DNA from: Myxococcales bacterium
GTDB lineage: Bacteria > Myxococcota > Myxococcia > Myxococcales > Anaeromyxobacteraceae
Length of the DNA stretch: 64,000 bases
Assembly: GCA_021806645.1 (NCBI GenBank)
Contig: JAJZQX010000001.1
Coordinates: 1-64,000, forward strand
Direction: 5' to 3'
The notes beneath the pieces were generated by a model that had not been told where the DNA came from, made no database searches, and saw nothing but the letters and a program-made list of their open reading frames with translations. Made by a program: the position numbers and the translations under genes. This document shows, one piece after another, positions 1 to 64,000 of the stretch; the stretch's first letter is position 1; each line of letters starts with the position of its first letter.

Positions 1-36
1 AACGTCCATTCCGACCCACATCGTTGTAGTTTTCAT
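1..36 (-). CDS. Start of an IS110-like transposase (partial, runs off the left edge)
   Basis: Only the first 12 codons lie in the window. They read MKTTTMWVGMDV on the minus strand, preceded by a GAGGAG ribosome binding site about 8 bases before the ATG. The hydrophobic run ending in G-M-D-V resembles the start of IS110-family transposases, where the Asp is the first residue of the DEDD catalytic centre. The gene faces away from gltI. With so few residues this is a lead rather than an identification. Confidence 0.4.
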   Translation of the reverse strand, partial: MKTTTMWVGMDV

Positions 37-147
37 TCGATCGGCTCCTCGTTTGCGGCTCTGGCCGCGGCCTTGCCGAGGCTAACCCGCGCTCAACGAG
101 TGAGCCGGTCGTTCCATACTGTCTAGGGGACCACCCGGGGGGGCCGA

Positions 148-3100
148 ATGGACCGACAGATCCGGGCCCACCTGGAGACCCTCGAGGCCGCCCCGGGCGA
201 CCCCGAGGCCTTCCGGGCCCTCGAGGCGGCCTACCGGAAGGGCGGTCGCTTCGAGGAGCTGGCGTCGTTGCAGGAGGCGCGCTCCCGGGTGGTGCCGGTC
301 GCCGAGGCCGTGCGGCTGCTGGCGCAGGCCGCCGAGCTGTCGCGCCGCGAGGCCGCCAACCCGGTGCGGGCCGAGGAGCTCTACCGCGCCATGCTGGCGA
401 TCGAGCCGGCCAGCCAGCCGGCGCTGCAGGCGCTCTCCGAGCTGGCGGAGGCGCGCCAGGACTGGGCGGCGCTCACCGACGTGCTGGAGCGGCGGGCGCT
501 GGCCACCACCGAGCCGGCCGAAGGCGCGAGGCTGGCGCTCCGGCTCGGCCGGCTCCATGAGGAGCAGCTGGGGCGGCGCGACCGGGCCGTGCTGCGCTAC
601 GCCGCGGCGGTGCGGCTCGACTCCGGGCTGGTGGAGGCGCGCCGGCGCGGCCTCGAGGCCTGCCTGGAGCTGCGGCGGTACGCGCAGGCCAAGCGGCTGC
701 TCGACACGGCCCGTGACGGCGGGGCCGAGCGGCTGGCGCTGGCGAGGGACTACGCGCGGCTGGGCTCGACGCTGGCCGACCAGGCGCTCTTCCACGACGT
801 CGCCATGGACTCGCTCATCGAGGCGCAGATGCTCGACCGGGCCGCGCCGGGCGCCGCCGAGGCCCGGGAGCGGCTCACCGCGCTGCCGCGCCGCTGGCGG
901 GAAGAGGAGGCCGACCTGGAGGCGAAGGCGGCCACGGCGCCCCGGCGCGAGGCCTCCGAGTTGCTGATGCGCGCCGCGCAGCTCAGGGCGGCCTACGCGC
1001 CGGACGGGCTGGGCCCGGCCGTGGACCTGCTGGAGCGGGCCTGGTCGCAGGCGCCCGGCCAGGCCGCCGTGCTGGAGCTGCTGGAGCGGGTGCTGGAGGA
1101 ACGCAAGGACTTCGGCGGCCACGCCGCGGCGCTGGAACGGCTGGCGTCGGCGACGCGCGACCGCGGCGCGCTGGTCCAGCTCCACCTCGCGGCCGCCCGG
1201 CTCAAGCTGGTCCGGCTCGGCGACGCGCCGGGCGCCCTGGCGGCGCTGGCCCGGGCGCTGGAGCTCGACCCGGCCTGCGAGCCGGCCGCGCTCCAGTCCT
1301 TCGAGCAGCTGGCCGACGCGGGCCGTTTCGCCGACGCGCTGGCGGTGCTGGAGCGCCACCTCGAGGCCACGCCGGTGAAGCCCGGCCACGCGCTCCTGCG
1401 AGTGCGCGCCGCCGAGCTGGCGCGCTCATGGCTCGACGACCCGGAGCGGGCGGAGCGCCACCTCGAGGCGGCGCTGCGGGCCGATCCCGGGAACGCGCCG
1501 GCGGCGGCGGCGCTGGCGCCGCTCCTCGCCGAGCGGGGTGAGTGGCCCAGGCTGGCGGAGGTGCTGGCGATGCGGGTGGCGTCCGAGCCCGACGCCGCCG
1601 AGCGGATCCGCCTGCAGGAGCGGCTGGCCGCCGTCGAGCTGGAGCAGCTGGACCGGCCCGGCGACGCCTTCCGGACGCTGTCGCGGGCCCTGGCGCTAGA
1701 CCCTCGCCGCGCCCCGGTTCGCACCATGATGGAGGAGGCGGCCCGGAGGGCGCGGCTGGTCCCCGAGCTGTGCCGCGCGCTCCGCTCGGCGGCCCAGACG
1801 GTGACCGGGGAGCCGGCGGTGCGACGGGCGCTGCTGCGGCGAACCGGCGAGCTGCTGGATCGCGAGCTGGGACGGCCAGAGGCGGCGGCCGAGGCGTGGC
1901 GCGAGCTGGCCGCCGACGATCCCGCCGACCGCGAGGCGGCCGGTGCGCTGGCCGATTGCGAGGCCCGCGCCCGCCAGCGGGAGCAGGAGCTGGCCAGGCT
2001 CGAGGCGGCCCACGCCCAGGCCGGTGGGGCCGCCCGGCAGGGAACCGGCAACGCGCTGGCGCGCGCCCTGAGCAGCGCGGGGCGTGGGACGGCGGCGGCC
2101 AAGATCTGGCGCGAGCTGCTGGCATCTTCGGCCGACGACCAGGAGGCGCTCTGGGGACTCCACGCCGCGCTGGAGGCTACGCCGGGCGCGGTGGCGGCCG
2201 ACGAGCGGACCCAGGTGCTGGCACGGCTGGCGGGGCTGGTGCACGGCGCGGCGGAGCGGGTCGAGGTGGAGCTGGAACGGGCCTCCGTCCTGGACGCGCC
2301 CCTGGGGCGCCACGGCGAAGCGGCTGGCGTGGTCACGGCGGTGCTCTCCTCCGGCGGGGCCACCAGCTCGCAGCAGCAGCAGGCGGTCGCGCTGCTGGAG
2401 CGGCTGCTGGCCCGCGGCGTCGATCCGCTCCGCATCGCCCGGGTGCTGGCGCCGGTCCACGCCGCGCGCGGCGAGCCAGCCAAGCAGGTGGCGATGCTTG
2501 AGCTGGTGGCGCGCCGCCTTCCCCCCGACGCCGATCCGCGCGAGCGGGCCCGCCACCTGCTCGACGCCTCGGCGATCCGGGCCGAACGGCTGGGCGACCT
2601 GCGTGGGGCGCTCACCGCCGCCGCCGAGGCGCTCCGGGCCGCGCCCAGCCACGCCGAGGCCCGCAAGCGGTGCGAGCAGCTGGCCGGCCAGGTCGGCGCG
2701 CAGGCCGAGCTCTATTCACTCCTGGTCGAGGCGGCGCACAAGCTGGAGGGGAGGCCGGACGAGGAGGCGGTGCTGCGCCGGCGGGCCGCCACGGTCGCCG
2801 AGGAGGAGCTGGGCGCCTCGGACGCCGCGGCCGAGCAGCTGCGCCGCTGCCTGGCGCTTCGCCCCGGCGATCCGGAGCTGCTGGCCCGGCTGACCCGGGT
2901 CTGCCTCGTCGCCGAGCGCTGGGACGAGGCGGCCGAGCTGCTGGGCGAGCGGGCCCGGGCCGCCGCTGGCCCGGAGCGGTCGGTGCTGCTGGGGCAGCAG
3001 GCCGAGGTGCTTCTGGAGCGGCTCCACCGGGCACCGGCCGCGGCCGAGGCCTACCGCGAGGCGCTGGCGCTGGCGGGACCCGCCGGTCGGAACCGGCTGC

Positions 3101-6100
3101 TCTCGCGGCTCGCGGCGGCGCTGGCCGCGACCGGCGACGCGGCCGGCCAGGCGGCGGCGCTCAACGAGCTGGCGGCGACCACCGACGATCCCGCCGAGGC
3201 GGCCCGGGCGGCGCGGGAGAGCGCCCGGCTGGCGGCCGGCCTCGGCGACCAGGCCGGCGCCGTGACCCGGCTGGCGGCGGCGGTCCGAGCCGACCCCACC
3301 GACGCCGCGGCCATCGGCTCGCTGGAACAGGCGCTCGCCGACCCCGAGCCGGAGGTCGTGCTCACCGCCGCGCAGGCGTTGAAGCAGGTCCACTCGACGA
3401 GCGGTGACGTCGGGGGGAGACTGCGAGCGCTCTGCGCCGTGGCCCGGGTCCACCCCGAGGGCGCCGAGCGGGCGGCCGCCTGGCACGAGGTGGCCCTGCT
3501 TCACGAGCAGGCCCGCGCCAACCCGGCCGACGCGCTGGGTGCGGCGGTCGAGGCGGTGCGGGCCAGCCCGGGCGACACCGGGTTGCGGCGGGAGCTGCGG
3601 CGCGTGGCCGACCTGGGCCGCGACCCCGAGGCGGCGGCCCGGGCCATGGAGGAGGCGGCCGAGGCGCTGGACGGCGCCGAGCGGGCCGTGGTGCTCCGCG
3701 AGCTGGGCGACTGGTTCGAGCGGCGGCTCGAGGCGCGCGAGCGGGCGGCCGCGGCCTGGGAGCGGCTGCTGGCGGTGTGGCCCGAGGACGCGGGGGCGCT
3801 GGCGGCGCTGCGCCGGCTCTACCGCGCGACCGAGCACTGGCCCCGGCTGATCGACGTCTGCGAGGCCATCGCCGTCCACGCCGTCTCGCCGCCGGCGCGC
3901 CAGGATCCGCTCCGCGAGATCGCCGCGCTGGCCGAGTCGCGGCTCGGAGACCTGCCGCGCGCGGTCGAGGCCTGGCGGCAGGTGGCGGCGCTGGCACCCG
4001 GGGATCGCGACGTGGCGGCGGCCATCGAGCGGCTGCTGACGGCGCTCGACCGCCCCGCCGAGCTGGCGGCGGCGCTGGAGGCACGGCTCGGCAGGGCCTA
4101 CGATCCGGAGACGGCCTTCCGGCTGGCCGAGCTGCTCCGGACCAGGCTCGACGACCCGGCCGGTGCGCTGGCGCTCCACGCCGAGCTGGCGAAGCGCGAG
4201 CCGGGCCAGTCCGGGCCGCGCCAGGCGCTGGCGCTGCTCTCGGCGCTCCCGGGGACGGTGGGGCGAGAGGCCCTGGGCGTGGCCGACGCCGCGCTCCGCG
4301 TTGCCGGTGATCACGCTGGCCGCGTGGCCATCCGCGAGGCGCGGCTGTCGGCGGTGGACGAGCCGCTGGAGCGGGTCCGCCTCCACGCCGAGGTGCGGGC
4401 GCTGCTGGAAGGGGAGCTCGGCGACCCCGCGGCGGCGCTGGCGGCGGCGCGCCGGGCCTTCGACGAGGGCGGGCCAGGGCGAGACGACGCCGAGCTCGAC
4501 CTGCGGCGGCTGGCGACGGCCGGCGGCACCTTCGGACCGCTGGCCGACGCCTACCAGGCGGCCGCGGGCGCGGGGGGCGAAGAGGGGCTGGAGTGGCTGC
4601 GCAAGGCGGCCCGGGTCCGGGACGTCGAGCTCTCCGACGGCCCGGGGGCCATCGTGGCGTGGAAGGCGGTGCTGGAGGCGCAGCCCGAGGACGGCGAGGC
4701 GCTGGAGGCGCTGGAGCGGCGCTACGCGGAGGTCACGGCGGTCCGCGAGCAGCTGGAGATGGCGCAGCGGCGGGCCACCCTGGCGACCGGCGACGCCCGG
4801 ATCCCGGCGCTCCGCCACGCCGCCGACATCGCGCGGCGGGCCGGCGACGCCGAGGCGGAGATCTCCTCGCTGTCCGAGGCGCGGCTGGTGGCGTCGCGCG
4901 ACGAGGCGGTGCTGGCGGCGCTGGAGGACGCGCTGGCGCGGGCCGGCCGGACGTCGGCGCGGGTCGAGGTGCTGCACGCCCTGGCGGACCTGGCCGGCGA
5001 CCGGGATCAGGCCGAGCGGCTGGCGCTCCTCTCGCGGCGCGCCGAGCTGCTGGAGCTCGACCCGGATCCGCAGCGGCCCATCGACGCCTACACCGCGGTG
5101 CTGGCGGAGTCGCCGCGGGATCCGGTCGCGGTGGCCGGGCTGGAGCGGTTGCTGCAGCGCCCCGACACGCGCGCCCAGGCGCAGCGGATCCTCGAGGACG
5201 TGCAGCGGCTGGCCGGCGATCCGGCCCGGCTCGCCGCCCTGCTCGAGATCCGCCTGGAGGCGACGACGGCGGCGCACCGGCCGGCGCTGCTGGCCGAGAT
5301 CGCCGGGCTGCGCGAGCGCGGGGGCGAGCGGGGGGCCGCCTTCGCCACGCGGCTGAGGGCCTTCGAGGAGGCGGCGGCCGCCGGCGCCGACGATCCGGCG
5401 GGGCGGGCCGACCTGGAACGGCTGGCGAGCGACGCGGCGGCGTGGGAGGCGGTGGCCAGGGCCTACCAGGCGGCCTTGCCGCGGGTGCCGGCGGCGGCGC
5501 TGGAGCTGCGCCGGCGGTTGGCCACCATCTGCGGCGAGCGGCTCGGGGCGCTGGACCGGGCGGTGGCGTGGTGGGATGAAGTGGCTGCGGTCGATCCCGG
5601 GCCGGGGCCGTTGACGGCGCTGGTGCGCTTGCGCCGGCGGCAGGGGGAGAAGCGGGAGCTGGTCGCGGCGCTGCTGCGGCTGGCCGAGGCGACGCCGGCG
5701 CCGGAGTCGAAGAAGGAACTGCTTTTCGAGGTGGCCAAGATCATGGACGAACAGCTCGCCAACCGCGAGGGCGCCATCGAGGCGTACCGGAAGATCCTCT
5801 CCATCGACCCCGAGGACCCCGGGGCGCTGCGGCTGCTCGGGCGGTTGCTGGGCGTGGCCGAGCGCTGGGAGGAGCTGGCCGCGGTGATGGAGCGGGAGGC
5901 CGCCGCCGCCGCGCGCCGCCCCGATGCCGCCGCCGAGGCCGCCGAGCTGCGCTACCGGCTCGGCCGGATCCGGCAGACCCGGCTGGCCGACGCCCCCGGG
6001 GCGCTGGCCGCCTACCGGCAGGTGCTGGAGCGGGCCCCGCGCCACCCCGGCACGCTGGGGGCGCTGCAGGAGCTGGCCCGGACCAGCGGTCCGGCCGCGC

Positions 6101-9100
6101 TCGACGCCGCGCTGCTGCTGGAGCCCATCTACGTCGCCGAGAGCGAGCACGCCAGGCTGATCGAGGTGCTGGAGGCGCGGGTCCAGAACGAGGCGGCTCC
6201 CTCGGCCCGCTCCGGGCTGCTGCGCCGGATCTCGGCGCTCTACGGGACCCAGATCCGAAACGGGGAGCTGGCCTTCACCGCCGCGGGACGCGCGCTCAAC
6301 GCCGATCCCGACTCGGTCGAGGCGCTCCGGCTGGCGGTCGGTTTCGGCCGGCAGATCGGCTGCGGAGACCAGATCCAGCTCCTGCTCGCCGAGAACGCCG
6401 ACCGGGCCCACGAGCCGGCCGCCCGCGTGGAGTACCAGCGTGAGCTGGCCCGCCTGGAGTCGGACCCGGCGCGCGCCGCCGAGGCCTGGCAGCGGCTGCT
6501 GGAGCTGGCGCCGGAGGACCGCGAGGCGAGCGCCGGCCTGCTCGACACGCTGCGAGGCGGCCCGGACGCCGAAGCGCTGGAGAAGGCGCTGCGGCGTGCG
6601 CTGGCGCTGGAGGAGCGGCCCGAGGGGCGCGAGGCCCTGCTGGCCGACCTGGCGATGCTGCAGGAGGAGCGGCTCGGCGATCCGGCCGGTGCCGCGGCCA
6701 CGCTGAAGCGGCTGCTGGAGCTGGCCCCGGGGAACCGCGAGGCCATGGCCCGGCTCGACCGGCTGCACGTGGCGGGCGAGCGGTGGGTGGAGCTGGGCGA
6801 CCTGCTGGGCCGCGAGCTCACGGCGGCCCGGCAGGCCAGCGACGCGCCGGCGATTCTGGTCTTCTGCCAGCGGCTGGGCGAGCTGAAGGAGACCCGGCTG
6901 ATGGACCGTGACGGGGCCCTGGCCCTCTACGAGGAGGTGCTGGCGTCGCGCCCCGACTCCCCGGAGGCACTGGCGCGGCTCGGCGCCATGCTCGAGAGGG
7001 ATCCCGGGAACGCGCGCGCCGCCCAGGCGCTGGAGACGGCCTACGCAGCCGCCGGAGACCACCGGCAGCAGGCCATGGCGCTGGAGACCCGCGCCACGGG
7101 CCGCCCCGATCGGCAGGAGCGCAAGGCCCTCTGGATCCAGCTGGCCGACCTGCGCGAGGGGCCGCTGGCCGAGCCCGAGCTGGCCTTCGTGGCCCTCTCT
7201 CGCGCCTTCCGCGACGATCCGGCCGACGACGCGCTGCGCGCTCGCGTCGAGGCGCTGGCGGCGAAGACCGGGCAGTCCGAGGAGCTGGCGGCGCTCTACG
7301 AGGACGAGATCGAGAAGCTCCAGCCCGCGCCCAAGGCGTCGGTGTCGCTGGTGCTGGGACGGCTCTACGAGGAGCAGCTGGACGGCCCGCCGCAGGCCGC
7401 CCAGTGGTACCAGCTGGCTCGCGCGCTCGATCCGGCCGCCGCGCCGGTGGCGCTCCCGGCGCTGGAGCGGCTCCTCCAGCGGCTCGAGGCCTGGGCCGAG
7501 CTGGCCGAGGTGCTGCAAGCGCGGTCCGTGGCGGCCACCGGCGGCGAGCGGGTGCAGCTCCTCTACCGGCTCGGCCGGCTCTGCGAGGAGCGGCTGGCGG
7601 CGCCCGACCAGGCGGCCCACGCCTACCAGCAGGCCCTGGCGGTCGACCCGCGCCACCTGCCGTCGTTGCAGGCGCTGGAGCCGCTCCACGAGGCGGCCGG
7701 CCGCAAGGAGGAGCTGGCTGGCAACCTGGCGGCGCAGCGCGCGGTGGTGAGCGACGCCGCCACCCGCGAGCGGCTGCTGGCCAGGCAGGCGACGCTGGCC
7801 GCCGAGCTGGGGCGGCCCGAGGAGGCGGTCGAGCTCTGGCGCGAGGTGCTGGGGCTGCGGGCCCGCCACGAGGAGGCGCTGGCGGCGCTCGAGGAGCTGC
7901 TGCAGCAGCTGGAGCGGTGGAGCGAGCTGGCGGCGCACCTGCGCGTCCGCATCGCCGCCACCGTGGACCGGAGCGAGGTGACCCGCCTCAACGACAAGCT
8001 GGGCTGGCTGATGGGCGTGAAGCTGGGCGACCCGACCCAGGCCATCCAGTCCTACAAGGCCGTGCTGGCCTCGGACCCGACCAGCAAGCGGGCGCTGGAG
8101 TCGCTGCGCGACATCTACGCGGCGCAGGGCGACCTCGAAGGGCTGGCCGGGACGCTGCGCCAGCTCATCCCGCGGCAGGAGGATCCGGCCGGCGTGAAGC
8201 GGATCCGGCTCGACCTCGCCGAGGCGCTGGCGCGAGCCGGCCAGAAGCTGGCGGCGGTGGAGCAGGGGAAGCTGGCCTTCGGCGTCGAGCCCCACACCGT
8301 GGAGGAGCTGGTCCGGATCGAGGAGGTCTTCCGGGCCGCTGGCGCCGCGGCCGACGGGATCCGCGCAGCCGAGGCGCGCGCCGCGGTGCTGGCGGGCAGC
8401 GGCGGGCCGGCCGAGGCCATCCCGGCCTGGCTGGCGGTGGCCGAGCTCTGGACCCTGCAGAAACGGCCCGACGCGGCCGCCGCCGCGCTCGACAAGGTGC
8501 TGGCGCTCGACGTCGGCAACCGGCCGGCCTTCCTGCAGCTGCGCGCCCTCCACACGGCCGCGGCCAACTGGCGGGCCTACGCCGATCTCTGCCTCCTCTT
8601 CGCGCCGCACGCCGAGCCCGAAGAGCGGCTGGCGCTGCTGAAGGAGGTCGCGGTCCTCCGCGAGCAGCGGCTGGGCGAGAAGCACATGGCGTCGCTGGCC
8701 TGGAACAGGGTGCTGGGCGAGGCGCCGGGCGACGAGCAGGCGCTGGCCGAGTGCTGGCGGCTGGCCCAGGATTCCAAGGACCAGGACACGCTGGCCGTGG
8801 TCATCGAGGACGCCGCCGACAAGGCCCGGGGCATGGTGCGGGCCCGGCTGCTCCTCAAGCTGGGCCAGCTGCTCGACGCCCCGCCGCTCGACGACGCCGA
8901 GGGGGCGGAGAACGCCATCCGGCGAGCCCTCGAGGCCGACCCGGCCAACCCGGAGGCGCTCGACGCGCTGGCCGGGCTCTTCAAGCGGCGCGGTCGCGTC
9001 CAGGAGCTGGTGATCACGCTCGAGCAGAAGCTCGAGGCGGCGGCCGGGCTCGACGAGAAGAAGGCGCTGCTGCTGGAGGTGTCCCGCCTCTACGATGGCG

Positions 9101-12100
9101 TCCTCCACGACGTCGACGAGGCGGTGGCCGCGCTCAGGCGAATCCTCGAGCTGGACGGCGGCGACCCGGCCGCCCTCGAGGCGCTGGCGGCGCTCTTCCG
9201 GCGCGAGCACCGCTGGGGCGAGCTGGCCGCGGTGCTGGCCCGGGCTCGCGACCTGGCCGGCGACGACGCCGCTCGGCTCGGCTGGCAGCTCCAGATCGCC
9301 GGCCTCGACGAGAACGAGATCGGCGACGAGGAGGCGGCGGTGGAGGACTACCGGACCGTGCTCGGGCTCGACGACCGGAACGCCACGGCCCTGGCCGGCC
9401 TGGAGCGGCTCTACACCAAGCTCGACCGGTTCGCCGAGCTGAACCGCGTCTACGAGCGGCAGGTCGAGCTCTCGGCGGACCCGGCCGAGCAGGTCCGCAT
9501 CCTGGCCAGGAGCGCCGGCATCTTCGAGGAGAAGATGCACGACCCGGCACGGGCCACCGCGCAGAACGAGGCCATCCTCCGCGTCGAGGGCGGGAACCTC
9601 TCGGCCATCAAGGCGTTGGAGCGGCTCTACCGGGACCAGGGGCTCTTCGACCGGCTGCTCATCGTCATGGATCACCACCTGAAGCTGCTCACCGACCACA
9701 AGGAGCAGGTGGCGCTGATGGTGACCATCGGCGACGTCTGGTGGAAGGAGATGTCGCGCGTCGACCGGGCCGAGGCCATCTTCAACCAGGCCATCCAGCT
9801 CGACCCCGAGTCGCGCCAGGCGGTGGCGGCGCTGGGCCGGCTCTACGAGCGGAGCGGCAACTGGAACCTGTCGCTCGACATGCTGCAGCGCGAGGCGCGC
9901 ATCGCCGGCGCCAGCCGCGATGCCGTCGAGATCTACGTCCGCATCGGCGCCATCCAGGAGGGCATGCTCCTCGACCTGGCCGCCGCCAGGGAGGCCTACG
10001 GCAAGGCGCTGGCGCTCGACCCCGGCTGCCTGCCGGCGCTGCGGGCCATGAAGGGGATCGCCGAGCGCGAGGGGAACCGCGACACCTACCTGGAGATGCT
10101 CACCGCCGAGGCCCGCTACGCCGAGGACGACGAGCAGCGGGCCGATCGCTGGAGCGAGGTGGGGCGGATCTTCCAGGAGGAGCGCGACGACCGTGACGGC
10201 GCGGTGCGCGCCTACGAGGAGGCCTTGAAGCGCAAGGCCGATCACCTGCCGGCGGCGCGGCCGCTCTCCGACCTCTACGTGGGCCTGCAGCGCTGGCCGG
10301 ACGCGGCCCGCGTGCTCGAGGCCATCGTCCGCACCCTCGAGGGCGGCGGAGACGCCAAGGAGCTCTGCCGCCAGTCCTACCGGCAGGGGTACGTGGCCGA
10401 GAAGCTCGGGCAGCGCGATCAGGCGCTGCGCAGCTACCGGCGCGCCTACGAGCTCGACGCCACCTACCTGCCGGCGCTGGAGGGGCTGGGCAACCTGCTG
10501 GTGGCGGAGGGGCAGTTCGAGGAGGCGCTGCGCATCTTCACCGCCATCATCATCCACCACCGCGACCAGCTCACCGACCTGGAGGTGGTGGAGACCCACT
10601 GGCAGATCGGCGAGGTGGCGGGCAAGCTGCAGCAGCCCGACCGCGCCATCGGCAGCTTCAAGAAGGCACTGGAGCTCGACGGCGGCCACGAGCCCTCGCG
10701 CCGCAGCCTGATCCGGCTGCTGGAGGCGGCCGGAGACTGGGACGGGGCGGTGGAGCAGCGGCAGCGGCTGCTGGCGTCGCTGGACGGGCGGGCTCGCTTC
10801 GAGGCCTTGGTGGCCATCGGGCAGGCCTGCCGCGACCGCCTCAAGGATCCCTACCAGGCCATCGACGCCTACCTGGGCGCCTCGAAGATCGACCCGACCG
10901 ACCTGCAGGTCACCGAGGCGCTGCTGGCCCTCTACCGCGAGACGCGGCAGGGGCAGAAGGCGGCCGACGTGCTGGCGCAGATCCTCGACCGGCCCGAGGT
11001 GCAGGCCGACGGGCCGCGGGCCGCCAAGCTCCACGTGCTGCTGGCCGAGATCCTGCGCGACGAGGTGAAGGACGAGGCCGGGGCGCTGGCGCAGTTCGAG
11101 AAGGCGCTGGACCTGAACCCGCGGCAGCCGCAGGCCTTCGCGTGGATCGAGCAGGTGCTCGGCGGAGGCAAGCGCTGGGCCGAGCTGGAGCAGGCCTACC
11201 TGCGGATGGTGCAGCGGCTGTCCAAGTCGCCCGAGGCCGCCGCGGCGCGGCTGGCGCTCTGGAAGACGCTGGGCGACCTGTACCGCAACGTGCTGAAGAG
11301 CGACGACGGCGCCCGCATGGCCTACCAGGTGGTGTCGCGCGCCGATCCCGAGGACGCCGTGGCGGTGGAGCTGTACGCCGATCTCTCGGCGCGGACGCCG
11401 GGGCAGGAGGCCGAGGCGATGCAGGCCTACCGGCAGCTCCTCAAGCTCGGGGCCAAGCCGCAGAAGGCGCTGGCCGCGCTGGTCTCGCTCCACGCCACCC
11501 TCAAGCAGTTCGACCGGGCCTACTCGGCGGCGCAGGTGCTGGTCCACTTCACGGGGCAGGCGACGCCGGAGGACGTGGCGGTGGTGGGGCGGCTGCGAAA
11601 GTTCGCGCGGGAGCAGGCCTCGCGCCCGCTCGACGACAAGCTCTGGGGGCTGCTGCTCCACGAGCGGCTGCGCGGCCCGCTGGCCGACATCATGTCGCAG
11701 CTGGCCCAGCACGCCCGCCCCATGTTCGTGCAGAGCCCGAAGGAGCTGGGGCTCAACCTCAAGAAGGACGAGCTCGACGTGCAGGCCTCGATGCTCTTCC
11801 TCGTCAACATGTTCAAGTACGTGGTCCGCACCCTCGGGGTCGAGCCGCTCAGGCTCTTCCGCCGCGGGGAGGTGCCTTGCCGGCTCCAGCTGGTGCCGAC
11901 CGACCCGCCGGGCGTGCTGGTGGCGGAGGAGCTGTTCTCCGACCGGCCCAAGAAGGAGCTCTGGTTCACGCTCGGCAAGGCGCTGGCCTTCCGGCGGCCC
12001 GAGCTCTACATGGCGCGGCTCATGCCGCACGACCAGCTCGACCTGGTCTTCCAGGCGGCTTGCAGCCTGGGCACCTCCAGGTTCGTGGTCACGGCCGACT

Positions 12101-12438
12101 CCCACCTGGTCTCCAAGCTGAAGAACGAGCTGGAGAAGGTGTTGCCGGAGAAGGTCCGGACCAACGTGCTCAAGCTGCTGGCGCGGCAGTACTGTGAGGT
12201 GCAGCACCCGGGCGACGTGCGCGCCTACCTCGACGGCGCCGAGCTGACCTCCAACCGGGTGGGGGCGCTCCTGGCCGGCGACCTGGAGGTGGTGCGGCGC
12301 GGCATGGTGGGCGAGAAGGCGCAGGTCTCCAAGCTGCGCGACGAGTCGAAGTTGAAGGACCTATCGAACTTCTGCATCTCGGAGGATTATGCGGTCCTCC
12401 GGGACCAGCTCGGCCTCGCGGCCGTCACTCCAGCCTGA
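148..12438 (+). CDS. gltI: Giant tetratricopeptide-repeat protein, GltI/AgmK-like gliding motility protein
   Basis: This 4096-residue protein is almost entirely helical TPR-like repeats, with the recurring pattern of a Leu-Gly-Asp turn, an Ala-rich helix and an acidic-Pro loop (for example RLGDAPGALAALARALELDP). The last 250-300 residues are different: a non-repeat globular domain rich in KEL, RPEL and HDQLD segments. No signal peptide is visible at the start, so a cytoplasmic location is likely. In Myxococcus xanthus a very large TPR protein, GltI (AgmK), is encoded next to GltJ (AgmX) and belongs to the focal-adhesion gliding machine. Here the next gene, 7 bases downstream, is a clear GltJ, which supports the name. 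The ATG at 148 follows a G-rich stretch. A 3163-codon open frame lies antisense to it and is a composition artefact. Confidence 0.85.
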   Translation: MDRQIRAHLETLEAAPGDPEAFRALEAAYRKGGRFEELASLQEARSRVVPVAEAVRLLAQAAELSRREAANPVRAEELYRAMLAIEPASQPALQALSELAEARQDWAALTDVLERRALATTEPAEGARLALRLGRLHEEQLGRRDRAVLRYAAAVRLDSGLVEARRRGLEACLELRRYAQAKRLLDTARDGGAERLALARDYARLGSTLADQALFHDVAMDSLIEAQMLDRAAPGAAEARERLTALPRRWREEEADLEAKAATAPRREASELLMRAAQLRAAYAPDGLGPAVDLLERAWSQAPGQAAVLELLERVLEERKDFGGHAAALERLASATRDRGALVQLHLAAARLKLVRLGDAPGALAALARALELDPACEPAALQSFEQLADAGRFADALAVLERHLEATPVKPGHALLRVRAAELARSWLDDPERAERHLEAALRADPGNAPAAAALAPLLAERGEWPRLAEVLAMRVASEPDAAERIRLQERLAAVELEQLDRPGDAFRTLSRALALDPRRAPVRTMMEEAARRARLVPELCRALRSAAQTVTGEPAVRRALLRRTGELLDRELGRPEAAAEAWRELAADDPADREAAGALADCEARARQREQELARLEAAHAQAGGAARQGTGNALARALSSAGRGTAAAKIWRELLASSADDQEALWGLHAALEATPGAVAADERTQVLARLAGLVHGAAERVEVELERASVLDAPLGRHGEAAGVVTAVLSSGGATSSQQQQAVALLERLLARGVDPLRIARVLAPVHAARGEPAKQVAMLELVARRLPPDADPRERARHLLDASAIRAERLGDLRGALTAAAEALRAAPSHAEARKRCEQLAGQVGAQAELYSLLVEAAHKLEGRPDEEAVLRRRAATVAEEELGASDAAAEQLRRCLALRPGDPELLARLTRVCLVAERWDEAAELLGERARAAAGPERSVLLGQQAEVLLERLHRAPAAAEAYREALALAGPAGRNRLLSRLAAALAATGDAAGQAAALNELAATTDDPAEAARAARESARLAAGLGDQAGAVTRLAAAVRADPTDAAAIGSLEQALADPEPEVVLTAAQALKQVHSTSGDVGGRLRALCAVARVHPEGAERAAAWHEVALLHEQARANPADALGAAVEAVRASPGDTGLRRELRRVADLGRDPEAAARAMEEAAEALDGAERAVVLRELGDWFERRLEARERAAAAWERLLAVWPEDAGALAALRRLYRATEHWPRLIDVCEAIAVHAVSPPARQDPLREIAALAESRLGDLPRAVEAWRQVAALAPGDRDVAAAIERLLTALDRPAELAAALEARLGRAYDPETAFRLAELLRTRLDDPAGALALHAELAKREPGQSGPRQALALLSALPGTVGREALGVADAALRVAGDHAGRVAIREARLSAVDEPLERVRLHAEVRALLEGELGDPAAALAAARRAFDEGGPGRDDAELDLRRLATAGGTFGPLADAYQAAAGAGGEEGLEWLRKAARVRDVELSDGPGAIVAWKAVLEAQPEDGEALEALERRYAEVTAVREQLEMAQRRATLATGDARIPALRHAADIARRAGDAEAEISSLSEARLVASRDEAVLAALEDALARAGRTSARVEVLHALADLAGDRDQAERLALLSRRAELLELDPDPQRPIDAYTAVLAESPRDPVAVAGLERLLQRPDTRAQAQRILEDVQRLAGDPARLAALLEIRLEATTAAHRPALLAEIAGLRERGGERGAAFATRLRAFEEAAAAGADDPAGRADLERLASDAAAWEAVARAYQAALPRVPAAALELRRRLATICGERLGALDRAVAWWDEVAAVDPGPGPLTALVRLRRRQGEKRELVAALLRLAEATPAPESKKELLFEVAKIMDEQLANREGAIEAYRKILSIDPEDPGALRLLGRLLGVAERWEELAAVMEREAAAAARRPDAAAEAAELRYRLGRIRQTRLADAPGALAAYRQVLERAPRHPGTLGALQELARTSGPAALDAALLLEPIYVAESEHARLIEVLEARVQNEAAPSARSGLLRRISALYGTQIRNGELAFTAAGRALNADPDSVEALRLAVGFGRQIGCGDQIQLLLAENADRAHEPAARVEYQRELARLESDPARAAEAWQRLLELAPEDREASAGLLDTLRGGPDAEALEKALRRALALEERPEGREALLADLAMLQEERLGDPAGAAATLKRLLELAPGNREAMARLDRLHVAGERWVELGDLLGRELTAARQASDAPAILVFCQRLGELKETRLMDRDGALALYEEVLASRPDSPEALARLGAMLERDPGNARAAQALETAYAAAGDHRQQAMALETRATGRPDRQERKALWIQLADLREGPLAEPELAFVALSRAFRDDPADDALRARVEALAAKTGQSEELAALYEDEIEKLQPAPKASVSLVLGRLYEEQLDGPPQAAQWYQLARALDPAAAPVALPALERLLQRLEAWAELAEVLQARSVAATGGERVQLLYRLGRLCEERLAAPDQAAHAYQQALAVDPRHLPSLQALEPLHEAAGRKEELAGNLAAQRAVVSDAATRERLLARQATLAAELGRPEEAVELWREVLGLRARHEEALAALEELLQQLERWSELAAHLRVRIAATVDRSEVTRLNDKLGWLMGVKLGDPTQAIQSYKAVLASDPTSKRALESLRDIYAAQGDLEGLAGTLRQLIPRQEDPAGVKRIRLDLAEALARAGQKLAAVEQGKLAFGVEPHTVEELVRIEEVFRAAGAAADGIRAAEARAAVLAGSGGPAEAIPAWLAVAELWTLQKRPDAAAAALDKVLALDVGNRPAFLQLRALHTAAANWRAYADLCLLFAPHAEPEERLALLKEVAVLREQRLGEKHMASLAWNRVLGEAPGDEQALAECWRLAQDSKDQDTLAVVIEDAADKARGMVRARLLLKLGQLLDAPPLDDAEGAENAIRRALEADPANPEALDALAGLFKRRGRVQELVITLEQKLEAAAGLDEKKALLLEVSRLYDGVLHDVDEAVAALRRILELDGGDPAALEALAALFRREHRWGELAAVLARARDLAGDDAARLGWQLQIAGLDENEIGDEEAAVEDYRTVLGLDDRNATALAGLERLYTKLDRFAELNRVYERQVELSADPAEQVRILARSAGIFEEKMHDPARATAQNEAILRVEGGNLSAIKALERLYRDQGLFDRLLIVMDHHLKLLTDHKEQVALMVTIGDVWWKEMSRVDRAEAIFNQAIQLDPESRQAVAALGRLYERSGNWNLSLDMLQREARIAGASRDAVEIYVRIGAIQEGMLLDLAAAREAYGKALALDPGCLPALRAMKGIAEREGNRDTYLEMLTAEARYAEDDEQRADRWSEVGRIFQEERDDRDGAVRAYEEALKRKADHLPAARPLSDLYVGLQRWPDAARVLEAIVRTLEGGGDAKELCRQSYRQGYVAEKLGQRDQALRSYRRAYELDATYLPALEGLGNLLVAEGQFEEALRIFTAIIIHHRDQLTDLEVVETHWQIGEVAGKLQQPDRAIGSFKKALELDGGHEPSRRSLIRLLEAAGDWDGAVEQRQRLLASLDGRARFEALVAIGQACRDRLKDPYQAIDAYLGASKIDPTDLQVTEALLALYRETRQGQKAADVLAQILDRPEVQADGPRAAKLHVLLAEILRDEVKDEAGALAQFEKALDLNPRQPQAFAWIEQVLGGGKRWAELEQAYLRMVQRLSKSPEAAAARLALWKTLGDLYRNVLKSDDGARMAYQVVSRADPEDAVAVELYADLSARTPGQEAEAMQAYRQLLKLGAKPQKALAALVSLHATLKQFDRAYSAAQVLVHFTGQATPEDVAVVGRLRKFAREQASRPLDDKLWGLLLHERLRGPLADIMSQLAQHARPMFVQSPKELGLNLKKDELDVQASMLFLVNMFKYVVRTLGVEPLRLFRRGEVPCRLQLVPTDPPGVLVAEELFSDRPKKELWFTLGKALAFRRPELYMARLMPHDQLDLVFQAACSLGTSRFVVTADSHLVSKLKNELEKVLPEKVRTNVLKLLARQYCEVQHPGDVRAYLDGAELTSNRVGALLAGDLEVVRRGMVGEKAQVSKLRDESKLKDLSNFCISEDYAVLRDQLGLAAVTPA

Positions 12439-12445
12439 GCGAGCC

Positions 12446-14068
12446 ATGAAATTCTCCTGCGACAGCTGTGGCGCGGCCTACATGATCTCGGACGAGAAGG
12501 TCGGTCCGAACGGGGTCAAGGTCCGCTGCAAGAAGTGCGGAAACCAGATCACGGTCCGGCGCGTCGAGGAGATGACGTCGGCGCCGGTCCTGGAGCGGGT
12601 CGCCCCGGCGGCCGCGCCGGGGCTCGACGAGGAACTCGGCAGCGCCTTCGACCACGCCTTCGGCGACCAGCCGGAGGCCACCGCGCCCTCCACGGAGGCC
12701 ACCCAGGCGCCGGCCACGGCCGCCTCGGAGACGGCCGCCCCGGCGGGCCAGGAGTGGTACGTCGCCATCGGCGAGGCGCAGGTCGGCCCGCTGCCGCTCC
12801 CCGAGGTGAGGAAGCGCTGGGAGGCCGGCGACATCGGCCCCGACTCGCTGGTCTGGCGCCCCGGCATGGCCGAGTGGGGGCCGCTCTCCGGCGTGCCCGA
12901 GCTGGCCGCCTTCCTGGCCCCGGTCCCGCAGCCGAGCGCGCCGTCCGCCGCGCCGGCCGCCTCGGTCTTCGCCGCGCCCACCACGCGCCAGGTGTCGCCG
13001 CAGGCGCGTCCGGCGGCGCCCGCCCAGGACGTGGAGTGGAAGCCCACGGGCGCCAGCGCCCTGGCGGCGCTGGCCAGCGAGGAGCTGGCGTCGCGCGCCC
13101 CGTCTCCGACCGTCGCCCCGGCCGCGCCCCGCTCGGTGATGGAGCAGTTGCCCGACTCGGGCGGCGTCGACCCGACCGGCGCCATCCCGCTCCCCCTCAA
13201 GGCGATGGAGCGAACCGGCGAGCGGCCGGTGCACCGCTCCTCGGTGGCCCGGGGCGCCGAGGAGCTGCGCCACAAGCGGACCGTCCGGACCGTGGTGCTG
13301 GTGGCCATGCTGGCGGTGGTCGCCGTCGCCGGCGGCGCCTTCGCCTGGATCCGGTTCTCCGGCAGGATGGGCATGCCGCCCCCGGCGGCGCCCGCCGCTC
13401 CGGTGGCGGTCCAGGCACCCGCGCCGCCGCCAGCCGCCCCGTTGCCCGCGCCCGCCGCCGCGACCAACGCGGTCGCCGCGGCGCCGGTCGAACCCGCGCC
13501 CACCGTTGCGCCCGAGCCAGAGAAGCCGGCCGGGATCGCGCACCCGAAGAAGGGGAAGGGCCCGGCTCCGGCCGCCCGGCCCGTGCACCCGGCGGTGGCG
13601 CACGCCGCCCCCGCCAGGCCCGCGGCGAAGCCGGCCGCGGAGAAGCCGGCCGGCAAGAAGAAGGACGGGCTGCTCGACTTCGACCAGGGGGGCGAAGACG
13701 ACCTCGCCGCCGCGCTCGGCAGCGGGAGCGGTGGCCGCAAGGTCTACGTCCCGCCCGCCGCCGGGACGGCCACGGCCGCGCCCGACCGGCTCGGCGACGG
13801 CCAGATCATGGAGTCGGTGCGACTCCACGCCGACGAGCTGCGCCGCTGCGTCTCCGAGCAGCAGGCCCGCGAGCCCGGCGTGAAGGGGACCATCAAGCTG
13901 GCCTGGGTCATCCAGGCCGACGGCTCGGCCAGGGACGTCCGCTGCCTCACCCCCGCGTACGCCCAGGGCGAGTTCGCGAAGTGCATGGCCGGGGTGGTTC
14001 GCGGCATCCGCTTCCCGCGCGTCGGCGATCCCAAGGGGCAGAACGTCACCTTCCCGTTCCAGTTCTGA
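12446..14068 (+). CDS. gltJ: GltJ/AgmX-like gliding motility protein (zinc ribbon, GYF, TM, C-terminal TonB-like domain)
   Basis: The 540-residue protein starts with a treble-clef zinc ribbon (C5-x2-C8 and C28-x2-C31). A GYF-type domain begins at W104 (WYVAIGEAQVGPL) and ends near residue 157. A Pro/Ala-rich linker, one membrane helix at about 281-303 and a long Ala/Pro periplasmic linker follow. The C-terminal 90 residues form the myxobacterial AgmX/PglI-type TonB-like domain with a Cys pair (LRRCV, VRCLT). This order matches GltJ of M. xanthus, which spans the inner membrane and binds the polarity GTPase MglA through its cytoplasmic ZnR/GYF part; that role is known for the family and inferred here. 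The start chosen at 12446 gives the intact zinc ribbon; an upstream in-frame ATG overlaps gltI. Confidence 0.88.
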   Translation: MKFSCDSCGAAYMISDEKVGPNGVKVRCKKCGNQITVRRVEEMTSAPVLERVAPAAAPGLDEELGSAFDHAFGDQPEATAPSTEATQAPATAASETAAPAGQEWYVAIGEAQVGPLPLPEVRKRWEAGDIGPDSLVWRPGMAEWGPLSGVPELAAFLAPVPQPSAPSAAPAASVFAAPTTRQVSPQARPAAPAQDVEWKPTGASALAALASEELASRAPSPTVAPAAPRSVMEQLPDSGGVDPTGAIPLPLKAMERTGERPVHRSSVARGAEELRHKRTVRTVVLVAMLAVVAVAGGAFAWIRFSGRMGMPPPAAPAAPVAVQAPAPPPAAPLPAPAAATNAVAAAPVEPAPTVAPEPEKPAGIAHPKKGKGPAPAARPVHPAVAHAAPARPAAKPAAEKPAGKKKDGLLDFDQGGEDDLAAALGSGSGGRKVYVPPAAGTATAAPDRLGDGQIMESVRLHADELRRCVSEQQAREPGVKGTIKLAWVIQADGSARDVRCLTPAYAQGEFAKCMAGVVRGIRFPRVGDPKGQNVTFPFQF

Positions 14069-14089
14069 GCGGGGCGGGCGAGGGCACCC

Positions 14090-15205
14090 ATGAGCCACGA
14101 GCCGAAGCCGGCAGCGCCGCTCGGCCCGTGCCGGACCTTGGAGTCGATGGGCGTGGCCGAGCTGGAGGCGCTGCGCCTCCTGCTGCGCGGCGGCTCGGTC
14201 GTCGACTGGCGCCGGCTCAACTTCAAGGGGCCGCGGGAGGTGGACGCCTTCCTCCGGCTCAACCTCTTCGACCTGCAGGACCCGCGCGACGAGCGGCGGC
14301 TGCGCGCGGTGCTGGCCCAGGCGGTCGAGTACCTGCGCTCGGCGTTCGGCTACCGGGTGGCCGTGCCGGTGGCCGAGCCGGCCGACCTGCGCCACCTGTT
14401 CCTGCTCGCCTCCGGCGCGGCCGAGCCGGTCCGCCACCGGCGCATCGCCTGCGTGGTGCTCAAGGTGATGCACGTCATCCACCACCTCGAGGCACGCGAG
14501 CTGCTCTTCCGCACCCCCATCCGCGAGGCCGACCTGGCCGAGCGGGTCCACCGGCGCGTCATGGCCGAGGCGGCGCGCATGCGCTCGCTGGGGATGCCGG
14601 TGGTGGAGTTCGTCGGCAACGTGAAGAGCCGCGAGTCGCTGGTGACCAAGCTGCTGGCCAAGAAGGAGTCGGTGGCGGCGCAGGTCTTCGACCGGGTCCG
14701 CTACCGGGTGGTCTGCGAGAAGCGCGACCAGCTGGCCGGGGTGGCCTGGCACCTCACGCAGCACCTCTTCCCCTTCAACTACGCGGTGCCCGGCCAGACC
14801 CGCAACTCGCTGCTCCGGTTCGGCGAGCTGCTCGGCCGCCACCCGCAGGGCGACGAGCTCACCGCGCAGCTGCAGCTGCCGGTAGACGCCGAGAAGCGCT
14901 CGGCCTCGGCGCCGCGCAACGAGTTCTCCGGCGAGACCTTCAAGATGCTCAACTTCGTGGTCGACGTTCCGGTGCGGGTGGACGAGCTGCTGCCGCCGGC
15001 CGACCCCATGGCCGACGAGCTGGGGCGGGTGGTCTTCGCGCTGGTAGAGTTCCAGGTGCTGGACGCCGCCACCGCGAAGACCAACGAGGCCGGCGACTCG
15101 TCGCACGACCGTTACAAGCGGCGCCAGCTGCAGCGGGTGCTGCGCCGGCTCTCGCGGGGACTGGTGGTGCCGAAGAAGAAGAGCGCGGGGAGGAAACGCC
15201 GATGA
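14090..15205 (+). CDS. Conserved myxobacterial protein, TIGR04552-type (function unknown)
   Basis: This 371-residue protein lacks a signal peptide and membrane helices and is rich in Arg and Leu. From memory it resembles the TIGR04552 family, seen mainly in Myxococcota; I recognise no catalytic motif. It lies 21 bases after gltJ and overlaps the next small gene by 4 bases (ATGA), so it is probably transcribed and translated with the gltIJ unit. Its C-terminus is basic (KKKSAGRKRR). A role linked to gliding or cell polarity would be a guess from position only. Confidence 0.7.
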   Translation: MSHEPKPAAPLGPCRTLESMGVAELEALRLLLRGGSVVDWRRLNFKGPREVDAFLRLNLFDLQDPRDERRLRAVLAQAVEYLRSAFGYRVAVPVAEPADLRHLFLLASGAAEPVRHRRIACVVLKVMHVIHHLEARELLFRTPIREADLAERVHRRVMAEAARMRSLGMPVVEFVGNVKSRESLVTKLLAKKESVAAQVFDRVRYRVVCEKRDQLAGVAWHLTQHLFPFNYAVPGQTRNSLLRFGELLGRHPQGDELTAQLQLPVDAEKRSASAPRNEFSGETFKMLNFVVDVPVRVDELLPPADPMADELGRVVFALVEFQVLDAATAKTNEAGDSSHDRYKRRQLQRVLRRLSRGLVVPKKKSAGRKRR

Positions 15206-15399
15206 GGGACAACTTCAAGGAAGGTCCGCTGGGCCAGGGCGAGGTCTCCAGGCCGGGGCGCTGCCAGCTCTGCGGGGTGGTCGGGCCGACCATCACGGTG
15301 CCGGACTCGCCGCCGCCCAACCAGCTCTGCCCGCGCTGCGTGATGGAGCAGCGCGACGCGCTCCAGGGCGGGGCTGGCGACGAGGAGCTGGACAGCTAG
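15202..15399 (+). CDS. Small four-cysteine protein (probable zinc ribbon)
   Basis: This protein has 65 residues, with two Cys pairs (CQLC near residue 22 and CPRC near residue 46) spaced as in a small zinc ribbon. Its ATG overlaps the stop of the preceding gene (ATGA), a sign of translational coupling, so it is the fourth member of the gltIJ unit. No function is known to me. It may be a metal-binding partner of the upstream protein. Confidence 0.65.
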   Translation: MRDNFKEGPLGQGEVSRPGRCQLCGVVGPTITVPDSPPPNQLCPRCVMEQRDALQGGAGDEELDS

Positions 15400-15433
15400 C
15401 GACGGACTGCTTCGCCTCGCTACGGCTGGACTC

Positions 15434-17083
<1,650 letters not shown>

Positions 17084-17140
17084 GTCGGCACGCCCTCCGG
17101 AAAGCGGGCTTATATCACGCCCATGCTAGGGTTTCGCGCC

Positions 17141-17584
17141 ATGGACGAGGGGCCGCGGTTCTTCACGGTCGAGGAGGCCAACCAGGCCATCGGCGACCTC
17201 CAGCTCGAGTTCGGGCGCATCGCGCAGGTCCGCTCCGAGCTCAGGCCGCTGGTGGAATCGCTCGGTGGCGCCGACCTGGTGGTGGCGGTGCTGCAGCAAG
17301 GCCAGGCGGCCCCGACCGGGCGCGACGCCGACGTGGTCCGGCTGCAGATCCTGGCCGACCAGATCACCGCGGCGGTGGAGCGGATCAACGCCATGGGCTG
17401 CCTGGTGAAGGACCTCGACCAGGGGCTGGTGGACTTCTACGCGCTCCGCGACGACGAGCCGGTCTTCCTCTGCTGGCAGTTCGGCGAGCCGGCGGTGATC
17501 TGGTGGCACCCGCTCGACGAGGGGTTCACCGGGCGGCAGCCGCTCGACGGCGTCAGCTACCGGCCGCCGCCGTTCGTGAACTGA
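17141..17584 (+). CDS. DUF2203 family protein
   Basis: This 147-residue protein has the family's N-terminal block RFFTVEEANQ and a C-terminal LCWQFGEPAVIWWHP block, typical of DUF2203 (COG4911). Function is unknown. The ATG at 17141 fits the family start; an alternative ATG at 17123 would add six residues. It is divergent from ffh, and the short gap contains an AT-rich ttatatcac stretch that may serve as a -10 element. Confidence 0.8.
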   Translation: MDEGPRFFTVEEANQAIGDLQLEFGRIAQVRSELRPLVESLGGADLVVAVLQQGQAAPTGRDADVVRLQILADQITAAVERINAMGCLVKDLDQGLVDFYALRDDEPVFLCWQFGEPAVIWWHPLDEGFTGRQPLDGVSYRPPPFVN

Positions 17585-17596
17585 CCGGCCGGAGTG

Positions 17597-17681
17597 TAGG
17601 GCCGCCCGGACTCGAACCGGGACGCCGCCTGCGCGGCAGGAGATTTTAAGTCTCCCGCGTCTGCCGTTTCGCCACGGCCCC
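17597..17681 (-). tRNA. tRNA-Leu, anticodon UAA
   Basis: Read on the minus strand, the cloverleaf is complete: acceptor GGGGCCG paired with CGGCCCU (G1-U72 wobble), discriminator A, D arm GCGAAACGGC, anticodon stem GGAGA/UCUCC with loop CUUAAAA (anticodon UAA), a long variable arm GCCGCGCAGGCGGC typical of class II tRNAs, and T arm CCCGG-UUCGAGU-CCGGG. The length is 85 nt. CCA is not encoded. Confidence 0.97.
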
Positions 17682-17737
17682 GCGCACCACCTTAGCGCAG
17701 GCGAGCGCCGCGCCGCGGCGCGGAGTGGCGTCGAAGC

Positions 17738-18760
17738 TCAGCGGGCGTAGCGCTGCTCGAAGAGGGCGCGCAGCCTGGGGTGCCGGCGCAGGAGTTCCAG
17801 CGTCAGGTCGGCGTGGCCGGGGACGTAGCCGTTGCCGATGACGAGCGTGGCGTCCCTGCCCACGCCCTCGGCGCCCAGCGCCGCTCCGGTGAAGCTGGTG
17901 GCCATGGAGAAGAAGATGACGGTGCCGCCGTCCTTGACGGCCAGCAGCGCCGTCATCTCGGTGCCGGCCACCGAGGCGCAGTTGACGACCAGGTCGAACC
18001 GGCCGCCGGCCGCCTCGACGCGGGCCAGGGCACCGACGGCGTCGGTGGCGTCGAGTTCCAGCGTCTCGTCGCAGACCCCGAGGGCGGTCAGGGCGGCCAG
18101 CGCCGCCGGGGAGCGGTCGGCGGCCACCACCCGCCCGGTGGCGCCCAGTTGCTGGCGCGCCTGCACCGCCACCAGGGCTCCGGACTTGCCCGCCCCCAGC
18201 ACCAGCACCCGCTGGCCCGGCCTGGTGTGGCGGGCCACCAGCGCCGGCGCGCCGCAGACGTCGAGCGCCGCCAGCGCCAGGTTCTCCGGAAGGTCGTCGG
18301 GGAGCCGGGCCCAGAGGCCGGTGGCGAAGAGGATGGCCAGCCCCCGGCACTCGACCCGGTCGATCTCGGGGCGGACCGCGGTGATGGCGTCGAGCCGGAG
18401 CGGGGTGAGCGTGAGAGAGACCAGGGTGGCGACGCGGGCGCCCGGGGCGAGCGTTCCGGCGGCCGGGTGGCGCGCACCGACGGCGCGGACCCGCCCGATG
18501 AGCATGCCGCCCGAGCCGGTGACGGGGTTCTGGAGCTTGCCGCGGGCGGCGACGATGCGCGTGATCTCGGCGGCGATGGCGGCCGGCTCGCGCCCCACCG
18601 CCGACTCGATCTGCCGGAAGGCGGCGGCGTCTACGTTGAGGGCCTCGACGTCGATGCTCAGCTCGTCGTCGCCGAGGGGGAGGGTGGGGTCGAGGCGGGA
18701 GGCCCGCTGGGGGAGCACGCCCGGGGGTGAGACCACGCGCCGGAGGCCGTAGGGATCCAT
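17738..18760 (-). CDS. kdd: L-erythro-3,5-diaminohexanoate dehydrogenase
   Basis: In lysine fermentation this enzyme oxidises L-erythro-3,5-diaminohexanoate with NAD(P)+ to 5-amino-3-oxohexanoate. The 340-residue protein has the characteristic N-terminus (MDPYGLRRVVSPPGVLPQ), a Rossmann motif VLVLGAGKSG near residue 185 and the end block NGYVPGHADLTLELL, which I recognise from Kdd proteins. The partner genes (kamA, kamDE, kce, kal) are not nearby, so the gene stands alone between tRNA-Leu and a peptidase. It may serve lysine use with distant partners or have another substrate. Confidence 0.82.
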   Translation of the reverse strand: MDPYGLRRVVSPPGVLPQRASRLDPTLPLGDDELSIDVEALNVDAAAFRQIESAVGREPAAIAAEITRIVAARGKLQNPVTGSGGMLIGRVRAVGARHPAAGTLAPGARVATLVSLTLTPLRLDAITAVRPEIDRVECRGLAILFATGLWARLPDDLPENLALAALDVCGAPALVARHTRPGQRVLVLGAGKSGALVAVQARQQLGATGRVVAADRSPAALAALTALGVCDETLELDATDAVGALARVEAAGGRFDLVVNCASVAGTEMTALLAVKDGGTVIFFSMATSFTGAALGAEGVGRDATLVIGNGYVPGHADLTLELLRRHPRLRALFEQRYAR

Positions 18761-18810
18761 GGGTTCTGAGCGTAGCCTCGACTCCCCGGCACGGCTAGAG
18801 TCGCAGGGCG

Positions 18811-20571
18811 ATGCTCTACCACCTCTCCTGCCCCGAGCCGGCCACCCACCTCTTCCACCTCGCGCTGGAGGTCCTCGAGCCGGGCGAGGAACTGGAGCTC
18901 TCGCTGCCGGTCTGGACGCCCGGCAGCTACCTGGTGCGCGAGTTCGCCCGCCACCTGGAGGCGGTGAGCGCCGCCGGCGGGCAGGGGCAGCCGTTGCCGG
19001 TGGAGCGGCTCGACAAGCACCGGTTCCGGGTGCGGACCGGCGGGTTCGCCGCCGTGACGGTCCGCTGGCGGGTCTACGCCAACGAGTTGACCGTCCGGAC
19101 CAGCCACCTCGACGCCACCCACGGCTTCGTCTCGCCGGCCGGGGTCTTCCTGGCGGTGCGCGGGCGGGAGGCCGAGCCGCACCGGCTGGTGGTGGCGCCG
19201 CCGCCGGGCTGGCAGGTGGCCACCGCGCTGGCGGGCGGCCCGGCCGAGTTCACGGCCCGTGACTACGACGAGCTGATCGACTCGCCGCTGGAGCTGGGGG
19301 TGCACCGGCTGGTCAGGTTCGAGGCGCTGGGCGTGCCGCACGAGCTGGCGGTCTGGGGGCGGGGCAACGTCGACCTGACCCGGCTCTCGGTGGACCTGGA
19401 GACCATCGTCGAGGCGGTGGGCGGGTTCTGGGGGGGACTGCCCTACCGGCGCTACCTCTTCATCCTCCACCTCACCGGCAGGGGGCGCGGCGGGCTGGAG
19501 CACATGGCCTCGACGGCGGTGCTCTACCCGCGGCTCGGCTTCTCCGACCCCGAGGCCTACGGCGATGCGCTCTCGCTGCTGATCCACGAGTTCTTCCACG
19601 CCTGGAACGTGAAGCGGGTGCGGCCGGCGGCGCTCGCCCCCTACCGCTATGACCGGGAGCAGTACACCAGGCTGCTCTGGTGGTTCGAGGGCGCCACCTC
19701 CTACTACGAGCAGCTCCTGCTCTCGCGGGCCGGGCTGCTGCCGGCGCGCCGCTACCTGAGGGCGCTGGGGCGGCTCCTCACCACCCTGGCGCGCACGCCG
19801 GGGGCGGAGAAGCTCACCGTGGAGGAGTCGAGCCAGCTGGCCTGGGTGAAGCTCTACCGGCCCGACGAGAACAGCGGCAACAGCGGCGTCAGCTACTACC
19901 TGAAGGGCGAGCTGGTGGCGCTGGCGCTCGATCTCGCGCTGCGGCGCGCCGGCCATGACCTGGACGGCGTGATGCGCGACGCCTACGCGCGCTGGGCCAC
20001 GGGCGGCGTGCCGGAGGACGGCATCGAGACGCTGGTGGCGGAGCGGCTCGGCGTGGAGGCGGCGCGGGCGCTCTTCGACGCCACCGTGCGCGGCCACGGC
20101 CTGCCGCCTCTCGACCTGGCCATGGTCGGGCTGCGGCTGCGGCGCCGGGTGGCGCTGGGGCCGGACGACAAGGGCGGCACGCCGGGCAAGCCGGAGGAGC
20201 GGAGGGCCGGCTGGCTGGGGGCGGAGTTCGGCAACGGGCTCGTGGTCAAGTCGGTGCGCGAGGGGAGCCCGGCCTGGCGGGCGGGGCTGACCGCCGACGA
20301 CGAGCTGCTGGCGGAGCGCGGCTTCCGGCTCGACGCCAAGGGGCTGCAGCAACGGCTGGAGGAGCACGGGACGGAGGGGACGCTGCGGCTGACGCTCTTC
20401 CGGCGCGACGAGCTGCTGGAGGTGGAGGTGCCGCTGGCCGAGCCGCCCGAGGACACCGTCTGGCTGGAGCCGCTGCCGGACGCCACGCCGGAGCAGCGGG
20501 CCTCCTTCCTGGCCTGGAGCGGCGCGGAGTGGCCCGCCGACGGGTCCCAGGTTAGGAACGAGACGCCATGA
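18811..20571 (+). CDS. M61-family metallopeptidase with PDZ domain (glycyl aminopeptidase type)
   Basis: The 586-residue protein has the zinc site HEFFH (H259, E260, H263) followed by AWNVKRVRP, the M61 signature. The N-terminal part is a beta-rich domain, and the C-terminal 130 residues form a PDZ-like domain (LGAEFGNGLVVKSVREGSPA). The family releases N-terminal residues, with Gly or Ala preferred in the studied member. No signal peptide is seen, so it is probably cytoplasmic. Its stop overlaps the start of pepP (ATGA), which suggests joint peptide turnover. Confidence 0.9.
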   Translation: MLYHLSCPEPATHLFHLALEVLEPGEELELSLPVWTPGSYLVREFARHLEAVSAAGGQGQPLPVERLDKHRFRVRTGGFAAVTVRWRVYANELTVRTSHLDATHGFVSPAGVFLAVRGREAEPHRLVVAPPPGWQVATALAGGPAEFTARDYDELIDSPLELGVHRLVRFEALGVPHELAVWGRGNVDLTRLSVDLETIVEAVGGFWGGLPYRRYLFILHLTGRGRGGLEHMASTAVLYPRLGFSDPEAYGDALSLLIHEFFHAWNVKRVRPAALAPYRYDREQYTRLLWWFEGATSYYEQLLLSRAGLLPARRYLRALGRLLTTLARTPGAEKLTVEESSQLAWVKLYRPDENSGNSGVSYYLKGELVALALDLALRRAGHDLDGVMRDAYARWATGGVPEDGIETLVAERLGVEAARALFDATVRGHGLPPLDLAMVGLRLRRRVALGPDDKGGTPGKPEERRAGWLGAEFGNGLVVKSVREGSPAWRAGLTADDELLAERGFRLDAKGLQQRLEEHGTEGTLRLTLFRRDELLEVEVPLAEPPEDTVWLEPLPDATPEQRASFLAWSGAEWPADGSQVRNETP

Positions 20572-21941
20572 CCCTTGACCCGATCGTCTTCGCCGAGCGC
20601 CGTGCCCGCGTCTTCGAGGAGCTGGAGCGGCGCGGCGGCGGCGTCCTGCTGCTGCCCTCGGCGGGCGAGAAGCTGCGAAACAGCACCAACGAGTACCTCT
20701 TCCGGCAGGACTCCGACTTCCACTACCTGACCGGGCTGGAGGAGCCGGACTCCTGCGCGCTGCTGGCGGCCCGCCCCGGGGAGCGGAAGTTCCTGCTCTT
20801 CGTGCGGCCGCGCGACAAGGAGAAGGAGATCTGGAACGGCCGGCGCGTGGGCGTGGACGGCGCCAAGGCGGCGCTCGGCGCCGACCTCGCCTTCACCATG
20901 GGTGACCTGGACACGGAGCTGCCGCGCTGGCTCGACGGCGCGGCGACGCTCTGGTTCCAGCTCGGGGCCGAGGCGGCCTGGGACCGGCGGGTGATCGACC
21001 TGGTGGCGACGCTGCGCGGGCAGGGGCGGACCGGGAAGCGGCCGCCGGCGGCCATCGTGGACGCCGGCTCGGTGCTCCACGAGCTGCGGCTGCTGAAGCG
21101 GCCGGACGAGCTGGTGCTGCTGCGCAAGGCGGCCGACCTGACGGCCGAGGGGCACTTCGCGGCCATGCGCGACGGGCTGCCCGGGCGGCGCGAGTACCAG
21201 GTGCAGGCGGAGATCGAGTACGCCTTCCGCCGGCGCGGCGCGGCGGGTCCCGGCTACGGGACCATCGTGGCGGCCGGGGCCAACTCTACCATCCTGCACT
21301 ACCGGGCCGGCGACACCGTGCTGCGCGACGGCGAGGTCTGCCTGGTGGACGCCGGGGGCGAGTACGGGCTCTACACCGCCGACGTGACGCGCACCTTCCC
21401 GGTGTCGGGCAGCTTCAGCGGGGCGCAGCGCGACCTCTACCAGGCCTGCCTGGCGGCGCAGAAGCAGGCCATCGCCGCGGTGAAGCCGGGGGCGAGCATC
21501 GACGCCATCCACGCCCTCACGGTCCGGGTGCTGACCGAGGGGCTGGTGGGCCTGGGGCTGCTGCCGGGGCCGGTGGAGGAGCGGGTCGCCGAGGGGGACC
21601 GGCTGGTGAAGCTGGCGCCCGGCTCGCCGGAGGAGCGGGCGGCTCCGAAGGGCTACCGGAAGTACTACATGCACCGGACCAGTCACTGGCTGGGGATGGA
21701 CGTGCACGACGTGGGCGACTACCTGGTGGGCGGGGCGAGCCGGCCGCTGGTGCCGGGCATGGTGCTGACCGTGGAGCCGGGGCTCTACGTGGCCGAGGAC
21801 GACGAGACCGCGCCCGCCGCGCTGCGCGGCGTGGGGATCCGGATCGAGGACGACATCCTGGTCACCGCGGGCGGGAACGAGAACCTGACCGCCGGCGTGC
21901 CCAAGGAGATCGCCGAGATCGAGGCGGCCTGCGCGCGGTGA
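20568..21941 (+). CDS. pepP: Xaa-Pro aminopeptidase P (M24B)
   Basis: The enzyme removes N-terminal residues that precede proline and uses two divalent metals. The 457-residue protein has the aminopeptidase P N-terminal domain (NSTNEYLFRQDSDFHYLTG) and the pita-bread domain with metal ligands visible in CLVDAGGEYGLYTADVTRTF, HRTSHWLGMDVHD, TVEPGLY and RIEDD. It is coupled to the M61 peptidase by a 4-base overlap. The length is normal for the family. Confidence 0.95.
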   Translation: MTLDPIVFAERRARVFEELERRGGGVLLLPSAGEKLRNSTNEYLFRQDSDFHYLTGLEEPDSCALLAARPGERKFLLFVRPRDKEKEIWNGRRVGVDGAKAALGADLAFTMGDLDTELPRWLDGAATLWFQLGAEAAWDRRVIDLVATLRGQGRTGKRPPAAIVDAGSVLHELRLLKRPDELVLLRKAADLTAEGHFAAMRDGLPGRREYQVQAEIEYAFRRRGAAGPGYGTIVAAGANSTILHYRAGDTVLRDGEVCLVDAGGEYGLYTADVTRTFPVSGSFSGAQRDLYQACLAAQKQAIAAVKPGASIDAIHALTVRVLTEGLVGLGLLPGPVEERVAEGDRLVKLAPGSPEERAAPKGYRKYYMHRTSHWLGMDVHDVGDYLVGGASRPLVPGMVLTVEPGLYVAEDDETAPAALRGVGIRIEDDILVTAGGNENLTAGVPKEIAEIEAACAR

Positions 21942-21971
21942 GAGGCGGGGCGCGGGCCCGGTTCTCCACGC

Positions 21972-22000
21972 TTGACAGCCCCTCAGCGGTCCAGTATTTA
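21972..22000 (+). promoter_or_regulatory. Promoter of tRNA-Pro
   Basis: TTGACA at 21972-21977, a 17-base spacer and TATTTA at 21995-22000 form a near-consensus sigma-70 promoter, rare in such GC-rich DNA. It lies 65 bases before the tRNA and just after the pepP stop. Confidence 0.75.
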
Positions 22001-22064
22001 CGCGGCCTTCCGCTGGTTCGGCTCCCTCCCGGGGGGACGAGAATTCCGCCCGCGGGCGCAGCAA

Positions 22065-22138
22065 CGGGGAGTGGCTCAGCCTGGTAGAGCACTTGGTTCG
22101 GGACCAAGGGGTCGCAGGTTCAAATCCTGTCTCCCCGA
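22065..22138 (+). tRNA. tRNA-Pro, anticodon CGG
   Basis: The cloverleaf is complete: acceptor CGGGGAG with CUCCCCG, discriminator A, D arm GCUC-AGCCUGGUA-GAGC, anticodon stem CUUGG/CCAAG with loop UUCGGGA (anticodon CGG), and T arm CAGG-type stem with UUCAAAU. The length is 74 nt with no encoded CCA. Accessory DNA starts immediately downstream, which makes this tRNA a candidate integration site, but I found no second copy of its 3' end in the window. Confidence 0.97.
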
Positions 22139-22143
22139 CTTGG

Positions 22144-22194
22144 AAGGCCGCGATGTCTTTCGGGAAACCGGAGCGTCGCGGCCTTCGTCTTTTG
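22144..22194 (+). terminator. Rho-independent terminator after tRNA-Pro
   Basis: AAGGCCGCGA (22144-22153) pairs exactly with TCGCGGCCTT (22176-22185) around a 22-base loop that contains a further small hairpin, followed by CGTCTTTT. It sits six bases after the tRNA. Confidence 0.75.
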
Positions 22195-22374
22195 CGGATC
22201 CGGCCGAACGTGAAGAGAACGTGAAAAGGATTTCGGCCTCCGGCGTGGGGAGGTTCTCGAAGACCAGGTTCCGTTCCATGGCCTGGCGCTGGTCCCGGGT
22301 GTTCATGCCCCAGGGGCAGAGCAAGGGCCGGGCCATTGGCCAACGCAATCTCCAGGTGGCGTCAGGCTCAACCC

Positions 22375-22397
22375 CTTGCTCCCAAGGCGGGAGCAAG
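22375..22397. promoter_or_regulatory. Perfect 9-bp inverted repeat upstream of higB (probable HigA operator)
   Basis: CTTGCTCCC and GGGAGCAAG flank the five bases AAGGC and end 13 bases before the higB GTG. There is no T-run, so it is not a terminator. Toxin-antitoxin operons usually repress themselves through such dyads over the promoter. Confidence 0.55.
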
Positions 22398-22410
22398 TTA
22401 GGGTGACCTC

Positions 22411-22710
22411 GTGAGGATCATCGCCCGCCGGACCTTGCGTGAGTTCTGGGACCAGCGGAGCAACCGCGATGCCGAGCAGCCGCTTCGGGCCTGGTTCGCG
22501 GAGGTACGTCGAGCGACGTGGCGGACACCTGCGGACATCAAGATGGCGCACCGCAACGCCAGCTTCATCGGGAGTGATCGGGTGGTGTTCAACATCGGCG
22601 GGAACAGGTTCCGGCTGGTGGTCGCGGTGAAGTACTCGGCGCAGCTCGTCTTCATCCGCTTCGTCGGCACGCACGCCGACCACGACGACATCGACGCCGG
22701 GAAGGTCTAG
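22411..22710 (+). CDS. higB: HigB-type mRNA interferase toxin
   Basis: This 99-residue basic protein of the HigB/RelE fold cuts mRNA on the ribosome in known members. The central WFAEVRRATWRTPADIK and the C-terminal RLVVAVKYSAQLVFIRFVGTH blocks are typical of the HigB_toxin family. The start is GTG with AGGGTGA about 5 bases upstream. Toxin precedes antitoxin with a 3-base gap, the usual higBA order. It is the first gene after tRNA-Pro. Confidence 0.85.
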   Translation: MRIIARRTLREFWDQRSNRDAEQPLRAWFAEVRRATWRTPADIKMAHRNASFIGSDRVVFNIGGNRFRLVVAVKYSAQLVFIRFVGTHADHDDIDAGKV

Positions 22711-22713
22711 GTC

Positions 22714-23067
22714 ATGGACATCAAGCCCATCCACACGGAGAAGCAGCACCGCGCCGCGCTCGAGGAGATCGAGCGGCTCTGGGCCGCCAGGCCCGGCACG
22801 CCTCAGCACGACCGGCTCGAGGTCCTGGCGACGCTGGTCGAGGACTGGGAGGAGAAGCACCAGCCCATCTACCCCCCCGAACCGGTGGCGGCCATCCGCT
22901 TCCGGATGGAGCAGCTCGACCTGGACCGGAAGGCGCTCGAGCCGAGCATCGGATCGCGAGCCAGGGTCTCCGAGGTGCTCTCCGGCCGGCGGCGTCTCAC
23001 GCTCGACATGATCCGCCGCCTCCACCGGCAGCTCGGGATCCCGGCCGAGGTGCTGCTGGCGTCGTGA
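22714..23067 (+). CDS. higA: HigA-type antitoxin (helix-turn-helix)
   Basis: The 117-residue protein has an N-terminal helical part (LEVLATLVEDWEEKHQPI) and a C-terminal XRE-like helix-turn-helix (SRARVSEVLSGRRRLTLDMI), as in HigA antitoxins that neutralise HigB and repress the operon. It follows higB by 3 bases. Confidence 0.85.
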   Translation: MDIKPIHTEKQHRAALEEIERLWAARPGTPQHDRLEVLATLVEDWEEKHQPIYPPEPVAAIRFRMEQLDLDRKALEPSIGSRARVSEVLSGRRRLTLDMIRRLHRQLGIPAEVLLAS

Positions 23068-23092
23068 ACTCGCCGTGAACCCAGAAACACAA

Positions 23093-23122
23093 AGGCCCCA
23101 CCGGTAAGTACCGATGAGGCCT
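23093..23122. terminator. Stable hairpin after higA, likely terminator
   Basis: A 14-bp stem with two C-A mismatches closes on a 2-base loop (outer AGGCC/GGCCT, inner CGGTA/TACCG). It lies 25 bases after higA, between it and the convergent DUF3494 gene. The following T-run is weak. Confidence 0.45.
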
Positions 23123-23249
23123 CTCCCGTGGACCAGTGCCTGCGAACAGTCGCTGGACCGAGAGGGCTGCCAGTGCGGCGACCTAGCCGGTGAACCGCCT
23201 GCCGCGAAGGGGGCGCAGCCCGTTCGCGACAGGAAGTCCGGAACACGAG

Positions 23250-24056
23250 CTACGGAGAAGGCTGGGTGACGGCGTTCATCTGGAGGGTGACCGCGGTCTG
23301 CGCCAGCAGCCGGCCGTTGACCGAGGCCCCGGTGTTGACGGCGATCAGCGTCTTGGCCAGCACCACGCCCTCGAAGTGGGCGGTGGTACCGATGGTCACG
23401 GCGCCGGCCACCTGCCAGAAGATGTTCCTGGCCTGGGCGCCGCCGGTCAGCGTCACCCGGGTGGCGCTGGCCTGGTTCATGGTGCCCGCCACCTGGAAGA
23501 TCCAGACGTCATCCGGACCACCGGAGAGGGTGACGTCCGTCGAGATCAGGAGGCCCGTGCCCCACTTGTAGAGGCCCGGAACCAGGGTGAGCCCGCCGAT
23601 CTCGCCGGCGCCCAGCTCGGTGAAGTTGGGAGAGACCCGGCCCTCGGCATCGAGGTAGGCGGTCTCCATGTCTCCCACCGCCGCGGTCAGGGAGGTGGCG
23701 TCGTTGACGGCGCAGGGAAGGGGTCCCGCGGCGTCGACGACGTAGATGTTCCCCGTCACTTCCCCGCAGGTGAGCAGGAGCGCCGCGCCGGTGATCGGGC
23801 TGGTCCCGACGTCGCCGGTGATGGCGGAGGCGTAGACGTCGGTGATGCCGGTCTTGCTCAGGATCGCGAAGCTGCCAGCCGTGCCGAGGCTGACGGCGGA
23901 GGTGGCCCCGTCGATGGCGCACACGATGCTGGCCGTCGGCGGCGTGGCCGTGCCATCACCCTGGAGGGTGCCGGGGTTGCTGGTGCCGCAGGCCGCGAGG
24001 GAGAGCAGGAGGAATGCGGCCCCGGCAGCGGTGAGACTCGACTTCTTCGACAACAT
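23250..24056 (-). CDS. DUF3494 ice-binding-like lipoprotein
   Basis: The 268-residue protein starts with a lipoprotein signal (LLLSLAAC, Cys23). The mature part is a DUF3494 ice-binding-like beta-solenoid: AGSFAILSKTGIT, GDVGTSP, GGLTLVPGLYKW, DDVWIFQVAGT, NIFWQVAGAVTIGT and VNGRLLAQTAVTLQMN are all hallmark blocks. Family members bind ice or act as surface adhesins; many come from polar microbes. Here the protein would be anchored in the outer membrane. The start ATG has an AAGGAG site 8 bases upstream. It is monocistronic. Confidence 0.88.
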   Translation of the reverse strand: MLSKKSSLTAAGAAFLLLSLAACGTSNPGTLQGDGTATPPTASIVCAIDGATSAVSLGTAGSFAILSKTGITDVYASAITGDVGTSPITGAALLLTCGEVTGNIYVVDAAGPLPCAVNDATSLTAAVGDMETAYLDAEGRVSPNFTELGAGEIGGLTLVPGLYKWGTGLLISTDVTLSGGPDDVWIFQVAGTMNQASATRVTLTGGAQARNIFWQVAGAVTIGTTAHFEGVVLAKTLIAVNTGASVNGRLLAQTAVTLQMNAVTQPSP

Positions 24057-24624
24057 GGGTGCTCCTTGAGATGCCTTGTTGGTCCACTCACGGGATCGAG
24101 GGACTTGCAGAAGAGGGACTGGATGGGAACGGACTCCTGCGCTCTTCGGTGCGGCTGATCTTGTTCAGCGAGCCGGGTGTTGCCGGTTCCGTGCCCTGCG
24201 ACCTCGAGTCGGGGAGTTAGGTAAAGACAGGTCTTTTCCGGAGCGACCGGCCCCGGACCATGTCGTGTGCGCCACAGGTATGGTACGGAAACCATAGCCA
24301 ACCGGCCCTGAGAACCCTCCGCATCCTCGACGATGACGACTCGAATTGCCGGTTGTGCTTCGCCAAGACCATCACGCCGTCCGTGAAGCTGGCGCCGCGA
24401 GACGGGACGGGCAGCGACCGGACGCTGTCGCCGCCCGCTGACCGGCACGGGCCTCCGGGCCTCACGAGCGGGGCAGCAGCGTCTCGCCGAGAAGGCGAGC
24501 GGCGGCGCGGGAGCCGGACGAAGAGTTGTCAACGATTCCCGGCTGGACGGCATCTTGGCGAGCCACAGGCGGTCCTGGCCAGCTTACCGAGACCAAGCCT
24601 CCTGCCGCGCCTCGCCGTGTCCAA
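24057..24624. other. Gene-free stretch with two dyads
   Basis: I see no credible gene in these 568 bases. Two short inverted repeats are present: AAAGAC-AG-GTCTTT (24223-24236) and TATGGT-N6-ACCATA (24279-24296). Both lie upstream of the DUF3494 gene and could be regulator sites. Short open frames here have no family features. Confidence 0.5.
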
Positions 24625-26292
24625 TCATGCGATGCCGGGGTTGTTGTCCACCCCGATCAGGCGCGGCACATTGGGTGTGTGGAGTTCGCCCGGCGTGCTT
24701 TGGCGCAGGTACTGCTCGACGACGTCCCAGATGGGCGCCCCTGGCGTGCTCGACGGCGATGCGCCGACGCCCCAGCGTGCGACCTTGTAGGACTTGTCGG
24801 CATCGACAGGCCGACCGTTCAGGCGCATGTCGCTGATGCGCGCGCTGATGCCGGCCGCGGGTTCGCAGGTGTAGGTCAGCCCACCGGTGCGCAGCATGTC
24901 GCCGCCCTGGTGCTGGTAGGGATCGTCGTTGAACAGTTTGTCGCTGAGCTCCTCGAGCGTCCTTCGGATGTCGGCACCGGTCATGTGGGCGAGCGAGGTG
25001 TCGGGGTACGTGATCGCGGTCTGCGCCATCAGGTCCTCGCGCGTGATCATCTGCCCGGGCAGCAGCGTCGTGCCCCAGCGGAATCCCGGAGAGAAGGCGA
25101 TCTCGGCGTCCAGCTCCTGCATCAGCGCTTCGACGATCAACTGATCCCACGAACCGTTGAAGTTGCCGCGCCGGTACAGAAGCGCCTGACTTTCGGCGAT
25201 GGGCTCTTGCAGACGCACCGCGAACGGCGCGCGCACGCGGTCGATGGTGGCTTGCATCGTGGCGTCGGCGGGCAGCAGGTCCGAGAACACGGGTAGCAGG
25301 CGGTAATGCCAGTCGGCGACCCGGCCGTGTTTGACTTCAAGATCGACGACCGCGAGGAATTTGCCATGCGATCCCGCGTTGGTGACGATGGTGTTGCCGC
25401 CCGGGTTGGCGACCACGCTGGGCACAGGCACGCCGTCATGCGTGTGCCCACCCAGGATCATGTCGATGCCTGAGATGCGTGAGGCCAGCTTGAGGTCGAT
25501 GTCCATGCCGTTGTGGGAGAGCAGGACGACGACCTGCGCCCCCTCGCTCCGCACCGTCTCGACCAGCGCCTGCAGCCGTACTTCATCGATACCGAAGGCC
25601 CAATCCGGCGTGAAGTGCGCCCCATTGGCCCGCGGTGTATAGGGGAAAGCTTGGCCGAGGATGGCCACAGGAATGCCGCTCTGTTCGCGGAACACGTAGG
25701 GATTGAAGACCGCTTCGGCGTTGTCCTTGCCGACGATGTTCTGCGCCACGAAGGCGATTCGGTCCTTGAAGTCGTTGCGCACGACGTGCAGCACACGTTC
25801 GGCGCCGTACGTGAACTCCCAGTGTCCCGTCATCACGTCCACACCGAGCACGAGCGAGGCGTCCACCATGTCCTGTGCCGCGGTCCACAGCGCCGTCGCC
25901 GAGCCTTGCCAGCTGTCACCGCCATCCAGCAACAGGGCCTTGGGCCTGCTGCCCTTCAGGCGCTTGACCAGGCTGGCGAGGTGCGAGAACCCACCGACCT
26001 TGCCGTAGGCTTGCGCTGCCGTCTGGAAATCGAGGTGTGAGAACGCGTAGGCGTTCCGGCTACCGGCTTCAATGCCATACGCGCGAAGCAGCGGCGAGCC
26101 GACAAGATGCGGCACTTTCCCCCTTGCGCTGCCAACCCCGAGATTGATGCTGGGTTCCCGGTAGTAGATCGGCAGCAACTGGGCGTGGCAATCGGTGAAG
26201 TGCAATAGATGGACGTTGCCGAAGGCGGGAATGTCGTAAAGCGCGTCATCTCGCATCAGCCTGTTCGCCCCTGTTGCCAGGTCGGTGTTCAT
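24625..26292 (-). CDS. soxB: Thiosulfohydrolase SoxB homologue without signal peptide
   Basis: SoxB is a dimanganese enzyme that removes sulfate from cysteine S-thiosulfonate on SoxY in the periplasm. The 555-residue protein carries the metal motifs: TDCHAQLLPIYYREP (D34, H36), LDGGDSW, MTGHWEFTYG, LSHNGMD and GGHTHDG, and the family C-terminus YKVARWGVG. Normal SoxB has a Tat or Sec leader before the equivalent of residue 15; here the ATG (GGAG site nearby) directly starts the mature-type sequence, and the frame upstream gives no leader. No soxAXYZCD genes are in the window. Base composition is lower in GC than the backbone, pointing to transfer. Export may need a partner, or the gene may be inactive in its known role. 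Confidence 0.88.
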   Translation of the reverse strand: MNTDLATGANRLMRDDALYDIPAFGNVHLLHFTDCHAQLLPIYYREPSINLGVGSARGKVPHLVGSPLLRAYGIEAGSRNAYAFSHLDFQTAAQAYGKVGGFSHLASLVKRLKGSRPKALLLDGGDSWQGSATALWTAAQDMVDASLVLGVDVMTGHWEFTYGAERVLHVVRNDFKDRIAFVAQNIVGKDNAEAVFNPYVFREQSGIPVAILGQAFPYTPRANGAHFTPDWAFGIDEVRLQALVETVRSEGAQVVVLLSHNGMDIDLKLASRISGIDMILGGHTHDGVPVPSVVANPGGNTIVTNAGSHGKFLAVVDLEVKHGRVADWHYRLLPVFSDLLPADATMQATIDRVRAPFAVRLQEPIAESQALLYRRGNFNGSWDQLIVEALMQELDAEIAFSPGFRWGTTLLPGQMITREDLMAQTAITYPDTSLAHMTGADIRRTLEELSDKLFNDDPYQHQGGDMLRTGGLTYTCEPAAGISARISDMRLNGRPVDADKSYKVARWGVGASPSSTPGAPIWDVVEQYLRQSTPGELHTPNVPRLIGVDNNPGIA

Positions 26293-26324
26293 TGACGAAG
26301 CTCCATTTCTGAATCGGCAGCCAC

Positions 26325-26732
26325 TCACGCGAGCTGCGCGGTGAGCAGCATGTAAACGATCATCGCGACACACATCAGGGTGACCATCGCAGTGGCACCG
26401 ATCACGAGTCCTCGATCTGGACCCACGACGCCCTTCTCGATGGACCCGTTCACGACGTGGTAGCGCCACGCCGCCAGCACGGCCAGCAAGCCGCCGAACG
26501 CCATCATGCTGACGCCGATCGGCATCGAAGCCCCCAGGTGGTGTACCGCGAGGCCGGGTTGCAGCCTGGCGGCCAACTCGTTCAGCCAGACACTGAATTT
26601 CGCCACCACGAAGCCCAGGCTGATGATGGAGATGGAGGTCCTGATCCACGCCAGGAAGGTTCGCTCGTTGGCCAGGTATTCGGTCGCCCGTCGTGCTGCC
26701 GCCGGCGTTGCTGGGTCTGTCATGGGGTTCAT
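26325..26732 (-). CDS. DUF202 family small membrane protein
   Basis: This 135-residue protein has the DUF202 entry motif YLANERTFLAWIRTSISII followed by two more hydrophobic helices (about 70-90 and 108-130), three membrane segments in all. Function is unknown (YidH-like). It lies 32 bases upstream of soxB and is probably in the same transcript. The ATG has no Shine-Dalgarno of its own; a short upstream frame ends on it (ATGA), so translation is probably coupled. Confidence 0.8.
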   Translation of the reverse strand: MNPMTDPATPAAARRATEYLANERTFLAWIRTSISIISLGFVVAKFSVWLNELAARLQPGLAVHHLGASMPIGVSMMAFGGLLAVLAAWRYHVVNGSIEKGVVGPDRGLVIGATAMVTLMCVAMIVYMLLTAQLA

Positions 26733-26794
26733 TGCCAGGCCATTGAGGGACTGACGCCGCGTCCTGAGCCGTTGCGCCCTTTCGTCATGGTCAT
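26729..26794 (-). CDS. Short leader frame coupled to the DUF202 gene
   Basis: This 21-codon frame (MTMTKGRNG...SMAWQ) has a good GAGGAG site just before its ATG, and its stop TGA overlaps the DUF202 ATG. It may only deliver ribosomes to the next gene, or be the stub of a deleted gene. Confidence 0.4.
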   Translation of the reverse strand: MTMTKGRNGSGRGVSPSMAWQ

Positions 26795-26843
26795 GCTCCT
26801 CGTGGGGGTGTGTGGTGCACTCGAAGGTCGGTCCGGTCACCGA

Positions 26844-27282
26844 TCACGGCCGGGTGCTCCGTCGCTGCCCGAGCAGGGGCGCGAGCCTGGAGCGCGCCAC
26901 CTCGAGCGCCAGGCCGAGCGCGCCGACCCGCCGCGGCGGCGCCAGCGTCCCCGCCTGGAAGCGGCGGAGCGCCTCCTGCCGGCGGAGCTTACCGGAGGAG
27001 GTGCGCGGCAGGGAGCCCGGCGCCAGCAGACGGACGGTGTGCGGCGTCAGGCCGGTCCGCTCGGTCACGGCCCGACGGATGGCGTCGCAAACCGGCGCAT
27101 CGGCCTGGTCCGAGTCGCGTAGGCGCTCGGCCAGCAGGAGGAGGGCCTCGCCCCACCTCCACGGCACCCGCGGCGAGGGCCTGCCGGGCGTTGCGGCGAG
27201 AGACCGCCAGCTCGACCGTGCGCTCCGCCGCGAGGAGGACGAGGTAACCGTGGAGCACGTGGTCGGATCGGGCATCGGTCAC
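26844..27282 (-). pseudogene. Remnant of an AMP-ligase (fatty-acyl-AMP ligase type), C-terminal end, frameshifted
   Basis: Two frames together give the C-terminal lid of an adenylate-forming enzyme: AAERTVELAVS in one frame, then after a shift near 27150 LLLLAERLRDSDQADAP and LPRTSSGKLRRQEALRRF in another. The Lys in SSGK-L-R-R is the lid lysine of the superfamily. About 450 N-terminal residues are missing. Its GTG overlaps the stop of the upstream PKS remnant (GTGA), so the two were once an operon. Function is lost. Confidence 0.65.
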
Positions 27283-27569
27283 CAGCGGAGCAGCAGGAGC
27301 TCACAGGCGAACCCCGGCCCCATGGTGGCCACCAGCCCGGCGTCGCCGGGTCGCGCCTCGGCGGCGTCGAGGTGGTCGCGCAGCACGAAGAGGACCGAGG
27401 CCGAGGAGAGGTTGCCCACCTCGCGCAGGGAGGCCCAGCTCCGTTCCGGGTTGAAGTGCTGACCGCTCCACTGCGTGGAGAGGGCCGCGGTGAGCGTCTC
27501 CTGATCCACGTGGTTCGGAGGCAAGGCACGTCCGACGGAGAGGATCTGGGGGCTGGGTATGGCTTTCAG
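27279..27569 (-). pseudogene. Type III polyketide synthase with the middle deleted
   Basis: The frame runs from a CTG (27569, with AGGAG just upstream; probably a former ATG) through a type III PKS N-terminus (SPQILSVGRALPPNHVDQET) to FNPER. It then jumps directly to the PKS C-terminus (SWASLREVGNLSSASVLFVL and GPGFACELLLLRW). Roughly 230 residues, including the catalytic Cys region, are missing, and the joint keeps the frame. Type III PKS enzymes make alkylpyrones or resorcinols from acyl-CoA; the linked AMP-ligase remnant fits such a cluster. This copy cannot be active. Confidence 0.68.
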
Positions 27570-27614
27570 GGAGGCTCCTGGCGGCGCGCTCGAGGCTTGG
27601 GCGGAGTGGTGGAC

Positions 27615-27983
27615 TCAGGCCGCGAGGAAGGCCAGCAGGTCGGCGTTGAGGCGGTCCTTGTGGGTGTCCGCCAGGCCGTGGGGTGCGCCCTGGTAGACCT
27701 TCAAGGTGGCCCCCTTGACGAGCTTGGCCGAGCGGAGGCCCGCCGCGCCGATCGGCACGATCTGGTCGTCGTCGCCGTGGACCACCAGGGTCGGCACGTC
27801 GAAGCGCTCCAGGTCCTACTCGGTCGTCTTCCCGTCGAAGTGCTCGTGGTCCGCCTCGGCGTCCTGGCGGGTCTGGTGGACGGTGCCGAGGACGAGCTGG
27901 CAATGCTTCGCCGTGTAGAGGACCTGTCGGAACTTGGCGTTCTTGACGGCGAGCGCCTCGATGTCCTGGACGAAACCTCTCAT
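27615..27983 (-). pseudogene. Cupin N-terminus fused to alpha/beta-hydrolase C-terminus, with in-frame stop
   Basis: The ATG at 27983 follows a strong AAGGAG site. Residues 1-32 (MRGFVQDIEALAVKN, VLYTAKHCQLVL) match the start of a small cupin. After about 23 unclear residues a TAG (27818-27816) interrupts. The same frame then continues as the end of a non-heme chloroperoxidase-like hydrolase ([37 protein letters not shown]) with its Asp and His catalytic residues but no nucleophile domain. It is a deletion joint of two genes. Confidence 0.65.
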
Positions 27984-28315
27984 GGCGTGTGCTCCTTTCG
28001 TGGTGGCCGCCCGTGGCCTTCACCTTGGCAAGCAAGAGGCGTGCTTCCATGGTCGGGCGCACGGCACGGCTGCGTCTCTGGCAGATCACGGTCCAAACGG
28101 ACCGACAGGCCAACCTCCCGGCGAATGGGGTGGTGACCTTGCCTCGTCCGCGAACGTTCACCAGCGGTACCCGTCCGGGCTGAGGTGACTTCAAGCGTCG
28201 CGGGGAGACGGGGGAGGGAGGCACGCGGGGGCCCCGAGTGGATCTCATCCTGGCCGGCGCCGAAGCTGATTGGCTGGATCGTCAATGAATTGAGCGCGGA
28301 TGGAGTACTGGCGAG
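27984..28315. other. Gene-free stretch
   Basis: These 332 bases between the cupin/hydrolase remnant and the IS21 remnant show no credible gene. They include the likely promoter of the leftward remnant; I see no clear repeat. Confidence 0.45.
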
Positions 28316-28419
28316 CTACAGGCGAAGCCGGCTGAGGAGCGCGGTGACGAGGGTCTTGTTGCCGAGGAAGTTGCGCCACTTCTCGAAGTCGAGAGCGACC
28401 AGGACGCTGGCGAGGCCCC
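28316..28419 (-). mobile_element. Probable IS21-family IstB C-terminal remnant
   Basis: The minus strand encodes SVLVALDFEKW followed by FLGNKTLVTALLSRL, which lines up with the C-terminal part of IstB helper ATPases (pattern S-x-x-x-T-x-x-x-F-x-x-W-x-x-x-x-G-x-x-x-x-x-x-A-L-L-D-R-L). It begins directly after the stop of the CitE-like gene, so it may mark an old insertion or deletion joint at the edge of the catabolic island. Confidence 0.42.
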
Positions 28420-29256
28420 CTAAGCCCGATCGCCGCCGGCCTGTGCCAGGATGGCCCGGGCACGCTGCAGCACCGGGCGATCGACCATGGTTCCGCGGTA
28501 GGAGAATGCCGCGTTGTCTTCGGGTGGTCGCGCCGCCAGGGCAGCCAGCAGGCCTCTCGCCCACTCCAGGTCCGCATCGGATGGACGGAACGCGCGGTTG
28601 ACGGGCTCAACCTGGCGCGGGTGGATGCAGAGCTTCCCGGCGAACCCGAAGCGTCGCCCTCGGGCGGCATCTCCAGTGATGGCCCCAGCGTCGTCGATGG
28701 CAAGGGTCACCGAGTCGATCGGAGGAGCGACGCCGGCAACCCGGGACGCGATGGCAACCTGCGACCGAGCGTGAGCGAGCACCTCGCCGTCGTCCTTCAT
28801 CCCCGTGTCGAGCTCGAAGTCCACGGCACCGAAGGCGAGTCGCTCCACGCGCGGAGCGCGGGCGACGTCGAGGGCATTCCACAATCCCACCGCGGTCTCG
28901 ACGATGGGAACGACGGTGTGGCTCGAGGGGAGGGCCGACGAGGCGCGCGCCACGTGCTCGCCCGTGTCGGCCTTGGGCAGCAGGATGCCGGCCAGGCGAA
29001 GCCTCGCCGCCACGGCGAGGTCCTCCTCGAACCACTCGGTTCCGTGGCCGTTGACGCGCAGGTACACGGGCACGGCGTCGGGGAGGGTGGCCCCGAGCAA
29101 GGCCTGGCACGCCGCGCGCTTCTCGGCGGGAGCGACGGCATCCTCGAGGTCGAGGATGATCCGGTCGGCGCCGCTGGCAGCGGCCTTGGCGAAGCGCTCA
29201 TGTCGCGTCGCCGGGACGAAGAGCCAGGAACGGGCCGGCGCGCTCAGCGGATCCAC
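28420..29256 (-). CDS. CitE-like CoA-ester lyase (citramalyl-CoA / malyl-CoA lyase type)
   Basis: This 278-residue HpcH/HpaI-CitE family TIM-barrel lyase shows the blocks RSWLFVPATRHERFAKA, DRIILDLEDAVAP (acidic metal ligand), YLRVNGHGTEW, ILLPKADT, PIVETAVGLWN and GKLCIHPRQVEPVNRAF. Relatives cleave 3-hydroxyacyl-CoAs such as citramalyl-CoA to acetyl-CoA and pyruvate. Its start overlaps the MaoC gene end by 13 bases, so the pair is co-translated: hydratase first, lyase second. With the CaiB gene across the divergent promoter, the set resembles the itaconate genes ich-ccl-ict. The true substrate is not shown by sequence. Confidence 0.82.
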   Translation of the reverse strand: MDPLSAPARSWLFVPATRHERFAKAAASGADRIILDLEDAVAPAEKRAACQALLGATLPDAVPVYLRVNGHGTEWFEEDLAVAARLRLAGILLPKADTGEHVARASSALPSSHTVVPIVETAVGLWNALDVARAPRVERLAFGAVDFELDTGMKDDGEVLAHARSQVAIASRVAGVAPPIDSVTLAIDDAGAITGDAARGRRFGFAGKLCIHPRQVEPVNRAFRPSDADLEWARGLLAALAARPPEDNAAFSYRGTMVDRPVLQRARAILAQAGGDRA

Positions 29257-30095
29257 GCCTCGGCCTCCATCCCCGTCTCCCCTCGGTTGTCGGTGGACCA
29301 GAGGCGGACGTGTCCCGGGCCATCCCCCAGGGATCCACGCACGGTGAACGGCGAGACGTCTACCGTCGGGCGCAGACCCTTGAACCGGAAGGACTCGACC
29401 GTCGCCGCCGGGAGGCTCCGGCGGATCAGGTCGAGCAACAGGGTGGCGATGAGCGGCCCGTGCACCACCAGGCCCGCGTAGCCCTCCTCCGTCGTGACGT
29501 AGCGACGGTCGTAGTGGATGCGGTGGCCGTTGAAGGTGAGGGCGGAGTACCGGAAGAGGAGGACGTCGGTTGGGACGATCTCCCGCTCCCAGGTCCCGCG
29601 CTGCGCAGGCTCCGCGGGACCGGCCGGAGCCGCGCCGGGCCTGGGTGCCTCGCGATAGACGATGTCCTGCTCGTCCTCGATGGCCAGGCCTCCGCCGCCG
29701 GAGATGCTGTGCTTCACCGTCACGAAGACCAACGATCCGGCCCGCCCGGACTTCTCCTCCACCTTCTCGATCACCGACGTCTGCTCCACTCGCTCTCCTA
29801 CCCGCAGCGGCTGGTGGAAGCGGATGCGGCTACCTGCCCACATCCGGCGGGGCAGGGGGACGGGAGGAAGGAAACCTCCGCGCTTCGCGTGCCCGTCCGG
29901 GCCAAGTTCGGACTGCCGGACCAGGGGCGTGAAGAGCGTCCAGTGGAAGCTCGGCGGTACTGGGTCGCCTTCCTGGGGGAACGGGTCGTCCCGGTCGAGC
30001 GTGGCGTTCCAGGCCGCCAGGTGATTTGGGTTGATCCAGTCGATCCGTTGCTGGCGCCGTCCCACCCACGCCTTCAGGTCCGGTTGATCGCTCAT
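29244..30095 (-). CDS. MaoC/FAS1-like hot-dog hydratase (itaconyl- or mesaconyl-C4-CoA hydratase type)
   Basis: The 283-residue double-hot-dog protein has an N-terminal FAS1-like dehydratase half (FPQEGDPVPPSFHWTLFTP, RRMWAGSRIRFHQPLRVGE) and a C-terminal half with the hydratase motif FRYSALTFNGHRIHYDRRY and YAGLVVHGPLIATLL. This is the arrangement of mesaconyl-C4-CoA and itaconyl-CoA hydratases, which make citramalyl-CoA. The ATG at 30095 has an unusual tandem Shine-Dalgarno, GGAGGATTA twice in a row. It is transcribed leftward from the region that contains operator A and is the first gene before the CitE-like lyase. Confidence 0.82.
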   Translation of the reverse strand: MSDQPDLKAWVGRRQQRIDWINPNHLAAWNATLDRDDPFPQEGDPVPPSFHWTLFTPLVRQSELGPDGHAKRGGFLPPVPLPRRMWAGSRIRFHQPLRVGERVEQTSVIEKVEEKSGRAGSLVFVTVKHSISGGGGLAIEDEQDIVYREAPRPGAAPAGPAEPAQRGTWEREIVPTDVLLFRYSALTFNGHRIHYDRRYVTTEEGYAGLVVHGPLIATLLLDLIRRSLPAATVESFRFKGLRPTVDVSPFTVRGSLGDGPGHVRLWSTDNRGETGMEAEAWIR

Positions 30096-30124
30096 GTAAT
30101 CCTCCTAATCCTCCGCAGACGGGC

Positions 30125-30158
30125 TTGACGTCAGAACGTCAGGATGTCAGGATGTCCG
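30125..30158. promoter_or_regulatory. Operator/promoter element A between the MaoC and acyl-CoA dehydrogenase genes
   Basis: The element holds TTGACG (30125-30130, possible -35), a dyad TGACGT-CAGA-ACGTCA (30126-30141) and then GATGTCA (30143-30149) and GATGTCC (30151-30157), giving 8-bp-period repeats. CAGGAT (30148-30153) is a weak -10 at 17-base spacing. Nearly the same element occurs at 35562-35595. The two dyads differ in sequence but both stay perfectly symmetric, which suggests selection for protein binding. The GntR/UTRA protein encoded between them is the likely binder. Confidence 0.7.
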
Positions 30159-30190
30159 TATTACCTCGCTCTGTCAATCGGGGATCGAAC

Positions 30191-31345
30191 GTGGCCCAAG
30201 AGAAGTATGCGGACATCCGGGAAGGCGTGCGGTCGCTCTGCAAGGAGTTCCCACCGGAGTTCTGGCGGAAGTGCGATGAGGAGCAGCGATATCCGGACGA
30301 GTTCCTGGCCGCGCTGACCCACGCCGGATGGCTCGCTGCGCTCATCCCCGCGGAGTACGGCGGCGCCGGCCTCGGGCTCGCCGAAGCCTCCGTGATCATG
30401 GAGGAGATCAATCGATCCGGAGGCAACTCGGGAAGCTGCCACGGGCAGATGTACAACATGGGGACGGTCCTCCGGCACGGCTCGGAGGAGCAGAAACGCA
30501 AGTACCTCCCACGCATCGCCAGCGGCGAGCTGCGGCTCCAGTCGATGGGGGTGACCGAGCCCACCACCGGCTCCGACACCACCCGGCTCAAGACCACCGC
30601 CGTCCGCCAGGGGGACCGGTACGTCGTGAACGGCCAGAAGGTTTGGCTCTCCCGGGCCCAGCACTCGGATCTCATGATCCTGCTGGCGCGCACCACGCCT
30701 CTCGCGGAGGTGAAGAAGAAGACCGACGGGATGTCGGTGTTCCTCGTGGATGTCCACCATGCGCTCAAGAACGGGCTCACGCTCCGTCCTATCCGCAACA
30801 TGGCCAATCACGAGACGAACGAGGCCTTCTTCGAGGACCTGGTGATTCCCGCCGAGAACCTCATCGGCGAGGAGGGCAAGGGCTTCCGCTACATCCTCGA
30901 CGGTCTCAACGCCGAGCGTACCCTCATCGCAGCGGAGTGCATCGGAGACGGCTACTGGTTCGTCGACAAGGCGGCCGCGTACGCGAAGGAGCGGGTCGTG
31001 TTCGACCGGCCCATCGGCCAGAACCAGGGCATCCAGTTTCCCATCGCCCAGTGCCAGATAGAGATCCAGGCCGCCGACCTGATGAGGTGGAGGGCCTGCG
31101 AGCTGTTCGACCGGCACGAGCCCTGCGGGGCCGAGGCCAACATGGCGAAGTACCTCGCGGCCAAGGCGTCCTGGGAGGCAGCCGACGTGTGCCTGCAGAC
31201 GTTCGGCGGCTTCGGGTTCGCTGCCGAGTACGACGTCGAGCGGAAGTTTCGCGAGACCCGCCTCTACACCGTCGCGCCCATCTCGACGAACCTGATTCTC
31301 TCGTTCGTGGCCGAGCACGTACTGGGCCTACCCCGGTCGTTCTGA
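30191..31345 (+). CDS. Acyl-CoA dehydrogenase
   Basis: This 384-residue FAD flavoenzyme forms 2,3-enoyl-CoA and passes electrons to ETF. Family blocks are LIPAEYGGAGLGL, MGVTEPTTGSDTTRLKTTA and QTFGGFGFAAEYDVERKFRETRLYTV. The usual C-terminal catalytic Glu (as in MCAD, Y-E-G-T) is absent: LYTVAPIS stands there. A Glu is present in GLNAER (E242), the position used by isovaleryl-CoA and long-chain dehydrogenases. I chose GTG 30191 because GGGGA lies 8 bases upstream and the predicted promoter lies before it; longer starts at 30125 or 30152 fall inside the operator. A (methyl)succinyl-CoA-type substrate is possible from context only. The CaiB gene follows after 6 bases. Confidence 0.9.
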   Translation: MAQEKYADIREGVRSLCKEFPPEFWRKCDEEQRYPDEFLAALTHAGWLAALIPAEYGGAGLGLAEASVIMEEINRSGGNSGSCHGQMYNMGTVLRHGSEEQKRKYLPRIASGELRLQSMGVTEPTTGSDTTRLKTTAVRQGDRYVVNGQKVWLSRAQHSDLMILLARTTPLAEVKKKTDGMSVFLVDVHHALKNGLTLRPIRNMANHETNEAFFEDLVIPAENLIGEEGKGFRYILDGLNAERTLIAAECIGDGYWFVDKAAAYAKERVVFDRPIGQNQGIQFPIAQCQIEIQAADLMRWRACELFDRHEPCGAEANMAKYLAAKASWEAADVCLQTFGGFGFAAEYDVERKFRETRLYTVAPISTNLILSFVAEHVLGLPRSF

Positions 31346-31351
31346 GGCGAG

Positions 31352-32530
31352 ATGCTTCCCCTCCAGGGCATCACGGTCGTCACCCTCGAGCACGCTGTCG
31401 CCGGGCCATTCTGCACGCGGCAACTGGCCGACCTCGGCGCACGCATCCTCAAGGTGGAGCGCCCTGACGGCGGTGACCTCGGGCGCGGATACGACCGCAC
31501 CGTGAACGGGCTGGCCTCCTACTTCGTCTGGCTGAACCGGGGCAAGGAGAGCATCGCGCTTGACGTGAAGCACCCAGCGGGGCGGGAGGCACTCGGGCGC
31601 CTGGTCGCGCGCGCAGACGTGGTGGTGCAGAACCTGGTGCCCGGCGCGGCCAGGAGACTCGGACTCGACCACGAGACCCTGGCGAAGCGAGATCCGCGAG
31701 TCATCGTCTGCGACATCTCGGGCTACGGGGATGGCGGGCCGTACCAGGACAAGAAGGCCTACGACCTGCTCATCCAGGCCGAAGCGGGGCTCGTGGGTGT
31801 CACCGGGACCGCCGACCAGCCGTCCCGTTGCGGCGTCTCCATCGCGGACGTGGCTTCGGGCATGTACGGCTACTCTGGAATTCTGACTGCGCTCCTGGTG
31901 CGCGAGCGGACAGGCAAGGGAGCACGCGTCGAGGTCGCGATGCTGGAGGCGCTGGCCGAGTGGATGAGCCAACCGCTCTATTACGGGTTCTACGGCGGAA
32001 GGCCGCCACCCCGCACGGGAGCCACCCACCCCACCATCGCGCCCTACGGCCCGCATCGCGCCGGAGACGGTCGCGAGGTGATCTTCGGCCTGCAGAACGA
32101 GCGTGAATGGGCGACCTTCAGCCGAGAGGTCCTGCGCCGCCCCGAGCTGGCCAAGGACCCCCGGTTCAGCTCGAACAGCGAACGCGTGGCAAACCGGGGA
32201 GCGCTCACGCCCATCATCGAGGCGGCCTTCTCCCGGATGACCGCCGAGCAGGTGACGGCGCTGCTCGACGAGCACGGCATCGCGAATGGACGCATCAACG
32301 GAGTCGACCAAGTGATGGCGCATCCCCAGCTCGAGGCACGCAAGCGATGGCGCACCATCGAGACCGGGGCAGGGCCGATGAGGGCCCTCCTTCCGCCGGC
32401 CAATGTCGGCGGCGTCGAACCCGTCATGGGAGACGTTCCGTTGCTCGGCCAGCACACCGAGGCGGTGCTGCGCTGGGTCGACTACGCGCCAGCCGAGATC
32501 GCCGCGCTTCGCCAGCAGGGCGTTATCTGA
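31352..32530 (+). CDS. CaiB/BaiF family III CoA-transferase
   Basis: Family III transferases move CoA from a donor thioester to a carboxylic acid through an aspartyl-CoA intermediate. In this 392-residue protein the catalytic Asp is D138 in KKAYDLLIQAEAGL. Other family blocks are GPFCTRQLADLGARILKVE, WLNRGKESIALD, GYGDGGPY and PHRAGDGREV. It would activate the acid before the dehydrogenase, hydratase and lyase steps; itaconate or a similar diacid with succinyl-CoA as donor is the best guess from the gene set. It lies 6 bases after the dehydrogenase gene and 13 bases before the MmgE/PrpD gene. Confidence 0.9.
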   Translation: MLPLQGITVVTLEHAVAGPFCTRQLADLGARILKVERPDGGDLGRGYDRTVNGLASYFVWLNRGKESIALDVKHPAGREALGRLVARADVVVQNLVPGAARRLGLDHETLAKRDPRVIVCDISGYGDGGPYQDKKAYDLLIQAEAGLVGVTGTADQPSRCGVSIADVASGMYGYSGILTALLVRERTGKGARVEVAMLEALAEWMSQPLYYGFYGGRPPPRTGATHPTIAPYGPHRAGDGREVIFGLQNEREWATFSREVLRRPELAKDPRFSSNSERVANRGALTPIIEAAFSRMTAEQVTALLDEHGIANGRINGVDQVMAHPQLEARKRWRTIETGAGPMRALLPPANVGGVEPVMGDVPLLGQHTEAVLRWVDYAPAEIAALRQQGVI

Positions 32531-32543
32531 ACGGGAGGCGAGA

Positions 32544-33917
32544 ATGGCCGAGTCGCAGCCGACGCGGACGCTGAGCGAGTTTCTGGCCGGGTTGCGGTAC
32601 GAGGACGTGCCTGCGCCGGTGGTCGAGTTCACGAAGGAGTTGTTCGTGGACTGGCTCGGGTCCGCACTGGCAGGGAAGGGCGCTCGCCCGGTAGTCGCGC
32701 TCCGCGAGTTCGGCCGGACAATGGGCCCGTCCACAGGCCCCAGCGAAGTGCTGGTGGATCGCACCACTACCTCGCCACTCTTCGCGGCGCTCGTGAACGC
32801 TGCCGCCTCGCATGTCGTGGAGCAGGACGACGTGCACAATGGCTCGGTGTTCCACCCCGCGACCGTGATCTTCCCGGCGGTCCTGGCGGTGGCGCAGGCG
32901 GAGGGCAAGTCGGGCCGGGACGTCCTCCTTGCCAGCATCGCGGGGTACGAGGCGGGGATCCGCATCGGGGAGTTCCTTGGGCGTTCCCACTACAGGGTCT
33001 TCCACACCACCGGGACGGTGGGCACGCTCGCGGCCGCGGCTGCGGTCGGAAAGCTGCTCGCCTTCGACGCCGACGGGATGCAGCGCGCGCTCGGGTCGGC
33101 CGGCACGCAGGCGGCCGGCCTCTGGGAGTTTCTGCGTGACGCGGCGGACTCGAAGCAACTCCACACGGCCAAGGCCGCAGCGGATGGACTGCTGTCCGCT
33201 TACCTCGCGCGGGAAGGGGTCACCGGCGCGCGCCGGATCCTGGAGGGGCCGCAGGGCATGGCGGCCGGGATGTCCTCCGACGCGGATCCAGCGAAGATCA
33301 CCGACCGCCTCGGCACCCGGTGGGCGGTCACCGAGACTTCCTACAAGTGGCACTCCTCCTGCCGGCACACGCACCCCGCCGCGGACGCGCTGCAGGCGCT
33401 GATGCGGAGGGAGAAGCTCGACCACGCCCAGGTGGCGGGGGTCACGGCGCGGGTCCACCAGGGAGCGATCGACGTGCTCGGACCGGTGGTGAATCCGTCT
33501 ACCGTCCACCAGGCGAAGTTCTCCATGGGCACCGTCCTTGGTTGCATCGCGGTGTATGGCCAGGCCGGACTCACGGAGTTCGAGGAGCACGCGCTCACCG
33601 ATCCCCGTGTGGCCGCGTTCTGCAAGCGGGTCCGGATGGAATTCGACGACGAGGTGAACGGGGCCTATCCGCAGCGCTGGATCGGGAAGGTCGAGGTGCT
33701 CACCGTCGATGGGCGAACACTGGCAGCCCGGGTGGACGTTCCCAAGGGGGACCCCGGAAACTCGCTGACCCGGAAGGAGATCGAGGCCAAGGCGATCCGG
33801 CTCGCTGCCTTCCGGGGCGCCGCGACCGACGCCGAGGTGCGCGCTGCACTGATCCGGATCTGGGGGCTCGACGGCGAGGCGCGGGTCGGCTCGTTCTTCC
33901 CACCTCGAGCCGGCTGA
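32544..33917 (+). CDS. MmgE/PrpD family protein
   Basis: This 457-residue protein belongs to the family of 2-methylcitrate dehydratase PrpD and cis-aconitate decarboxylase (which makes itaconate). Typical blocks are FVDWLGSALAGKG, QDDVHNGSVFHPATV, GYEAGIRIGEFLG, FHTTGTVGTLAAAAA, KWHSSCRHTHPAADAL and STVHQAKFSMGTVLG. The start ATG has GGGAGG 7 bases upstream. I recall an MmgE/PrpD gene in the Pseudomonas aeruginosa itaconate locus too. Whether it dehydrates, isomerises or decarboxylates here is not evident. Confidence 0.87.
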   Translation: MAESQPTRTLSEFLAGLRYEDVPAPVVEFTKELFVDWLGSALAGKGARPVVALREFGRTMGPSTGPSEVLVDRTTTSPLFAALVNAAASHVVEQDDVHNGSVFHPATVIFPAVLAVAQAEGKSGRDVLLASIAGYEAGIRIGEFLGRSHYRVFHTTGTVGTLAAAAAVGKLLAFDADGMQRALGSAGTQAAGLWEFLRDAADSKQLHTAKAAADGLLSAYLAREGVTGARRILEGPQGMAAGMSSDADPAKITDRLGTRWAVTETSYKWHSSCRHTHPAADALQALMRREKLDHAQVAGVTARVHQGAIDVLGPVVNPSTVHQAKFSMGTVLGCIAVYGQAGLTEFEEHALTDPRVAAFCKRVRMEFDDEVNGAYPQRWIGKVEVLTVDGRTLAARVDVPKGDPGNSLTRKEIEAKAIRLAAFRGAATDAEVRAALIRIWGLDGEARVGSFFPPRAG

Positions 33918-33945
33918 GCATCCCGCCGGCGAGATGCAGGGCGCA

Positions 33946-34734
33946 CTACCGCTGCGCGCCGGGGGCTTCCGAGGACAGCCCCACGGGGCCGGTGGAGTAG
34001 GCCAAGTCGAGCTGCATCGTGTACTTGTAGCGGTCGGCAGGGTGCACGCTGAAGGCCACCTCGAAGATTTCGTCCTGCGTGGAGAGGTACCTGCGGAGGA
34101 TGGAGAGGCCCGGACTCCCGGGGATCACCCGAAGCTGTGTGGCGATGTTCGCGGGAATGGCGGTCGCGCTGATCTCCTGGCGCACGACCAGCGCCTTGAT
34201 TCCGAAGCAGCGTTCCACGAGCGAATAGATCGGGACTGAATCGCGGTCCTTCTCGTCGGTCACGGCCGCGTACTTGGGGAGGACGTAGATCTGGGTCCAG
34301 GCGATGGGATGCTTCTCGTCGGCGACGAATCGGAGGGCCTCCATCACTCGCCACCGCTGCTCAGGATCGCCGGGGAGGGGGATCTTGGCCTGGCGGGCGC
34401 GCACGTCCGTCACGTGGAGCATCTTGCGGCGAGTCTCGTTCACGTACTGCGTGATGTCGTTGGGGCTGGCCAGGCGCTGGACGTAGTGCTCGGCAACCGT
34501 GGAACGCTCCACCCGGGTGCCCACGCCCTGGTGTCGCGACACCAGCCCGAGCTGCAGCAGCAGCCTGGTCGCCTCCCGGACGGTTTGGCGGCTCACGCCG
34601 AACTGCGTGCACAGCGCCGCCTCCGTCGGAAGCATGCTCCCAACCGGATACCTGCCCCCCTCGATGGCGCTCGTCAGCTGCTCGGCCACCGTCTGATAGA
34701 GCGGGCGCTTCTCCTCGAAGACTCTGAGCGGCAT
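33946..34734 (-). CDS. GntR-family regulator with UTRA effector domain (HutC/FarR subfamily)
   Basis: The 262-residue protein has an N-terminal winged helix-turn-helix (PLYQTVAEQLTSAIEGGRYP, LPTEAALCTQFGVSRQTVRE) and a C-terminal UTRA ligand-binding domain (about 95-245). It lies between the two matching operator elements, convergent with the MmgE/PrpD gene and 20 bases downstream of the DUF1847 gene, with which it is probably transcribed from the region of operator B. This suggests self-regulation. The inducer would be a pathway acid or CoA ester. Confidence 0.9.
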   Translation of the reverse strand: MPLRVFEEKRPLYQTVAEQLTSAIEGGRYPVGSMLPTEAALCTQFGVSRQTVREATRLLLQLGLVSRHQGVGTRVERSTVAEHYVQRLASPNDITQYVNETRRKMLHVTDVRARQAKIPLPGDPEQRWRVMEALRFVADEKHPIAWTQIYVLPKYAAVTDEKDRDSVPIYSLVERCFGIKALVVRQEISATAIPANIATQLRVIPGSPGLSILRRYLSTQDEIFEVAFSVHPADRYKYTMQLDLAYSTGPVGLSSEAPGAQR

Positions 34735-34754
34735 CGAGCGATCCCCCGACCAAT

Positions 34755-35513
34755 CTACCCGAAGTCCTGGGCCACGGTCGATTCATCCCGGTCTCCCTTG
34801 TCAGGAAGGGGGAGTGGTGAACGGAGGCGTCGGTAGTAGTGGCGCCCGTAGAGGACAGCAGCGGGGTTGTGGCCCGTCACTCGGTCCTTTGCCACCAGCG
34901 TGCTCACGGGCGCATCCGAGTGCTTGTTGAAGAGGCTGTCGTGTCCGACGCACAGACCCATGATGAGGTTGAAGTGGGTGCCCGCCTCGTTGCAGATGCG
35001 TGCCTGCGCGATGGGGTTGCATGCGGCCTCGAACTGGCCGGGCCGGATCTTGTCTCCGTCGGCGACGCCAACCTCCACCTTGTCGATGCTGCCCGCCTTG
35101 CAGCACACGCTCGTGGCCTCGAAGCCCTGTGCTTCCAGGATTTCCACGAGGCGGCTGGTCTCGTCGAGCAGTCCGACACAGGTGGCGATCCCGATCTTCC
35201 GGTATCCCATCAGGCGGGCAAAGGCGATGGTGTCCTCCACCCGGCTCCAGCGCGCATGCGCCTTCCCATCGTGTCGCTCATAGCCGAGCCCCTCCACGCG
35301 CGCGGCGACGCGCGCCGTCCTCGCGTCCTCTCCATCTCCCCGCAATTCATCGACCGCGAGCCCGATGACCTCGGGCTTCGTGCCGGTCGGACAGGTCCTG
35401 GGGCGTGGCGGGCCAGACGTCGCGGCCCCGGTCGAGCAGTTGGTCTTTCCGCTCCTCGCCTGAACCGCGCTGCAGTTCGCACAGGACACGTCGAGTTCGT
35501 TCGACTCCGTCAT
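34755..35513 (-). CDS. DUF1847 cysteine-rich protein
   Basis: This 252-residue protein has the DUF1847 N-terminal cysteine set (C-A-N-C, then C and C-P) followed by a conserved body: RVEDTIAFARLMGYRKIGIATC, CCKAGSIDK, CNPIAQA, NEAGTHFNLIMGLCVGHDSL and TLVAKDRVTGHNP. The many Cys and the CVGHD block suggest metal or Fe-S binding; the function is unknown. ATG 35513 is preferred because AGGAG is spaced 6 bases from it, whereas it touches the upstream ATG at 35519. It is divergent from the ABC transporter operon across operator B. Confidence 0.82.
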   Translation of the reverse strand: MTESNELDVSCANCSAVQARSGKTNCSTGAATSGPPRPRTCPTGTKPEVIGLAVDELRGDGEDARTARVAARVEGLGYERHDGKAHARWSRVEDTIAFARLMGYRKIGIATCVGLLDETSRLVEILEAQGFEATSVCCKAGSIDKVEVGVADGDKIRPGQFEAACNPIAQARICNEAGTHFNLIMGLCVGHDSLFNKHSDAPVSTLVAKDRVTGHNPAAVLYGRHYYRRLRSPLPLPDKGDRDESTVAQDFG

Positions 35514-35561
35514 GGCCATCTCCTGGCAGGCGCCGCTCTCACCCTGGCTTCACAGTAGGGT

Positions 35562-35595
35562 TTGACATGCGGATGTCAAGATGTCATGATGTCCC
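35562..35595. promoter_or_regulatory. Operator/promoter element B between the DUF1847 and ABC importer genes
   Basis: TTGACA (35562-35567), 17 bases and CATGAT (35585-35590) form a good sigma-70 promoter for the rightward operon. Over it lie the dyad TGACAT-GCGG-ATGTCA (35563-35578) and GATGTC repeats at 35572, 35580 and 35588 (8-bp period). It aligns without gaps to element A at 30125-30158. Binding there would block RNA polymerase, so repression is the simplest model. Confidence 0.75.
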
Positions 35596-35625
35596 TACAA
35601 GAGCAACGGTATCGTTCCCCTCTCC

Positions 35626-36393
35626 ATGGCGGACCAACGATTGGCTCTCTCCGTTCAGGACCTGACCATCAGCTTCGGCGGCGTCACGGCCGTCAATGCG
35701 ATGGCTCTCGACATCGCCGAGGGCGAGATCGTCGGGCTGATTGGGCCGAACGGGGCTGGCAAGACCACCTTCATCAACTGCGTCGCGGGAGCCTACCGGC
35801 CGTCACGCGGTACCATCCGATGGAAGGGGCGGGAACTTCGCGGGCTACCCCCGCACGCGATCATCCGCCAAGGCGTTGCGCGTACGTTCCAGAACGTCGC
35901 GTCGCTCCACGATCTGACCGTGCTGGACATAGTGAAGCTCGGTGCGGGTGCCCGAGGTGATCTTGGCCCCGTCCAGCGGCTGATGGCGGCCGTTCGAAGC
36001 GAGCAGCGGATCGAGCAGGAACTGCTCGAGAAGGTGCTGCGACCGCTTCGCCTGGCCGACAGTGCGCACCAGTCAATCCAGACCCTCTCCTACGGCCAGC
36101 GCAAGGCAGTCGACCTCGCTCGTGCGCTGGCCACCCAGCCCAACCTCCTGCTCCTCGACGAGCCAGTGGCCGGGCTCACGGCGCACGAGGGCCTGGCAAT
36201 GGCCGCGGTGATCCGCGAACTGAGGGACCGGACCGGCTGCGCCGTGCTGATGGTCGAGCACAAGATGGACGTGGTGATGAGCACCTGCGACCGCATCACG
36301 GTCATGGCCGCGGGCGCGAAGATCTTCGAGGGTACGGGGGCCGAGGTTCAGGCCGACCCCGGGGTCCGGCGCGTCTACCTGGGAGAACCATGA
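35626..36393 (+). CDS. ABC transporter ATPase, LivG type
   Basis: This 255-residue nucleotide-binding subunit belongs to a branched-chain-amino-acid-type importer. The Walker A is GPNGAGKT (about 41-48), the signature LSYGQRKAVDLARAL, the Walker B LLLLDEPVAGL, and the H-loop VEHKMDVV. The mix of LivG features (VARTFQN, SYGQ) marks it as the G subunit. It is the first gene of the operon after element B, and its stop overlaps the permease ATG (4 bases). There is no good Shine-Dalgarno before its ATG. The substrate is probably an organic acid or the compound degraded by the island. Confidence 0.92.
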   Translation: MADQRLALSVQDLTISFGGVTAVNAMALDIAEGEIVGLIGPNGAGKTTFINCVAGAYRPSRGTIRWKGRELRGLPPHAIIRQGVARTFQNVASLHDLTVLDIVKLGAGARGDLGPVQRLMAAVRSEQRIEQELLEKVLRPLRLADSAHQSIQTLSYGQRKAVDLARALATQPNLLLLDEPVAGLTAHEGLAMAAVIRELRDRTGCAVLMVEHKMDVVMSTCDRITVMAAGAKIFEGTGAEVQADPGVRRVYLGEP

Positions 36394-37307
36394 CCTTCTA
36401 TCTGCAGATCGTCACGGCAGGGCTGGCCACCGGCAGCGTCTATGCCCTGATCGCGCTGGGAATCGTGCTCATCTACAAGTGCTCCGGGGTGGTGAACTTC
36501 GCCCAGGGTGGGTACGCCATGCTGGGTGCGTACGTGACGTACGCGTTAACCCGCCTCGGATTGTCGCCCATCCTTGCGCTCGTGGCGTCGGTGGCGGTGA
36601 TGGCCGTCACCGGCGCCGCCACCGAGTTCCTGCTGCTCCGCCGCATGCTCAAGGCGCCCGTGGTGGCGGTCATGATGGTGACGCTCGGCCTGCTGATCCT
36701 CTTCAAGGCCTTCTGCCTGGCCATCTGGGGCCCCGACCAGATCGCATTCCCGCAACTCTTTCCGGTCGGGTCGGTGGAGATGGGCGGGATCCTCGTCACC
36801 TACAACTACATCGCAGCCGCCGCCCTCTCGCTCCTGCTCAGCGTTGGGTTCCTGGCCTTCTACCGGTACACGCCGATGGGGCTCATGCAGCGCTGCGCGG
36901 CGGACAACGGCCGGGCGGCCCTCGCCATCGGGATCCACGTGAGCAACCAGGTGAGCGTCGCCTGGGCCATGTCCTCGGCACTGGCGGGCCTCGGGGGCTC
37001 GCTTCTGGCCACGCTGAACAGCCTCTCCCTCGGACTCTCCAGCATCGGGCTCGTGGCGTTCCCCGTGATCGTGCTGGGTGGCCTCAACAGCCTGATGGGC
37101 TCGCTCGTCGCGGGCCTGCTGCTGGGTGTGCTGGAAGCGGTCACCGACGGGGTGCTGACACCGGCCCTGGAGACCTACCTGCGCTCGCACACCGCCATCT
37201 ACTCGGTCGGTGCGCTGCAGCAGGTGGTGCCCTATCTCCTCGTGGGCCTGATGTTGATGGTGCGACCGCAGGGCATCTTCGGCGAACGCGGGACCGAGAG
37301 GGTCTGA
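36390..37307 (+). CDS. ABC transporter permease, LivH type
   Basis: This 305-residue membrane protein has eight or so hydrophobic helices. LivH hallmarks include GLATGSVYALIALGIVLIYK, VVNFAQGGYAMLGAY and FPVIVLGGLNSLMGSLVAGLLLG. It pairs with the LivM-type permease that starts 3 bases downstream to form the inner-membrane channel. Confidence 0.93.
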   Translation: MTFYLQIVTAGLATGSVYALIALGIVLIYKCSGVVNFAQGGYAMLGAYVTYALTRLGLSPILALVASVAVMAVTGAATEFLLLRRMLKAPVVAVMMVTLGLLILFKAFCLAIWGPDQIAFPQLFPVGSVEMGGILVTYNYIAAAALSLLLSVGFLAFYRYTPMGLMQRCAADNGRAALAIGIHVSNQVSVAWAMSSALAGLGGSLLATLNSLSLGLSSIGLVAFPVIVLGGLNSLMGSLVAGLLLGVLEAVTDGVLTPALETYLRSHTAIYSVGALQQVVPYLLVGLMLMVRPQGIFGERGTERV

Positions 37308-37310
37308 CCG

Positions 37311-38339
37311 GTGGCGACCCTCCGAAAGTTGGCGGTGCCCATCCTCTTTCTCGTGACGATGCTCGCGAGCTTGACGCTGGGGCGCTTCGGCGCGTACCTC
37401 GTCCACTCCGTCGCCATCGCAGCCATCGGCGCGCTGGGGTTGAACCTCCTGACCGGCTTCTGCGGCCAGATCAGCTTCGCGCAGGGTGCTCTGCTCGGGG
37501 TGGGCGCCTACACGGCAGGCAACCTGGGAAACGCCGGCTGGGGCATCTGGGCCATCGTGGGTGCGGGTGTCGCATCGGCGATGACGAGCCTCGCCATCGG
37601 ACTCCCGGCGCTTCGACTTCGCGGCCTCTACTACGCCATCGCTACCCTCGCTGCACAGTTCATCCTCGAGTACCTCTTCAAGATCCTCGAGCCCATCACC
37701 AACGGGATCTCCGGGCTCCTCATCCAGCCCCTCAAGCTCTTCGGCCGCCCCGTCGTCGGCGACCAGGCCCTGGCAGTCCTGTCCCTGGCGCTCCTCCTGG
37801 CCGCCTATTCGTTCCTCCGCTGGCTGATGAAGACCAACGTGGGTAGGGCGATGCTGATCGTCCGGGAGAACGAGCTCGTGGCCAAGGGCATGGGCATCGA
37901 CGTCGCCCGCACCAAGATCTGGGCCTTCGTCACGAGCGGCTTCATCACCGGCGTCGCCGGAGCGATGATCGGCTTCACCACCAGGCTGGCCAATCCGGAA
38001 GCCTTCCAGCTCTCGCTCTCCGTCGATCAGGTTGCCATGATCATCGTGGGCGGCCAGGGGACCTGGGCCGGCCCGTTCCTGGGGGCGGCCTTCGTGGTGC
38101 TCCTGCCCGAGGCCATCCAGCGCACCGGTGAGGCATTCGACATCGCCAGGCTGCTCTTCGCGCTCCGAGACATGGCCTTCGGCCTCCTCATCATCCTATT
38201 CCTGCTCTTCGAGCCGCGCGGCCTGTCCGCCCTGCTGCGTCGGCTCGTTCGGTGGGTTTCGTCGTTGCTTCCCTCCACTCGCACCAGTGTTCTCACCGTG
38301 AAGTCGCACCCCAGTCCACCCGGAGATCCAAATGAATAG
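37311..38339 (+). CDS. ABC transporter permease, LivM type
   Basis: This 342-residue membrane protein starts with GTG. LivM features are GALGLNLLTGFCGQISFAQG, ALRLRGLYYAIATLA and MIIVGGQGTWAGPFLGAAFVV. It overlaps the binding-protein gene by 8 bases. Confidence 0.93.
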   Translation: MATLRKLAVPILFLVTMLASLTLGRFGAYLVHSVAIAAIGALGLNLLTGFCGQISFAQGALLGVGAYTAGNLGNAGWGIWAIVGAGVASAMTSLAIGLPALRLRGLYYAIATLAAQFILEYLFKILEPITNGISGLLIQPLKLFGRPVVGDQALAVLSLALLLAAYSFLRWLMKTNVGRAMLIVRENELVAKGMGIDVARTKIWAFVTSGFITGVAGAMIGFTTRLANPEAFQLSLSVDQVAMIIVGGQGTWAGPFLGAAFVVLLPEAIQRTGEAFDIARLLFALRDMAFGLLIILFLLFEPRGLSALLRRLVRWVSSLLPSTRTSVLTVKSHPSPPGDPNE

Positions 38340-39504
38340 GACCGTTCGAAGCGCCCTGCTCGCCGCTCTCCTCTGCATCGCCTCGCCTGCCATCGCCGCC
38401 GACACGATAAACGTATGCGTCTGGGGCACCATCACCGGGCCGGACGCCCTGGTGAATGGGATGAGCTACGGGACGCACGACTACTTCACGTACCTGAACC
38501 AGAACAAGGGCGGGATCGCCGGGTTCAAGGTGAACTCACTCCTCCTCGACGGGCGCTACAAGCTGGACGAGGAGCTCAAGATCTACCGCCGCTGCGTCGA
38601 TCAGGAGAACGCGGTCTTCATCAACGGCTGGTCGACCGGCGCGGCGAAGGCCTTGCGCGAGACGGTGACCCAGGACGGCGTGCCGTTCATCAGCGAGACC
38701 TTCTCGAGCGAGGTCGTGGATCCCGTCAAGTACCCGTACGTCTTCGTCGCCGGCCCGACCTACGAGCAGCAGATGCTCGTCGGCCTGCGCGCCGCCAAGG
38801 CCGCCGGAGCGAAGAAGGTCGTGCTGATGCACGGCGACAACGAGTACGGTCGCGGACCGGTCACCGTCGTTCGCAAGTCCGGGGAGATCGAGAAGATGGG
38901 CCTGGAACTCGTCGACGCGATCGAGTTCAAGTACGACGCGCAGGACCTCACCGCGCAGCTGCTCCGCGTGAAGTCGAAGAAGCCGGACGTCATCTACATC
39001 CAATCCTCGACACCCCAGACGCTCGTGATCCTGCGAGACGCAGCCAAGGTCGGCCTGCCGCCGACGAAGTTCATCGGCAACATGTACAACATCAGCCCCA
39101 CCATCCCGCAGCAGCTCGGGGCGGCCGCGGAGGGCTTCCGCGCCATCCAGATCTACGCGGATTACGGTGCCGACATCCCCGCCATGAAGGAGATCCTGAC
39201 GTTCAAGGCCAAGAACGAAGTGGCCAAGCAGGACGTCTACTACATGAAGGGCTGGCTCGAGGGGAAGGTGATGGCGGCCGGGATCGAGAACGCCATCAAG
39301 AAGAACGGCGGCAAGGTCCCCGCCGACCTGAAGGCGTTCCGGAAGTCCATCCGCGACGAGACCGAAGCGCTCAAGAACCTGGACGTGGGTGGAATCACCC
39401 CACCCTTGACCTTCGCAAATCACCAGGGATCAACCCAGGCGCGGATGGCCAAGGTGAAGAACGGTCATTACGTGTCGGTGGGCAGCTGGATCGACGCCCG
39501 CTAG
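38332..39504 (+). CDS. Periplasmic substrate-binding protein (Peripla_BP_6 type)
   Basis: The 390-residue protein has a Sec signal peptide (1-22, cleavage after AIA) and a LivJ/K-like two-lobe fold: INVCVWGTITGPDA, GGIAGFKVNSLLLDGRYK, EVVDPVKYPYVFVAGPTYEQQ, MHGDNEYGRGPV and VIYIQSSTPQTLVIL. It would capture the substrate for the LivGHMF importer. The specificity cannot be read from the sequence; several Cys and charged residues near the N-terminus differ from amino-acid binders. A run of nine C bases follows the stop. Confidence 0.9.
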   Translation: MNRTVRSALLAALLCIASPAIAADTINVCVWGTITGPDALVNGMSYGTHDYFTYLNQNKGGIAGFKVNSLLLDGRYKLDEELKIYRRCVDQENAVFINGWSTGAAKALRETVTQDGVPFISETFSSEVVDPVKYPYVFVAGPTYEQQMLVGLRAAKAAGAKKVVLMHGDNEYGRGPVTVVRKSGEIEKMGLELVDAIEFKYDAQDLTAQLLRVKSKKPDVIYIQSSTPQTLVILRDAAKVGLPPTKFIGNMYNISPTIPQQLGAAAEGFRAIQIYADYGADIPAMKEILTFKAKNEVAKQDVYYMKGWLEGKVMAAGIENAIKKNGGKVPADLKAFRKSIRDETEALKNLDVGGITPPLTFANHQGSTQARMAKVKNGHYVSVGSWIDAR

Positions 39505-39521
39505 CCCCCCCCCACGCCGGG

Positions 39522-40241
39522 ATGGCCATGCTCTCCGCGAACGAGGTCACCCTCCGCTACGACGGCGTCATCCAGGCCGTTGACGGGATCGATTTTCGGG
39601 TCGAACAGGGTGGCCTCGTCGCGCTGCTGGGTCCGAACGGAGCGGGAAAGAGCACGCTCCTCAAGGCGATCGCCGGGATGTTGCCCTTCGAGCAGGGAGA
39701 ACTGGCCTCCGGAGACATCCTCTTCGACGGACGGTCCTTGTCCGGTGCCCATCCCGCGACCATCGCCCGGATGGGCATCGCACTGGTGCAGGAGGGGCGT
39801 GAGTGCTTTCGTGGCCTCTCCGTCGGGGAAAACATCCGCGCGGCGTCCCTTCTTCGCCGGAAGGGCGCCTCCGCCCGGATGGACATGGTGTTCGAGTACT
39901 TCCCCGTCCTGAAGGAGATGCGCCGACGGCCCGCTGGCCATCTGTCCGGAGGACAGCTCCAGATGCTGGTCATCGCCATGGCTCTCATGGGAGAGCCGCG
40001 GCTCCTCCTCCTAGACGAGCCGAGCCTCGGGCTTTCGCCGACGATGGTGCAGACGGTGTTCGACGTGGTGGAGCGCATGCACCGGGAGCTGGGAATGACG
40101 GTGGTCGTGGCCGAGCAGACGGTGCCCAGGCTGCTCAAGCTGGCGACCGACGTCTACGTGCTGTCGCGCGGGCGAGTGGCCATGCACACCGCGCCCGCCG
40201 GTGTCGACGAGAAGACGTTGCAGATGGTCTACCTGAGCTGA
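39522..40241 (+). CDS. ABC transporter ATPase, LivF type
   Basis: This 239-residue second ATPase has Walker A GPNGAGKS, Q-loop VQEGRECF, signature LSGGQLQMLVIAMAL and Walker B LLLLDEPSLGLSP, the typical LivF set. The start is ATG 39522, or ATG 39528 two codons later with a slightly better GCCGGGA spacing. It completes a five-gene importer. Confidence 0.92.
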   Translation: MAMLSANEVTLRYDGVIQAVDGIDFRVEQGGLVALLGPNGAGKSTLLKAIAGMLPFEQGELASGDILFDGRSLSGAHPATIARMGIALVQEGRECFRGLSVGENIRAASLLRRKGASARMDMVFEYFPVLKEMRRRPAGHLSGGQLQMLVIAMALMGEPRLLLLDEPSLGLSPTMVQTVFDVVERMHRELGMTVVVAEQTVPRLLKLATDVYVLSRGRVAMHTAPAGVDEKTLQMVYLS

Positions 40242-40263
40242 ACCGGAACGGAGACGAACGGTC

Positions 40264-41700
40264 ATGAGCGAGCAGGTTTACATCGACGGAGCCTGGAGGA
40301 AGCCCGCCTCGGGGGAGACGATCCCGGTGGTGTGCCCGAGCGACGGCAAGGTGTTCGCCCACATCGCACGCGGCGGGGCGAAGGACATCGACGCGGCGGT
40401 GCAGGCCGCAAGACGGGCCTTCGAGGGTCCGTGGGGAAAGACCACGGCGCTGGAGCGAGGCCGGTTGATGATGAAGGTGGGCGAGAAGATCACGCAGCAC
40501 GCCGAGGAACTGGCCCAGATCGAGGCCCGGGACACCGGCAAGCCACTCAAGCAGGCGCGAGCCGACATGGTGGCCGCCGCCCGGTACTTCGAGTTCTACG
40601 GAGCCGCCGCCGACAAGGTGCACGGCGACGTCGTTCCGTTCCTGGCCGGGTACACGGTGCTGGTCAAGCACGAGCCGCGCGGAGTGACCGGGCACATCAT
40701 CCCCTGGAACTACCCGGCCCAGATGTTCGGGCGCACCCTTGCGCCCACTCTCGCGTGCGGCAACACCGCCGTGCTGAAGCCCGCGGAGGAGGCCTGCCTC
40801 GCGGCTCTGCGCATCACGGAGCTCGCGCACGAGGTCGGCTTCCCGGCCGGGGTCATCAACGTGGTCCCAGGTTACGGCGAGGAGGCGGGGGCGGCGCTGG
40901 CCAATCACCCTGGCATCGACTTCATCGCCTTCACTGGCTCCCCCGGGGTCGGCGTCCTGATCCAGAAGGCCTCGGCCGAGCACCTGAGGCCCTGCGTGCT
41001 GGAACTGGGGGGCAAGTCACCGCAGATCGTCTTCGAGGACGCCAATCTCGAGGCCGTTCTCCCGGTCGTGACCAACGCCATCGTGCAGAACGCCGGCCAG
41101 ACCTGCTCGGCGGGGAGCCGCGTGCTGGTGCAGCGGTCGATCTACGACCGGTTCATCGGCATGCTGGTCGAGCGTTTCGCGAAGCTCCGCGTCGGGTCGC
41201 ACGACATGGATCTGGAGTGCGGTCCCCTCATCAGCGCGGGCCAGCGGGACCGGGTGCAGGGGTTCGTCCGCGCAGCCAAGGCAGAGGGCATCCCGATCCT
41301 GGCGGAGGCCAAGCTCGCCCCCGGCTTGCCGGCAGGCGGCTACTACGCGCCCCCCATGCTCTTCGGGCCCGTACCGTCGACCAACCAGCTGGCCCGCGAG
41401 GAGGTCTTCGGACCAGTGCTCTCGGCGATCCCCTTCGACGACGAGGCCGACGCGATCCGGATCGCCAACGGAACACCGTACGGCCTCGCGGCGGGCATCT
41501 GGTCCATCGACGGTTCGCGCGCGCTTCGCGTGGCGAACGCCATGCGCTGCGGCCAGGTGTTCGTGAACGGCTACGGAGCCGGGGGCGGGATCGAGCTGCC
41601 CTTCGGCGGGATCAAGAAGAGCGGCCACGGGCGCGAGAAGGGACTCGAGGCACTGCGGGAGTTCTCGGTCATCAAGACCATCGTCATCAACCACGGATGA
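40264..41700 (+). CDS. NAD(P)+-dependent aldehyde dehydrogenase
   Basis: This 478-residue enzyme oxidises an aldehyde to an acid. It has the general base E247 in ELGGKSPQ, the nucleophile C281 in NAGQTCSAGSR, the cofactor block FTGSPGVG and the ELPFGGIKKSGHGREKG end. It follows livF by 22 bases in the same direction. In the island it would supply the carboxylic acid for the CaiB step after the alcohol dehydrogenase or SDR. The aldehyde is not known. Confidence 0.93.
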   Translation: MSEQVYIDGAWRKPASGETIPVVCPSDGKVFAHIARGGAKDIDAAVQAARRAFEGPWGKTTALERGRLMMKVGEKITQHAEELAQIEARDTGKPLKQARADMVAAARYFEFYGAAADKVHGDVVPFLAGYTVLVKHEPRGVTGHIIPWNYPAQMFGRTLAPTLACGNTAVLKPAEEACLAALRITELAHEVGFPAGVINVVPGYGEEAGAALANHPGIDFIAFTGSPGVGVLIQKASAEHLRPCVLELGGKSPQIVFEDANLEAVLPVVTNAIVQNAGQTCSAGSRVLVQRSIYDRFIGMLVERFAKLRVGSHDMDLECGPLISAGQRDRVQGFVRAAKAEGIPILAEAKLAPGLPAGGYYAPPMLFGPVPSTNQLAREEVFGPVLSAIPFDDEADAIRIANGTPYGLAAGIWSIDGSRALRVANAMRCGQVFVNGYGAGGGIELPFGGIKKSGHGREKGLEALREFSVIKTIVINHG

Positions 41701-41711
41701 GGGAACCAACC

Positions 41712-42461
41712 ATGCGACTCGCAAAAAAGAAGATCATCGTCACCGGCGGTGGCTCCGGCTTCGGGGCCGCCATGTGTCGTCTCTTCGCCCGAGAGGGCGC
41801 CCAGGTGCTGGTGGCCGACATCAACGGGGCCGCGGCGGAGAAGGTGGCCAGCGAGATCGGGGCCAGCGCCCAGCCCTTCACGGCCGACGTCTCCGACGGC
41901 AAGCAGGTCAAGGCGATGGTGGACAGGGCGGTGTCGGCGTTCGGCGACCTGGACGTCGTCGTGAACAACGCCGGGTTCACCCACAAGAACACGCCCATGC
42001 TGAACGTGGACGAGGCGACCTTCGACCGGGTCTTCGCCATCAACGTGAAGTCGATCTACTGGGCGGCGCAGGCCGCGGTCCCGGTGTTCCGCAAGCGGGG
42101 CGGCGGCGTCTTCCTGAACATCGCCTCCGTCGCTGGCCTTCGCCCCCGGCCCGGGCTCAGCTGGTACAACGGCTCGAAGGGCGCTGCCATCATCCTCACC
42201 AAGTCGATGGCCGTCGAGCTGGCCCCGGACAAGATCCGCGTCAACGCCCTGTGCCCCGTGATGGGCGTAACCGGGATGCTCGAGTCGTTCATGGGCATGC
42301 CGGACACGCCGGCGAATCGGGCCCGGTTCATCGCCACCATCCCCATGGGCCGCCTGGCGGAGGCGGACGACATCGCCAAGGCCGCCATCTACTTCGTGGC
42401 CGACGAGTCCGACTTCATCACGGGCGTCTGCATGGAAGTGGACGGGGGTCGGACGATCTGA
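41712..42461 (+). CDS. Short-chain dehydrogenase/reductase
   Basis: This 249-residue SDR has T-G-x-x-x-G-x-G at T11-G18 (GGGSGFG), NNAG, a Ser in NIASVAG and the catalytic Y152-x3-K156 (WYNGSK). An Asp after beta-2 (VADIN) points to NAD+. It is of the FabG/3-hydroxyacyl or alcohol dehydrogenase kind and lies 11 bases after the aldehyde dehydrogenase. Confidence 0.92.
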   Translation: MRLAKKKIIVTGGGSGFGAAMCRLFAREGAQVLVADINGAAAEKVASEIGASAQPFTADVSDGKQVKAMVDRAVSAFGDLDVVVNNAGFTHKNTPMLNVDEATFDRVFAINVKSIYWAAQAAVPVFRKRGGGVFLNIASVAGLRPRPGLSWYNGSKGAAIILTKSMAVELAPDKIRVNALCPVMGVTGMLESFMGMPDTPANRARFIATIPMGRLAEADDIAKAAIYFVADESDFITGVCMEVDGGRTI

Positions 42462-42491
42462 GACCGGCGAGGCCCGTACCCGGAGCAGACC

Positions 42492-43865
42492 ATGAGTGAC
42501 GGACGCAGACCGACCGATGGAGCGATGTCGGTGCTCTCACCGACCGCCATTCTCGGGTACGGGTTCCCCGAGTCATCCTTCGAGCGGGGCCTGGCGCGGC
42601 ACCCGGACGTCATCGCCGTGGACGCGGGGAGCACGGATCCGGGGCCGCACTACCTCGGCGCCGGGAAGTCCTTCACCAGCCGATCCGCGGTGAAGCGAGA
42701 CCTGGAGTTAATGCTCCGGGGGGCGCTCGCGCACGATGTCCCGCTTCTCGTGGGCTCGGCGGGTGGAGCCGGTGCGGCGCCCCACCTCGCCTGGGCACGG
42801 GAGATAGTTCTCGAGATCGCGCGCGAGAGCGGATCGCGCTTCCGGATGGCCGTGATCCCGGCGGACATCCCCAAGGAGGAGGTCAGGGCCGCCCTTCGGT
42901 TGGGCCGGATCTCCCCCATGCCATGTGCTGGGGCTCTCTCCGACGAGGACATCGAGGAGAGTACCCACATCGTCGCGCAGATGGGACCAGAGCCGCTCAT
43001 CACCGCGCTCGATGGCGGGGCTCAGGTAGTACTCTGCGGTCGAGCTTACGACCCCGCGCCGTTCGCGGCACCCGCTCTCCGGGCCGGCCTGGATCCGGGC
43101 CTGGCGCTCCACATGGGAAAGATCCTGGAATGCGCTGCCATCGCGGCGACGCCCGGTAGCGGGAGCGATTGCGTGCTCGCCACCCTCAAGGCGGACTGCT
43201 TCGAACTCGAGGCCCTGGGCGACGACCGGGCGTTCACGACCACTTCCGCGGCCGCCCACTCCCTGTACGAGAAGTCCGACCCGTACGAATTGCCGGGCCC
43301 GGGGGGAAGCCTCGACCTCCGGGGAACGACCTATTCCGACGTCGGAATGGGGAAGGTGCGCGTCACCGGAACCCGGTTCGTCCCGGCTCCCTACACCATC
43401 AAGCTCGAGGGCGCGCGACGGGTCGGATACCGCACGGTTAGCATCGCCGGGGTGCGAGACCCGATCCTGATCGGTCAGATCGGACAGGTCCTCGAGACCG
43501 TACGGAAGCAGGTCCTGGATTCCACCCGGAGCGACGCCCGGGTGCTCTTCCACGTGTACGGCAAGGACGGAGTGATGGGTGACCTGGAGCCCCGTCGGGG
43601 GGAGACGGGCCATGAGATCGGACTCGTGATCGAGGCGATCCATCGGGACCAGGCGGAGGCTGACTCGGTCTGCTCGCTCGTCCGGAGCACGCTCCTGCAC
43701 TTCGGATATCCCGGACGCATCTCGACCGCTGGGAACCTGGCGCTGCTCTACAGCCCCTCCGACATCCCCTGCGGTGAGGTCTACGAGTTCAGCGTGTACC
43801 ACCTCATGCGAGTCGACGATCCGACGTCCCTCTTCCCTGTCCAGATGGAGGAGGTGCGGGGATGA
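42492..43865 (+). CDS. AtuA-like DUF1446 family protein
   Basis: The 457-residue protein carries DUF1446 (AtuA, acyclic terpene utilisation) blocks: ILGYGFPESSFERGL, DVIAVDAGSTDPGPHYLG, LLVGSAGGAGAAPHL, ALDGGAQVVLCGRAYDPAPFA, HMGKILECAAIAATPGSGSDC and YTIKLEGARRVGYRTVSIAGVRDP. The role of AtuA proteins is unproven. The gene overlaps the DUF4387 gene by 4 bases, and the two proteins likely act as one complex, since the pair recurs next to CoA-transferases and CitE-like lyases elsewhere (recalled, not checked). A second possible start is Met12. Confidence 0.85.
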   Translation: MSDGRRPTDGAMSVLSPTAILGYGFPESSFERGLARHPDVIAVDAGSTDPGPHYLGAGKSFTSRSAVKRDLELMLRGALAHDVPLLVGSAGGAGAAPHLAWAREIVLEIARESGSRFRMAVIPADIPKEEVRAALRLGRISPMPCAGALSDEDIEESTHIVAQMGPEPLITALDGGAQVVLCGRAYDPAPFAAPALRAGLDPGLALHMGKILECAAIAATPGSGSDCVLATLKADCFELEALGDDRAFTTTSAAAHSLYEKSDPYELPGPGGSLDLRGTTYSDVGMGKVRVTGTRFVPAPYTIKLEGARRVGYRTVSIAGVRDPILIGQIGQVLETVRKQVLDSTRSDARVLFHVYGKDGVMGDLEPRRGETGHEIGLVIEAIHRDQAEADSVCSLVRSTLLHFGYPGRISTAGNLALLYSPSDIPCGEVYEFSVYHLMRVDDPTSLFPVQMEEVRG

Positions 43866-44206
43866 CGCGCCTCCGAGACATCGCTAGCGTAGTCAGGAGC
43901 AAGAACGCCGGCCCGTTCGAGCTGACGCTCGACGTCGTCTTTCCCACCCAGGCCCTGTACCGCCGGGTCCGGGAGGCTCGCCTGTTCACGGCGGAGTCCG
44001 TAGCGGCCCTGTACCGCATCCCGGTCGAGAAGGTCCTCAAGGTGGTGCATTACGACCCCGCCTGTGCGGTCAAGGCCACCATCGTCCGTCCAGTCGCCTC
44101 GGGTGCCATCGGGGATACCGACATCTACGGAGCCCAGCAGCACGCTCCACTGCTCGACCTGGAGATCCCGGATCGGGTCGTTCACCCCGAGGAGGGAGCG
44201 TCATGA
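43862..44206 (+). CDS. DUF4387 family protein
   Basis: The 114-residue protein contains RLRDIASVVRSKNAGPFEL, ELTLDVVFP, the central ALYRIPVEKVLKVVHYDPA and the end block GDTDIYGAQQHAPLLDLEIP, typical of DUF4387 partners of AtuA-like proteins. It overlaps both neighbours by 4 bases, so it is translated with them. No catalytic motif is known; it may complete the active site of the AtuA-like subunit. Confidence 0.85.
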   Translation: MTRLRDIASVVRSKNAGPFELTLDVVFPTQALYRRVREARLFTAESVAALYRIPVEKVLKVVHYDPACAVKATIVRPVASGAIGDTDIYGAQQHAPLLDLEIPDRVVHPEEGAS

Positions 44207-45348
44207 AGACCGTCGCCGCGGTGCTCCGCGCCATAACCGACAAGCGTCCGTACGGTGAGTCGAGGCCGATGCAACTCGAGGAGGTGGAGCTGGGAGCGCC
44301 GCGAGCCGGCGAGCTCCTGGTTCGCATCGAGGCCGCGGGTGTCTGTCACTCAGACATCTCGGTGGTCGACGGATCGCGCGTTCGCCCACTCCCGATGGCC
44401 CTCGGACACGAAGCAGCCGGAATCGTCGAGGAGGTCGGTCACGGCGTGCGCGGCGTGAAGGTGGGCGACCACGTCGTGCTCACGTTCGTCCCCAGCTGCG
44501 GTATCTGCGGAGAGTGCTCCTCGGGGCGACCCGCGCTGTGTACTCCGGCAGCCGCGGCCAACGGGGCAGGATCGCTGCTCCACGGGCCTTCGCTCCTGAA
44601 GGGTGCCGACGGGAAGGTCATCCATCACCACGTGGGAGTGTCGGGTTTCGCCCGGCATGCCGTCGTGGCACGCGAGTCGGCGGTGGTCGTTCCCCGGGAC
44701 TTACCGCTGGAAACCGCCGCCCTGTTCGGCTGCGCCGTCCTGACCGGAACGGGTGCCGTTCTCAACACGGCTTCGGTCCGCCCGGGGCAGTCGGTCGCGG
44801 TCTTCGGCCTCGGCGGCGTGGGCCTGGCCTCGGTGATGGGCGCGGTCGTCGCCAACGCCTGGCCCGTCATCGCAGTGGACCCGGTGCCGGCCAAGCGGGA
44901 GCTGGCACTGCAGCTTGGTGCGACGGCAGTCTTCGCCCCCGAGGAGGCCGAGAAGGGAGTCAAGGACCTCACGGGTGGTGGAGCCGAATTCACGTTCGAG
45001 GCCGCGGGAATCCCAGCTGTCCTGGAAGCGGCCTTCCGGACGACACGCCGCGGTGGAACGACTGTCGCAATGGGCCTGCCCCATCCATCGCGGACCCTCT
45101 CCCTGCCGGCCCTTGCCTTCGCCGGCCTGGGGCAGTCGCTGGTCGGCTCCTACATGGGCTCGGCCTCGCCCCAGCGCGACATCCCACGTTACATCGCGCT
45201 CTGGAGGGCCGGCCGGATGCCCGTGGACAGGTTACAGAGCGCGACCATGCCTCTCGAGCAGATCAACGAGGCCTTCGAGTCCCTGGCCGCAGGCAACGCG
45301 GTGAGGCAGGTGCTCCTCCCGCACGCCCGTCAAGGAGCCAAGGGATGA
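44203..45348 (+). CDS. Zinc-dependent alcohol dehydrogenase (MDR family)
   Basis: The 381-residue protein has the catalytic zinc site GVCHSD and GHEAAG, the structural zinc cysteines CGICGECSSGRPALC and the NAD-binding VFGLGGVGLASV. It resembles class III-like and aryl/allylic alcohol dehydrogenases. It is the last intact gene of the island; its stop overlaps the ATG of a broken universal stress protein. Confidence 0.9.
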   Translation: MKTVAAVLRAITDKRPYGESRPMQLEEVELGAPRAGELLVRIEAAGVCHSDISVVDGSRVRPLPMALGHEAAGIVEEVGHGVRGVKVGDHVVLTFVPSCGICGECSSGRPALCTPAAAANGAGSLLHGPSLLKGADGKVIHHHVGVSGFARHAVVARESAVVVPRDLPLETAALFGCAVLTGTGAVLNTASVRPGQSVAVFGLGGVGLASVMGAVVANAWPVIAVDPVPAKRELALQLGATAVFAPEEAEKGVKDLTGGGAEFTFEAAGIPAVLEAAFRTTRRGGTTVAMGLPHPSRTLSLPALAFAGLGQSLVGSYMGSASPQRDIPRYIALWRAGRMPVDRLQSATMPLEQINEAFESLAAGNAVRQVLLPHARQGAKG

Positions 45349-45571
45349 GCATCAAGCATCTGCTCGTGCACATGGACTCTTCGGAGCGAGCGGGAAACCG
45401 GCTCGACCTGGCGCCTCCATACAAACGAGGGACCGCTTCGCGGCGAAGGTGGGCGCGGCTGGCGTCCGTTCGGAGTGGTGGAGCTTGCCCCGCGCGGAGC
45501 ATGGCGACCTCCTGAACATGACGGCGGCGTGCTGCCGCTACTCGGACCTGGCCATCTTCGGCCAGCGCTGA
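45345..45571 (+). pseudogene. Universal stress protein remnant with internal deletion and frameshift
   Basis: It starts as a UspA-type protein (MSIKHLLVHMDSSERAG, RLDLA). The sequence then jumps, in another frame, to a late USP segment (DRFAAKVGAAGVRSEWW, CCRYSDLAIFGQ) and stops. The piece in between (about 40 residues or more) is gone. The start overlaps the alcohol dehydrogenase stop, so it was once coupled to it. Confidence 0.6.
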
Positions 45572-45730
45572 GTTGGCCGCCAAGCCACTCCCTGTCGTCG
45601 CTACGCTTGTCGTCACGCCATGCCGCGGAGTGAGGCGACGGGAGCGGCGCGGGGCGATGCATCGGCTGCGCCCCCGCTGGCTGGCGCCGAAGCGTCACTT
45701 CGGACATGATCAAGCGACGAGGAACTCCAG

Positions 45731-46018
45731 ATGGGTCTCGATGAGTTGCTGAAGAGCAAGGAGGAACTGCACCGTGTGGCGCGCGCACACGGCGCCACGA
45801 GCGTGCGCGTATTCGGCTCCTTCGTGCGAGGCACGGCTGGGCCCGAGAGCGACGTCGACTTCCTCGTCGAGTTCGAGCCAGGCCGCACCCTCCTTGACCT
45901 CATGGCGCTCATCCGGGAGTTCGGTGCCCTGCTCGGGCGCAGGGCCGATGTCACGACGCCGACAGCGCTCCACCCGCTCTTGGCCGCCCGTATCCTGGCG
46001 GAGGCCCGGCCGCTGTGA
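45731..46018 (+). CDS. mntA: MNT-domain nucleotidyltransferase antitoxin (MntA type)
   Basis: This 95-residue minimal nucleotidyltransferase shows the canonical GSx10DxD motif (G29, S30, D41, D43). MntA antitoxins transfer AMP to a Tyr of the HEPN toxin and silence it. The gene overlaps the HEPN gene by 4 bases. The ATG has an AGGAAC-like site upstream. Confidence 0.85.
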   Translation: MGLDELLKSKEELHRVARAHGATSVRVFGSFVRGTAGPESDVDFLVEFEPGRTLLDLMALIREFGALLGRRADVTTPTALHPLLAARILAEARPL

Positions 46019-46224
46019 AGGACGATCGCCCCTACCTGGCCGACATCCTCCAGGCGGCGCACCCGGAGATCCCGTGGGCCGATCTGGCCGGCTTCCGCGA
46101 CGTCCTCATCCACCAGTACTTCCGCGTCGACCTCGAGATTGTCTGGGCGCTCATGGTGCGGCGGGTCGCTCAGCTTCACGAGGATGTGGCGCGCCTCGTC
46201 GCCGCGCTCGGCGCGCAAGCCTGA
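46015..46224 (+). CDS. hepT: HEPN toxin (HepT type) with an internal deletion
   Basis: This 69-residue protein keeps the RNase motif R-x4-H-x-Y (R28, H33, Y35), with Y35 matching the Tyr that MntA modifies. HepT proteins are normally about 110-120 residues: after MKDDRPYLADILQAA about 45 residues should follow before HPEIPW, but here the two parts join directly and in frame. The loss removes helices that pack the dimer, so activity is doubtful. The GTG start is coupled to mntA. Confidence 0.75.
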   Translation: MKDDRPYLADILQAAHPEIPWADLAGFRDVLIHQYFRVDLEIVWALMVRRVAQLHEDVARLVAALGAQA

Positions 46225-46316
46225 GCCGTGCGGGTGCGTTACGGCGCGGCCCCGTGGATCGGGGCCCTGTTCAGGATACCCGCCCAAGTGCGAGGGTCCG
46301 GGCCCGCCTTGACCGT

Positions 46317-46336
46317 CGTACACCATTACGTGTACG
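46317..46336. promoter_or_regulatory. Palindrome before hicA (probable HicB operator) over a promoter
   Basis: CGTACAC-N6-GTGTACG is a perfect dyad. TTGACC at 46309-46314 is a likely -35 and TACGGT at 46333 a possible -10, so the dyad covers the spacer and the -10. It ends 9 bases before the hicA ATG. HicB proteins with a helix-turn-helix repress their own operon. Confidence 0.6.
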
Positions 46337-46345
46337 GTGGCCGTC

Positions 46346-46534
46346 ATGAAGCGCCGCGAGCTGGAAAACCGCTTGCGGGCGCAAGGCTGGTCCCTCCTGC
46401 GGCACGGAGGCAGCCACGACGTGTGGACGGACGGCGAGCGGCTCGAGTACGTGCCGCGGCACGCCGAGATCAACGAGATACTGGCGCGGAAGATCCTGAA
46501 GAAGGCCGGATCGAAGACGGGGAGCGAGTCATGA
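46346..46534 (+). CDS. hicA: HicA-type mRNA interferase toxin
   Basis: The 62-residue double-stranded-RNA-binding-like toxin has catalytic His24 in HGGSHDVW. A GTG at 46337 could add three residues, but ATG 46346 gives the normal length. Its stop overlaps the hicB start (ATGA). Confidence 0.85.
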   Translation: MKRRELENRLRAQGWSLLRHGGSHDVWTDGERLEYVPRHAEINEILARKILKKAGSKTGSES

Positions 46535-46965
46535 GGCTGGCAGGTCGAATCTGGAAGGAGGGAAGGCTCTGGCTCGCCGAGGTGCCCATGCTCGACGCCA
46601 TGACCCAGGGGCGCACCCGTCCGGAGACCTTCCGCATGGTCGCGGACCTCGTCGCGACCATGGCCGACAAGCAGGGGTTCGAGGTGCACGTGTATCCTGG
46701 CTCACAGGGCGAGTTCGAGATCGGCACCCCGGACGCGGCCGCGCTGGTGGCTGTCATGCTCCGGCGCCAGCGGGACAAGCATGGCCTCTCGCTCTCCGAG
46801 GTGGCTCGGCGGCTGGGTGCGCGATCGAAGACTTCCTATGCCCGTTACGAACAGGGGCGGAGCGTGCCGACCGTCGAGAAGCTGTTCGAACTCCTCGCTG
46901 CCGTCGCGCCCACCGAGGACTTCGTGCTCCAGGAGAGTCCACACCGCCCTCACCGGGCGGCGTAG
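46531..46965 (+). CDS. hicB: HicB-like antitoxin with XRE helix-turn-helix
   Basis: The 144-residue protein has an N-terminal partial RNase H-like HicB domain (IWKEGRLWLAEVPMLDAMTQG) and a C-terminal XRE helix-turn-helix (LSLSEVARRLGARSKTSYARYEQG). It would neutralise HicA and repress the operon through the dyad at 46317. Confidence 0.82.
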   Translation: MRLAGRIWKEGRLWLAEVPMLDAMTQGRTRPETFRMVADLVATMADKQGFEVHVYPGSQGEFEIGTPDAAALVAVMLRRQRDKHGLSLSEVARRLGARSKTSYARYEQGRSVPTVEKLFELLAAVAPTEDFVLQESPHRPHRAA

Positions 46966-47079
46966 GGTCCTGCGCCCTCGCCCTCGCCTCGACACCTGCA
47001 CCTCGTGCCGCTTCATCCTGTCGAACATCCCTTTCCTCGCCCGGGGCGCTTTGCCTGGACTTCCTGGTAAGGTGCCCGC

Positions 47080-49968
47080 GTGTTCGACCAGCCGATCGAC
47101 GTCCTCCTCTACCGGGACCTGGAGGTCCGCCAGCTCGGCCGGCAGGTCGAGTCGGCCATCGAGCAGCTCCGCGCGGGCGACTTCCGCGCCGCCGACGCCC
47201 GCAAGCTGAAAGGAACGGCGCTGTACCGCGCCAGGCTCGACGACCGGAACCGGCTCCTCTTCAAGTTCGGCGAGCACGCCGGCCGGCGGGTGCTGCTGAT
47301 CCTCGAGGTGGTGCACAACCACGATTACGCCCGGTCCCGCTTCCTGGGCGGCGGCGAGGCGAGCGACGCGGACTTCGAGCCGGTGCCGGCGGGACCGGCG
47401 CCGGACGGCGCGCCCGCCGGGGGCTGGAAGGGCGTCGAGGCCGAGCCGATGGCCTACCTCAACCCGGCCTCGACGGTGCTCCACCTCCTGGACAAGCCGC
47501 TCTCGTTCGACGACGCCCAGGCGGCCGTCTTCGGCACGCCGCTGCCACTCATCGTCATCGGCTCGGCCGGTTCGGGCAAGACCGCCCTCACCCTGGAGAA
47601 GCTCAAGACGCTGCCCGGCCACGGGCTCTACCTCACCCGGTCCTCCTTCCTGGTCGAGAACGCGCGGTCGCTCTACTACGCCCACCGTTACGCCAACGAC
47701 GGCCAGGAGGTGGACTTCCTCTCGCTGGCGGAGCTCGTCGAGACCATCCAGGTCCCGTCTGGGCGAGAGGCGCGCTGGCGGGACTTCGCGGCCTGGTTCG
47801 AGCGGCACCGCGGCGCCTTCAAGCTGCGGGAGCCGCACCGGGTCTTCGAGGAGGTGACCGGGGTCCTGACGGGCTCGGCCGAGGCGGGACCGCACCTCGG
47901 CGAGGACGAGTACCTGGCCCTGGGCGTCCGGCAGTCGATCTTCCTCGGCGAGGAGCGGCGCGCCGTCTACCGGGTCTTCGAGCGGTGGCTCGCCCACCTG
48001 CGCGAGCACGGGCTCTTCGACGCCAACGTGGCCGCCTGGGAGCGGCGGGGCCTGGCGACCGAGCGCTACGACTTCCTGGTGATCGACGAGGTGCAGGACA
48101 TCACCCCGGTCGAGCTTCGGCTGGCCCTGGCCACGCTCAAGGACAAGCACGCCTTCCTGCTCTGCGGCGACTCCAACCAGATCGTGCACCCCAACCTCTT
48201 CTCCTGGGCCAGGGTCAAGAGCCTCTTCCACGGCGACGGCGGGCGCCTCGACGGCCAGTCGCCCCTCGACCGGATCCACCTCCTGTCGGCCAACTACCGG
48301 AACACCCGGGCGGTGACGGCGCTCGCCAACCGGCTGCTGCTCGTCAAGCAGCGGCGCTTCGGCTCGGTGGACCGGGAGAGCAACTACCTGGTCGAGTGCG
48401 TCAGCGGCGAGGAGGGGCGGGTGGAGCTGGTGGGCGACAGCCCACAGGTGCGCGCCGAGCTCGACGCCCGGACCCGCCGCTCGGCGCGGACGGCGGTGGT
48501 GGTGCTCCGCGACGAGGACAAGCCGGCGGCCCGGGCGGCCTTCTCCACCCCGCTCCTCTTCTCGGTCCAGGAGGCCAAGGGGCTGGAGTACGAGAACGTG
48601 GTGCTCTTCAACCTGGTGAGCGGCGCGGCCAGGGAGTTCCGGGAGTGCGCCGCCGGCGTCGAGCCGGCCGAGCTGGAGGGCGGGCTGGAGTACGCGCGAG
48701 CGCGCGACAAGGCCGACAAGAGCCTCGACGCCTACAAGTTCTACGTGAACGCCCTCTACGTCGCCATGACGCGAGCGGTGAGGTCGCTGGTGATGATCGA
48801 GGCCGAGCCCGGCCACCCGCTCCTCGCGCTCCTGGACGCCGGTGAGGCCGGAACCCAGGTCGAGCTGGCCGCCGAGGAGTCGTCGCGCGAGGAGTGGCAG
48901 CGCGAGGCGCGGCGGCTCGAGCTGCAGGGCAAGGCCGAGCAGGCCGAGCAGATCCGGCGCGACATCCTGGAGGTCAGGCCGGTGCCCTGGGCGGTGGCCG
49001 ACGCGGCCGCGCTGGCCGGTCTCCAGGCCCGGGCGCTCGGCCCGGGGCCGACCGACAAGGCGGCGCAGCAACTCCTCTTCGAGTTCGCGGTCACCTACGA
49101 CGCCCTGGCGTTGCTGCCGCGGCTGGTGGCCGCCGGCTTCCGTCACGCGCGGAAGGCCGAGTCGGGGCGCGCCTACATCGAGGACACCCACTACGCCGAG
49201 TACCGGCAGCGGCGCTCCCCGCGCCTCCAGGACCAGCTCCGCGCCCACGGCCTGGACTTCCGCAACCCGCTCAACGAGACCCCGCTCATGGTGGCGGCCC
49301 GGCTCGGCCGGCACGACCTGGTGGCCGAGCTGCTGGCGCAGGGCGCCGACGCCGAAGCCACCGACTCGGCTGGCCGCACCGCCCTGCGGGTGGCGCTGGC
49401 GGCCGGGCTCGACCAGCGCGGCGTCAAGGCGGCCGCCTTGGAGCAGGTGTGGGAGCAGCTGGCCACCGCGCCCCTCAAGGTGAAGCTAGGCGACCGGATG
49501 GTGAAGCTCGACCCAAGCACCATCGAGTGGTTCCTCGTGCAGCTCTGCCTGGTGCAGATCCGGCGCATGGTGGATGGAGCGGCCCGCCAGGGCGCGCTGC
49601 CGCTGCTAGACGCCCCCGGCCTGGTCCGGCTGGTCGCCGGCCTCCCGCCTGGCACCCTGGCCGCCTACCGGCGCCGGAGGGAGTACCTGTCCTCGGTCCT
49701 CGCCAAGGACGAGCTCGGCTCGACCAATCCTTACAGCCGGCGCCTCTTCCTGCGGGTGCGGCGCGGCGCCTACGCCCTCTGCCCGGCGCTGGAGGTCGAG
49801 GTGAAGGGGGAGTGGGTCCCGGTCGGTGACCTGATGGGGCTGCCGCACCTCTTCGAGGCCATCGGCCCGGAGGCGGCGCCGATCGCGAGGTGGATGTCGG
49901 GAATTCGCGCCGCGCTGACGCCGCCCGCCGCGCCCGAGAAGGAGGCGCTGAGCGTGGGTGGCGGGTGA
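47080..49968 (+). CDS. RelE-like domain / UvrD-type SF1 helicase / ankyrin fusion protein
   Basis: The 962-residue protein has three parts. Residues 1-90 resemble a RelE/ParE-fold domain (RLDDRNRLLFKFGEHAG, VVHNHDYARSRF). Residues 150-580 are a UvrD/PcrA-like helicase core: GSAGSGKTA (161-169), DFLVIDEVQD (331-340), GDSNQIVHP, SANYRNTRAVT (about 404), VQEAKGLEYENV (about 496) and YVAMTRA (about 558). After a linker there are ankyrin-like repeats (732-775, NETPLMVAARLGRHDLVAEL) and an uncharacterised C-terminal domain. The start is GTG with AAGGTG upstream. It follows two toxin-antitoxin modules and stands alone. A role in phage defence or in RNA/DNA damage control is possible but unproven. 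Confidence 0.82.
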   Translation: MFDQPIDVLLYRDLEVRQLGRQVESAIEQLRAGDFRAADARKLKGTALYRARLDDRNRLLFKFGEHAGRRVLLILEVVHNHDYARSRFLGGGEASDADFEPVPAGPAPDGAPAGGWKGVEAEPMAYLNPASTVLHLLDKPLSFDDAQAAVFGTPLPLIVIGSAGSGKTALTLEKLKTLPGHGLYLTRSSFLVENARSLYYAHRYANDGQEVDFLSLAELVETIQVPSGREARWRDFAAWFERHRGAFKLREPHRVFEEVTGVLTGSAEAGPHLGEDEYLALGVRQSIFLGEERRAVYRVFERWLAHLREHGLFDANVAAWERRGLATERYDFLVIDEVQDITPVELRLALATLKDKHAFLLCGDSNQIVHPNLFSWARVKSLFHGDGGRLDGQSPLDRIHLLSANYRNTRAVTALANRLLLVKQRRFGSVDRESNYLVECVSGEEGRVELVGDSPQVRAELDARTRRSARTAVVVLRDEDKPAARAAFSTPLLFSVQEAKGLEYENVVLFNLVSGAAREFRECAAGVEPAELEGGLEYARARDKADKSLDAYKFYVNALYVAMTRAVRSLVMIEAEPGHPLLALLDAGEAGTQVELAAEESSREEWQREARRLELQGKAEQAEQIRRDILEVRPVPWAVADAAALAGLQARALGPGPTDKAAQQLLFEFAVTYDALALLPRLVAAGFRHARKAESGRAYIEDTHYAEYRQRRSPRLQDQLRAHGLDFRNPLNETPLMVAARLGRHDLVAELLAQGADAEATDSAGRTALRVALAAGLDQRGVKAAALEQVWEQLATAPLKVKLGDRMVKLDPSTIEWFLVQLCLVQIRRMVDGAARQGALPLLDAPGLVRLVAGLPPGTLAAYRRRREYLSSVLAKDELGSTNPYSRRLFLRVRRGAYALCPALEVEVKGEWVPVGDLMGLPHLFEAIGPEAAPIARWMSGIRAALTPPAAPEKEALSVGGG

Positions 49969-50202
49969 CGGGCCTGCGTTGACCGTCAGCTCCTCCGCCG
50001 GCGACAGCTCGCCGTGGCGGGCCGGCGTGGCCGACAGCCGCCGGCAGACCGCGACGGCGATCGCCGTCCAGACGCCGGCGCGCAGCGTCATGGCCGCCAC
50101 GGTCCTGGTCTCGAAGGCCCCACCTGCGACGACGTGCACGCCGAAGGCACCGGCCAGGAGGGCCACCGGAACGAGCCACCAGGAGCCAGCGCCGAACTTC
50201 AT
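49606..50202 (-). CDS. Possible small membrane protein at the end of the nos operon
   Basis: The ATG at 50202 has AGAGGG 8 bases upstream and lies 30 bases after nosY. Residues 1-60 contain two plausible membrane helices (WWLVPVALLAGAFGVHVVAG and GVWTAIAVAV). The rest of the 198-codon frame is Arg/Pro-rich and lies antisense to the helicase gene, so only the first 60-80 codons look real. It may be a short accessory gene that lost its stop. Confidence 0.35.
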   Translation of the reverse strand: MKFGAGSWWLVPVALLAGAFGVHVVAGGAFETRTVAAMTLRAGVWTAIAVAVCRRLSATPARHGELSPAEELTVNAGPSPATHAQRLLLGRGGRRQRGANSRHPPRDRRRLRADGLEEVRQPHQVTDRDPLPLHLDLQRRAEGVGAAPHPQEEAPAVRIGRAELVLGEDRGQVLPPAPVGGQGARREAGDQPDQAGGV

Positions 50203-50232
50203 CTGGGTACCCTCTGGCCTCGTCTAGGCGAG

Positions 50233-51078
50233 CTAGAGATCGGCCCTGGAGAGCCGGCGGACCGCCGCCAGGGTCGGCAGCACGATCCAGGTCACCAGCG
50301 AGACCACCACCAGCAGCGCGGCCCCGGTCGCCCCGCGGGTGAAGCGCAGGAGCGCCAGGGATCCCGGACCGAAGGCGGCGGTCCCCTCGATGGCGAGCAG
50401 CGCCCCGGTGCGCATGGCGCTGGCGGGGTTCAGGAGGACCGAGAGGATAAGGAGCCGGGAGGCCGCGGTGGAGGGGAGAACGGACGCCACCCCCAGCGCC
50501 ACCAGGTCGATGAGGAGCACGGCCACGAACCAGACCACCAGGGCCACGGCCAGCGCCCGGGCCCGCTTGCGCCCGACCGCTCCGGCGGCGATGAGCGCGG
50601 CCAGGGAAAGGAAGACCGCGGTGAGGAGGAACGAGCCCAGGACCAGGATCGCGTAGCCGGCCGCGCCGTCCTCACCGGTGTTCTGGAAGACCACCAGCCC
50701 GGCCAGGCCGAAGCCCACGGCTTCCGCGGCGGCCAGCGCCGCGAGGAGCCCGAGGAGCTTGCCGACGAGGATCTGCCTGCGGGCGATGGGCTGGGAGAAG
50801 AGCAGCTCGGCGGTGCCCCGCTCCGGGGCCAGGGCCATCACGCCCATGAGGAGCGAGGCCAGCGGGACGACCAGCGCCACCAGCTGCACGAGCGAGGCGC
50901 TGGTGCGGGCGAAGTCCTGGAAGCCATGGCCCCCCGAGAGGATGTAGCCCGAGGCGGAGACCCCCAGCGCCAGGACCGCGAAGACCGCGGCGAAGATCTG
51001 GGTCCAGCGCGAGCGAGCCGCCAGCAGCAGTTCCTGGCGAGCCACCAGCAACATGAGGGAGGTGCGCGGAGCGGTCAT
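50233..51078 (-). CDS. nosY: NosY, ABC-type permease for NosZ maturation
   Basis: This 281-residue inner-membrane protein has six hydrophobic helices and the ABC-2 motif MALAPERGTAELLFSQPIARRQILVGK. With NosF and NosD it forms the complex that helps deliver sulfur and copper to the CuZ site of NosZ. Its start overlaps nosL by 4 bases. It is the last certain gene of the operon. Confidence 0.9.
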   Translation of the reverse strand: MTAPRTSLMLLVARQELLLAARSRWTQIFAAVFAVLALGVSASGYILSGGHGFQDFARTSASLVQLVALVVPLASLLMGVMALAPERGTAELLFSQPIARRQILVGKLLGLLAALAAAEAVGFGLAGLVVFQNTGEDGAAGYAILVLGSFLLTAVFLSLAALIAAGAVGRKRARALAVALVVWFVAVLLIDLVALGVASVLPSTAASRLLILSVLLNPASAMRTGALLAIEGTAAFGPGSLALLRFTRGATGAALLVVVSLVTWIVLPTLAAVRRLSRADL

Positions 51079-51536
51079 GGGGTGCCGTCCGGGGGGCCCT
51101 GCGGCCCGAAGAGCTCCGCCACCGGCACCGGACTTCCCTCGGCGGCGGCGGGATCGCCGTCGCGGGAGGTCCGGCCGGCATGGGCGATGACGTGCGAGGA
51201 CATCGGTGTCCGCAGCGACTCGCGCCGGGTGTAGAGCGCCCGCGCGGCCCGCACCCACTCCCCGGTGCGGTGATCGGCCACGAAGGCCACCGAACCGCGC
51301 GGGAGCCGATGGTTCGCCCCGAGGTAGTCGCGCAGGCAGCCGAGGTCGTCGAAGAACCTGGGCTCCTCCCCCGGCGCCGCCAGCTGGCCGGCGAAGCGGG
51401 CGTCGGACACGGCCATGCGGCAGAAGGCGCAGCTGTCGCTCCTGGTGTCGACGGAGCTGGGCTGCGCCGGGCCACGCGAGCAGGCGGCCAGCGTGAGGGC
51501 CAGGGCGGCCCGGCAGGCGACGCCGGCGGTGGTCAC
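51075..51536 (-). CDS. nosL: NosL, copper-binding lipoprotein
   Basis: The 153-residue protein has lipobox LAAC (Cys19) and the copper motif C36-x2-C39-x-M41. The family body follows: FFDDLGCLRDYL, FVADHRTGEWV and TPMSSHVIAH. NosL gives Cu(I) to apo-NosZ in the periplasm. The GTG start overlaps the nosF stop (GTGA). Confidence 0.93.
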   Translation of the reverse strand: MTTAGVACRAALALTLAACSRGPAQPSSVDTRSDSCAFCRMAVSDARFAGQLAAPGEEPRFFDDLGCLRDYLGANHRLPRGSVAFVADHRTGEWVRAARALYTRRESLRTPMSSHVIAHAGRTSRDGDPAAAEGSPVPVAELFGPQGPPDGTP

Positions 51537-52432
51537 GGCGCTCCCCCGGCCAGCTCGCGGTAGAGGGTGTCGAGCCGGCCGTCGTCCGAGGCGATCCCCC
51601 GGATCTCGGCGCCACCGGACCGTACCGCCTCGAGCGCCGCGGCGCGGATCTCGGCCGACCCGGGAATGGAGAGCTGCGACATGGCCCAGCGCGCGCCGGG
51701 CGCGAGCCGCTGGACCCGCGCCAGCAGCTCCGTCGGGCAGGCATCGAGCCTGAGCCGCATCACGCCGCGCGCGGCCAGGCGATCCGAGAGCTCGTGCTGG
51801 GTCAGGTCGGCCACCAGCCGCCCCTCCACCAGCACCGCCACGCGGTCGGCCAGCCGCTCCACGTCGCCCCACTGGTGCGAGGTGAAGAGCACCGTCTGGC
51901 CGTGCTGGCGGCGCTGCTCCACCAGGCCGTAGAAGGCGCCGAGGCCGTCGGCATCCAGGGACGAGGTGGGCTCGTCGAGGAGGAGGACCGGAGCGCTGGG
52001 CAACGCGGCCACCGCCAGCCCCAGCCGCTGCGTCATGCCGCCGGAGTAGGTGCCCACCTGCCGCCCGGCCGCGCCGTCGAGAGCGGCCACCTGGAGCACC
52101 TCGTCGGTCCGTGCCGGCTCGACGCCGCGCAGCAGGCGGTAGAACTCCACCACCTCACGCCCCGTGAGCAGGTCGGGGAAGGATACCTTCTGCGGCAGGA
52201 AGGAGAGCACCCGGCGGGCGCCCGGCAGCGTCGCCGGAAGGCCGGGCTCGCCGACCAGCACCTGCCCGGAGGACGGGCGCAGCAGCCCGGCGGCCGCCTT
52301 GAGCGAGGTGGTCTTGCCCGAGCCGTTGGGCCCGAGGAGCGCCACCACCTCGCCGGCCCGGACCGCCAGGGTGAGCCCCTGGACGGCGTGGTGGGAGCCG
52401 AAGGTCTTGGACAGGGCCTCGAAGCGGATCAC
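51533..52432 (-). CDS. nosF: NosF, ABC ATPase
   Basis: This 299-residue ATPase has Walker A GPNGSGKT, signature YSGGMTQRLGLAVAAL, Walker B LLLLDEPTSSLD and switch His in FTSHQWGDVERL. NosF powers the NosDFY complex. The GTG start at 52432 overlaps the nosD stop. Confidence 0.94.
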   Translation of the reverse strand: MIRFEALSKTFGSHHAVQGLTLAVRAGEVVALLGPNGSGKTTSLKAAAGLLRPSSGQVLVGEPGLPATLPGARRVLSFLPQKVSFPDLLTGREVVEFYRLLRGVEPARTDEVLQVAALDGAAGRQVGTYSGGMTQRLGLAVAALPSAPVLLLDEPTSSLDADGLGAFYGLVEQRRQHGQTVLFTSHQWGDVERLADRVAVLVEGRLVADLTQHELSDRLAARGVMRLRLDACPTELLARVQRLAPGARWAMSQLSIPGSAEIRAAALEAVRSGGAEIRGIASDDGRLDTLYRELAGGAP

Positions 52433-53802
52433 GCCGTCTCCCAGCGCCACCGGCGACCCGCGCCCAGGACCGCCAGCCCGGTGCCGATGAGTCCAAGCGC
52501 TCCGGCCAGGCCCCATGGATCGAGGCGCCGCCCTCGCGGCGCCTGCGCCGGGACGTCCGGGAGGAGCGGCGGCCGGGCCAGCGGGGAGCCGTCGGCCACC
52601 TGGATGGCCTCCAGGACCGGGAAGGCCCGCTCGGCGGCCGAGAGCGCCAGCGCCGCCGGGCTCTGCGCCATCAGGTCGGCGGCGGTGAGGTTGCCCCGCA
52701 GGTGGTCGAAGAGGCTTCCCAGGGTGTAGGGGCGATCGCTTCGCCCGTCGCCGTCGAGATCCGTGGCGTCGTTGTCCGACCAGTAGTTCCCGTCGAAGCG
52801 CGTGTCGGTGCGGCGCGCGAACAGCGCCAGCGGCGAGAGGTTGCCGATGAAGGCGTTCCCCTCGAAGCGGTTCTCCGAGCTGGAGCCGTACAGCACGATG
52901 GCGATGTCCGACTGCGCCAGGACGTTCCGCCGGAAGAGGTTGCGCGACGACCCCTCCAGGAAGACGCCGCGCGCGTTGTCGGCGATGAGGTTGTCCTCGG
53001 CCACCGAGTCGTCGAGGTCCTTGAAGAGCAGCCCCACCGAGGCGAAGCCGCGATTGTGGATGAAGCGGTTGCGGCGGAACTGGATCCGCTTGGAGAACAT
53101 GAGCACCGCGCCCGCCGCCGACTGCTCGAAGAGGTTGTCCTCGAAGACGTTGTCGTCCGAGTTCATGTAGTGAAGTCCGTAGCGCAGCCGGCGCGCCACG
53201 TTGCCCCGGATCGTCCCCTGGGAGGCGCTCTGGATGTAGATGCCATCGCGCGCGTCGGCGATGTCGTTGCCGACGAAGGTGAAGCCGACCGTGTTCCAGA
53301 CGTGGATGGCGGACCCCTTCTCGCCGGCCTCGCGGCCCGGGATCCCGCGGATGACGTTGCCCTCGACGCGCACCCCCGGCGCCTCGCGCACGTATACACC
53401 GAAGAGGGTGTTGGCGATGCGGCAGTCGCGGACGGTGGCTCTGGGCGCGGCCACGTGAACGCCGGAGGAATCCGCGGCGAGGTCGCCACCCGCCAGGCCG
53501 TCGATGTCGAAGCCCTCCACCACCACGTCCGGTGCCCGGACGCGGACGACACTGCCCTTCCCCGAGCCGATGAGCGTGGGGCGGCCCCTGCCAATCAGGC
53601 GCACGGGCCGGTCGAGGTAGACGTCGCCGCGGTAAGTTCCCGGCTCCACCTCCACCACCGCGCCGGGCGCGGCGGCGTCCAGGCGGGCCTGCAGGGGTGA
53701 GAGGTCGGCCGGAGCCGGGCGACCCTCCAGGTTGCCGGGCAGCAGGGCCGGCATCTCTCCGGCCGCCAGGAGGGAAGCGGCGAGGACGAGGGCGGGGCTC
53801 AC
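52429..53802 (-). CDS. nosD: NosD, periplasmic right-handed beta-helix protein
   Basis: The 457-residue protein has a signal peptide (1-15 or so), then parallel beta-helix rungs typical of NosD (DVVVEGFDIDGLAG, VRDCRIANTLFGVYV, GLHYMNSDDNVFEDN, RFDGNYWSDNDATDLDGDG) and a C-terminal membrane helix. NosD receives copper from NosL and docks with NosZ. It is 12 bases after the NosB-like gene. Confidence 0.93.
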   Translation of the reverse strand: MSPALVLAASLLAAGEMPALLPGNLEGRPAPADLSPLQARLDAAAPGAVVEVEPGTYRGDVYLDRPVRLIGRGRPTLIGSGKGSVVRVRAPDVVVEGFDIDGLAGGDLAADSSGVHVAAPRATVRDCRIANTLFGVYVREAPGVRVEGNVIRGIPGREAGEKGSAIHVWNTVGFTFVGNDIADARDGIYIQSASQGTIRGNVARRLRYGLHYMNSDDNVFEDNLFEQSAAGAVLMFSKRIQFRRNRFIHNRGFASVGLLFKDLDDSVAEDNLIADNARGVFLEGSSRNLFRRNVLAQSDIAIVLYGSSSENRFEGNAFIGNLSPLALFARRTDTRFDGNYWSDNDATDLDGDGRSDRPYTLGSLFDHLRGNLTAADLMAQSPAALALSAAERAFPVLEAIQVADGSPLARPPLLPDVPAQAPRGRRLDPWGLAGALGLIGTGLAVLGAGRRWRWETA

Positions 53803-53814
53803 GGCAACCAGATA

Positions 53815-54465
53815 CTACCCGGGTCCCTGGCCTGCCACGGTTCCGGCGCGGCGGGCCGTCCGCCAGGCGAGGACCAGGGCCAGGAACAGGGCCAGCGCCG
53901 CCGCGCCGAGCGCCCAGGAGGCGAGCGACGGGTAGGAGTAGACCTCGAAGTTGGCGAGCTGCTTGCCCCCGAAGACCGGCGGCATGAAGGGCGGGACCTT
54001 CACCGCCGCGGTCGGCGCCAGGTTGTGGCCGTAGGACCAGAGCTTGTGGGCGAAGGACCAGAGTGAGAAGCCGCTGAAGTAGACGAACATCACGGTGACG
54101 TCGACGAGGTATCCGACCGTCCCGAGCATCACGGCCCTCAGGAAGAGCAGCCCGAAGGCCCCGATGGCGAAGGGCAACCAGAGGAACTCGGTGAAGTCCT
54201 CGGCTACCAGATCCTTCATCCCGATGTAGTGGTTGAGGAGGTTGATCTCCTTGGTGTCCTGCCCGTGGTTCCCGCCCTCCAGCTTGTAGCTGTAGATGTC
54301 CAGCCGTAGCCCCTCCTGGTACTGGGGCGCGAACATGGTCAGCCGCCAGAGCGGAGACACCAGGGCCGGCGCCAGCAGCAGCGTGGCCAGCAGGAGGAGC
54401 CCCCGTGGACCGAGCCCAAGAGGTGACTTTAGGATGCGGTCGCTCTTCTCTATGAACGATCTCAC
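53815..54465 (-). CDS. nosB: NosB-like membrane protein of clade II nos clusters
   Basis: The 216-residue protein has about four membrane helices (near 22-45, 95-118, 120-145 and 185-205) and a large soluble loop (MFAPQYQEGLRLDIYSYKLE, NLLNHYIGMKDL). Clade II nos operons carry such a gene directly after nosZ, called nosB; its role is not settled. The start is GTG with a perfect AGGAGG 6 bases upstream. Confidence 0.8.
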   Translation of the reverse strand: MRSFIEKSDRILKSPLGLGPRGLLLLATLLLAPALVSPLWRLTMFAPQYQEGLRLDIYSYKLEGGNHGQDTKEINLLNHYIGMKDLVAEDFTEFLWLPFAIGAFGLLFLRAVMLGTVGYLVDVTVMFVYFSGFSLWSFAHKLWSYGHNLAPTAAVKVPPFMPPVFGGKQLANFEVYSYPSLASWALGAAALALFLALVLAWRTARRAGTVAGQGPG

Positions 54466-54483
54466 GGGGGCCTCCTGGCCTCG

Positions 54484-56361
54484 TTACCTGGGCTTCACGA
54501 CGAGGTAGCCCTGCATCTCCTGGTGGAGCGCCGAGCAGAAGTTGGTGCAGTAGTAGGGGAAGACGCCAGGCCGATCGACCTTGAGGGTGAAGGTCTTGGT
54601 CTCGCCCGGATCCACCACGACGTTGACGTTCCAGTCGAGCAGGCCGAAGCCGTGGAGCTCGTCGGTGGTCTGCTCGATGTTGGTCAGGGCGAAGGTCACG
54701 GTGTCACCCTCCTTCACCTCCACCGCGGTGGGCGTGATGGTGGAACGCACCAGCACCGCCTTGACGGTCACCTTGTCGCCCTGGCGGGTCACGCCGGCGT
54801 CCTTGACGTCCCAGACGGCCAGGGGGTGCTTGTTCTCCTCCTTGGGGTAGACCTCGATGGCGTGGATCTTGTCCGCCTTGATCATCTGGGCGTAGTGCGG
54901 CTCGGGCTCGGTGAAGGCGTCGTAGATGAGCTTCATCTTCTCCTCGGAGATGTCCACCAGCTGCGACGACTCCGGCTGCGAAGGGCCCACCGGGAGGTGG
55001 CGGCCGTGCGACAGCTTGTTGAGGCCGACCAGGTACTTTCCGTCGGGGCTGACCGTGTCGCCCTCGGCGGCGGCGAGGTGGCCGATGGAGTAGCTCATGG
55101 GCACCTTGTCCACGACCTCCCAGGTCCCGAGCTTCCACTTGACGATGGCGCTGTCTACGAAGAGCGAGGTGTAGGCCCAGTTGTCCGGTCCGAACTGGGT
55201 GTGGAGCGGCCCGAGCCCCACCTGGACCTCGGCGTCCTTGATCGACTCGTACTTCAGGACCGGGATGCCGTCCTCGTCGCCGGTGAAGTCCTTGTTGCGG
55301 ATGGCGGTGAGGATCTTCTCCATGTTGAAGACGGTGGTGACGCCCTGGAGCTTGCCTGAGCCCACGATCCAGTGGCCGTCCGGCGAGACGTCCACGCCGT
55401 GCGGGGACTTGCCGCACGGCATCAGGTAGACGAAGCCCGGGAGCTTCCTGGGATCGAGGACCTTGACGCCGCCGACGAGGTCGCCCTTGCCGTCCTTGGC
55501 GTGCTTCTCGGCGTCACGCCAGTTGATGGCCACGATGTAGTCGCGGTCGCGCTGCGAGGCCGTGACCTCCAGCTTGCCGGTGGCGCGCTCTGAGTTGTAG
55601 GCGGTGAGGAAGAACCAGCCGTCGGAGGGGCCCTTGCCGGCGTCGCCGAGGTCCCAGTCGAAGGGGGGCAACAGCACCTCCCACCCCAGGGTCATGGCGC
55701 CGGTCTTGGGGTCCACCTTGACGCCGGCGGCGATGCCCTTGTAGGTGGCGGCGTACCTGTCGATGGGGGCGTAGGTGCCCTTGGGGATGGGGATGGAGAA
55801 GCGCGAGGACATCAGGAGGTACTCGCTGTTGGGCGTGATGAAGGTGGAGCCGTGGTTGCCCGAGATGTTGGCCACCGGCCCGATGATCTCCTTGGTCTTG
55901 AAGTCGCGCAGGTCGATGCGTGCGATCCGGCCGTTCATCTCGTTGATGAAGAGCCAGCGGCCGTCGTAGTCGCCCTTGGTCTCCGAGAGCGCCGGGTGGT
56001 GGGCGTCACCCCAGGTGAAGCGGCCGAGCATCTTCTTGGAGTCGTCGTCGAAGCCGTAGCCGGTGCCGGGATAGGGAGAGAAGACCGGGATGGTGGAGAG
56101 GTGGCGCATCGACGGCACGCCGTAGACGTAGACCTGCCCCGAGTGGCCTCCCGACGAGAACATGTAGTACTCGTCGAGGTCGCCAGGCGCGACGTAGGTC
56201 TTCATGGCCGCCACCTGGAGATCGGAGGCCGCGGTGGGCGCCTTCCTGGCGCTGGTGGGCGCCGACGGCGCGCAGCGGGCCAGGAGGAGGGCGCCCGCCA
56301 CCAGCCCCACCGCCGCCAGGCCGCGTTTCGACCACTTCGACAGGTTCGTCATCTGGTCCAT
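54484..56361 (-). CDS. nosZ: Nitrous oxide reductase, clade II (Sec-type)
   Basis: NosZ reduces N2O to N2. The 625-residue protein begins with a Sec-type signal ending LLLARCAPS (a lipobox-like Cys30), not the Tat signal of clade I. The beta-propeller carries the CuZ histidines: DAHH, GNHGS, SPHGVD, GPLHTQF and SIGHLAA. The C-terminal cupredoxin holds CuA as C605-x3-C609-x3-H613-x2-M616. The ATG 56361 lies 23 bases after the cytochrome c gene. All ligands seem present, so the enzyme should be active. Confidence 0.97.
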   Translation of the reverse strand: MDQMTNLSKWSKRGLAAVGLVAGALLLARCAPSAPTSARKAPTAASDLQVAAMKTYVAPGDLDEYYMFSSGGHSGQVYVYGVPSMRHLSTIPVFSPYPGTGYGFDDDSKKMLGRFTWGDAHHPALSETKGDYDGRWLFINEMNGRIARIDLRDFKTKEIIGPVANISGNHGSTFITPNSEYLLMSSRFSIPIPKGTYAPIDRYAATYKGIAAGVKVDPKTGAMTLGWEVLLPPFDWDLGDAGKGPSDGWFFLTAYNSERATGKLEVTASQRDRDYIVAINWRDAEKHAKDGKGDLVGGVKVLDPRKLPGFVYLMPCGKSPHGVDVSPDGHWIVGSGKLQGVTTVFNMEKILTAIRNKDFTGDEDGIPVLKYESIKDAEVQVGLGPLHTQFGPDNWAYTSLFVDSAIVKWKLGTWEVVDKVPMSYSIGHLAAAEGDTVSPDGKYLVGLNKLSHGRHLPVGPSQPESSQLVDISEEKMKLIYDAFTEPEPHYAQMIKADKIHAIEVYPKEENKHPLAVWDVKDAGVTRQGDKVTVKAVLVRSTITPTAVEVKEGDTVTFALTNIEQTTDELHGFGLLDWNVNVVVDPGETKTFTLKVDRPGVFPYYCTNFCSALHQEMQGYLVVKPR

Positions 56362-56384
56362 GGTTCCGTCCTTTCCGTGGAGGT

Positions 56385-57614
56385 TCACTGCTTCCGGCTC
56401 AAGGGGGCTGCCGTGCCGGCCGCCTTCTGCTTCTGGTGCTCGGCGAAGGCCTCGCGGAGCTTCTGGATGGCCACCGCCTTCTCCTCGGGGGAGAGGATGA
56501 TCTGGCGCGACAGCACCACGGCCATGGTCCCCGAGGGCGTCGCCAGGAAGTCGTCGATGGTCCGCCCGAACCGCTTCTGGACGTCCTCCACGGCGATGGA
56601 CAGGTCCGGTCCGATCTGCGCCGGGCTCTTCACGCCCAGCGAGGAGACGGAGTGGCAGACGAAGCAGCCGGTCTTGACGAACCAGGCGCCCGGGCCGGTG
56701 GCCATCTTCCGCTCGGTCTCGACCTCCTCGACGGTCTGCGGATCGGTGCGGGGGGCGCCGGCCAGGAAGGTGGCCGGCACCGGAGAGCGCCGCCAGGACA
56801 GGACCAGCATGGCCAGCGCCTGGGCCTCCTTGGTGGTGAAGTTGAACTGGGGCATGACCGTGTCCAGCACCAGCGCCCGCGGCTCCTTGAGGTGGGCCAC
56901 GTGCCAGGCGAACGAGGTCTTCTGGCCCGAGAGGTGGCTGAAGTCGTACTGCTCGGGCGCCTTCTCTCCGGCGAAGGTGAGATCGGGGCCGATGCTGCCG
57001 CCGCGGCCGTTGATGACGTGGCAGGCGCGGCATCCCTTGTCCTTCACCAGGGCCTTGGCCAGGTTGATGGCGTCGGCCCCCTTGGTCTCGCGGTCGTAGC
57101 GGTGGCAGACGTTGCAGTTCATCTGCTGGAGCGCGCCCTTCTCCACCAGGTCGTAGGCCTCACCCATGGCCCTGGAGAGCACCGGCTCCTCCCAGTAGGC
57201 CACCGGGCCGTGCGCCTCGGGCGCGTCGATGGCGTACCCCTGGCCGCCGTGACACGCGCTGCAGCCGTACCGCTCGGCCGGATGGGAACGGAGAATGGCC
57301 TCCGGGTGGGTCCGGAAGGGCTCCTCGTCATCCTCGAAGCCCTTCCACTTGGTGGCCTGGTGGCAGCTGATGCAGCGATCCGCTCGCTGCAACTCGGGCA
57401 CCCAGACCTGCTGCAGGCCGGAGGGGACGGTGGCCGCCTTGTCGGCGCCGAACTTGGCGGCCACCCGGTTCCGGAACTCGTACTGGTAGTAACGCCAGTC
57501 GTGGGCCCGGTCGCTCCGCACGAAGAGGACGGTGGAGACCACCAGCAGGACGCCGATGACCGCCAGGATGGCGCGGTCGCGCGCGCGGAACGGCGAGGGG
57601 GAGCGCTTCTCCAT
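56385..57614 (-). CDS. Membrane-anchored pentaheme cytochrome c
   Basis: The 409-residue protein has one N-terminal membrane helix (about 15-35) and five CxxCH haem sites: CISCH, CSACH, CNVCH, CRACH and CFVCH. Spacing and the distal Met-containing segments (TVMPQFNFT) resemble fused class I cytochromes. It lies between cytochrome b and NosZ and would carry electrons from the quinol oxidising bc unit to NosZ or its donor. Start ATG 57614. Confidence 0.9.
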   Translation of the reverse strand: MEKRSPSPFRARDRAILAVIGVLLVVSTVLFVRSDRAHDWRYYQYEFRNRVAAKFGADKAATVPSGLQQVWVPELQRADRCISCHQATKWKGFEDDEEPFRTHPEAILRSHPAERYGCSACHGGQGYAIDAPEAHGPVAYWEEPVLSRAMGEAYDLVEKGALQQMNCNVCHRYDRETKGADAINLAKALVKDKGCRACHVINGRGGSIGPDLTFAGEKAPEQYDFSHLSGQKTSFAWHVAHLKEPRALVLDTVMPQFNFTTKEAQALAMLVLSWRRSPVPATFLAGAPRTDPQTVEEVETERKMATGPGAWFVKTGCFVCHSVSSLGVKSPAQIGPDLSIAVEDVQKRFGRTIDDFLATPSGTMAVVLSRQIILSPEEKAVAIQKLREAFAEHQKQKAAGTAAPLSRKQ

Positions 57615-57616
57615 GG

Positions 57617-58957
57617 TCAGATCCTCGTCGGCAGCTCGACCCAGGCCTGCCAGGGCCAGTAGAGCTGCCAGTAGGGTCCGCGGCAGAAGGTGCCGACGAA
57701 GGTGAGCAGCAGCACGGCCAGCACCAGGAGCAGGAAGACCGCGTTCTGCCTCCTGCGGCTCTGCGGGAACCAGCGGCCGGCCGCGGCCGTCGGGCTCCTG
57801 TCGAGCCAGGGCCAGACGGCCAGCAGTCCGACCAGGAGGCCCGGGAGGATGACGCCGCCGATGAAGGCGCCGTTCACCGTGAAGGAGCCGAGCTTGATGG
57901 TGGTGTCGGTGACGATCTCCTGCAGCCAGAGGAAGTACCAGGGCGCCTTGGCCGGGTTGGGGGTGACCAGCGCGTTGGCCGCCTCCTCCAGCGGCGAGTG
58001 CACGAAGACCGCCAGGATGCTGATGGCCGCGATGGTGCCGAGCAGGACGATGGCGATGCGCCGGGTCAGGTCGGGGATGGAGCTGACGGTGGTGTCCGCG
58101 GCCTCGATCGAGGAGGCGCGGATGGTCGGGCCGGTGCCCCGGGCGATGCCCAGGAGCGTGTAGGTCTTGGTCCGGCCGGGCGGCACCTCGACCTTGGCCG
58201 GCAGCGACGCGGCCTGATCGGCGCTGGCGAGCCCGCCGTCCTTGCGGATGCGCCACATGTGGTAGGCGAAGAGGACCCCGAGCCCGCCCGGCAGCACGAT
58301 GACGTGCAGCACGTAGAAGCGGATTAGCGTGGCCTGCTCGATGTTGCGCCCGCCCAGCAGCAGCTCGCGGATCTGCGGACCGACCAGCGGCACGGCCGAG
58401 GCGATGTTGGTGCCCACGGTGACCGCCCAGTAGGCGAGCTGGTCCCAGGGGAGCAGGTAACCGGTGAAGCTCAGGAAGAGGGTCAGCAGCAGCATGCCGA
58501 TCCCCATCAGCCAGTTCCACTCCCGGTGCTGGCCGCGGCCGGGGCCGTTCTTGTAGGCTCCGGTGAGGAAGACGCGGACCAGGTGCAGGAAGACGGCCGC
58601 CACCATGAAGTGGGCTCCGAAGCGGTGCACCGAGCGGATCCAGTAGCCGAAGGTGATGACGTACTCGATGTCCTTCACCGAGCCGTAGGCCCGTTCGACC
58701 GAGGGCACGTAGAGGAAGAGGAGGGGGAGGCCGGAGAGGGTCAGGAGCAGGAGCAGGGCCGCCGAGACGGTCCCCAGCCAGAGCGAGTAGCGCCAGGCCA
58801 GCGAGTCCTTCAGCGCCTTGGCCGGGAACCAGTGGAAGACGAAGTTGGAGACGATGGCGTCCCCGGCTTGCCGGTCGGAGGCGGGGTCGAGGCTCCAGAG
58901 CGGTCGCGGGTGGACGCCCGGGGCTTGCGGCTTCTCGGATTCGGGAGATAGGGCCAC
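57617..58957 (-). CDS. Cytochrome b of a bc-type quinol oxidoreductase
   Basis: This 446-residue membrane protein has eight or so helices. Haem b ligands are visible as HRFGAHFMVAAVFLHLVRVF and VLHVIVLPGGLGVLFAYH (two His each, 13-14 apart), together with the Qo-site block PWYFLW. It is a b6/subunit-IV fusion-like form. GTG 58957 is preferred (GAGG 9 bases upstream, right after the Rieske gene); longer frames are shadow. Confidence 0.9.
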   Translation of the reverse strand: MALSPESEKPQAPGVHPRPLWSLDPASDRQAGDAIVSNFVFHWFPAKALKDSLAWRYSLWLGTVSAALLLLLTLSGLPLLFLYVPSVERAYGSVKDIEYVITFGYWIRSVHRFGAHFMVAAVFLHLVRVFLTGAYKNGPGRGQHREWNWLMGIGMLLLTLFLSFTGYLLPWDQLAYWAVTVGTNIASAVPLVGPQIRELLLGGRNIEQATLIRFYVLHVIVLPGGLGVLFAYHMWRIRKDGGLASADQAASLPAKVEVPPGRTKTYTLLGIARGTGPTIRASSIEAADTTVSSIPDLTRRIAIVLLGTIAAISILAVFVHSPLEEAANALVTPNPAKAPWYFLWLQEIVTDTTIKLGSFTVNGAFIGGVILPGLLVGLLAVWPWLDRSPTAAAGRWFPQSRRRQNAVFLLLVLAVLLLTFVGTFCRGPYWQLYWPWQAWVELPTRI

Positions 58958-58968
58958 GGTTCGGCTCC

Positions 58969-59487
58969 TCAGGCGAGGGTGAGGCGGAAGCTGCGCTCGA
59001 CCGGTCGCGCCAGGTCCACCACCAGTTGCCCGTCGTCGGTGGCGATGGAGAGGTGGTACCAGGCGAGCGGCCTGGGGGCCGGGCCGGCCACGTTCTCCCC
59101 GTCGCCGGTGTACTTGGAGCCGTGGCACGGGCAGAGGAAGCGGTGGGTGAGGCGCAGCGGGCTGCCTTCAACGGTCCGGACCTCCACCTGGGAGAGCGCC
59201 TCGGCGCGGACCGTGCACCCGAGGTGGGTGCACACGGCCGAGATGGCGTGGAGCACCTTGCCTTCCCGGAAGACGTAGAGGCGCTGGTCGGGCAGGAACT
59301 TCATCCCCTCCGGGAACTCCTGCGGGTAGCCCAGCTTCACCGTGGTCGGGGAGTCGTAGGAGACGTTGGGCACCAGCGAGCGCAGCGAGGCCAGCCCCTG
59401 GCCTCCGAGCGCGACCAGCCCGGCGCCGATGCCGAGCTTCACGAAGAACTCCCTGCGGTCCCCGGGCTCCTTGGGCTTCTGGCTCAT
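58969..59487 (-). CDS. Rieske 2Fe-2S protein
   Basis: The 172-residue protein has an N-terminal twin-Arg-like stretch ([10 protein letters not shown]) with a membrane helix, then the Rieske motifs C86-T-H88-L-G-C91 and C119-P-C121-H122-G-S. It would pass electrons from menaquinol at the cytochrome b Qo site to the pentaheme cytochrome. The ATG overlaps the stop of the upstream oxidoreductase gene (4 bases). Confidence 0.93.
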
Positions 59488-61430
59488 GCGAGCTCCTTGG
59501 TTGGCGCCGGCGCGTAGCGCTCGGTGATGGAGAAGCGTTCCATGGTCATGGCGTCGGTCGGGCAGCGGATGGCGCAGAGCCCGCAGCGGATGCAGCGGGT
59601 GTCGTCCTTGACCATGGCGGAGAGGGGCAGGCCGCCGGCGCCGGCGGCGGCTTCGAGGGCGCGGCGCTCCTGGTCCGGCAGCTCGAGCTCCTGGTACGGG
59701 ACCAGCGCCAGGCAGTGCTCCGGGCAGATGTCGACGCACCGGCCGCAGAGGACGCACTGCTCCGGGTCGTAGATGGTCTGGACGTGGCACACCAGGCAGC
59801 GCGCGGCCTGGGCCCTGGCCTCGGCCTCGGCGAAGCCGATCTCCACCTCGGCGATGCCGGTCCTTCGGCCGACGTCCAGGGTGGGCGGCACCTGCCGGTC
59901 CAGGATCTCGAAGCCGGCGATCATCCGGTAGTCGCGGGTCGGGATCTTCTCGACCTCGATGACCGCCTCGAGGCGAGCCGCCTCGCGCGAGAGGTGCGTG
60001 TGGATGGAGCGGGCCGCCAGCTTGCCGTTGGCGATGGCCTCGATGAGGTTGCGTGGCCCGAAGGCCACGTCGCCTCCGGCGAAGACCCCGGGCGCCGAGG
60101 TGGCGAGCGTGTCCCGCTCCACCTGGATGGTCCCGGCCGGTGAGAGCTTCACCTGGTCCTCGGGCTTGAGGAACGAGAGGTCCGGCCGCTGCCCGATGGC
60201 CAGGATGCAGGCGTCGGCCTCGAGGGTCACGACGTCCTGGTCGTCGTACTGGGGGGCGAAGCGCCCGGCCTCGTCGAAGACCGCCGTCACCTTCCTCAGC
60301 TCGATGGCCTGGAGGCGCTTCTCGCCCAGGAAGCGCCTGGGCCCGCGCCGGGGCTGGAACCGCACCCCCTCCTTCCGCGCCTCTTCGAACTCCTCGTGGC
60401 CCTGCGTGGTGCGCAAGACCGGCATCTCGTCGAACGCCTCCAGGGAGACGATGGTCACGTCGGTGGCCCCGCCGCGCAGCGCCTCGCGCGCCGAGTCGAG
60501 CGCCTCCTTGAGCCGGGCGTCGGCCTCCTCGGGAAGCGCCGAGGCCAGCGCGGCGGCCTCCTCCTCGCGGCCCAGGCGGAGCGCGGTGCGTGCCGCGTCG
60601 AAGGCCACGAAGCCGCCGCCGATCACGACCACCTTGCGGCCCAGGTCCAGGCGGAACCCGCGGTTGGCGTTGAGGAGGTAGTCGACCGCCTTCACCACGC
60701 CGTCGAGCTCGACGCCCGGCACCTGGATGTCCCGTCCCTTCTGGACCCCGACCGAGAGGAACACCGCCTCGAAGCCCTCGCGCCTGAGCTCGGCCAGGCC
60801 GTAGCTCGGACCCAGGCCGGTCCCGAGCTCGAGCGTGACCCCCAGCGCGACGATCTTCTCGATCTCCGCCTGGATGATGCCGCGTGGCAGCCGGTAGCCG
60901 GGGATCCCGAAGCGCATCATGCCGCCCGCTTCGGTCGAGGCCTCGAAGACGGTCACGGCGTAGCCGAGGAGTGCCAGGTCGTGAGCGGCCGAGAAGCCGG
61001 CGGGACCCCCGCCCACCACCGCAACCTTTCGGCGGCCGGTGCCGGGCTGCTGGGCGACCGGCCGCACCGGCAGGTGACCGGCGTAGCGGTTGCCCTCGGT
61101 GATCAGGGCCCCGCGCAGCTGATCTTGCGTGCCGGGGTGGACCGACTCGACGCCGAACCGCTCGCACACCGACCGCTTGAGGGCCCGGATGGTGACTGGC
61201 GCGTCGATGGCGCCGCGGCGGCAGGCGTCCTCGCAGGGCGCGGCGCAGACCCGGCCGCAGACCGACGCGAAGGGATTCGGCGAGCGCGCCACGAGATAGG
61301 CCTCCTCGTGGCGACCCTCTGCGATGAGCTGCACGTAGCGCCCCGCGTCGGTCGAGACGGGGCAACCCGCCTGGCACTTGACCTGCGCCTTCCAGTCCCG
61401 AAGGTCGGGGAGGGTGACCTTGACTGTCAT
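59484..61430 (-). CDS. FAD/NAD(P)-binding Fe-S oxidoreductase (glutamate synthase small-chain type)
   Basis: The 648-residue protein has an N-terminal Cys-rich Fe-S domain (C-x3-C ... [16 protein letters not shown]), an FAD Rossmann motif [21 protein letters not shown], an NAD(P) motif [14 protein letters not shown] and a C-terminal pair of 4Fe-4S clusters ([15 protein letters not shown] and [15 protein letters not shown]). It is like GltD or NADH-dependent ferredoxin reductases. In this operon it may put electrons from NAD(P)H or ferredoxin into the chain to N2O. No counterpart in the core nos machinery is known to me. Confidence 0.88.
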
Positions 61431-61440
61431 GGCCGGCCCA

Positions 61441-61938
61441 TCAGGCGCTCCCTCGCCCGGCAGCGGAACGCCCTCGGTGGGCCCCCGTGGCAGGATGACG
61501 CAGCCCGAGAGGGCCCTTCGCCAGGAGGCCGGGGTCGCCCCCCTGGATGTCCGCGACGGTCGTCTGCTCCAGGAAATCGGTGAAGGTCCGCTTCATGTCG
61601 CCCCAGGCCGCATGCGCCGAGCAGGCGCCCGAGTTGCGGCATGGCTTGTCGGGTCGCAGCAGGCAGCCGGGGCGGGCCCGCTGCCCTTCGAAGGGCAGCA
61701 CCACCTCGATCAGGCGGATCCGGTCCGGCCGGCGCGCCAGGCGGTACCCCCCCTTGGCGCCGCGGCTGGCGGTGAGGAGACCGCTCCGCGCCAGAGTGGC
61801 CAGGACCTTGGAGAGGTAGTGACTCGGGAGCCCGACGCGCCTGGCCAGCTCTCGCCCGAGCACGGGTTCGGAGGGCTCGCCCCCGGCGAGGCTGGCCATG
61901 GCCCGGAGCGCGTGGGTCGCCGTCGAGGAGAAGATCAA
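61441..61938 (-). CDS. Rrf2-family Fe-S transcription regulator
   Basis: The 165-residue protein has a winged helix-turn-helix (LGRELARRVGLPSHYLSKVL, LLTASRGAKGGYRLAR) and three Cys (C92, C100, C106) that can hold a [2Fe-2S] cluster as in IscR and NsrR; the spacing C-x7-C-x5-C is wider than the usual C-x5-C-x5-C. The TTG start (61938) fits the family start. It is the first gene of the nos operon, 10 bases before the oxidoreductase. A 24-bp perfect palindrome lies 36 bases upstream, so it probably regulates itself and nos. NO, O2 or iron state are possible signals. Confidence 0.85.
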   Translation of the reverse strand: MIFSSTATHALRAMASLAGGEPSEPVLGRELARRVGLPSHYLSKVLATLARSGLLTASRGAKGGYRLARRPDRIRLIEVVLPFEGQRARPGCLLRPDKPCRNSGACSAHAAWGDMKRTFTDFLEQTTVADIQGGDPGLLAKGPLGLRHPATGAHRGRSAAGRGSA

Positions 61939-61973
61939 GGTGGTCCCGTCCTTCCATGATGCTTGGTGTCGTG

Positions 61974-61997
61974 ATTGTGGATATGCATATCCACAAT
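61974..61997. promoter_or_regulatory. Perfect 24-bp palindrome, likely operator of the Rrf2/nos operon
   Basis: The half-site ATTGTGGATATG is followed immediately by its exact complement, with no spacer. It is an AT-rich island in GC-rich DNA, located 36-59 bases before the Rrf2 start codon. The central ATATGCATAT resembles the AT-rich cores of NsrR/Rrf2 sites. Confidence 0.75.
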
Positions 61998-62102
61998 GCG
62001 GCGTGCACACGGTTGCTCCGTGAAGGCCGCTTGTCAAGGCCTTCCTCCGGCCACGCTCCTCGAGGAGCTTGAAGAGGACGCCGGCCCGCGCCGGGCGCAG
62101 GT

Positions 62103-63455
62103 TCAGGGCCCGCGCCCTGCGCCGGCGCCACCAGGAGCCGGCGACGCCACATCCGGCTGCCCGAACGGCGCGATCCGCTGCAGGAAGATGAAGCCGGGCA
62201 CCGCCACCACGGTGGCGCAGAAGGTGAAGAAGACGGGATAGCCGAGCAGGTCTACGAGGTAGCCGGAGGGGATGCCGGCGGTCCAGCGCCCCACCGCGAA
62301 GAGGCTGGAGAGGAGCGCGAACTGCGTGACCGCGTTCTTCTTGTCGCAGACGCGCAGGAGCAGCGCCCCCTGGGCCACCGAGGCCATCGACTTGGCGCCG
62401 TATTCCCCGGCGATGCTGACGTAGGCCCAGACTCGGGTGGCGGCGTCGAGGGGCGGCAGGCCGGTGGCGCAGAGGTGGGCGTCTAGCGGCGCCGCGCGGC
62501 TCACGGCGGCGGCGGCGTAGAGCAGGTTGGCCAGCGCCTGGGCGATGCCCAGCACCCAGAGCGCGCGTCCCACGCCCAGCTTCATGGTGAGCCCCACCGC
62601 CGCGGCGCTCCCGGCGATGGAGGCGACGATGCCGATGGTCTTCACCGCCGCGCCCAGCTCGGCGTTGGAGAAGCAGAGGTCCTTCAAGAACGGGTTGACC
62701 ATGGTCCCGGCCATGTTGTCCCCGAACTTGTAGAAGATCAGGAACAGCGCGATGGCGATGGCGTCGCCTCGGCGGAAGAAGGCGCCCAGGGGCTCGACCA
62801 CCGCGGCGCGCAGCGAGGCGCGCGGCACCGGCGGTTGCTCGGGCTCGTCGCACCAGAAGACCAGCCCGACGCAGGCCACGAAGAGCACGCCGATCAGCAA
62901 GAAGACCAGCGGCCAGCCGAGGACGTCCACCAGGCCGATGGCGACCGCCCCGGCCAGCAGCATCCCCACCCAGTAGTAGACCGAGCGGACGCCGGGGGCC
63001 GCGGCATGCTCCTCGGGGCGCAGGAACTCGACGGCGTAGGCGTCGTAGGCGATGTCCTGCGTGGCTCCGAGGAAGGCGATGGCCATTGCCAGCAGGCCGA
63101 GCGCCAGCGGAGCCGAGGCCAGCGGTGTCCCGGCCTCCCGGGCGGCCAGGGCCCGCCAGGCGAAGGCGGCCAGCGCGCCGAAGGCCAGCGCCAACCCGAG
63201 CTGCATGAGGATGATCCAGCTGCGGCGGCGGCCGGGCCAGGGGACCGCGAAGCGATCGACCAGCGGCGCCCAGAGGAACTTGAGCGTCCAGGGGAGCGAG
63301 GCGGCGGAGAGGAGGCCGATCTGGGTGCGGGAGATGCCGAGGTCGACCAGGAAGACCTGGAAGGTGTTGAAGATCCAGCCGAGCGGCATGCCGGACGGGA
63401 TGGAGAGCAGCCCCATCAACTGGAGCCGCTTGGTGAAGACGATGCGCTTGGCCAA
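62103..63455 (-). CDS. AmpG-like MFS transporter
   Basis: This 450-residue protein has twelve or so membrane helices and AmpG-type blocks: GWIFNTFQVFLVDLGISRTQIGL, LPWTLKFLWAPLVDRF, LGATQDIAYDAYAVEFL and FYKFGDNMAGTM. AmpG carries muropeptides into the cytoplasm for recycling; substrates of this relative may differ. The start is TTG 63455 (or ATG 63416, which would cut the first helix); neither has a good Shine-Dalgarno. Confidence 0.82.
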   Translation of the reverse strand: MAKRIVFTKRLQLMGLLSIPSGMPLGWIFNTFQVFLVDLGISRTQIGLLSAASLPWTLKFLWAPLVDRFAVPWPGRRRSWIILMQLGLALAFGALAAFAWRALAAREAGTPLASAPLALGLLAMAIAFLGATQDIAYDAYAVEFLRPEEHAAAPGVRSVYYWVGMLLAGAVAIGLVDVLGWPLVFLLIGVLFVACVGLVFWCDEPEQPPVPRASLRAAVVEPLGAFFRRGDAIAIALFLIFYKFGDNMAGTMVNPFLKDLCFSNAELGAAVKTIGIVASIAGSAAAVGLTMKLGVGRALWVLGIAQALANLLYAAAAVSRAAPLDAHLCATGLPPLDAATRVWAYVSIAGEYGAKSMASVAQGALLLRVCDKKNAVTQFALLSSLFAVGRWTAGIPSGYLVDLLGYPVFFTFCATVVAVPGFIFLQRIAPFGQPDVASPAPGGAGAGRGP

Positions 63456-63745
63456 GGTGGAGCGGAGCGTAGACGGGGGGCGGGGCCGCCACAAGTTCGG
63501 GGCGGGAGGGTCCGTACGGCGGGGCCGCGCGCTGTATGCGTTCGGTTGCCGCGTGCGGCGGTGGGGCGGCGGCTCGGTCGGGACGAGATCGAGGGGCGGA
63601 GCAGGAAGGCGAGCGTGTCGCGAGCCCGGCATGCTTCGAGGAGTTCGAGGGAGGGAGTCGTGGCGGAACGAGGGAGCGGCGGCGCCATCGCGCCACCCCC
63701 ACCCCTTGTCCCCCCTCTCCCCGCGAGGGTACCTTCCCCCGCACC

Positions 63746-64000
63746 ATGTCCCACCACCAGCACCGCGCCGAGGCGCCGGCCACCGTCCGCTTCGGCGTCA
63801 TCACCGCCTCCGACACCCGCGGCCCGGCCGAGGACGAGAGCGGCCGCTTCCTGCGCGAGGCCATCGCCAGCGCCGGCCATGGGCTGGCCCACTACGCGGT
63901 GGTGCGCGACGAGCCGGAGGCGATCCGCGCGGCGCTCACCGCGGCGGCGGCCGCCGGAGCCGAGGCGCTGGTGGTCAACGGCGGCACCGGCATCGCCAGC
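63746..64000 (+). CDS. MoaB/MogA molybdenum cofactor protein (partial, runs off the right edge)
   Basis: The first 85 residues are present: RFGVITASDTRGPAEDESG and the molybdopterin-binding NGGTGIAS motif at the edge. It would adenylate molybdopterin or insert Mo. The remainder lies outside the window, so MoaB and MogA cannot be told apart. Confidence 0.88.
   Translation, partial: MSHHQHRAEAPATVRFGVITASDTRGPAEDESGRFLREAIASAGHGLAHYAVVRDEPEAIRAALTAAAAAGAEALVVNGGTGIAS

Follow-up and report, generated by a model that had tools for sequence, protein, structure and literature searches.

RelE toxins are normally held in check by a separate, unstable antitoxin, which raises the question of how such a fold would be controlled, and what it would do, when it forms the head of a much larger protein. 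The window analysed here (the whole stretch of 64,000 nucleotides from a Myxococcales contig) contains such a case in the form of an open reading frame of 962 amino acids (aa), for which the first-pass annotation had proposed, from the letters of the DNA, a fusion of a RelE-like part, a UvrD-type motor and ankyrin repeats. This fusion was borne out by the fold model, the motor motifs and Pfam.

Conservation and architecture of the gene

The open reading frame, which starts with GTG and is present as a single copy in its own genome (4.14 Mb, 33 contigs searched; nearest named relatives in the Anaeromyxobacteraceae), is a real gene, given that its ends and frame are conserved and its dN/dS is low. 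Start, frame and full length are repeated in relatives with 80-88% identity and are also kept in about 30 more relatives at 33-68% identity, and the same RelE/motor/ankyrin architecture is found in about 30 relatives, constant across phyla. Compared with the near relatives, the RelE part has a dN/dS of 0.18-0.38 and the motor one of 0.23-0.34, and values of 1 or more are reached only in the linker between the two (residues 93-130). The mean column identity in the alignment of the RelE part is 56%, versus 52% for the whole protein. Purifying selection on the RelE part is of similar strength to that on the motor. The coordinates of the gene, its parts and the genes upstream are collected in Table 1.

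Table 1. Position of the gene, its domains and motifs, and its upstream neighbours in the window
Feature	Positions	Strand	Basis
MNT-type nucleotidyltransferase (MntA-like; PADLOC PDC-S09)	45731..46018	+	profile match
Shortened HepT-like HEPN protein, 69 aa	46015..46224	+	profile positions 71-118 of 120 only
HicA toxin	46337..46534	+	profile match
HTH antitoxin-like protein in HicB position	46531..46965	+	profile match
Whole gene, 962-aa RelE-like / SF1 helicase / ankyrin protein	47080..49968	+	full-length model pLDDT 84.8, pTM 0.83
RelE-fold domain, residues 1-92	47080..47355	+	alignment, AlphaFold model, Foldseek, VIA-align
UvrD/Rep-type SF1 motor, residues 134-595	47479..48864	+	Pfam, structure match
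Walker A GSAGSGKT, residues 161-168, K167 invariant	47560..47583	+	alignment
Motif II DEVQD, residues 336-340; D336, E337, Q339 and D340 invariant	48085..48099	+	alignment
Motif VI NALYVAMTRA, residues 557-566, R565 invariant	48748..48777	+	alignment
Ankyrin stretch, residues 723-776, about 2 repeats in helical region 603-794	49246..49407	+	Pfam, model
C-terminal domain, helices and strands, residues 779-946	49414..49917	+	alignment, model

The N-terminal domain

An alignment of 34 sequences (residues 1-104) served as input for an AlphaFold model of the N-terminal domain, which was predicted with a pLDDT of 92.4 and a pTM of 0.85. Foldseek matched this model to PDB structures of YoeB/ParE and RelJK with a probability of 1.00, with YafQ and YefM-YoeB also among the best matches, while VIA-align gave YoeB of S. 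aureus as top match (Z 9.3, rmsd 2.4, 77 residues) and RelE/YoeB/HigB/YafQ/ParE-like proteins for all 50 matches listed. By its modelled fold, the N-terminus thus belongs to the RelE superfamily. A predicted structure devoid of a RelE fold had been named beforehand as an outcome that would count against the first-pass annotation; the fold turned out to be present.

At the sequence level the relationship is far more distant. None of the Pfam RelE/ParE models matched the N-terminus above its cut-off (the best being PF24732, ParE_like, with an E-value of 0.0057, which also matched weakly and below cut-off in 6 of the 34 members), and a PDB sequence search with the N-terminal profile returned no match. 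Profile comparison with RelE/ParE families was uninformative, and that with YoeB was weak yet in register; the hhalign probability for the link to RelE was at most 15%. Three sequence-profile alignments, each of them weak, agree in placing R58 on RelE R61 and YoeB R65, and hhalign, likewise with weak scores, aligned Y49-R50-A51-K/R52 to Y51-K52-I53-K54 of RelE.

Twelve positions (K42, R50, A51, R58, L59, L73, L75, E76, H81, Y83, R87 and F88) are invariant in all 34 sequences. Basic residues are thereby found at each of the positions of RelE K52, K54 and R61, with R50 and R58 invariant and residue 52 being either K or R. H81 and Y83 sit where the last core strand ends, i.e. at the position of H83-Y84 in YoeB, and going by this strand-end position only they are probably equivalent to those residues; their counterparts in RelE would be the general acid R81 and the terminal tyrosine Y87. 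Cleavage by RelE depends most on R61, R81 and Y87 (PMC2807027), and for YoeB PMC12620021 gives E46, R65, H83 and Y84 as the essential residues.

A protein of 821 aa from Clostridia (L039:6669-9131) likewise joins a RelE-like start (NHRVLW ... TDHD ... SNFF) to a UvrD motor and gave no ankyrin match. It is distant from the family and retains both R58 and H81; the RelE-UvrD fusion may thus be broader than the ankyrin-bearing family.

The motor and the C-terminal part

The motor was matched by the Pfam families UvrD, AAA_19 and UvrD_C_2. The first-pass annotation had called it a complete UvrD-type motor, in which it proved right: the motifs are invariant, and the full-length model matches E. coli Rep with a Z of 24.8 over 396 residues, followed by UvrD, PcrA and HelD (HelD structures at Z 19-22, Schlafen 11/14 at Z 17-20). 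Besides the residues given in Table 1, R407 and the KGLE stretch (500-503) are also invariant. Judged by its predicted fold and by motifs I, II, IV, V and VI with their catalytic residues, the motor is of an intact SF1 UvrD/Rep type, and its ATP-driven action is putative.

With Rep, UvrD and PcrA as nearest folds, the protein could in principle be an ordinary UvrD/Rep-type helicase of DNA repair or recombination, in which the RelE-like N-terminus is a degenerate leftover. A leftover is hard to reconcile with an N-terminal part that is as conserved as the rest of the protein (in column identity as well as in dN/dS), nor is the gene a core gene, which makes this explanation highly improbable.

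The ankyrin repeats that had been claimed do exist, but there are only about two of them, and the matches are confined to one short stretch rather than a long array. A PDB sequence search with the full protein was swamped by designed ankyrins. The structural matches of the full-length model span residues 66-593 only, and not the C-terminal domain. This last domain is absent from a relative in Sulfurovum (L037).

Neighbourhood of the gene and its homologues

It had been noted that the gene stands in a row with MNT/HEPN and HicAB genes. These do lie directly upstream (Table 1), but the row is not common to all close relatives, and the HepT-like HEPN protein looks internally shortened, as its apparent HepT start (DDRPYLADILQAA) passes straight to a C-terminal half with RDVLIHQY. 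The 3' end of the same HTH gene also precedes the homologue at one locus (L009), the only one at which the HTH/HicB adjacency is kept. At two other loci (L010 and L011) the homology to the window starts 15 and 5 bases, respectively, ahead of the start codon and stops with the gene, so that two of the three close relatives have no flank in common with the window; this confinement of the homology points to a gene that is mobile by itself. To the right, synteny with a genome of the same genus (G053) breaks off at 50035, shortly after the end of the gene. Immediately beyond the gene, a nitrous-oxide reductase (nos) cluster (50233-57033) occupies the minus strand.

Because L010 and L011 lack the flanks of the window, HicAB and MNT/HEPN can be rejected as the cognate antitoxin as a general rule. 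Across about 25 homologue loci no recurring partner or antitoxin gene was found, which implies that control is exerted either in cis or by a host factor. The typical defence-island setting of the first-pass annotation was therefore overstated, there being no conserved defence or antitoxin partner. Most of the flanking genes are not of a defence type. Restriction-modification genes were found near one locus only, that of a Chitinophagales homologue (L014:4769-6479), in the form of genes for an EcoRV-type restriction endonuclease and a type II methyltransferase, located two genes upstream. VapC-type toxin genes do stand closer than expected: of 21 homologues, 3-4 have a VapC-type PIN gene at a distance of up to 5 kb, versus 0.36 expected from the same genomes (P ~0.006 for three and ~0.0005 for four, for a family that was chosen after being noticed). 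HigBA genes are near one homologue, and a DUF1778-GNAT pair lies 3' of the Deinococcus homologue. Overall, the neighbours fit accessory regions, with the functional link unproven.

Distribution and mobility

The gene is present in 8 of 195 genomes of its phylum and in none of the three other genomes of the same genus. Relatives were found in Myxococcota, Lentisphaerota, Kiritimatiellota, Bacteroidota, Chlorobiota, Pseudomonadota, Thermodesulfobacteriota and Campylobacterota (several of them metagenome-assembled genomes), and the family spans at least nine phyla. Some labels of metagenome-assembled genomes ('Bordetella parapertussis' and 'Klebsiella pneumoniae' for the near-alike L020 and L022) probably reflect mistakes in binning or naming and were excluded as taxonomy. 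The tree mixes phyla: a clade made up mainly of betaproteobacteria also holds Chlorobiaceae and a Methylosinus plasmid, and Myxococcota branch at more than one point. Plasmid homologues amount to 135 records, from Deinococcus, Thermus, alphaproteobacteria, cyanobacteria and Enterobacteriaceae. Among Shigella plasmids, about 100 records, large virulence plasmids included, carry a full-length homologue of 40% identity, which is annotated as a UvrD-helicase domain protein or not at all.

In E. coli, 111 of 5426 genomes gave a match, which covers at least 80% of the gene in 95 of them (~1.8%), and the inspected loci lie in islands that carry both IS elements and satellite-like genes. The annotations of the homologues go no further than 'hypothetical', 'ankyrin repeat' or 'UvrD-helicase domain-containing'. 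About 60 bases 3' of the homologue or its remnant, and in the same direction, lies a gene for an Rpn-family nuclease in several islands (L106:9835-10776, L108:9832-10371 and L109:5597-6538); behind the homologue of strain CM2 (L107) no Rpn-family gene was found. In strain 23AR0303 the gene is reduced to a 3' remnant (L109:4995-5537), which lies behind IS elements and adjoins both an interrupted Rpn gene and genes for Afa/Dr adhesins.

A phage origin is unsupported. No homologue was found in a search of 50,697 phage records, and of the two matches in IMG/VR one (L104) is partial, while the other (L103:5749-8796), read by eye, is just outside the left end of a Mu-like prophage, where it adjoins inovirus Gp2-like and AlpA-like genes.

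The family is hence patchy, mobile and horizontally scattered, i.e. accessory and not core. This bears on an objection raised beforehand, namely that homologues lying mainly in housekeeping contexts would speak against a role in defence. The objection holds by half: many homologues stand by themselves, flanked by unrelated genes that are often of the housekeeping kind, but sporadic occurrence, horizontal scatter and carriage on plasmids and E. coli islands are not the behaviour of a housekeeping gene.

Such carriage might also be expected of a maintenance device, i.e. an addiction-like fusion that keeps its own plasmid or island from being lost and is not directed against phages, as would the IS elements and satellite-like genes of the E. 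coli islands and the toxin-antitoxin genes that are often close by. Classical addiction, however, rests on the faster decay of a separate antitoxin, whereas here the toxin and its presumed restraint share one polypeptide, leaving no separate antitoxin that could decay faster. Since, moreover, 102 of the 112 placements in E. coli are chromosomal, maintenance as the function of the gene seems quite improbable.

Proposed mode of action

The combination of a RelE fold, conserved basic, histidine and tyrosine residues, a fixed fusion and the lack of an antitoxin gene is best read as a self-controlled ribonuclease effector. More specifically, there is in our estimate about an even chance that the gene encodes a self-restrained RelE-type ribonuclease, a one-gene effector that is checked and triggered in cis by its motor/ankyrin part. 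The N-terminal RelE/YoeB-type domain would then cut RNA (most likely mRNA on the ribosome), joined as it is to a presumably ATP-driven UvrD/Rep-like motor that is followed by the ankyrin repeats and the C-terminal domain. While the cell is at rest, the large part would hold the RelE part off its target, by which the job of the antitoxin would be done in cis, and an encounter of the motor/ankyrin part with an unusual nucleic acid or a partner might free or deliver the RelE part. As the first-pass annotation had proposed, the protein may thus sense foreign nucleic acid and act through its RelE part. The role of such a mobile accessory gene would probably be defence against phages or rival elements, or stabilisation of the element that carries it. 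Ribonuclease activity, inhibition in cis, the trigger and the role in defence are what we infer from these observations.

In the main rival explanation the protein would be a clearing motor that, much as HelD does, removes stalled ribosomes, RNA polymerase or RNA-DNA hybrids, with the RelE-fold head as a non-cutting binder of RNA or the ribosome and the gene as an accessory stress gene. The HelD structures among the motor matches are consistent with this, as are the many loci without defence neighbours and the fact that RelE toxins occupy the ribosomal A site (PMC2807027). A mere binder, on the other hand, need not keep the RelE-type basic, histidine and tyrosine positions invariant, and the patchy, mobile spread is more what one expects of a conflict gene than of a general recycling factor, and we therefore regard a clearing motor as unlikely.

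The broader proposal that the self-restrained ribonuclease constitutes a widespread single-gene immune or conflict effector (an antitoxin-less RelE, fired in cis, in at least nine phyla and ~2% of E. coli) is more tentative, and possible rather than probable. If true, it would represent another way of restraining and releasing a toxin aimed at the ribosome, in which the fold is built into a motor protein and the antitoxin is dispensed with. As natural homologues occur in E. coli, the idea is directly testable.

Comparison with known systems

Scans of Pfam, NCBIfam and PADLOC showed no dedicated family, and a literature search (with subscription papers mostly outside its reach) returned no paper on the RelE/SF1/ankyrin architecture; the family thus seems to be undescribed. 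PADLOC 2023 gave no full-length match to a defence model, only partial generic helicase and ankyrin matches with a best E-value of 7e-7. These include the likeness to GajB of Gabija (E ~1e-6, partial), with which the protein shares a generic UvrD-type motor; it differs in its other extra domains and in that no GajA-type nuclease partner lies beside the window gene or its homologues. Nor does the gene belong to the type II toxin-antitoxin systems, as a conserved antitoxin gene was lacking in the ~25 loci. Eukaryotic TRANK1, which combines ankyrin repeats with a UvrD-like motor, may be a further likeness and was not used in the argument.

With the YoeB/RelE interferases the protein shares the fold (Z 9.3), R58 in register with YoeB R65 and RelE R61, and the invariant histidine and tyrosine with which the last core strand ends. 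In contrast to these toxins, it is fused to a helicase and ankyrins without a separate antitoxin gene, and its sequence is too diverged for any Pfam RelE/ParE cut-off. Similar in concept is Cami1, a bacterial CARF-RelE effector (PDB 8phj, 8phb) that is among the fold matches listed (Z 8.4) and in which a RelE domain is likewise placed under a sensor in the same chain; the sensor of Cami1 binds a cyclic oligonucleotide, whereas the partner here is an SF1 motor with ankyrins. That motor has the fold and motifs of the SF1A helicases Rep, UvrD and PcrA, and differs from them in a short motif IV-V region (~90 residues), the extra RelE head and the ankyrin/C-terminal tail. The human antiviral proteins Schlafen 11 and 14 use another ribonuclease fold and another helicase subfamily. 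They resemble the present protein by analogy, in that a ribonuclease domain and an SF1 motor are combined in one chain (Z 17-20), with homology claimed for the motor fold only. The self-restrained ribonuclease proposed here would therefore find a parallel in bacterial Cami1 and, by analogy, in the animal Schlafens (ribonuclease plus helicase), while its full architecture is common to neither.
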